Source of the DNA: a virus
Strand: one strand, 5' to 3'
DNA: 27,934 bases
IMG/VR virus record: IMGVR_UViG_3300044695_004691
Span: 1-27,934 of that record
Of this stretch, positions 1 through 27,934 are shown piece by piece. Position numbers and translations under genes: made by a program. Each line of letters opens with the position of its first letter. The stretch's first letter is position 1. Under the pieces are notes generated by a model, which worked only from the letters and a program-made list of their open reading frames with translations, did not search any database and was not told the DNA's origin.

Positions 1-1
1 G

Positions 2-466
2 ATTTCTTGGCAACCAGACATGGTTGACATTGAGGTTGACCAATTTGGTGACGCAGCAAAGGTTATTCAATCGAAAGTTAAGGTTATGGTTAAGACAACT
101 ATGGCTGAAGGTACATTGAGAAACCTCGCTATTGCGTGGAGCTACAACACAGAAATTGCAAACAGCGATTCCAGCGGAGCAGACATCGTTAATACACTTG
201 ACGGTGCAAACACAAGAACTTTCAAGTTTGGTGGACAAGGCGTTTACCCATTCGAAAAGGCAGTACAAATCGAGGGCAATGCCCCTGGTTCAACTGCTTC
301 AGTAACGAAGTTGCGTAAGTTCAGAACAAAGAGAGCAATCTCGATGGAATCATCAACAATCAGCATGAAGAGAGCAGAGGCATCCGTCTTTGCGGTCTCT
401 TTCCGTATCCTCCCAGTGTCAACAGACACTAACTATGAGTACGGCAAGATTATTGACGACCTGTAA
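2..466 (+). CDS. Probable major tail (tube) protein, 3' part only
   Basis: The frame is open from the first bases of the window (it reads I-S-W-Q-P-D before the first ATG at 20), so this is most likely the C-terminal part of a longer protein rather than a gene starting at 20. It ends at TAA 464-466. The fold looks beta-rich, with alternating V/I and charged residues, and there is a segment A-E-G-T-L-R-N-L-A-I-A-W of the kind seen in siphovirus tube subunits. Its place directly upstream of the tail assembly chaperone pair and the tape measure gene is the conserved position of the tail tube gene. The product would polymerise around the tape measure protein. A strong hairpin terminator follows at once, as expected for a highly expressed structural gene. 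The assignment rests mainly on synteny. Confidence 0.7.
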   Translation: MSWQPDMVDIEVDQFGDAAKVIQSKVKVMVKTTMAEGTLRNLAIAWSYNTEIANSDSSGADIVNTLDGANTRTFKFGGQGVYPFEKAVQIEGNAPGSTASVTKLRKFRTKRAISMESSTISMKRAEASVFAVSFRILPVSTDTNYEYGKIIDDL

Positions 467-494
467 TTAAAAACTACAAACTGGTACTTAGGAC

Positions 495-535
495 AATCCC
501 TTGTGTGATAATATATTGCACAAGGGATTTTCCCT
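495..535 (+). terminator. Intrinsic terminator after the tail tube gene
   Basis: An 11-bp perfect inverted repeat, AATCCCTTGTG (495-505) and CACAAGGGATT (519-529), encloses a 13-base loop. It can be extended inward by T-G wobble and A-T pairs. The 3' arm runs into a T-rich tail (TTTCCCTTTTTA). It lies in the 98-base gap between the tube gene and the tail chaperone gene. It probably lowers transcription from the abundant tube gene into the chaperone and tape measure genes. Confidence 0.8.
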
Positions 536-564
536 TTTTATAGACAAAGGTAGGACATTTTAAA

Positions 565-879
565 ATGGCTAATAATAAGAATGTAGATATGTATAAGGGT
601 ACAGACATTGTGTTTGCTGACGGAAAAGTTCGCACAATTAAGCCCCTGACCATTCGCTCACTGAGAGACTTTATGAAGGTTGCAAATGATATGAAGACAA
701 CTGACGAAGGTAATCTCACAGATGATGACATCGATAAGATGGTTGCAGCAGCAAAGATTGCACTCAAGAAGGTTGACCCAGAGTTGGCAGCTGATGATGA
801 TGCATTAGAAGACGCTCTGGACCTCCGTTCATTCCAAGAACTCATGGCAGTTGCTATGGGTGGCGACCCAAACCAGTAG
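565..879 (+). CDS. Tail assembly chaperone, short (gpG-like) form
   Basis: This is a 104-aa acidic protein between the tube and tape measure genes, the conserved position of the lambda gpG analogue. The ATG at 565 has a purine-rich AAAGGTAGG about 10 bases upstream. The C-terminal half is rich in Asp and Glu, with predicted helices and the run A-A-D-D-D-A-L-E-D-A-L-D-L. The reading frame ends at TAG 877-879. Just before the stop lies CCCAAAC (867-873) in the phase needed for a -1 shift, so a minority of ribosomes should make the long form. Both forms are expected to bind the tape measure protein and recruit tube subunits during tail assembly and to be absent from the virion; that is known of the family, not seen here. 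Confidence 0.85.
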   Translation: MANNKNVDMYKGTDIVFADGKVRTIKPLTIRSLRDFMKVANDMKTTDEGNLTDDDIDKMVAAAKIALKKVDPELAADDDALEDALDLRSFQELMAVAMGGDPNQ

Positions 880-1205
880 AGGGAGGGTCAGCAAATTCAA
901 GCGAAGTAACCGCTTGGGATGATCTTCCCCTATTGAAGTATGAATCAGAAGTTTTTGTACAAATAGGTGCGTGGAAAAGTTTAGAAGAATTAGAAGACTC
1001 TTTGCTTTTGCATGAGTTGTTTTTGCTTTACCGCGCATGTGGTAATGAATATACAAAAACAATCAAAGCATCTGCTGTTGCATTTGGAGGAGAAGTTGAC
1101 TTTGATGATGACTGGTACGATCCACTTCCTCCAGAGGATAACTCAATCACCGCAGATAACTATAGAGATATCCCAATCGGCCTTGGCTTTGAAATTGCTG
1201 GATAA
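565..1205 (+). CDS. Tail assembly chaperone, frameshifted long (gpGT-like) form
   Basis: The long form joins codons 565-873 to the -1 frame beginning at 873, giving about 213 aa. The added part (873-1205, about 110 residues) starts P-V-E-G-G-S-A-N-S-S-E-V-T-A-W-D-D-L-P-L and includes the helical segment L-E-E-L-E-D-S-L-L-L-H-E-L-F-L-L-Y-R-A, the usual look of T-domain extensions. That extension is thought to contact the tail tube protein while the common part binds the tape measure. A TTG at 933 in this frame could start a free-standing gene, but the open frame back through the slippery site and lack of a clear ribosome binding site argue for the fusion. The tape measure gene follows after 48 bases. 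Confidence 0.85.
867..873 (+). promoter_or_regulatory. Programmed -1 ribosomal frameshift heptamer CCCAAAC
   Basis: The bases C CCA AAC match X XXY YYZ exactly in the phase of the upstream gene (zero-frame codons CCA 868-870 and AAC 871-873). A stop codon follows two codons later at 877. After slipping back one base the ribosome reads CCA GTA GAG and continues to TAA 1203-1205. The -1 frame is open from at least 840. This is the standard siphovirus gpG/gpGT arrangement. Confidence 0.88.
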
Positions 1206-1253
1206 ATTCATTGCGTTTTGCAATATAAAATGCGATAATTTAAGAGGTACCAA

Positions 1254-4200
1254 ATGGCTAGTGATGTAGATATTGTAATTGCCGTAGCGACTGCGGGCGT
1301 AGCGGATGTTTATAAGCTTAGCAATGCTATGCAACAGCTCAATGCTGTTGTAAGGGGTTCTGTAGCCCCAATGAACAACCTTAGCGCAAGAAGCAAGGCT
1401 CTCTCTGCTGCTGTAGGCTCTGCTGACTCATCATTAAAAGCTCACGCTAAAACAATTGATCAACTTTCTAGAAACAACTCTGTTCTTACCAATGAGATTG
1501 GAAGGGTAAGAAAAGAAATTGCCGGAATGGGCACAGAGTTTAAGTTTGCTACTGGAGCATCTGCCTCATTCAGAAAAGCCGCTGTTTCCGACCTTAAGGC
1601 TTATGAGTCTGCTTTAAAGGGAATTCGTCTAAGAGGTCTTACAGAGGACTTAAAGAGCGTAGCGCAAGAGCAGAAGCGTCTTGGCAAGGATGCGCAGTTC
1701 GTTGGTCGAAGTCTTATTATTGGTCTTACAACCCCAATGGTTGGTTTTGCAAGATACGGTCTCCAAGCTCTTGTGTCAGTTGATAAAGAATTTGTAAGAT
1801 TAAATAAAGTTCTTGAAAATGTTGCACCAAATCTTGAGGCCGCTGCGAAGAAGATGAATGTTGACCTTGTTGGGGCAACTAAGGAGCAATCTAAGCAACT
1901 TCAAGGAATGGTTGATCGCTATGACAGGCTTGATAAATCTCTTGGAAAAATTAGCAATAGATTCGGTCTTGCCAAGAGTTTAACAGTCGGATTGGCAGGA
2001 GACTTTGCTGAATTAGGTATCCAAAGCGAAGAGAGCATTGCAAAGATTACTGAATTAGCTGCTGTTACTGAAAAACTTGGTGACATGGATATTGGCGCAG
2101 CCAAAGATCTTGTACAAAGCCTTTACTTCCAAGCTCAGCGAGCTATGCAAATGTCGGGTCAATCTAGAAAGATGACCTTTGAAGAAAGAGAAATTGCTGC
2201 AATCGGCGCAGCAACTGCTCAATTAAATCTTTTCAACTCTGTTGAAAACGTAACTGCATTGACTCTAAGAGACTTGGGAGATGCTTTCCCAGAAGTCGCT
2301 GCTGCTGGTTCCTCATTTGGTCTTTCAATGACTGAACTTGCTGGAATGCTTGCTCCAATGAAGGCTGCTGGTTTTGAAGTTGGAGCATCCGCTAACTCAA
2401 TTAAAGTTTCTTTGCAGAGACTTGTTGCTCCAACAAAGCAAAATGCTGACTTGTTTAGAAGATTATCAAAAGAGTATGATACTAACTTTACCGCAATTAA
2501 AGGTACTGGTCTTGATGCTATTCAATCTCTTATTGATGGTTTTAATGAACTAAAGAACAGCGCAGCGGGTCAAGAAGGCGCAATGGAATTCTTTGCAAAA
2601 GTTTTTGGTGTTCGTCAAGGTCCAAGAATGGAAGTTGCACTTGCTCAGATGGCAGACTTTGATGAAGTTCTTAAATCAAATACTGTAAGTTTAGAGTCTG
2701 CAGAAAAGAAACTCCAAGGATTTGCAAACCAAGCAATAATTTCGGCTAATAAGTCATCTAATGCAAACCTTCCTCTTATTAAGAGTTATCAAGATATTGG
2801 AATTATTGCCAGAATTGCAACAGCTCAGATTAAAGAGGGAGAAACGGCGCAAATTGATGGTTTTGGTAGAGTAACTCTAGCGCAAGTTAAAGAAGCTAGA
2901 AAAGTTAGACAAGCTGTTACTGATGAGATTGTAAAAGCTCAAAGAACAGAAGGAGTAGACTTAATTGGTCAAGTTAATACGGAAGCTGGTCGAGCTAGCT
3001 TTATTCAACTTGCAGGCGCAGCCAACGCTGCTGAGGTTGCACAAAGAGAATTAGATGTCGCATTAGGTTCTCTTGACACACAAATATCAATTCTTAAAAA
3101 CAACTTTAAAGCTTTTGCTACTGATATCATCAAAGGGGCAAGACCTGCAATAGAAAAAATTACAGATATTTCAAATAAGTTGATTACTGCATGGTCTAGT
3201 CTTGACAGCAGAACTAAGCAGTTAATATCAACTGTTGCTCTTCTTGTTGCTGGGGCAACTGCTGCAATTGGACCACTTATCTTTGTCTTCGGTCAGTTTA
3301 GACTTGCAATGGGTAGCGTTGCGAAAGTTCTTCTCTCCTTTTTGCCATCCCTTAAAACATTGTCAGTTGAAGCTGTTGCTAGTTCATCAGCAATGCTTAG
3401 ACTATCTAAGCCATTAACTGTTGTTGGCGATACCGTTGTTAATACAAATGGAAAGTTTGCTACATTCCTTGCAACTCTTGCATCGGGCGAAGGCCCTGTC
3501 GGCAGACTTGCAAATAAAATTGGGTTAATGACTGGAGCATTGCAAGAGCAGAGTACTGCTCCAATGGCATTGTCTAGACAAGTTAATGCTCAAAAAGCAG
3601 TTAGAGAGTCATTAGCTCCAATTACTGGCACTTCAGTTATTGACCCAATTACTGGCGCACCTGTTGCTGCAAAACCTTCTTTTACATCCCAAATGAAATC
3701 TGCTTTGAAGCTTCAGAAAACTGGGGTTATGTCTGGCGCTGCGGGAGTAAGAGGACCCGGTGGTCGTATGGGGCCAATGGATGCAGATGAAAGAGAGATC
3801 CTAAGAAAAACTGAAGAGATGATCAAACAGAGTTTGTTGGCTAAAGGTTATCCAACTACAGGTGGTAGAGGTCCTGGTGGTCGATTCTCAAAGTCCGTAG
3901 GCGACATGGTGCAGGAGGCAGTCGCTCTGCAGGCATCTGGTGTTACTTCAGGAGCGGCCGGTATCAGAGGAGCGAGTGGTCGTTTTAGAAGAATGACCAC
4001 TGGAGAGAAAGATGCTCTGCAGGCTTATGAGGATACTAGAGAGACTCTTGAAAAGAGAACATTAGCCAAGAGAACGCTTAGTAGAAAAAATTTAGATCTT
4101 GATGTATTCACTGGGCAAAATATGTATAAGGGCAGAGAAATTACTGCTGACAGAGCATCGGATATCTACAGAGGTGGAATTAAAGGAAGAGCTGCTCAAG

Positions 4201-7200
4201 TCGCAGAAGCAGTAGGAAGATCAAGAGAAGCTGCTCCCGACAGAATAAAAGAACTTGGCGGTACAGCCAAGGGGCTTGCAACTGCTCCAATAGAAGGATA
4301 CAAGAAGAGTGTAAAAGGCGCTAAAGATGCAATGCTTGCATTAAGAATGCAGCATGCTGCTGCTGGTGTTGAAGCGCCAAGATTCTTTGCAAGAATGTCT
4401 GCTGCGATGAAAGGTTTTGTAACATCAACAAATCTTGGGACAGCTGCTCTGAAGATAATGAAGTTAACACTTATCGCTTCTGGTATTGGAATTATAATTC
4501 TTGCAATCGGCGTTGCTGTAATGCTTGTAATGAAGAATCTAGACAGTTTTAAGAAAGCGGGATCTTCTGGAATTAAAACTGTTAAAGAGGCATTTACTAC
4601 TGTTAAAGATGCAGTTCTTGAACTTGTCCGCCCTATTATTGACTTGTTTGCTCATTTTGGAAACGGAGCAAAAGGCTCAGAAGGTGCTGTCCAAGGTCTT
4701 GGTAAAGCATTCTCTGGTATTGCAGTAGTCTTTAAGTTTGTAGCTAATGTTTTCAAAATGATTGTTGAGAAGTTCATTAAGCCATACCTTTATATGATTA
4801 TAAACATTGTTGGAGCAGTTGTATCGCTATTCCAAGGTAATTGGAAGAAAGCATTCTCTTTCTTAATGGCTGCTGTAGCTTTTGCTGCTGAATTTTTTGT
4901 TAATGCTTTTGCAATTGGATTTAAAGTTATAGTCAGCCTTGCTGGTGGTCTTGTAAAGGGAGTTGTTAGCCTTATTGGCCTTCTTGCTAAAGGGATGATT
5001 GAATATCTAGTTTGGCCAATAACTGGAGTATTAAAACTCGCATCAATGCTACCTTTTGGAATTGGTGACAAATTTAAAGGTATTAATAATAAATTTAGAA
5101 GCGTAGTAAATGGCGCAAAAGGAATGGTCGATTCAGCAACTAGCGTTGTCAATAGCACAGTTGATAAAGCAACAGGTGCTGTTAATGGCCTTATTGATAA
5201 ATCTGCTAAGGGTATCAAAAACAAACTTGGTGGTTTAAAAAAGGGCGGTATTGATGCTTCAAAAGGAAAAGTCACACTAGGCGGCAAGGGCAAGAAAGAC
5301 GATAATGTTGAGGTTGATACAGACCCAATGCAAGAGCAAATTGCCAATGCAACTGGTGAAGGTTTATCTGAAGGCGCTGATGAAGGCGCTAAGGAATTAG
5401 CAAAGAGAGCAGCTCAAGCGCTAAAAGACATCAAGAAAGAAGTCCAAGAAGAAATTGCAAGCCGTATTAAGGATGCAATGACTGCTGTTGTTGATTCTAT
5501 AACAAATTCATTGAAAGATCAAAAAGAAGCATCTCTTTCAATTTACGATGCCCAGATTAAGAAAATCGAGGATGTTGCAAAGGCTGAAGAAAAACTTACA
5601 AAAGAGCAAGAATACCAAAACAAACTTAGAGAAGCCGAAGAGCAAAGAGCCCTTAACCGTCTTAATACTAGACGTAATTATGCGATGGCAGTTTATGCTG
5701 GGCAAATTGATGAAGCAAGAGCAATTGCCGATGCGGGGGCAAGGCAAGACACAGAAGATACTAAGAGTATTGGTGTAATTAGAGATGAGCGCGTAAAGGA
5801 ACTTGCTGAAGAAAACCGTAAGGTGATGATTGATTCAATCAAGGAAGCAAAAGAAAATGCTTCCAAGTACTTTGATGAAATGATTAAGTCCTTTACAGAG
5901 GCTGCAAAGAAGATTACACAATTCCCTCCAACCACTGCTGAAGAATTCAACACAATGCTCAATCAGTTAATTGATGGTGGTAATGGTTTTGTTGGAGCAA
6001 AATCTATTGCTAACAGTATGGGGACAATTTTTTCAGAATCCTTTGGTGGCGCATTAGGTCAACTTGGAGTTAATGCTTCTGGTCCTTTGACATCTTCTCT
6101 TGCAGCAATTGGTAAAACACTTACTGAAAATAATCCTTTTGGTCCTACTGGGATTTGGAGCAAGACAATTGACGCAAGTATTGATGCCTTAACAAGAAAA
6201 TACACAGGTCTTTCACAAACTTTAACAACAGTTATTGATACAAATAGTGAAGCTTTCTCCAAACTTCTAACGACATATACAGCCTATCAAGACATTGTAA
6301 ACCCTGCTGGTGCGGGTGGGTCTAGCAGTAGCGGTGGTAGCGGTGGTGGTGGAACTGGCGCTGGTGGATCTGGAGCTGGCGCTGGTGGAACTGGCACTGG
6401 GGGAGGAACCGGTAATGAAACAGGTTTTAATAATCTTAAAAAAGGTAAAGTTACTCCAAATCAATTGGCTCGCGTTATGTTTGCTAATTATCGCAATGCT
6501 GATAGAAATCTATTAGTTGATTATCTTACAGACGCATTTACAATTTTCACAAAACCCCCAGTCGATTCATCCGCTAATAAGTTTAAAAAATTCCTTACAG
6601 AAAACCCTGCAATAAAGCAAACGAAGAATTCAAGAATTCTTACGATGGTTAGGAATGCTTATAACACCGGTTCTAGAAGTGAAGGGTATGACGGATATAA
6701 GCTTTATGAAATGGGCGGTATGTTGCCATACTCAAAGGGCGGCCCAACAGAAGGCCCAGTACAGCAAGGTATACCAGCAATTCTTCATGGTGGTGAATAT
6801 GTTGTAAGAAACTCAGCCGTTAACAAGTACGGTTGGGGAATGATGCAACAAATCAACCAAGGAACATATAAGCCAAGGCCTTTTGCAAATGGTGGAATGA
6901 TTGATTCTTTTGCAAAGGGTGGTGCCATTAAGAAACCGAAAAAGATGGTCACGGGTGGTAAATCTAAAGCGCCTGAGAAGGCACCCGATAAAAAAATAAA
7001 AGAAGATCCAGCACAAGCAGAGTGGAATTGGCAACAGAATAATGGCGGTTTTACTGAAGCCTATATGGACACAATTGCAAAAGGTGAATCGAGCCAAGGA
7101 AAAAACTGGGGCAAAAAACCAGATTGGTTTGGTCGCGTAGAAACATCTCATGGCTGGATGGGCGGAGGTATGCGAACCGCTGATAAAACATGGTTTGATT

Positions 7201-10200
7201 ATGGTGGTTCTGAATTTGCTAAAACTGCAGACTTGGCAACAAAGCTTCAACAAATGGTTGTTAAAAACAGAATTGCAATTTTTGGCTGGATAAGAAAAGT
7301 TGCTGCTGGTAGCCCTGGCTTCCCTGCTGGAGCAACAATATCCAATCCCCCTCTTGGGACAGGTGAGCATGCTTTTAATAGAGACCTTTTATTAAAACTT
7401 GAAAGAGTTACATTTAAAGGAAAGCCTGAAAAATTAAAGAAGTACCGCTCTCCAGAAAAAGAATTCCCATTGCCAGAAAACTTCAATCCGAATATGAGTT
7501 ATATAAACCAAGTTGGTTATGACCCATTTAAAAATTTTGGCTCCGACAAGGGCGCATTTAATACTAAAACATCTAAAGATGCTTATGTTAATTATTTTAG
7601 AAATAAGCCTAGAGGGTTTAACAAAATTACGATGCCTTTCAGCAAACCTGTTTGGATTGATGGTTTTGGGAATAGAGTAAGAGAACCAAAAAACGCAAGA
7701 AATTTTGATAACTTTGGTGCATATTCTCCACTTATTCAAGAACCTGTGCAATCGTTTTCTTTCCTTGATAATATTCTTGGCTTTGCTAAGGGTGGTTTAG
7801 TTGGTAAGGCAGTCGGTAAGAAGATAGCAAAGCCAAAAACTCCAGAAAAACCAAAGACCCCCTCTGCTGCTGATTTTAGAAAGGCTGATTACCTTTCCGA
7901 TTGGGATATGCAAGTTATTGGAGTCAATGCTAAAAAACAAATGGCAGAACAGAAGAAAGGTTTATTTGGAAAAATAAAATCCGCTGTTGCAAAGCCTTTT
8001 GTTGCTGCTAAGAACTGGGTTAGCAATCAGTTTTATAGCAACCTGTACGGTTCACAAACCGGTTCTGGAATGACTGGCTCTGCAGTTATGCTCAATAGAG
8101 CAACTAATCCAAACTATGAAACGGTAGGACCAAGACCTAGCATGTTGGACCTTCCTTCTGTAAGGGCAGGGGCTACAATGGCAAAAACTGGAACTCAGTT
8201 TTTGCCCATTGCTGGTGCATTCTTCCCTCTAGCGGATGCTGCAAATCTTTACAATGAAAATCCAAGCGGAGGAAGCCGAGTCTTGTCGGGTCTTGAAGCA
8301 GCTGGTTCTTTAATTGGACCTACATCAATATTTTCTCCATACGCTAATTTTTCTCAAGGCTCAAAACTTCTTAACACTGTTCGCAGTATCAAGTCTCTTC
8401 CAAAAAATATTAAATCTGGAACAAGAAGTTTTATAAATAATCGTAGTACAATTACCAAAGTTAAGTCTTTGCTTAGAGATATTGACGATGCAAGAAAGGG
8501 AGCAACAAAATTCCCGGCTTGGCAAGATCAAGTTTTGGGCGGACCAAGGAAGAGTATGGATCAACTTAACCAAAGTCTTCCAGACCCTCTTTTTGATGAT
8601 GGTCCTTTTGGCTCTATTGAAGGTTTAACTCCATACAAAAGAATCACAAATTCCCGATACCCAAATATATTCAAAGAAATTTCTGGCGAAAGGGCTCCTA
8701 CAAGAGCGCTTGGCGTAGATGGATGGTTGGACATTCCTGGCAAGACACCTTGGGAGACCGTAAAGAATCGTATACAAGAAACTAAAAATCTTAATATAAA
8801 TCGATTTAAAAATCTTAATACTAGATTTAAGAATACAATCTCTAAAAAACCTAAAATTGGCAATAAGTTAAAATCTCTCCCTCCCAAGGCTAAAGCTATA
8901 CCTAAAACATTAAAAGATCGCCTTTTTGAATTCCTAGTTCCAAAGAGTGCAACAATTCTGGGTAGTGAAGGAATATCTAGTGTCGTTAGAGAAATGTTCT
9001 ATACAGGTCAATATGACGACATAATGAAAAATAGCATTCTAAATGGCCTCTCTCAAAGATTCCCAACAATGGATATGCCTGAACTCACAAAATTAACAGA
9101 CATAATGTTTGGAAATATTAAAAGAATATCACCAGAAAATCCTGCACAAATTGCAGAAACTATGCGATTTAATGCAAAACGAGTTGCTGAATTTGAAGCA
9201 AAACTTGCCGCTAATGCATCAAGATCTCCAGAAGATGCGTTGGCTTATAAGACTTATATGACAAACAAGCTTAGAGCTAAGATTACGGGAAATATTGCAA
9301 AATCTGCACAGGGAAGAACTGGTGGTTTTAAACGAGGTATGTTTAAACAAGGTGATTTAAGTTTTGAAGATTTTATGAAAAATATAGTGCCTAAGATGGA
9401 TGAATCTGAATTAACTAAAATTGCAGGTGGAACACATAGAGATGATTTTAAAATTTATTTAAGCTATATGAATTCATTATTAAATTCACCAATGACGTAT
9501 CAATCGGGCACTAAGTATTATCAAGATTTACTCGCCCAAATTTCGGGCAGAAGTGAAGTTACTGATTTGCAAAAAGCTTTCCCAATATTAAAAGAATTTG
9601 TTAATGCATCTATAGCTGGCAATGTTCGCCTTGGACCTCGCATTAATTTTGCTGACAACTTTGACTTGGCTAAAGCAATTGAGATTTTTGGTGTAAAAAC
9701 TGAAAAAGATCTTGAATTTGTTAGAGGAATGAATATTATGAATACGGGAGGGCTAAAAGCTACATTAAGTAGATTAGTGGATGTAGACCCAAAAATTGGT
9801 GAAATGCTACCCCATCAAACCCCTTTGCGAACATCGTCATCCCCTGCAGGCGCTTTAGGCTTCTTCTCCAGAGGAACACCTGATCAAACAAGAGGGGCTT
9901 TGTTTAACATAACTGTACCTAAAGGAACTCCTGCCTATGTTGACCCTAAATTCCTGCATGAAACAGAATTATTATTTCCTGGTTTTAACTTCTTAGAAAA
10001 CATTAGAAAACCAATCTCTGCGCCTTCTGGCGCTTCTCTTTTCAGTACTAGGGCTGGTTTCTCAATAAGCCCCACTAATTTTAATTTTGATAATTTAACA
10101 AGAGTAGGAGAACAGCTAGGTTCTAACCGTGCGGGGATATGGAGAGATCCTGCGGGAATTAAGTATTATATTAAAGAAGCTAAAAGCGTTGCTCATTCAT

Positions 10201-11261
10201 GGAACGAAGAGTTGGCTGCCAGGCTGTATGAGTCTTTTGGTGTTGCATCTGGTCAACAGAGAGCCGTATTTGATTCATCAACAAATACCCCTTATTTAAT
10301 ATCTCAAATTATAGAAGATTTAAAACCAATAGGTGAATTTGATGATTTAGCAATCAGACTACCGAGAATTAAAGAGGGTTTTGCAATTGATGCTTGGCTG
10401 GGTAATTATGATGCAATTGGCTATAATATGGACAATCTCATGCTTGATGCTTTAGGCAATCCTATCCGAATAGACCCTGGTGCATCAATGTTTTATAGAG
10501 GAACAGGCGGGCTTAAAGATGCCATACCTGGCATAAAGTTTGGTGAGGAAGTAGAAGAATTAACGCAGATGGTAAAACCAACTGATGCTCACAAGTCATT
10601 TCAAAATGCTGGTAAGATATTTGGGGATATGACTTTTGTCCAGTTGCAAGACGCTGCAAGAAGATTACAACTTCTCCCATCGGGTATTACATCTGATACT
10701 GCTATGTCAAGCAGTTTTAGCAACCTTCTAATGAAAATGATTCAGGCCTCAATCCCCGATCAGGCACTTGCTCAAAAGTATTTTGACATTCTTATGGCAA
10801 GAAGAAAAAACATTCTTGAACATTTTGGTCTTCAAGTTCCTGATGACCCAGGAGCAATTTCTGGAAGTGCTCATGGCTGGTTCAACGGTGGTTTAATCAG
10901 CAGAGCCAATGGAGGAATGATTCCAGGATTTGGCTCACAAGGCGTTCCTGCAATGCTTCACGGTGGAGAGTATGTAGTTAATTCCTCAGCAGTGAAGAAT
11001 GTTGGCATTGCTGCTTTGCAAGCTTTAAATAATATGAGATTTAATACTCCTAAATCTCCATCTTATTCTGGCCCAGTCAATGGTCAATCTACTTCCACAT
11101 CAACAACCCATATCTATGTTGAGAACTTTATTGGTGAAAAGCAGTGGTTTGAGTCAATGATGAAAGACTATAATGTTACTGTTGCTCCGCAAAATCAAAA
11201 AGCAGCGGGATTGAATAATACAACAATCTCAACCTATAGCGGAATTAATAGAGGCTTATAA
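1254..11261 (+). CDS. Giant tape measure protein with apparent ADP-ribosyltransferase and kinase-like C-terminal domains
   Basis: This 3335-aa protein has AAGAGGT about 10 bases before its ATG. Residues about 120-480 resemble the TP901-type tape measure core. Hydrophobic segments lie near 654-683, 1064-1095 and 1181-1260. A charged, probably coiled-coil region covers about 1420-1550 and a Gly/Ser-rich linker about 1684-1722. The motif P-A-I-L-H-G-G-E-Y-V-V ends near 1851; such motifs commonly lie toward the C-terminus of tape measure proteins. Here about 1390 more residues follow before a second copy near 3232-3242. That stretch contains an apparent R-S-E ADP-ribosyltransferase (about 2815-2915; R2824, T-S-S-S 2860-2863, E2903-T-E2905) and a HipA/PI-kinase-like domain (about 2950-3190; K2974, D3053, N3058, D3074). 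Tape measures set tail length and enter the host with the DNA in several systems, so the extra domains may be delivered effectors (inference). Identity as tape measure is very likely; the enzyme domains are moderately sure. Confidence 0.93.
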   Translation: MASDVDIVIAVATAGVADVYKLSNAMQQLNAVVRGSVAPMNNLSARSKALSAAVGSADSSLKAHAKTIDQLSRNNSVLTNEIGRVRKEIAGMGTEFKFATGASASFRKAAVSDLKAYESALKGIRLRGLTEDLKSVAQEQKRLGKDAQFVGRSLIIGLTTPMVGFARYGLQALVSVDKEFVRLNKVLENVAPNLEAAAKKMNVDLVGATKEQSKQLQGMVDRYDRLDKSLGKISNRFGLAKSLTVGLAGDFAELGIQSEESIAKITELAAVTEKLGDMDIGAAKDLVQSLYFQAQRAMQMSGQSRKMTFEEREIAAIGAATAQLNLFNSVENVTALTLRDLGDAFPEVAAAGSSFGLSMTELAGMLAPMKAAGFEVGASANSIKVSLQRLVAPTKQNADLFRRLSKEYDTNFTAIKGTGLDAIQSLIDGFNELKNSAAGQEGAMEFFAKVFGVRQGPRMEVALAQMADFDEVLKSNTVSLESAEKKLQGFANQAIISANKSSNANLPLIKSYQDIGIIARIATAQIKEGETAQIDGFGRVTLAQVKEARKVRQAVTDEIVKAQRTEGVDLIGQVNTEAGRASFIQLAGAANAAEVAQRELDVALGSLDTQISILKNNFKAFATDIIKGARPAIEKITDISNKLITAWSSLDSRTKQLISTVALLVAGATAAIGPLIFVFGQFRLAMGSVAKVLLSFLPSLKTLSVEAVASSSAMLRLSKPLTVVGDTVVNTNGKFATFLATLASGEGPVGRLANKIGLMTGALQEQSTAPMALSRQVNAQKAVRESLAPITGTSVIDPITGAPVAAKPSFTSQMKSALKLQKTGVMSGAAGVRGPGGRMGPMDADEREILRKTEEMIKQSLLAKGYPTTGGRGPGGRFSKSVGDMVQEAVALQASGVTSGAAGIRGASGRFRRMTTGEKDALQAYEDTRETLEKRTLAKRTLSRKNLDLDVFTGQNMYKGREITADRASDIYRGGIKGRAAQVAEAVGRSREAAPDRIKELGGTAKGLATAPIEGYKKSVKGAKDAMLALRMQHAAAGVEAPRFFARMSAAMKGFVTSTNLGTAALKIMKLTLIASGIGIIILAIGVAVMLVMKNLDSFKKAGSSGIKTVKEAFTTVKDAVLELVRPIIDLFAHFGNGAKGSEGAVQGLGKAFSGIAVVFKFVANVFKMIVEKFIKPYLYMIINIVGAVVSLFQGNWKKAFSFLMAAVAFAAEFFVNAFAIGFKVIVSLAGGLVKGVVSLIGLLAKGMIEYLVWPITGVLKLASMLPFGIGDKFKGINNKFRSVVNGAKGMVDSATSVVNSTVDKATGAVNGLIDKSAKGIKNKLGGLKKGGIDASKGKVTLGGKGKKDDNVEVDTDPMQEQIANATGEGLSEGADEGAKELAKRAAQALKDIKKEVQEEIASRIKDAMTAVVDSITNSLKDQKEASLSIYDAQIKKIEDVAKAEEKLTKEQEYQNKLREAEEQRALNRLNTRRNYAMAVYAGQIDEARAIADAGARQDTEDTKSIGVIRDERVKELAEENRKVMIDSIKEAKENASKYFDEMIKSFTEAAKKITQFPPTTAEEFNTMLNQLIDGGNGFVGAKSIANSMGTIFSESFGGALGQLGVNASGPLTSSLAAIGKTLTENNPFGPTGIWSKTIDASIDALTRKYTGLSQTLTTVIDTNSEAFSKLLTTYTAYQDIVNPAGAGGSSSSGGSGGGGTGAGGSGAGAGGTGTGGGTGNETGFNNLKKGKVTPNQLARVMFANYRNADRNLLVDYLTDAFTIFTKPPVDSSANKFKKFLTENPAIKQTKNSRILTMVRNAYNTGSRSEGYDGYKLYEMGGMLPYSKGGPTEGPVQQGIPAILHGGEYVVRNSAVNKYGWGMMQQINQGTYKPRPFANGGMIDSFAKGGAIKKPKKMVTGGKSKAPEKAPDKKIKEDPAQAEWNWQQNNGGFTEAYMDTIAKGESSQGKNWGKKPDWFGRVETSHGWMGGGMRTADKTWFDYGGSEFAKTADLATKLQQMVVKNRIAIFGWIRKVAAGSPGFPAGATISNPPLGTGEHAFNRDLLLKLERVTFKGKPEKLKKYRSPEKEFPLPENFNPNMSYINQVGYDPFKNFGSDKGAFNTKTSKDAYVNYFRNKPRGFNKITMPFSKPVWIDGFGNRVREPKNARNFDNFGAYSPLIQEPVQSFSFLDNILGFAKGGLVGKAVGKKIAKPKTPEKPKTPSAADFRKADYLSDWDMQVIGVNAKKQMAEQKKGLFGKIKSAVAKPFVAAKNWVSNQFYSNLYGSQTGSGMTGSAVMLNRATNPNYETVGPRPSMLDLPSVRAGATMAKTGTQFLPIAGAFFPLADAANLYNENPSGGSRVLSGLEAAGSLIGPTSIFSPYANFSQGSKLLNTVRSIKSLPKNIKSGTRSFINNRSTITKVKSLLRDIDDARKGATKFPAWQDQVLGGPRKSMDQLNQSLPDPLFDDGPFGSIEGLTPYKRITNSRYPNIFKEISGERAPTRALGVDGWLDIPGKTPWETVKNRIQETKNLNINRFKNLNTRFKNTISKKPKIGNKLKSLPPKAKAIPKTLKDRLFEFLVPKSATILGSEGISSVVREMFYTGQYDDIMKNSILNGLSQRFPTMDMPELTKLTDIMFGNIKRISPENPAQIAETMRFNAKRVAEFEAKLAANASRSPEDALAYKTYMTNKLRAKITGNIAKSAQGRTGGFKRGMFKQGDLSFEDFMKNIVPKMDESELTKIAGGTHRDDFKIYLSYMNSLLNSPMTYQSGTKYYQDLLAQISGRSEVTDLQKAFPILKEFVNASIAGNVRLGPRINFADNFDLAKAIEIFGVKTEKDLEFVRGMNIMNTGGLKATLSRLVDVDPKIGEMLPHQTPLRTSSSPAGALGFFSRGTPDQTRGALFNITVPKGTPAYVDPKFLHETELLFPGFNFLENIRKPISAPSGASLFSTRAGFSISPTNFNFDNLTRVGEQLGSNRAGIWRDPAGIKYYIKEAKSVAHSWNEELAARLYESFGVASGQQRAVFDSSTNTPYLISQIIEDLKPIGEFDDLAIRLPRIKEGFAIDAWLGNYDAIGYNMDNLMLDALGNPIRIDPGASMFYRGTGGLKDAIPGIKFGEEVEELTQMVKPTDAHKSFQNAGKIFGDMTFVQLQDAARRLQLLPSGITSDTAMSSSFSNLLMKMIQASIPDQALAQKYFDILMARRKNILEHFGLQVPDDPGAISGSAHGWFNGGLISRANGGMIPGFGSQGVPAMLHGGEYVVNSSAVKNVGIAALQALNNMRFNTPKSPSYSGPVNGQSTSTSTTHIYVENFIGEKQWFESMMKDYNVTVAPQNQKAAGLNNTTISTYSGINRGL
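3709..3990 (+). repeat. Internal protein repeat G-x-R-G-x-x-G-R in the tape measure
   Basis: Three related segments occur close together in the translated tape measure (residues about 820-912). Two long copies read L-Q-x-[TS]-G-V-x-S-G-A-A-G-[VI]-R-G-x-x-G-R, and a shorter copy between them contains G-G-R-G-P-G-G-R-F. They are Arg- and Gly-rich and sit between hydrophobic parts of the protein. Flexible basic spacers are one reading; no function can be assigned. Confidence 0.6.
6762..6807 (+). repeat. First copy of the tape measure motif PA-x-L-HGGEYVV-x-NSAV
   Basis: The copy at residues about 1837-1854 reads Q-Q-G-I-P-A-I-L-H-G-G-E-Y-V-V-R-N-S, followed by A-V, and is preceded by Gly-Gly-rich text (E-M-G-G-M-L-P-Y). 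The second copy (10932-10992) reads Q-G-V-P-A-M-L-H-G-G-E-Y-V-V-N-S-S and is likewise preceded by N-G-G-M-I-P-G. Similar V-P-A-M-L-x-P-G-E-[FY]-V-V motifs are widespread in tape measure proteins. The two copies bracket the extra C-terminal region. Confidence 0.8.
9690..9990 (+). other. Apparent R-S-E class ADP-ribosyltransferase domain inside the tape measure
   Basis: In order, the tape measure sequence shows E-F-V-R-G-M (R2824), then P-L-R-T-S-S-S-P (2857-2864), then I-T-V-P-K-G-T-P-A-Y-V-D, and finally H-E-T-E-L-L-F-P (E2903-x-E2905). Order and spacing match the NAD-binding Arg, the S-T-S strand and the catalytic E-x-E loop of C3/VIP2-like mono-ADP-ribosyltransferases, including the V-P-x-G-T strand just before the Glu pair. 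All catalytic positions look intact. The target is unknown. This is motif reading without a profile search. Confidence 0.65.
10100..10825 (+). other. Apparent HipA / PI-kinase-like domain inside the tape measure
   Basis: The segment begins with L-G-S-N-R-A-G-I-W and K-Y-Y-I-K-E (candidate ATP-binding K2974), followed by a helix W-N-E-E-L-A-A-R-L-Y with E2985. A catalytic-loop-like W-L-G-N-Y-D-A-I-G-Y-N comes next, with D3053 and N3058 in the kinase spacing D-x4-N. Then comes a metal-binding-like R-I-D-P-G with D3074. The layout resembles HipA-like and phosphatidylinositol-kinase-like folds found in bacterial effectors and phage proteins. It directly follows the ADP-ribosyltransferase-like domain. 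A phosphotransferase, AMPylase or related activity would all be compatible. Confidence 0.55.
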
Positions 11262-11680
11262 TGGCACCAATTCAAAACCAGCAGACAGGTCTAATCCATC
11301 TATTATCAATTAATGGACAAGAGATTACAGAGCATAATCGCAAGTTTAACTCATCCGTTGAGCAGGCCGGATCTGATGTTGAACTTTCAAGAGGAAAAAT
11401 TAGAAGATACATTAGAAAGAATAAAAGAACATTTAGTTTAGATTTTACATATCTTCCAAATAATACTGACAATACGGTTGATGGGAGAAGAGGTCGAGAC
11501 TATCTATCATCCCTTGCGAATACAAGAGGAACAGTAACGGTTTCAATAAAGATATCTCCCGCAGAAGACTTCAAAACATACACTTGCTTTGTTAATTCCT
11601 ATAATGAAAAACTAGTAAGAAGAGATATAAAATCTGCATGCTCTTATTATGATGTATCTATTGAATTGGGTGAACAATAA
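11261..11680 (+). CDS. Small tail/baseplate protein, paralogue of the next gene's C-terminus
   Basis: This 139-aa protein starts in a TAATG overlap with the tape measure gene and ends in another with the next gene. It contains I-N-G-Q-E-I-T-E-H-N-R-K-F, R-R-Y-I-R-K-N-K-R-T-F, L-P-N-N-T-D-N-T-V-D-G-R-R-G-R-D-Y-L and a C-terminal Y-N-E-K-L-V-R-R motif. The same series in the same order appears in the C-terminal 140 residues of the next protein, so the two are paralogues. Position straight after the tape measure is that of a distal tail protein. The Arg-rich, beta-type sequence would suit a ring-forming tail-tip subunit. No named family is recognised with certainty. Confidence 0.75.
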   Translation: MAPIQNQQTGLIHLLSINGQEITEHNRKFNSSVEQAGSDVELSRGKIRRYIRKNKRTFSLDFTYLPNNTDNTVDGRRGRDYLSSLANTRGTVTVSIKISPAEDFKTYTCFVNSYNEKLVRRDIKSACSYYDVSIELGEQ

Positions 11681-12672
11681 TGGCTGATGAATATTATGAG
11701 ATAAGCCCTAAAGTTAATGATATTGACTTCTACATTGGAGGAGTCAAGGTCGAAACATTCATTCAGGTAAATTCCCAAGTTGAATCATCTGCTGTCCGTG
11801 TTGCATGTGTATCTTCATCAATTGCAATAAAGTCATCTTTTGATACACCCTTCCTAAGAAAGATTGTTGAAATTCAATCAGATATTGAAATTGAAGTAAT
11901 AAAAGAAACAACTCCATTAGAAATTTTAAATGTTTTATCAATTGTTCATATCCAATCTGAACTTACCGGGACAACTCAGAAAATAGCAACAGCATCTTCT
12001 ACGGTTGGTATAGAGACATCGGCATCGGCCTCATGCCAAAAGGTGACTAGATTCGTATCAGAGGCTCATATTGTCTCTACTTCGACAACAAGTGCTGTAA
12101 AACTTACCTTACTAAAATCAGTTGCTTCAATTTCCATCTCTGCAGACTTTAGAACTAAAACAATTTCAACTCTAGAAGCGCAGTTGCCAATAATAGTTAA
12201 GTCAATTGTAAAACCCCCTATTAGACTCTCTCCATCTTATATTGATGATACATCAATAAGAACATTATTTACTTTAGACAACAAACCATTGACTAATCAC
12301 AATAGAGTTTTTGATTCTTCATTGTCTCCATTATTTATTGAAAATAAAAATTGGGATAATAGAAGTAATAGATACTATAAAAGAGCTACAAGTTCTGGAA
12401 GAAGAACATTTAATCTTTCTTGGTCAATGCTTCCTAACTCAATGGAGGACACAGTTGACCTCAGACACGGCAGGGATTTTCTAAACTCAATAGCCGAAGA
12501 TCCAGACGCACATGTTTTAAAAGTCCTTAATCAAGACGAGAATGGTCTTACAGCGTACACTGAGACCTCTTACACAGTCTTTGTCAGGGGGTATTCAGAG
12601 ACACTTGTTAGAAGGTATGTTAATAACGGTGTATACTTGTATGACTGTAATTTAACTTTGGAAGAGGTGTAA
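11680..12672 (+). CDS. Tail-tip protein: beta-repeat N-terminus plus the paralogous distal-tail domain
   Basis: This 330-aa protein has two parts. Residues about 30-185 are built of six or seven degenerate repeats of about 20-23 residues, each with a strand like S-x-I-x-I-x-S, a polar turn, then K-x4-S; the region is rich in Ser, Thr, Val and Ile and suggests a beta-solenoid or extended fibrous spacer. Residues about 190-330 repeat the domain of the preceding gene (L-T-N-H-N-R-V-F, R-R-T-F-N-L-S-W, L-P-N-S-M-E-D-T-V-D-L-R-H-G-R-D-F-L, Y-S-E-T-L-V-R-R). It is joined to both neighbours by TAATG overlaps. A role at the tail tip, perhaps as a second ring or a connector to fibres, is inferred from position and domain sharing. 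Confidence 0.75.
   Translation: MADEYYEISPKVNDIDFYIGGVKVETFIQVNSQVESSAVRVACVSSSIAIKSSFDTPFLRKIVEIQSDIEIEVIKETTPLEILNVLSIVHIQSELTGTTQKIATASSTVGIETSASASCQKVTRFVSEAHIVSTSTTSAVKLTLLKSVASISISADFRTKTISTLEAQLPIIVKSIVKPPIRLSPSYIDDTSIRTLFTLDNKPLTNHNRVFDSSLSPLFIENKNWDNRSNRYYKRATSSGRRTFNLSWSMLPNSMEDTVDLRHGRDFLNSIAEDPDAHVLKVLNQDENGLTAYTETSYTVFVRGYSETLVRRYVNNGVYLYDCNLTLEEV
11800..12220 (+). repeat. Degenerate ~20-23 residue beta repeats in the tail-tip protein
   Basis: Successive units begin S-S-I-A-I-K-S, S-D-I-E-I-E-V, S-I-V-H-I-Q-S, S-T-V-G-I-E-T, S-E-A-H-I-V-S and A-S-I-S-I-S-A. Each is followed by a polar stretch and a Lys or Leu-rich strand before the next unit. The repeat is evident in the protein and eroded in the DNA. 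Confidence 0.65.
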
Positions 12673-15600
12673 TGTTAACAAAAAATACATATGGAGCAAA
12701 TTTATCAAATTATTTCAATAATGCTATTGAAGCAACAGCTCAGAATGTTAAGCCAAAAATTACAATTGACTTGTTGGATAGCAGACATATCACCTTGGAA
12801 AATGCCCTGACGGGGAATGCAAATATTACCAATACCGATGCTCACATTGTAAAATCAGAAGGCTCAATTGGTTATTACTGCACAGAAGAGCAGATGATTA
12901 ATGGCTACGAAAGAGAATCTTTTACATGGGCCGTAACAGATGCTCTTGCTAAAAATGGCAAGATTATTACGGCTGATGGTACTTGGCATTGTATGCCAAC
13001 AAGTGTTGATACAGATAGCAAACTTGATGGCGATTATGAGTTTGGGTGGTGGTCTAAAACAAGAAGCGCTGCTAATGGCGTATTTGCCTCATCGCCAGTT
13101 ATTACTTTTGCTTTTGAAGAAAGAAAAGTTAATAAGATTAAAATTACAACATCTGAATACTATGGCCAAGTTAAAAGTTTTAGAGTTAAAGTAAAGAACT
13201 CTTCATTGGTCGACATCTTGGATAAGACATTTACCTTAAATGATGATGAGTATTATAAAGAAGTTTATTTAAATAGTAATAATGCTATAGCATCTTCATT
13301 TTTAGCAAAAAGAATTGAAATAACTATTCTCTCTACGAAGAATGGATTAGACTATGCAAGAATTCATGAAATTTCCCCAATATATGAAGTCGATATTACA
13401 GACCATGTAATTGACTACAGCATCTCAAGAGCAAGAGACATTCATGAAAGCAACCTCCCAATCGGCGGTTCTTCAAGTCCTAAGCTTACTTTGAAGTTAG
13501 ATAACACAGGGAAAGATTGGAATATCTTTAATAACTCTTCATTGTATGGAAAATACATGAAAAAAGATTTAAAAATAAATGTTTCAACTGGATGGCGAAT
13601 TAAGAAAACAAATGATGTAATTTCTAACACCGTTTTAAGATCTAATATGAGTAATTCAGCATCATCTTTCACAGTTGACAATTCTGACATATTCCCCGCA
13701 GGAGGGGTTAATAATAATTTTATTGTTACAATTAATCCAAATAAAGAAAATAGAGAAGTTATTCTTTGCAATGCCGTTACATCAACAAACACAGTTAGTG
13801 TATCTGAAAGAGGAGTTGGTCAAACGGATGCAGAAACTCACATTGCTGGCTCAGTTGTTACATTTGACCCATACGAGTATGTCAGCATGGGGGAATTTTA
13901 CGTTGATGAATGGTCATCATCTAGTTCTGACATGACAGTATCTGTTTCTGCAAGTGATTGGTCAAAGTATTTAACCGAAAAAAAACTTACAAATGGATTC
14001 TTACTGGAAGGAAAGACTGTAAGCGAGGCTGTTAACAACCTTCTTTCAAGAAGAAACTTCCCCAAGGGGGATTTTAAACAAGTTCTTCCTTATAGCAGAG
14101 GGATATCTCAACTCGGAGGAGTTGCAAGATATTCATTTAGTGAAGATTCAATTGATAAAAATGGAAATCTGACAACACTTGCCCCAGGGTTAAGATGCCG
14201 TTTTTGGGGTATGAGAGAAGGAAAAGAATTAACATATAAAACCATTAAAGCCGATGCCTTAGAAAAGAATCTATCAGTAGAAGAAAGAATTAAAGGCATC
14301 AACGCTTACGCAGCTCCAGACCTTACAGTAAATTCTCCTGATATTTCATTACCCCGTGAGACAGGGGAACCATCACTTAATGCTTTGAATTTAACTAATT
14401 ATACTTTTGTAAGCATTATTAATTCTGCTACCTATGCAAAATATTTTAATGGCGTTATTGATGGATACTATTTCCCTACAACAACTGGGTCTCAAAACCT
14501 TATTGTTGATATCTTAAATGGGGGAGGTCGTCTGTACCTTGACGACCTTTTGTTAGCCAGCTCAAGTGAAGAAAATACATCTATTTCTCTTGCCTCAAAC
14601 CCTATTTCATTAATCGCTGGAAATCCTTACCGCATAAGAATTGAATTTTTTCATGGTTCTGGAAATGCTAATTTTTCAATGAGCCTTCATTCCCTCATTG
14701 GAGCAACAAAGGCTCTTATCCCTGCAAGTCAAGTTAGATCCGTTGTCGCAAGAGATGGTTTAGGTTCAAGAAACTTAACAGGCACTGTCCCTACCTCGTA
14801 CTCTCTCTATGATATCTCAGAAGTCCATAATCAAAATGATGGTTTTATTCATAGCAATGCACAATTAAGTTATTCTCAAAGAATAGATTCTGATAATTCT
14901 GATAAAGGAATTCTTCTTATTGACGATGGCTACATTAGAATACCTACACACACATCTATTGCAATAAAAGAAGAAGATTTTACGATAGAACTTCTTGCAA
15001 AATTTAATGATGGTCATTTTGACATTGGAGATGGCGAGTATTTATCATCTTGGGCTAACTCTAACCCGACAAACGGCTTTGAGTTTTATTATAACAATGT
15101 ATCAAGTCATGGATTTAAAATTAAAACAACTGGCCCTACTACAACTACATCATTTGTTTCGGATAATACAGAACTTTTGCAATCCGAGTTTTATCATATT
15201 GCTGTAACCTATAAAGTTGCAACAAAAACATTATCTTACTATGTTAATGGTGAATTAAAAGATACAGATGTTATTAATGGCACGATTGTTACAAATATAT
15301 TTGATACAACAATCGGAGGTAGGGGCGCAAGATTCTCAACACAAGAGGTTGCCCCTGCCATTGCAAGGCAATTTATTATTGACGAATACGCTATTTATAA
15401 AAGATGCCTTACCCCAGAAGAAATTTTGGACAGGTACATCTCATCTCAGGTTGAGTATGTCGCAGTCTTTCCATACCTGTACTCTGAGCAAGAGCACTTA
15501 AGAGGGGCTATTGATGAAATCACTCTTGCAGACCTTGGGAGATTCTATATTGATGAAGAGGGTTATGGCCGATATGAACACTACAACCGCTTTTTTGAAC

Positions 15601-16595
15601 CATCAATTAATCAGCATGCTATAAAGCAATATGACTTTAGCGATACTACAAACATAATAGATTCAAGTTTGGATGTTCAAATACAGACTAATAAAGTTGT
15701 TGTAAAAATATCGAGCGTATCAAAGCTTTCAGATCAGCCAGAAACTTTGTGGACTGTTGATGATGGTGTTTCTTTAGGTGTTGTTAAACTGCAGACTGAA
15801 ATTTTAACTGATACTGCGGGTATTAGGGTATCAACAACTAACGAACCTGTGTTTGCTAATGTTGGTTTTCTTGCCTTTACTAAGGGTAATCAAACTGAGA
15901 TTGTCAGATATGGTTCAAAATCGGATAACTTCTTTTTGGATGTAGAAAGAGGTAAGTTTGGAACTCCTATTCTTAACGAAGTTCCCATTGATACAAAGAT
16001 TAGAGAGGCTAGATATTATGAAGTTACATATGATAAAAAGCCAGCTGTTACAGTTTTATCCCCAATTGCAACCGGAATAATTGATGACGAGCCTAATACT
16101 ATTGACATTCTAAAATTTGAAAGCAACCCATATACCGCAAGAGTAATTGTATCTGCTTCTGCAAATGTTGCATATGATACGCATGTGTATCTTCAAGGCG
16201 AAGACCCTAGATCAAATATTGTTTCTGGATTTGCCATCTATGGCATACCTGTAATATCTGTTGAAAACACAGCGCAAGTCACCGAAAAGAAAGAATCTCT
16301 TTCTGAAAATATTAGAAAATATGGATTAAAAGAATTAACAATTGAAAGCCCCTACATAACTTCAGTAGACCATGCACAAAAAATAGCTAAGTTTATTATT
16401 GATAAAGTTAGCGACCCGGTTCCCATTATGACAATTAATACAATGTGTGTGCCAAAAATTCAATTAGGTGATAGAATTAGGATTGCATCTCTTGATGCAT
16501 TCGATATATCCAATCAAGATTACTGGGTTATTTCTCAAGAGTTTTCCTATGGTGAATCAATCTCTCAATCTCTTACTTTAAGGAAGGTAGTATAA
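12672..16595 (+). CDS. Large baseplate / tail-tip protein with PA14-like and LamG-like lectin domains
   Basis: This 1307-aa protein has a core resembling siphovirus baseplate proteins: I-T-D-H-V-I-D-Y-S-I-S-R near residue 240, followed by a segment ending P-K-L-T-L-K-L-D-N. A C-terminal part with L-G-D-R-I-R-I-A and D-Y-W-V-I-S-Q-E-F closes the protein. Two small beta domains (about 317-398 and 1030-1112) share the pattern of a FP-x-x-G or F-A-N-V-G turn, an E-[VI]-[IV] strand and a [SD]-V-E-R-G turn. Between them lie a PA14-like domain (about 576-673; G-R-L-Y-L-D-D then I-A-G-N-P-Y-R-I-R-I-E-F) and a LamG/concanavalin-like domain (about 752-922; F-T-I-E-L-L-A-K-F, F-Y-H-I-A-V-T-Y, L-S-Y-Y-V-N-G). 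Such domains usually bind glycans, so this protein probably helps recognise the host surface. It starts and ends in TAATG overlaps. Confidence 0.8.
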   Translation: MLTKNTYGANLSNYFNNAIEATAQNVKPKITIDLLDSRHITLENALTGNANITNTDAHIVKSEGSIGYYCTEEQMINGYERESFTWAVTDALAKNGKIITADGTWHCMPTSVDTDSKLDGDYEFGWWSKTRSAANGVFASSPVITFAFEERKVNKIKITTSEYYGQVKSFRVKVKNSSLVDILDKTFTLNDDEYYKEVYLNSNNAIASSFLAKRIEITILSTKNGLDYARIHEISPIYEVDITDHVIDYSISRARDIHESNLPIGGSSSPKLTLKLDNTGKDWNIFNNSSLYGKYMKKDLKINVSTGWRIKKTNDVISNTVLRSNMSNSASSFTVDNSDIFPAGGVNNNFIVTINPNKENREVILCNAVTSTNTVSVSERGVGQTDAETHIAGSVVTFDPYEYVSMGEFYVDEWSSSSSDMTVSVSASDWSKYLTEKKLTNGFLLEGKTVSEAVNNLLSRRNFPKGDFKQVLPYSRGISQLGGVARYSFSEDSIDKNGNLTTLAPGLRCRFWGMREGKELTYKTIKADALEKNLSVEERIKGINAYAAPDLTVNSPDISLPRETGEPSLNALNLTNYTFVSIINSATYAKYFNGVIDGYYFPTTTGSQNLIVDILNGGGRLYLDDLLLASSSEENTSISLASNPISLIAGNPYRIRIEFFHGSGNANFSMSLHSLIGATKALIPASQVRSVVARDGLGSRNLTGTVPTSYSLYDISEVHNQNDGFIHSNAQLSYSQRIDSDNSDKGILLIDDGYIRIPTHTSIAIKEEDFTIELLAKFNDGHFDIGDGEYLSSWANSNPTNGFEFYYNNVSSHGFKIKTTGPTTTTSFVSDNTELLQSEFYHIAVTYKVATKTLSYYVNGELKDTDVINGTIVTNIFDTTIGGRGARFSTQEVAPAIARQFIIDEYAIYKRCLTPEEILDRYISSQVEYVAVFPYLYSEQEHLRGAIDEITLADLGRFYIDEEGYGRYEHYNRFFEPSINQHAIKQYDFSDTTNIIDSSLDVQIQTNKVVVKISSVSKLSDQPETLWTVDDGVSLGVVKLQTEILTDTAGIRVSTTNEPVFANVGFLAFTKGNQTEIVRYGSKSDNFFLDVERGKFGTPILNEVPIDTKIREARYYEVTYDKKPAVTVLSPIATGIIDDEPNTIDILKFESNPYTARVIVSASANVAYDTHVYLQGEDPRSNIVSGFAIYGIPVISVENTAQVTEKKESLSENIRKYGLKELTIESPYITSVDHAQKIAKFIIDKVSDPVPIMTINTMCVPKIQLGDRIRIASLDAFDISNQDYWVISQEFSYGESISQSLTLRKVV

Positions 16596-18133
16596 TGACA
16601 ACTGATAAAAAAATTAATATAAATGAAAATCAAGTTATATTTAAAAGAGACAACGGACATAAACACGATGGTCTTACCTCTAGTTTAATTGATTATACAA
16701 AATACTCTATATTTGACTTTCCAGTATTTCCAGTCGCACCTGTTGGAACTCCAAGAAGAAGGTTTGAAGATACGAATGTTAAAAACTTAGAAAGTTTTAT
16801 TATTAGCACTGTTGAGAATAGGGTTCTTAACCCAAGAGGTATTGCAGTTCAGGCTAACACAATCACCGCTAGGGAAATTGCATCTGGAACAATTACTTCT
16901 GGAGAGCTTGCTTCAAACATCATACTTGTTAACAATGTTATTAAAAGCAAAAATTACAATGGGACTGTTAATACAGAAGGAAATATTTCAGCGCGTGGCA
17001 ATACTGGCTGGGCTATTACTCATGCTGGAGAAGCTGAGTTTAATAATGTTTTTATAAGAGGCAACTTGATTGCGGGTGCTGGTTTTTATGCAGCATCAAA
17101 TACTCAAATTTTTGCTAATACGGGGGGCTTCTTTTCTTTAGGTTCTAATTTTACATGGAACGGTAGCGTTCTGACTATTAAAGGAGCACTGCAGTTTCCT
17201 GATGGATCAAGTCCAGGAACATTCGACAATGGTGATCCAATAACAGGAGGGAGCATTGGAGGAATTACTATATGGGGAAGTGGGATATATGCTGGTGCTG
17301 GTTCATGGGCTAATGCCAATACTCCATTTTATCTAGATAGTGGTGGATACTTCTCCTTAGAGAATAAGTTGTATTGGGATCCATCTTCAAATTCGCTAAC
17401 AATAACTGGCTCGATATTTGCCTCAACAATATCTGGCTCAACAATATCTGGTTCAACATTCAGCGTAACTGATGGTTCAAATGGGCTTGAAATAACTTCT
17501 GATGGATATATAAAAGCGGTTGGAGTAGCAGGTGTAAGAATTAAGGATTCAGACGGGACTACTGGAGGTACACAACTTTTTAAAGGTTTAGTTAAATCAG
17601 ATACAATACAAGGCTCAGTTCTGAGCGTTATTAGTCATTTTGATGCTAGAAGTATTGGAGTAAAAATTGAGCCAACAGATGGCAATACTCCATTAATTTT
17701 AAGCAGAAACTATGTAGCCGGAGCTAACTTTATTAGTTTTCGCACTGGCTCAACCACCGAAATAACAGCTCTTGAGTATAAGTCAACGACCAAAGTTGAC
17801 TTTAGCTGGTCTTCGGATTTAAGGATGAAAGAAGAGATTACGAACTTTATTGGCGGTTTGGATATTGTAAGAAATATACGCCCTGTTAACTATCGAATGA
17901 AAACTGCTCCTTTTGGAGAATATGAAGACGGTTTTATTGCTCAAGAACTTTTTGATGTGTATCCATCTGCGGTCTCTAAAGGAACGGATGAGGTAGACGA
18001 TAATGGGGATTTGATAAAGCCTTGGAAAGTGTTCTACAACTCTTTTACTCCAGTTTTTGCATCGGCAATCAAAGAACTTTTGGATAAAGTAGAGCAACTA
18101 GAGGCTAGGATACAAGCCCTTGAGGGTGTATAA
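16595..18133 (+). CDS. Tail fibre with C-terminal S74 self-cleaving intramolecular chaperone
   Basis: This 512-aa protein has an N-terminal attachment region, a Gly/Ser/Thr-rich beta shaft and a C-terminal peptidase S74 domain. The shaft has two related units (about 163-200 and 232-276), each with [FI]-Y-A, an aromatic G-[FY]-F-S-L turn, and L-T-I-x-G. The chaperone begins at W-S-S-D-L-R-M-K, giving the expected catalytic pair S407 and K412 in the S-D-x-R-x-K pattern, and continues through V-N-Y-R-M-K and G-F-I-A-Q-E-L. It ends with a coiled coil (L-L-D-K-V-E-Q-L-E-A-R-I-Q-A-L-E). In this family the domain trimerises the fibre and then cuts itself off next to the Ser, leaving a mature product of about 406 residues. 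The mature fibre probably binds the host receptor. It starts in a TAATG overlap. Confidence 0.88.
   Translation: MTTDKKININENQVIFKRDNGHKHDGLTSSLIDYTKYSIFDFPVFPVAPVGTPRRRFEDTNVKNLESFIISTVENRVLNPRGIAVQANTITAREIASGTITSGELASNIILVNNVIKSKNYNGTVNTEGNISARGNTGWAITHAGEAEFNNVFIRGNLIAGAGFYAASNTQIFANTGGFFSLGSNFTWNGSVLTIKGALQFPDGSSPGTFDNGDPITGGSIGGITIWGSGIYAGAGSWANANTPFYLDSGGYFSLENKLYWDPSSNSLTITGSIFASTISGSTISGSTFSVTDGSNGLEITSDGYIKAVGVAGVRIKDSDGTTGGTQLFKGLVKSDTIQGSVLSVISHFDARSIGVKIEPTDGNTPLILSRNYVAGANFISFRTGSTTEITALEYKSTTKVDFSWSSDLRMKEEITNFIGGLDIVRNIRPVNYRMKTAPFGEYEDGFIAQELFDVYPSAVSKGTDEVDDNGDLIKPWKVFYNSFTPVFASAIKELLDKVEQLEARIQALEGV
17423..17460 (+). repeat. 15-bp tandem repeat in the fibre gene
   Basis: TCAACAATATCTGGC is followed at once by TCAACAATATCTGGT and a partial third copy TCAACATT. 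It encodes S-T-I-S-G twice and then S-T-F. The length is a multiple of three, so copy-number change would keep the frame and lengthen or shorten the shaft by five residues. Confidence 0.8.
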
Positions 18134-18142
18134 TAGAAAGAT

Positions 18143-18820
18143 ATGGCTGATTATACTAACTACTCAATTGTCTCATGGGCAGACACAACCCCAATTACAA
18201 GTGTTCGTCTTAACCAGATGTCAATTAATATTGACCAAGTTAAGATTGTCAATGACGACAAGCCAAGAGGTATTTTAAAACTCGCTACTATTGCTAATAA
18301 CGTAACTAACACATCAAACGCTCAATTTGCAAACACAAAGATTATTGCATTAACCCAAGAAACTATTGGTAATGTTGCTTACGATAATAGAGTAACAATA
18401 CAAAGCTCTAGATATTATAGAATGGTTTTAAACTTTCCTGGAATTTCACAAGATGATCCGGGTGGTGAAGATAGTACTTACTATCTAAGATTTAGAAAAG
18501 GTAATACTGCAGGTAGTGGTGACATTATTGCTGCTTTTGTTTTAAACTCTGGCGTAGCTACATTTTTAAACACAGCGACAACGGTTGCTAATAGCCTTAC
18601 GATTGCAAACAATCTTGCTGTGCGAGGCGATATTGCTTTTGGTGCGGGTACTTACGAATATATTATTGCAAATCAGTCTTTAGAAAACCAAAGTTATTTT
18701 GTTGAAATCCAGAGAACTCAAGGCGGTGCAAGTGGTCCAAACAATGCTTCAAACTGGACAGTTCTTGCCTCATCTGGCGCTTTGCAATTTTATATAGAGG
18801 ATGCTGGCGGAATCGCTTAA
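18143..18820 (+). CDS. Putative minor tail protein
   Basis: This 225-aa protein starts with an ATG nine bases after the fibre gene, with AGAAAG just upstream. It has the N-terminal segment S-W-A-D-T-T-P-I-T-S-V-R-L-N-Q-M, typical of small virion proteins that begin with a short helical anchor. The rest is beta-rich and poor in charge, with many Asn, Thr and Ala and patterns such as Y-Y-L-R-F-R-K-G-N-T-A-G-S-G-D and Y-F-V-E-I-Q-R. That suggests a jelly-roll or other beta-sandwich receptor-binding or decoration protein. No cysteines or enzyme motifs are visible. Its position after the fibre and ahead of the replication block makes it the last structural gene. The function is inferred from position and composition. 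Confidence 0.6.
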   Translation: MADYTNYSIVSWADTTPITSVRLNQMSINIDQVKIVNDDKPRGILKLATIANNVTNTSNAQFANTKIIALTQETIGNVAYDNRVTIQSSRYYRMVLNFPGISQDDPGGEDSTYYLRFRKGNTAGSGDIIAAFVLNSGVATFLNTATTVANSLTIANNLAVRGDIAFGAGTYEYIIANQSLENQSYFVEIQRTQGGASGPNNASNWTVLASSGALQFYIEDAGGIA

Positions 18821-18821
18821 A

Positions 18822-19265
18822 ATGAGTAGAGGGCTTGCATCTCAAAGAAATGATGTAAAATGGTCCGATGAAATGCCATCTGGTGAAGATAGTGCAAACT
18901 ATAACGGTGGTAAATACATTGATGATAAAGGTTATGTACGAGTCTTAAAGACCGATCATCCTAAAAATATTCGTGGATATGCTTATGAGCATCGTCTTGT
19001 TATGGAAGAGTACTTAGGCCGCTATCTAGAACCTTGGGAAACAGTTCATCATATCAATGAAATTAAAGTTGATAATAGATTAGATAACCTTTTTCTATGC
19101 ACACACTCAGAGCATAGTGCAGTTCATAAAGAAGGACATAGAGCCTCTGCTGCGCGAAAAGAGAAAATGAGAGAAGTTGTTAAGAATACAAAACCTCATA
19201 CACGAAAGCGTAATCACGCTCAAAATAAACCCATAGAAAACAGGCTTAAAAGACCTAACATCTAA
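18822..19265 (+). CDS. HNH endonuclease
   Basis: This 147-aa basic protein contains Y-A-Y-E-H-R-L-V-M-E-E-Y, then T-V-H-H-I-N-E-I-K-V-D-N-R-L-D-N-L (H76-H77, N85, N89) and E-H98-S-A-V-H, the HNH_3 type pattern. The ATG at 18822 directly follows the TAA of the tail gene; an in-frame ATG at 18801 would add seven residues overlapping that gene and is less likely. The C-terminal 40 residues are very rich in Lys and Arg, which suits DNA binding. Genes like this are often free-standing homing endonucleases placed between phage modules, and this one lies exactly at the tail/replication border. A DNA-processing role is possible but no terminase gene is in view. Confidence 0.85.
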   Translation: MSRGLASQRNDVKWSDEMPSGEDSANYNGGKYIDDKGYVRVLKTDHPKNIRGYAYEHRLVMEEYLGRYLEPWETVHHINEIKVDNRLDNLFLCTHSEHSAVHKEGHRASAARKEKMREVVKNTKPHTRKRNHAQNKPIENRLKRPNI

Positions 19266-19273
19266 ATATCCTA

Positions 19274-19301
19274 TGGTATTATATTCGTGACTGTAAAGGA
19301 G
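19274..19301 (+). promoter_or_regulatory. Possible extended -10 promoter and strong ribosome binding site for the replication block
   Basis: TGGTATTAT (19274-19282) fits an extended -10 (TGn plus TATTAT, one mismatch to TATAAT); no convincing -35 is visible. AAGGAGT follows near 19295-19301 as a near-perfect Shine-Dalgarno sequence for the ATG at 19307. This is the only gap of this kind between the tail and replication modules, which is where a new transcription unit would be expected. Confidence 0.35.
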
Positions 19302-19306
19302 TCCGA

Positions 19307-20473
19307 ATGAAAGAATGTGAAGCAGAAGGCTGTAATCAGACCTTTGAGCCAAATACAAAAAACCAAAAATATGCAGATGCAAGTTGTAGAAAATCAATTG
19401 ATTCTCTTGGCTTGTGCAAGTTTAGAAAAGAAAATGGGCTTGTAGAAATCCCCGTAAATCCGGTTATAGGGAAAGCCCCGACAACTGAATCTGAATTAAA
19501 AGTTTCATATGCAAAGCTATTGCAGGAGTATGAAAAGATTAAGACAAAGCAGGATGCAATTGCTGATGCTGTTTATCGCGCGGTGAAAGAGGATATTAAG
19601 GATAATAAGATTACCCGCATCCCTGCCCCGTTTAAGGATAAGAGAAAGCACTCAGAAGAGGTTGCTGTCGCTGTTATTGCAGACTGGCAGTTAGCAAAGG
19701 TTACACCTACTTACAACTCCGAGATTTGTGAAAGGCGTATTGAGCAGTATGCAGATAGTGTTATTCGCTTGACTGAAATTCAAAGAGCAGAGCATCCTGT
19801 ACGGCACTTGCATGTATGGGCTTTAGGAGACATTGTTGAGGGTGAGTTAATCTTTCCTGGTCAGAGCTTCTTAGTTGATGGAGGCTTGTATCGCCAGATT
19901 ACTGTTGATGGGCCAAGAATTATTAAGAACTTCTTAACGAAGATGCTTGAGCATTTTGAGACAGTTACATTCGTAGGTGTAATTGGTAATCATGGTTCAA
20001 TCGGCGGTAGAGCAAGACGAGATCACGATCCAGAAACAAATGGTGACAGAATGCTTTATCGCATTGTCCAGTTGATGTTTGAAAATGAAAAGCGTATTAA
20101 GTTTGTAATCCCCGATGGTCGTGGAGAAAGAAACTGGTATGCAATTGACACAATTGGTAACTATAAGTCATTGCTGATTCATGGAGATCAGTTTGGGAGC
20201 CTCTCGGCTCTCTACTCATTCCAGAAGAAAGTTTATGGATGGAAGGTCGGAGCTATTGAAGAAGACTTTGATGATGTTTATTTTGGTCATTTCCATACCC
20301 CTACTAAGATGACATTCAACAGTGTGCAATGCCGTATCTCAGGAAGCCCTGAGTCTACAAATACATACGCAATGGAAAGTCTTGCTGCTGTCGGTAAGGC
20401 ATCGCAACCGCTGATGTTTGTTCATCCTGAGAGGGGAATTGTCACTGCTGAATATACTTGTTGGCTAGATTGA
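19307..20473 (+). CDS. Metallophosphoesterase with N-terminal Cys cluster
   Basis: This 388-aa protein starts with a short Cys motif (C-E-A-E-G-C then C-R-K), likely a small zinc finger, followed by a helical linker (about 60-105). The calcineurin-like metallophosphoesterase motifs follow in order: A-D126-W-Q128, G174-D175-I-V-E178, G227-N228-H229-G, H292-G-D and G327-H328-F-H330. These are the metal ligands of the family, with Gln in place of the usual His in D-x-H. This suits a Mre11/SbcD-like nuclease or other phosphodiesterase acting in DNA metabolism, supported by the replication genes downstream. A strong AAGGAGT precedes it and the next ATG is one base after its stop. Substrate is unknown. 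Confidence 0.85.
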   Translation: MKECEAEGCNQTFEPNTKNQKYADASCRKSIDSLGLCKFRKENGLVEIPVNPVIGKAPTTESELKVSYAKLLQEYEKIKTKQDAIADAVYRAVKEDIKDNKITRIPAPFKDKRKHSEEVAVAVIADWQLAKVTPTYNSEICERRIEQYADSVIRLTEIQRAEHPVRHLHVWALGDIVEGELIFPGQSFLVDGGLYRQITVDGPRIIKNFLTKMLEHFETVTFVGVIGNHGSIGGRARRDHDPETNGDRMLYRIVQLMFENEKRIKFVIPDGRGERNWYAIDTIGNYKSLLIHGDQFGSLSALYSFQKKVYGWKVGAIEEDFDDVYFGHFHTPTKMTFNSVQCRISGSPESTNTYAMESLAAVGKASQPLMFVHPERGIVTAEYTCWLD

Positions 20474-20474
20474 T

Positions 20475-20687
20475 ATGAAAACTTTAAGGCTTAAGTGCGC
20501 TACATGTGGTGGACCTAAGTTTATTGGGTCTCCGTATTATGCACATGGCTCTTATTATGTAGACATTACATGTGTTGTATGTAGTCATTCAAAAGATATT
20601 GAACTTGATAAGCTCAATAAGTTTTTAGAAAAGCTAAAGCAAGAAAAGGTGGTTATTAATGATAACAAAAAAACCAGTTCTGAATAA
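20475..20687 (+). CDS. Small zinc ribbon protein
   Basis: This 70-aa protein has two C-x-x-C knuckles, C8-A-T-C11 and C33-V-V-C36, about 21 residues apart with beta-type sequence between (Y-Y-V-D-I-T), the form of a zinc ribbon. The last 30 residues are a charged Lys/Glu helix. It starts one base after the metallophosphoesterase stop and its 3' end overlaps the MerR-like gene by 29 bases. Zinc ribbons of this size commonly bind nucleic acid or act as adaptors to polymerases; which applies here cannot be told. Confidence 0.75.
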   Translation: MKTLRLKCATCGGPKFIGSPYYAHGSYYVDITCVVCSHSKDIELDKLNKFLEKLKQEKVVINDNKKTSSE

Positions 20688-21093
20688 GTTTTATAAATAT
20701 TCAGATACAATCGTCAAGATAAAGAAAATCAGTAAATCATCAAATAAGATTTTTGCTGAGCGGATTGATAATGGCGAAGCAATCCTGATACCATACGAGC
20801 AGTGCGAAATATTACTCATTCGCTTGTATACTGTCGGAGAGGTCGCCAAGATTGTAGAAAAAAGATCTGATACTCTAAGAAAGTATGAGAAAAAGAATTT
20901 GATACCATCACCAAATAAATTTGGTGAGAAGTATCAAAGTTACCAAAGTTGGCGATACTATGAAGAATCGGACATTTATGAGATGATTGAATTCTTCAAT
21001 GATAGAACCCCCGGTAGACCAGTACAAAAAAACAACATTGATTTAAACTCAAAAATTAAATCAATTCAAGAGAAAGTAAAATTAAAATTCTGA
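20659..21093 (+). CDS. MerR-like winged-helix DNA-binding protein
   Basis: This 144-aa protein has two parts. Residues 1-55 form a small beta-type domain with many Lys (Y-S-D-T-I-V-K-I-K-K-I). Residues about 56-125 form a MerR-like winged helix: L-Y-T-V-G-E-V-A-K-I-V-E-K-R-S-D-T-L-R-K-Y-E, then L-I-P-S-P and W-R-Y-Y-E-E-S-D-I-Y-E-M, the recognition helix, wing and second helix of that fold. The usual long dimerising coiled coil is absent, as in excisionase-like or phage regulatory proteins. It begins inside the zinc ribbon gene, with AAGGTGG about eight bases upstream. It could be a phage transcription regulator or an architectural protein. Confidence 0.75.
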   Translation: MITKKPVLNKFYKYSDTIVKIKKISKSSNKIFAERIDNGEAILIPYEQCEILLIRLYTVGEVAKIVEKRSDTLRKYEKKNLIPSPNKFGEKYQSYQSWRYYEESDIYEMIEFFNDRTPGRPVQKNNIDLNSKIKSIQEKVKLKF

Positions 21094-21100
21094 GGTAATT

Positions 21101-21304
21101 ATGGCAGAAGATAAAGTTGAAATTTGGGCATCCCTTGGTATTACCAAGAACCTCGGCAATTATGAATCGCTGAGACTCGATGCAGGAGCAAAGACAATGG
21201 CAGTATCATTGGAAGATGAAAGTGCTTGGAAGAAGCTTTGGGATGCAATTGATATGCAGATCGAAGCGAAACTAAAAGAACTGGATGATGGAACTTCTAA
21301 GTAA
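21101..21304 (+). CDS. Small conserved-looking protein of unknown function
   Basis: This 67-aa acidic protein starts seven bases after the MerR-like gene, with TGAGGTAATT as a weak ribosome binding site. The N-terminal half reads I-W-A-S-L-G-I-T-K-N-L-G-N-Y-E-S-L-R-L-D-A-G, a pattern I associate with short unnamed proteins of actinobacteriophages. The C-terminal half is a charged helix. No catalytic or metal-binding motif is visible. Its 3' end overlaps the WhiB-like gene by 20 bases. Confidence 0.7.
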   Translation: MAEDKVEIWASLGITKNLGNYESLRLDAGAKTMAVSLEDESAWKKLWDAIDMQIEAKLKELDDGTSK

Positions 21305-21587
21305 TTGGAAAGACGAAGCAGTTTGTGCATCTGATACCAATTCATCAAAATGGGTTTCATACAACCTTGATGATATTGATTATGCAAAAAAAGGGTGTGC
21401 AAAATGCAATGTAAGAAAAGAATGCCTGATAATGGCATTCAAGAATGATTCATTTATTGGAGTGGTAGCAGGTATATCAGAGTATGATTACCTGCTACAC
21501 TCTTGGAAGAAAGTAACAGAAGAAGATGAAAGCAACTGGAGAACAGACGATTCTATATTTCCAGGATTGTTGCAAAAAATACAATAA
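21285..21587 (+). CDS. WhiB-family iron-sulfur transcription factor homologue
   Basis: This 100-aa protein has the four-cysteine WhiB pattern: C14, then C38-A-K-C41 and C47 (C-x23-C-x2-C-x5-C). It keeps the N-terminal W-K-D-E-A-V-C, the context N-V-R-K-E-C-L, and a G-V-V-A-G-I-S-E-Y-D turn equivalent to the G-[VI]-W-G-G-x-[ST] of the family. WhiB proteins hold a 4Fe-4S cluster and bind the primary sigma factor; they are essentially confined to Actinobacteria and their phages. The second Trp-Gly of the turn is replaced here and the basic C-terminal tail is missing, replaced by an acidic end. It may therefore act on sigma factor rather than on DNA, for example to inhibit or redirect host transcription. 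Confidence 0.85.
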   Translation: MMELLSNWKDEAVCASDTNSSKWVSYNLDDIDYAKKGCAKCNVRKECLIMAFKNDSFIGVVAGISEYDYLLHSWKKVTEEDESNWRTDDSIFPGLLQKIQ

Positions 21588-21834
21588 ACTATTCATTCCG
21601 GATTCTCCACGACAAGAACCAGTTGCAAAAGCAATATCTGAATTCTATGAATCAGACCTTTTGTTTAAGGCAGTTGAATCTTTTGTCAAGGCAAGAACCG
21701 GCCCTGTTTTAGTGTTTGATTTTGCAATTGAATCAAAAACATATATTGATAGAGTCCAATTTAATAACAAATCTGATATGCGCTTTAAAGAGATATTAGA
21801 TGAAACAAGAAAGAGAATGACAGATGAATTATGA
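21526..21834 (+). CDS. Unknown protein upstream of the helicase
   Basis: This 102-aa protein starts with an ATG preceded by GAAGAAG, inside the WhiB-like gene (62-base overlap), and its end overlaps the helicase gene by 11 bases. The N-terminus contains D-C-C-K-K-Y-N-K-L-F-I-P, perhaps a degraded Cys knuckle. A hydrophobic strand P-V-L-V-F-D-F-A-I-E follows near residue 60, and a charged helical C-terminus closes it. The tight overlaps on both sides support translation. No family is recognised; a helicase accessory or loader role is possible only from position. Confidence 0.6.
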   Translation: MKATGEQTILYFQDCCKKYNKLFIPDSPRQEPVAKAISEFYESDLLFKAVESFVKARTGPVLVFDFAIESKTYIDRVQFNNKSDMRFKEILDETRKRMTDEL

Positions 21835-23041
21835 GTTAAGAGTTATTAACTCGTTGCTTAATTCTGGCAATTATGTAGAGGCTGTAAATGATGGCATTGA
21901 AAATGTCTTCATTGAATACCGTGATATTTGGAACTTTATTATTCAGCACTATGATGAACATAAAAAGACTCCATCTAAGGATACTGTAAAACACCATTAT
22001 CCTGACTTTGAATTTATCAATACCCCTGAACCTCTTTCTTATTACTTGATTGAGGCTAAGAAAGAATCACTTTCTTATCAGACACGGCAAATTATCTCTA
22101 AAGCTAATAACATGCTTAAAGATATGGGGCCAAAAGAAGCGATGGCATATCTAATGCAATCAACATCGCAACTCTATAAATTCTCCAGCAGTCTAAAAGA
22201 TACTGACTTAGTAGGTGAATGGAAAGACAGAGCTGGAGATTTGCGTGAGAGATCAATGCAGGAGGCTAGGGATATCCCTGGTATTCCAAGTGGCATTAGT
22301 GTCCTTGATAAATCATTTGGTGGTTGGCAACCGGGAGACTTTGTTATCCTTTTAGGATGGACAGGTGTTGGTAAAAGTTTTATTGCTCGCTTATTCGCTG
22401 CTAATGCGTGGAGGGCTGGCTATAGACCGCTTATCATTTCATTGGAAATGAATAAACAGCAAGAAGGACAGCGACTTGATACATTGTTAAACAATGGAGA
22501 AGGTCACTTTACAAATACCGATCTTGTTAAGGCTAACCGAGGAATCGTTGACGGATATGAGAAATGGGCTGAGAAGACATTTGAAGGTAAGCATCCAATT
22601 TATTTGGTTACTTCAGAAGGTCTTGAGACTGCTGACCAGAATATGGTTCAAGCAAAGATTGACCAGTATCGCCCTGACATGGTAATCCTTGACTATCATG
22701 GCTTGTTTGACGATGCAAGTGGTGCAAAAACTGAAACAGAAAAAGCCAAGAACTTGTCTAAAGCATTCAAGCGTATTGCTGTTAAGAATGGTATTCCAAT
22801 CATTGACGTAGCAGCAGTAACAATGAATGAAGGTCATGCGGAAAGACCGCCTGAACTTGAAGAAGTTGCATGGAGTAAGCAATTGGCTTATGACGCTGAC
22901 TTAGTGTTAGCAATTCACCGTGAATACAATTCAGATGTATTCCAAGTAGTATCAAGAAAAGTAAGAAGATCAACACATTTTGGTTTCTATCTAAGATGGA
23001 ACCTTGAAACAGGAAAGTGGAATGAAGAATGGGAGCTATAA
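21824..23041 (+). CDS. DnaB-like replicative helicase
   Basis: This 405-aa protein has an N-terminal helical domain (about 1-130) and a C-terminal RecA-like ATPase. Visible motifs are P-S-G-I-S-V-L-D-K-S-F-G-G-W-Q-P-G-D-F ahead of the Walker A box G178-W-T-G-V-G-K184-S185, S-L-E-M-N-K (helicase H1a-like) and Walker B M-V-I-L-D290-Y. A Q-L-A-Y-D-A-D-L-V-L segment and an R-K-V-R-R motif follow. It should unwind DNA ahead of the phage fork as a hexamer and partner the primase two genes downstream. At 405 aa it is a little shorter than bacterial DnaB. Its stop overlaps the next ATG in a TAATG. Confidence 0.92.
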   Translation: MNYELRVINSLLNSGNYVEAVNDGIENVFIEYRDIWNFIIQHYDEHKKTPSKDTVKHHYPDFEFINTPEPLSYYLIEAKKESLSYQTRQIISKANNMLKDMGPKEAMAYLMQSTSQLYKFSSSLKDTDLVGEWKDRAGDLRERSMQEARDIPGIPSGISVLDKSFGGWQPGDFVILLGWTGVGKSFIARLFAANAWRAGYRPLIISLEMNKQQEGQRLDTLLNNGEGHFTNTDLVKANRGIVDGYEKWAEKTFEGKHPIYLVTSEGLETADQNMVQAKIDQYRPDMVILDYHGLFDDASGAKTETEKAKNLSKAFKRIAVKNGIPIIDVAAVTMNEGHAERPPELEEVAWSKQLAYDADLVLAIHREYNSDVFQVVSRKVRRSTHFGFYLRWNLETGKWNEEWEL

Positions 23042-23217
23042 TGCCTAAGAAGTTTGTCGCTGGCGAAGCACAGGACATTGAGACAATTGTAAGATTAAGA
23101 AAGTGGATAGAGGATGAGTGGAAGCAAGTACACGGAAACTTTACCAAGACTAATTTAACAACAGACTACGATGCGCAATCAAACATTTTCAAATTCAAAC
23201 TATACTTCATCAAGTAA
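23041..23217 (+). CDS. Small unknown protein between helicase and primase
   Basis: The ATG at 23041 sits in a TAATG overlap with the helicase stop and gives 58 aa; an upstream in-frame ATG at 23029 is less likely. The sequence has a helical, charged middle (I-V-R-L-R-K-W-I-E-D-E-W-K-Q-V-H) and overlaps the primase gene by 47 bases. No motif is recognised. Coupling with the helicase suggests a replication accessory protein. Confidence 0.6.
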   Translation: MPKKFVAGEAQDIETIVRLRKWIEDEWKQVHGNFTKTNLTTDYDAQSNIFKFKLYFIK

Positions 23218-24115
23218 TATTGAACGAAATATTAGGGAGTTATTTGATAACTACAACATTCATATCCATTCAGAGGGTATGAATGAAGTAAACATCTTTT
23301 GCCCCTTCCATAAGAATCTTCATAGTCCGGCTTTCTACATTAATATTAAGACTGGCTTATGGCAATGCTTTAACCCCTCATGCGGTAAGAAAGGTAACTT
23401 TAGACAACTCTATAAGCAAGTTACTGGTAAGCCGTTTACAAAGGATATAAAGCTCGACCATCAAGCTCTTCAGAATACTATTGACAGAGATCTGAACTAT
23501 GAAGAGGGGGAGAAAGACCAACTGAATATTTCCGATGTTGAAATAGACTATGACAATCAGGACATGTTATCTAATCTGATAACACTTTCCGAGAGAGGCC
23601 TAGAATACGAAACCTTGGAGACATTTGAAGTTGGTTATTCAATGCCAAAAGAAAGAGTTGTTATTCCCGTTAGGGATGCACAATATAAGTTAGTTGGCTT
23701 TATTGGTCGTGCAGTAAAAAGCGAACAAGAGCCAAGATACTTATACAACAAAGGCTTTAAAAGAGCCGATGTATTATTTAATATTCAGAATGCTAAATCG
23801 TATAACTCATGCATAATTGTGGAAGGCAGTATTGATGCGATGTTCATTCATCAGGCTGGATTCCCCAATGTCGTTGCTACACTTGGCTCAAGAGTGTCGG
23901 AATACCAATATAAATTGATGAGAAGATACTTTGATTCAATCACTATATTTTCTGACAATGATGCTGCTGGTGAGCAGATGAAACATGATATACTCAATGC
24001 GTGTAGTGGTAAAGAACTCTACACAGTGGAATTGCCTGCGGACAAAAAGGATGCAGGAGAGATGACACAAGAAGAAATAATAAATACATTAACAAACAAA
24101 AAAATACATATATAA
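23171..24115 (+). CDS. DnaG-like DNA primase
   Basis: This 314-aa protein has an N-terminal CHC2-type zinc finger: C44-P-F-H47 with H-S-P-A-F-Y, then W-Q-C66-F-N-P-S-C71-G-K-K-G-N. It has a TOPRIM domain with I-V-E218-G-S-I-D-A-M-F and F-S-D262-N-D264-A-A-G, the acidic residues that hold metal. The R-V-V-I-P-V-R-D and V-G-F-I-G-R-A segments match the strands before TOPRIM. At about half the length of bacterial DnaG it lacks a separate C-terminal helicase-binding domain. The ATG at 23171 lies within the preceding gene and has no clear ribosome binding site, so the start could be a little downstream. It should prime for the DnaE-type polymerase. Confidence 0.9.
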   Translation: MRNQTFSNSNYTSSSNIERNIRELFDNYNIHIHSEGMNEVNIFCPFHKNLHSPAFYINIKTGLWQCFNPSCGKKGNFRQLYKQVTGKPFTKDIKLDHQALQNTIDRDLNYEEGEKDQLNISDVEIDYDNQDMLSNLITLSERGLEYETLETFEVGYSMPKERVVIPVRDAQYKLVGFIGRAVKSEQEPRYLYNKGFKRADVLFNIQNAKSYNSCIIVEGSIDAMFIHQAGFPNVVATLGSRVSEYQYKLMRRYFDSITIFSDNDAAGEQMKHDILNACSGKELYTVELPADKKDAGEMTQEEIINTLTNKKIHI

Positions 24116-24129
24116 GGAAGGTATAAACA

Positions 24130-24777
24130 ATGTTTAAATCAGTAAAAACACTATCAGAGTTAGAAAAGTCAGTTGCACCAGCACAAGGAGCAAACAAGAC
24201 TGGTACTAAGAAGTACCTAACTATCCAATCAGGAGAATCCATTAAGGTTCGCTTCCGTCAGGAACTTACCGAAGATGCTAAGAACTACGATGAGAAGTTC
24301 GGAACAGGCATTATGGTTCCCGTTATTACATCCCCAATTAACTGGAAGTGGCGAGCAGCTTCAACTTCCGGAATTGAGAAGTTCGGATTCCGTTGCTGGG
24401 GTTCAGAGCAAGTTTACAAGGATAAGGCTTGGAAGCCTAAGACTCACTTAGTCATCAATGTTGCAGTTGAGGTTGAGCCGGGAGTTTGGGAACCACGCAT
24501 TATTGACACAACATTTAATCAGCGCCATATTGGTGCAATCTTGATTGAATACGCAAAGGAATTTGGTAGCATTACCGATAGAGAGTACAAGTATTCTCGT
24601 ACAGGTTCGGGTGCTTCAGATACCAACTATAGCCTTATTCCATTGAGTGTTTCAGAAACACCAAAGGATATTGCAGAATTGCCGATGCATGATCTTGACA
24701 ATGTATATTTGACATTGCCATACGATAAGCAAGAGCGTTTTTTCACCACTGGTGAAATTTCAAAAGACGAGTGGTAA
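24130..24777 (+). CDS. Probable single-stranded DNA-binding protein
   Basis: This 215-aa protein has an excellent ribosome binding site (AAGGAAGG, about eight bases before the ATG), so it is probably abundant. The sequence is beta-rich with many aromatic and basic residues (W-K-W-R-A-A, F-R-C-W-G, K-Y-S-R-T-G-S-G), as in OB-fold phage single-stranded DNA-binding proteins. The end is short and acidic with an aromatic (S-K-D-E-W), like the protein-interaction tails of that group. Neighbours are primase, helicase and polymerase genes. The usual gp32 zinc motif is absent. No ordered family motif clinches it, so it is a context-supported call. Confidence 0.65.
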   Translation: MFKSVKTLSELEKSVAPAQGANKTGTKKYLTIQSGESIKVRFRQELTEDAKNYDEKFGTGIMVPVITSPINWKWRAASTSGIEKFGFRCWGSEQVYKDKAWKPKTHLVINVAVEVEPGVWEPRIIDTTFNQRHIGAILIEYAKEFGSITDREYKYSRTGSGASDTNYSLIPLSVSETPKDIAELPMHDLDNVYLTLPYDKQERFFTTGEISKDEW

Positions 24778-24793
24778 ATAACAGAAAGTGATG

Positions 24794-24830
24794 CAGGGGA
24801 GGGGTAAAAGCCTCCCCTGTTCCTTATTTA
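24794..24830 (+). terminator. Terminator-like hairpin after the ssDNA-binding gene
   Basis: CAGGGGAGG (24794-24802) and CCTCCCCTG (24811-24819) pair over nine base pairs, mostly G-C, around an eight-base loop. A weak T-rich tail follows (TTCCTTATTTAT), so termination may be partial. It lies in the 54-base gap before the nucleotidase gene. It would allow high expression of the ssDNA-binding gene with less of the downstream polymerase. Confidence 0.65.
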
Positions 24831-24831
24831 T

Positions 24832-25368
24832 ATGACAAAAAATATAGCATTAGATTTAGATGGTGTAATCGCAGACATTGGTGGTGCGATAGAAGAGTCT
24901 TTAGTCAATCAATACGGTTTTGCGAAGAATGACTATGACTATACAAAATGGTTAACAACACATCATGATTGTGAATTATCAAATGAGATGATGGGCACAA
25001 GTGTTTTCTGGAAAAACCTTAAGCCTTTTGAAGATGCTTGGCATCAAGTTAACGACTGGTTTAGCAGAGGATACGATGTTTATATCGTCACTGCAAGAAG
25101 AGCAGAAGCCTCTATGAGTGTCACTCAACAATGGCTTGATGAATGGAAGATTAATACAATGATTCCAATTTTCTGCAAGATGGGTGAAAAACATCATGTG
25201 ATTAAAGAAATCAATCCATTGTTTATGGTTGAAGATAACCCTAATGAAGTAAAAACTTTATTAGATGAAGGCGTGAACGCTTATCTTAGAAGAGCATGGT
25301 ACAATGAGCCATATTGGGAAGAGCTTCCAACAATTGGAAGCCTATTAGAATTGAAGATAGATGACTGA
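24832..25368 (+). CDS. HAD-family 5'(3')-deoxyribonucleotidase-like phosphatase
   Basis: This 178-aa protein opens with the HAD signature A-L-D8-L-D10-G-V-I-A-D; D8 is the expected nucleophile and D10 the acid/base. Motif II is V-T87-A-R-R, motif III is K116 in C-K-M-G-E-K, and motif IV is V-E134-D135-N-P. The set and the length match NT5C-type nucleotidases found in phages. It would dephosphorylate deoxynucleoside monophosphates and help balance nucleotide pools. The ATG at 24832 has no Shine-Dalgarno sequence, only a T-rich stretch and the hairpin; the motif at residue 8 leaves no room for a later start. The last eight bases overlap the polymerase gene. Confidence 0.85.
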   Translation: MTKNIALDLDGVIADIGGAIEESLVNQYGFAKNDYDYTKWLTTHHDCELSNEMMGTSVFWKNLKPFEDAWHQVNDWFSRGYDVYIVTARRAEASMSVTQQWLDEWKINTMIPIFCKMGEKHHVIKEINPLFMVEDNPNEVKTLLDEGVNAYLRRAWYNEPYWEELPTIGSLLELKIDD

Positions 25369-27934
25369 TTTCGTACATTTACATTGCCATTCAGAGTATT
25401 CATTGCTCGATGGAATGTCTACTCCAGAGGAGATTGCTAGAACATCTAGCCGTAATGGGCAGTACGCAACTGCTATCACCGATCATGGAACAATGGGCGG
25501 TGTTTTAAAGTTTCAAGATGCTTGCGATAAGCAAAATGTAAAACCTGTATTTGGCATTGAAGCATACTTTGTCCCATCTGTTAATTCAGACGGTGACGGT
25601 AAGCATGAGAGATATCACCTTATTCTTTTGGCTAAGAATAATGAAGGCCTTCAGAAGTTATTCAAGGCTTCAAGAACTGGCTGGACAGATAACTTCTACT
25701 ACAAGCCAAGAATGGACTTTGATCTTCTTGAGAGTCTTGTAGATGATGACATTGTTGCATTGTCAGGATGCATGGGTAGTGCTATTTCAAAGGCTATTGA
25801 CAATAAGAATTATGCAAGAGCAGAGCAGTTATCAGAGCGTTTTATTAAAATCTTTAAGGATGATTTTTACTTTGAGATACAAGCTTGGAATCCTAAGCAC
25901 ATCAATGATGGTTTAATTAATCTTGCTGAACATTTTGGGAAAAAGGTTGTTGCTACTGCTGATTGCCATTTCCCAACACATGAAGATAGAGGCTGTGAAG
26001 AAGTCCTTCTAATGGTTTCTCAGTACCCAAGTATGGGTGCAGCAGAGGAAAGATTGGCTAAAGAAAATAGCGCAATCATTAACGACCCTAGCGCGTCTGT
26101 TGTGGACAAGATTAATAAGATGTATCCAAATCGCTCATTGCGATTTGACGAGATTAATCCATATGTCGCAGATGCCGATACTGTTTACAGTTGGTTTCAG
26201 GATGCCGGATATTCAAATGTATCTTTCTTGGAGAATACAATTGAAGTAGCAGAGAAGTGTTCAGCAAGAGTTGAGAAGAGAAAGAATCTTCTTCCAAAGT
26301 ATTCTAAGTTATTTAACTCTGACGATTACCTTCGTGAGATTACTGAATTTGAATTACAAAGCAGAGGGCTTGGTGAAGAGTACAAGGCAAGATTAGAAGA
26401 AGAACTTTCAATCATTAAGCAACTTGGGTTTTCTGATTACTTCTTAATCGTTTGGGACTTGGTTAAATGGGCTGACCAAAATAACATTGGTCGTGGTACT
26501 GGTCGTGGTTCTGTCGGAGGAAGTATCTTGGCCTATCTTTTAGATATTTCTAAGGTTGACCCTATTAAGTACAGCCTCCTCTTTGCCCGATTTATTAACC
26601 CTGACCGTAATGACTACCCTGACATTGACTTAGACTTTGAAGACAAGCGTAGAGGTGAGGTTAGAAACTATCTTCGTGATAGATGGGGACATGACAAGGT
26701 AGCTGCTATTACAACTTATGGAACATACAAGCCTAAGTCTGCTGTTAAAGATGTGTCCAGAGTTTATCAAGTTCCATTCCAAGAGATTAACGCAATCACT
26801 CCATACTTTGAGACACTTGAAGAACTTGAAACATCAGATAAAGGAAAGATCTTCTGTAAGAAGTATCCCGATGTTGCAAACTTGTCAAAGAGATTAGAAG
26901 GTCGTATTCGCAATGCTGGCATTCATGCTGCTGGGATGGTTGTGTCATCAATTCCGCTGACTGATGTGTGCCCAGTAGAATCTAGAAAAGATGTTAATGC
27001 TGGTGTACGATCTGTCGTTACAGCATTTGACATGGAAGACGCTGAAGCAGTCGGTCTAATTAAGATTGACGTATTGGGCCTTAAAACTGTATCAGTCATT
27101 AAAGACTGCATTGCAAAGATTAAAGAAAGAACAGGAAAAGATGTTACAGAGGAATCTCTTGAACTCGGTGATAGCCTTGTATACAAGAATATTGCAGAAG
27201 GTAATACCGTTGGCGTATTTCAAACTGATGCCGCTGCTTACAGGAATCTTATTGAACGAATGGGCGTTGATAATTTCAATGACTTGGTTGTTAGCAACGC
27301 TCTAGTTCGCCCTGGCGCTTTGCTTTCACAGGGCAAGACTTATATTGAATGCAAAAAGGGGGAGAAGAAGCCTAAGTACCCCCATCCAATCGTAGAAGAT
27401 ATTCTTCGTGAGACATACGGTACAGTTATCTTTCAGGAACAGCTTATGCAAATGGCTGTACTCATTGCTGACTTTACATGGTCAGAGGCTGACAAACTTC
27501 GTAAGATTATTGGTAAGAAGCGTGATGCTGCCGGATTTGATGAGTATAAAGAGAAGTTCGTAAATAACAAGTACATTACAAGAGAGAAGGCTGAGAAGAT
27601 CTGGGCTGACTTTGAATTAGCCGCCTTGTATATGTTTAACAAATCTCATGCCGTTGCTTACTCAATGCTCTCGTATCAGACAATGTGGTTAAAGACTTAT
27701 TACCCTCTTGAGTTCGTATGGTCATTGCTATATAACGAGGACTCAACAGATAAGATTACTGCTTATCTTATGGATGCTCAACGACTTGGGGTTAAGGTTC
27801 TTCCTCCTGATATCAATGAGTCAGATGAATACTTTACTATCGGTCATGAAGATGGAGAAGAGGGTATTAGATTCGGTCTGAGTAATGTTCAAGCTTGCGG
27901 TAGAACTGCCATTGATGAGATTGTCTCTAAGCGA
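25361..27934 (+). CDS. dnaE: DNA polymerase III alpha (DnaE-type), 5' part, runs off the window
   Basis: The frame runs from ATG 25361 (overlapping the nucleotidase stop) to the last base with no stop, 858 codons so far; full DnaE is about 1100-1200. The PHP domain starts F-V-H-L-H-C-H-S-E-Y-S-L-L-D-G and retains the metal-site positions known from Mycobacterium DnaE1 (H8, H10, D17, H42, E67, H86, C137, D201, H203), so a proofreading exonuclease is likely. The polymerase core shows G-R-G-T-G-R-G-S-V-G-G-S near residue 375 and P-D-I-D-L-D-F (420-426, catalytic aspartates). It also has K-I-D570-V-L-G-L, the third aspartate. A typical F-N-K-S-H-A-V-A-Y-S segment follows near residue 760. It would be the replicative polymerase of the phage, used with the helicase and primase upstream. 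The tau-binding C-terminus is outside the window. Confidence 0.95.
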   Translation, partial: MTDFVHLHCHSEYSLLDGMSTPEEIARTSSRNGQYATAITDHGTMGGVLKFQDACDKQNVKPVFGIEAYFVPSVNSDGDGKHERYHLILLAKNNEGLQKLFKASRTGWTDNFYYKPRMDFDLLESLVDDDIVALSGCMGSAISKAIDNKNYARAEQLSERFIKIFKDDFYFEIQAWNPKHINDGLINLAEHFGKKVVATADCHFPTHEDRGCEEVLLMVSQYPSMGAAEERLAKENSAIINDPSASVVDKINKMYPNRSLRFDEINPYVADADTVYSWFQDAGYSNVSFLENTIEVAEKCSARVEKRKNLLPKYSKLFNSDDYLREITEFELQSRGLGEEYKARLEEELSIIKQLGFSDYFLIVWDLVKWADQNNIGRGTGRGSVGGSILAYLLDISKVDPIKYSLLFARFINPDRNDYPDIDLDFEDKRRGEVRNYLRDRWGHDKVAAITTYGTYKPKSAVKDVSRVYQVPFQEINAITPYFETLEELETSDKGKIFCKKYPDVANLSKRLEGRIRNAGIHAAGMVVSSIPLTDVCPVESRKDVNAGVRSVVTAFDMEDAEAVGLIKIDVLGLKTVSVIKDCIAKIKERTGKDVTEESLELGDSLVYKNIAEGNTVGVFQTDAAAYRNLIERMGVDNFNDLVVSNALVRPGALLSQGKTYIECKKGEKKPKYPHPIVEDILRETYGTVIFQEQLMQMAVLIADFTWSEADKLRKIIGKKRDAAGFDEYKEKFVNNKYITREKAEKIWADFELAALYMFNKSHAVAYSMLSYQTMWLKTYYPLEFVWSLLYNEDSTDKITAYLMDAQRLGVKVLPPDINESDEYFTIGHEDGEEGIRFGLSNVQACGRTAIDEIVSKR

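Follow-up and report, generated by a model that had tools for sequence, protein, structure and literature searches.

Does a phage-borne WhiB-like (Wbl) protein whose characteristic turn lacks the tryptophan still dock on the host sigma factor? The question is raised by P0001, encoded next to the replication genes in a viral stretch of 27,934 nucleotides (IMG/VR record IMGVR_UViG_3300044695_004691), here called the window (Table 1). A preliminary description of this gene had proposed that its product binds the host sigma factor without contacting DNA, acting as a switch for host transcription.

Table 1. Features of the window, in order of position, with the evidence on which each assignment is based.
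Feature	Position	Strand	Basis or remark
Tape measure protein, 3335 aa	1254..11261		Short transglycosylase match near residue 1962
Tail genes, after the tape measure gene	up to 18133		
Protein of 70 aa with two C-x2-C pairs, zinc-ribbon-like by eye	20475..20687		Zero family matches over the Pfam cut-off; upstream of the MerR-type gene in all reaching loci examined
MerR-type HTH protein, upstream of Wbl	20659..21093	+	Beside Wbl in 44/44 distinct loci
Small phrog_5189 protein, directly upstream, 20-base overlap with Wbl ORF	21101..21304	+	44/44
Wbl-homologous protein P0001, 100 aa	21285..21587	+	ORF, Pfam, model
W8, equivalent to WhiB1 W3	21306..21308	+	Kept in 44/44 lineage rows
Cysteines C14, C38, C41, C47	21324..21425 (codons 21324-21326, 21396-21398, 21405-21407, 21423-21425)	+	44/44
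W23-V24, at WhiB1 F17-F18 positions	21351..21356	+	Alignment
G-V-V-A-G turn (residues 59-63), V61 at the place of WhiB1 W60	21459..21473	+	Alignment
Start of helix 4, I-S-E-Y-D-Y ... W74	21474..21506	+	Alignment, model
3' end of Wbl gene, overlapping start of next gene in another frame	21526..21587	+	ORFs
Gene ov, downstream	21526..21834	+	44/44; without family match
Replication genes: DnaB helicase, primase, SSB, NT5C-like phosphatase, DNA polymerase III alpha (cut by the window end)	21824..27934	+	Pfam/PHROGs
NT5C-like nucleotidase/phosphatase, between SSB and polymerase	24832..25368		

Identity, fold and host of the window protein

P0001 is a genuine Wbl homologue, as the preliminary description had it. 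It matches the Pfam family Whib (PF02467) with an E-value of 1.6e-10 and 41.8 bits, above the curated cut-off of 23.6, and is also matched by WhiB families in PHROGs; a search of NCBIfam with P0001 gave zero matches. The solved sequence closest to it is Streptomyces WhiB (E 7e-7), with WhiB1 giving a weaker match (0.075). An AlphaFold2 model based on a 102-row alignment reached a pLDDT of 91.4 and a pTM of 0.79 (a shallower input of 15 sequences, which gave a pLDDT of 49, was set aside). In a Foldseek search of the PDB with this model rows 1-15 are all Wbls, with no row reaching E <= 0.001, and VIA-align places model residues 7-76 on WhiB1 2-75 at 1.5 Å over 69 residues (Z 9.5), a coverage of mainly model residues 2-78, so that the fold result concerns the protein without its tail. 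In the fold alignments, P0001 is 29-34% identical to WhiB and WhiB1. The end points of the VIA-align superposition, together with the sequence alignments, set the register in which W8 corresponds to WhiB1 W3 and V61 to WhiB1 W60. By both profile and fold, P0001 lies inside the WhiB family, in a branch of its own (see below).

The four-cysteine cluster is intact, in agreement with the preliminary description, and its spacing, Cys14-x23-Cys38-x2-Cys41-x5-Cys47, fits the pattern C-Xn-C-X2-C-X5-C. Because this four-cysteine fold is kept, P0001 probably holds a [4Fe-4S] cluster. The gene is under purifying selection: for the part before the overlap with the next gene, dN/dS was 0.14-0.27 in 13 of 15 close pairs (two were not computable) and 0.08-0.20 in four further pairs, with dS above 1, near saturation, in several of them. 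A chance or false ORF was considered, and is ruled out by the Pfam Whib match and the dN/dS values.

The gene had also been taken as the best host indicator of the window, and an actinobacterial host is indeed well supported at the phylum level. Among 14 control genomes, only that of Corynebacterium glutamicum passed the Whib cut-off, and Deinobacterium chartae gave a match at a looser limit, below the cut-off. A genome scan for the lineage protein found six loci, none with the lineage turn, in records that we take, from their names, to belong to Actinomycetota. The best-ranked matches of the DnaB and the polymerase are Streptomyces phages, at less than 60% identity, although phages of Pseudomonas or Mycobacterium account for more of the matches of these two proteins. 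The GC content of the window is 36-42% (4-kb blocks, bases 1-24000). Wbls are reported to be exclusive to Actinobacteria (PMC6282962, PMC10245118), and a Wbl has been used as a marker of freshwater actinophages (PMC6802176, PMC10202952).

A phage lineage without the turn tryptophan

The turn motif of the Wbl family is given as G[I/V]W[G/A]G (PMC10245118), and the preliminary description had noted GVVAG in P0001 where G[VI]WGG is usual. This is correct for residues 59-63, but the alanine is a normal variant, since A and G are both admitted by the family motif (PMC10245118), and we rejected it as an aberrant feature; the turn departs from the motif at W only. With this W absent, P0001 is classed as a branch of Wbl homologues and not as a canonical Wbl.

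In order to find relatives, viral contigs were scanned with P0001 and then with growing alignments, which gave 9, 22 and 77 loci in turn. The 77 viral loci correspond to 44 distinct frames, with the turns GVNAG (23), GVIAG (9), GVVAG (7) and GVNGG (5), hence a consensus of G-V-[N/I/V]-[A/G]-G. W never occurs, a count (0/77) that is biased because one of the two scan patterns contained GV[NVI][AG]G; the motif-blind pattern is matched by 59 of the 77 loci, 13 of which match it alone. A separate scan blind to the turn, with a pattern that favours TGT/GAA codons, listed at least 120 loci. Among the matches listed there are 87 distinct Wbl domains, with W in 76, F or Y in 7 and N in 3 (one is unreadable); W, F or Y is thus present in 83 of the 86 readable listed domains, and the other three (L125, L220 and L239) are members of the lineage by sequence and by neighbours. 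In a tree calculated without the motif columns, a single branch with an SH-aLRT value of 99 separates the 44 lineage rows from the rest of the 102 Wbls. These rows represent 101 of 199 distinct domains plus the window protein, which stands for the identical locus L241; the tree was made by a quick method on 94 of 170 columns, without bootstrap, and the program flagged the long stem of the lineage. Judged by sequence, the GVVAG-type turn marks a phage branch of Wbl homologues. A0A6J5Q3A8, an uncultured Caudovirales phage protein deposited in BFVD under the generic name of WhiB-like iron-sulfur binding domain protein, is a full-length fold match to P0001 (TM 0.93, 44% identity over 99 columns) and probably a member of this lineage.

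Host Wbls were compared at the same position: 58 of 59 distinct ones, mostly the best-scoring matches of longer lists, carry W at the turn, and one carries R. When 80 genomes from a single actinobacterial phylum group were searched, only 42 yielded a Wbl. Arg takes the place of the turn Trp in two proteins, gp105 of Microbacterium phage Pumpernickel (L054, GTRAG) and a Streptomyces protein (L091, GIRGG), which to judge from their sequences are apparently separate losses of the same residue; the loss of Trp is therefore not unique to the phage lineage. Pumpernickel gp105 was considered as an independent copy, and was rejected as such because a scan for its relatives found none (it has R at position 61, and an uncertain alignment at position 23).

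The phage lineage shares the four-Cys pattern, W3 and the turn glycines with WhiB1, WhiB3, WhiB7 and Streptomyces WhiB, but differs from them in lacking the turn Trp, in the mostly aliphatic residue at the F18 position and in the mostly aromatic residues at the basic positions of helix 4. The sigma contact of WhiB1 is described as including V59, W60, W3, F17 and F18 (PMC7363131), and the WhiB3 residues F31, F32 and W76, equivalent to WhiB1 F17, F18 and W60, are each reported to abolish sigma-A4 binding in pull-downs when singly mutated to Ala (PMC10245118). In an alignment of the 44 lineage rows with 58 other Wbl rows, the W60 position holds N29/I8/V7 in the lineage versus W54/Y2/F1 and one gap in the others. 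The F18 position is L33/F6/V4/I1 (aromatic in 6/44, non-aromatic in 38/44) versus F43/Y14/P1, and the F17 position is W in 44/44 versus F in 55/58. Two helix-4 positions differ as well: at position 69 the lineage has F or Y in 34/44 rows and R in 6, versus R in 43/58 of the others, and at position 74 it has W in 39/44 versus R or K in 45/58. Given these two tallies, the common change in the C-terminal helix of the lineage is from basic to aromatic, and not to acidic. P0001 itself, compared with the sigma-A-binding classes of WhiB1/3/7 type, lacks the turn Trp (V61) and the F18 aromatic (V24), and has an aromatic residue at F17 (W23).

The residue missing from the turn is the W60 equivalent, and its WhiB3 counterpart, W76, is reported to be needed for sigma-A region 4 binding; the sequence thus speaks against docking of the ordinary kind on sigma. 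The non-aromatic residue at the F18 position of P0001 and of most of the lineage points in the same direction, against the sigma-binding part of the preliminary proposal, whereas its other part, the loss of DNA contact, is plausible.

Two observations count against a complete loss of docking. The W3 position is W in all 44 lineage rows, and part of the aromatic pocket remains because position 23 is Trp. In addition, sigma binding is the prior expectation for any Wbl, since in the Foldseek list every Wbl row with a partner in its title names sigma-A region 4 or RNA polymerase. Together with the kept Wbl fold, these points make up the case for the main alternative, by which P0001 would still hold sigma-A region 4 through a reshaped interface, with W23 in place of F17 and other aromatics, and would do so without touching DNA, little contact being expected once most of the basic positions of helix 4 are gone. 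We consider this somewhat unlikely: the W60 and F18 equivalents are lost, each of them reported essential in WhiB3 (PMC10245118), and N, I and V at position 61 amount to no common replacement. W23 was considered as a compensation specific to the loss of W, an idea weakened by ten non-lineage Wbl rows in which W23 occurs together with W61; a Trp at the F17 position is by itself not telling, as the pocket tolerates it there. The residues invariant in the 44 rows are the Cys ligands, W8, W23, S25, Y33, A34, K35, G59, V60, G63, S65 and E66.

The same phages also carry a second Wbl. In a PF02467 search of 26 records, all 12 of at least 59.5 kb have two matches over the cut-off, and each of the 14 shorter ones (15.5-54.1 kb) has a single match, with one extra match below the cut-off in G011. 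The second Wbl (P0002, P0003; L034-L038, L319-L325) is of the same family and in the same records as the lineage protein, but is located elsewhere in the record and keeps the turn Trp in 12/12, two of which have another residue in place of the final Gly. The second Wbls fall in several places of the tree, with five changes, two of them forced by starred branches; these Trp-bearing proteins are diverse, as if acquired more than once. A search of the 12 long records with the Sigma70_r4 profile gave zero matches.

The C-terminal tail and the gene block

The preliminary description had noted acidic sequence where a Wbl usually has a basic DNA-binding tail. The residues after the turn of P0001 do have a net charge of -4 (computed on the identical locus L241), but across the 44 distinct lineage frames the charge spans -5 to +6, and we rejected the idea that the acidic tail is the key change, since it is not a feature of the lineage. 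Bacterial members of the WhiB3 class are also described as lacking basic residues in that C-terminal region (PMC10245118).

The last ~20 codons of the window Wbl gene are shared with the next gene. Its start codon lies 61 bases before the Wbl end in 33 distinct frames, as in the window; five other frames overlap it with somewhat different starts, and in L311 the overlap is of ~20 bases. In L305, L306, L307, L315 and L316 only 15 residues follow the turn, with at most a few shared bases, and this sub-branch without the long overlap is a natural tail-less control. Across the 33 frames with the 61-base overlap, and by codon position of the next gene, the variation is 0.32/0.27/0.42 in the overlap and 0.26/0.14/0.51 beyond it, and that of the Wbl gene before the overlap is 0.25/0.23/0.51. 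The wobble sites of both frames are quieter in the overlap, with bootstrap intervals of -0.12 to -0.06 and -0.27 to -0.20 that treat the rows as independent, ignoring kinship. This suggests that both frames are read in the overlap, and thus that the make-up of the tail is partly set by the neighbour gene. The conserved N-W of the tail was considered as a Wbl signature and found unsafe, since the same bases encode T-G of the next gene; the short-tail group keeps the T/A-G of the next gene without that overlap.

The overlap also bears on a further possibility, that P0001 is a decaying Wbl copy without selected function, kept by the overlaps at its ends. In its favour, conservation of the Wbl gene is on the low side for the block (in L125, 39% identity with DnaB at 78%, although the small gene at 20475 does no better there, at 40%), and its tail overlaps the next gene. 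Against it, the 17 pairs for which dN/dS could be computed before the overlap gave 0.08-0.27, the Cys ligands and 11 further residues are invariant in 44 rows, and none of the 44 frames is interrupted inside the cysteine core. Decay is accordingly very improbable.

A role like that of the WhiB of mycobacteriophage TM4, which like P0001 and other actinophage Wbls is phage-borne, was also weighed. By analogy, P0001 could regulate host Wbl genes in a dominant-negative or competing manner, with the host's whiB promoters or partners as its targets. Repression of host whiB2 and exclusion of superinfection are reported for TM4 WhiB (PMC8612146, PMC11797047), and mild toxicity for overexpressed Amelie gp46 (PMC11797047). 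The TM4 mechanism, compared here from its description, is, however, reportedly binding to the whiB2 promoter (PMC11797047), and in the lineage the basic positions of helix 4 are mostly aromatic; moreover, the protein ends 15 residues after the turn in 5/44 frames, and such a role could fall to the second Wbl of the same phages. We regard it as quite improbable.

The gene order around the Wbl is highly conserved. DnaB lies downstream in 43 of the 44 distinct loci (L306 ends before DnaB), and the wider order of HNH, phosphoesterase, DnaB, primase, SSB and Pol III alpha is kept in the 20 loci examined, as far as each reaches, with a phosphoesterase match only 84 residues long in L024, L026, L030 and L031. 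Given the gene direction and the overlap, the Wbl and its neighbours would form one operon. Cluster-specific synteny of phage Wbl genes is described, and so are replication neighbours of whiB, in Microbacterium cluster EK (PMC8612146). The Streptomyces phages Cursive and BillNye (the latter of the Stanwilliamsviridae) have HNH, phosphoesterase, an HTH protein, a phrog_5189-like small protein homologous to that of the window (E 3.7e-6 and 3e-7), DnaB, primase, SSB and Pol III alpha in the same order, but no Wbl, whether from annotation or by profile search, separates the small gene from DnaB. Their downstream gene compared with ov gave E-values above 1, and Cursive has one Wbl elsewhere in its genome, with the turn GVWGG. 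A gain of the Wbl in the window's lineage and a loss in Cursive and BillNye both fit these data. The neighbourhood may hint at candidate partners of P0001, which is not the same as proof of a physical partner.

Possible role and implications

The best explanation, which we hold tentatively, is that P0001 is off standard sigma-A docking and works as a cluster-dependent protein-protein adaptor in the replication block, with the second Wbl doing the sigma work. The phage branch would keep the four-cysteine fold and probably the [4Fe-4S] cluster, and the face that canonical Wbls press on sigma-A region 4 would have been rebuilt, with Trp60 changed to Asn, Ile or Val, Phe18 to mostly aliphatic residues, Phe17 to Trp, and two basic positions of helix 4 to mostly aromatic ones. 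P0001 would then no longer dock on sigma-A in the manner of WhiB1, and the conserved S-E-[YFI]-[DE] and W74 patch would be the contact surface for another protein. This partner would most likely come from its own gene block, with the MerR-type protein, the ov protein and DnaB as candidates, and the second Wbl of these phages would do the ordinary sigma work. The bolder proposal that this Wbl has left transcription altogether, giving up sigma-A docking to become a cluster-dependent partner of the phage replication or early-gene machinery while the second Wbl keeps the sigma role, we consider unlikely.

Phage Wbls, their cluster-specific synteny, their replication neighbours and their use as host markers were already known from the sources consulted; what may be new is the lineage without the turn Trp, as no such lineage was found described in the parts of the literature consulted. 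The use of whiB as an actinobacterial host marker is unaffected, but caution is called for in that a 'whiB' in a phage is not automatically a sigma-binding host regulator. In these phages nature provides a lineage without a sigma-binding residue, so that Wbl function independent of sigma becomes open to experiment, and the two Wbls per phage offer a built-in experimental control.
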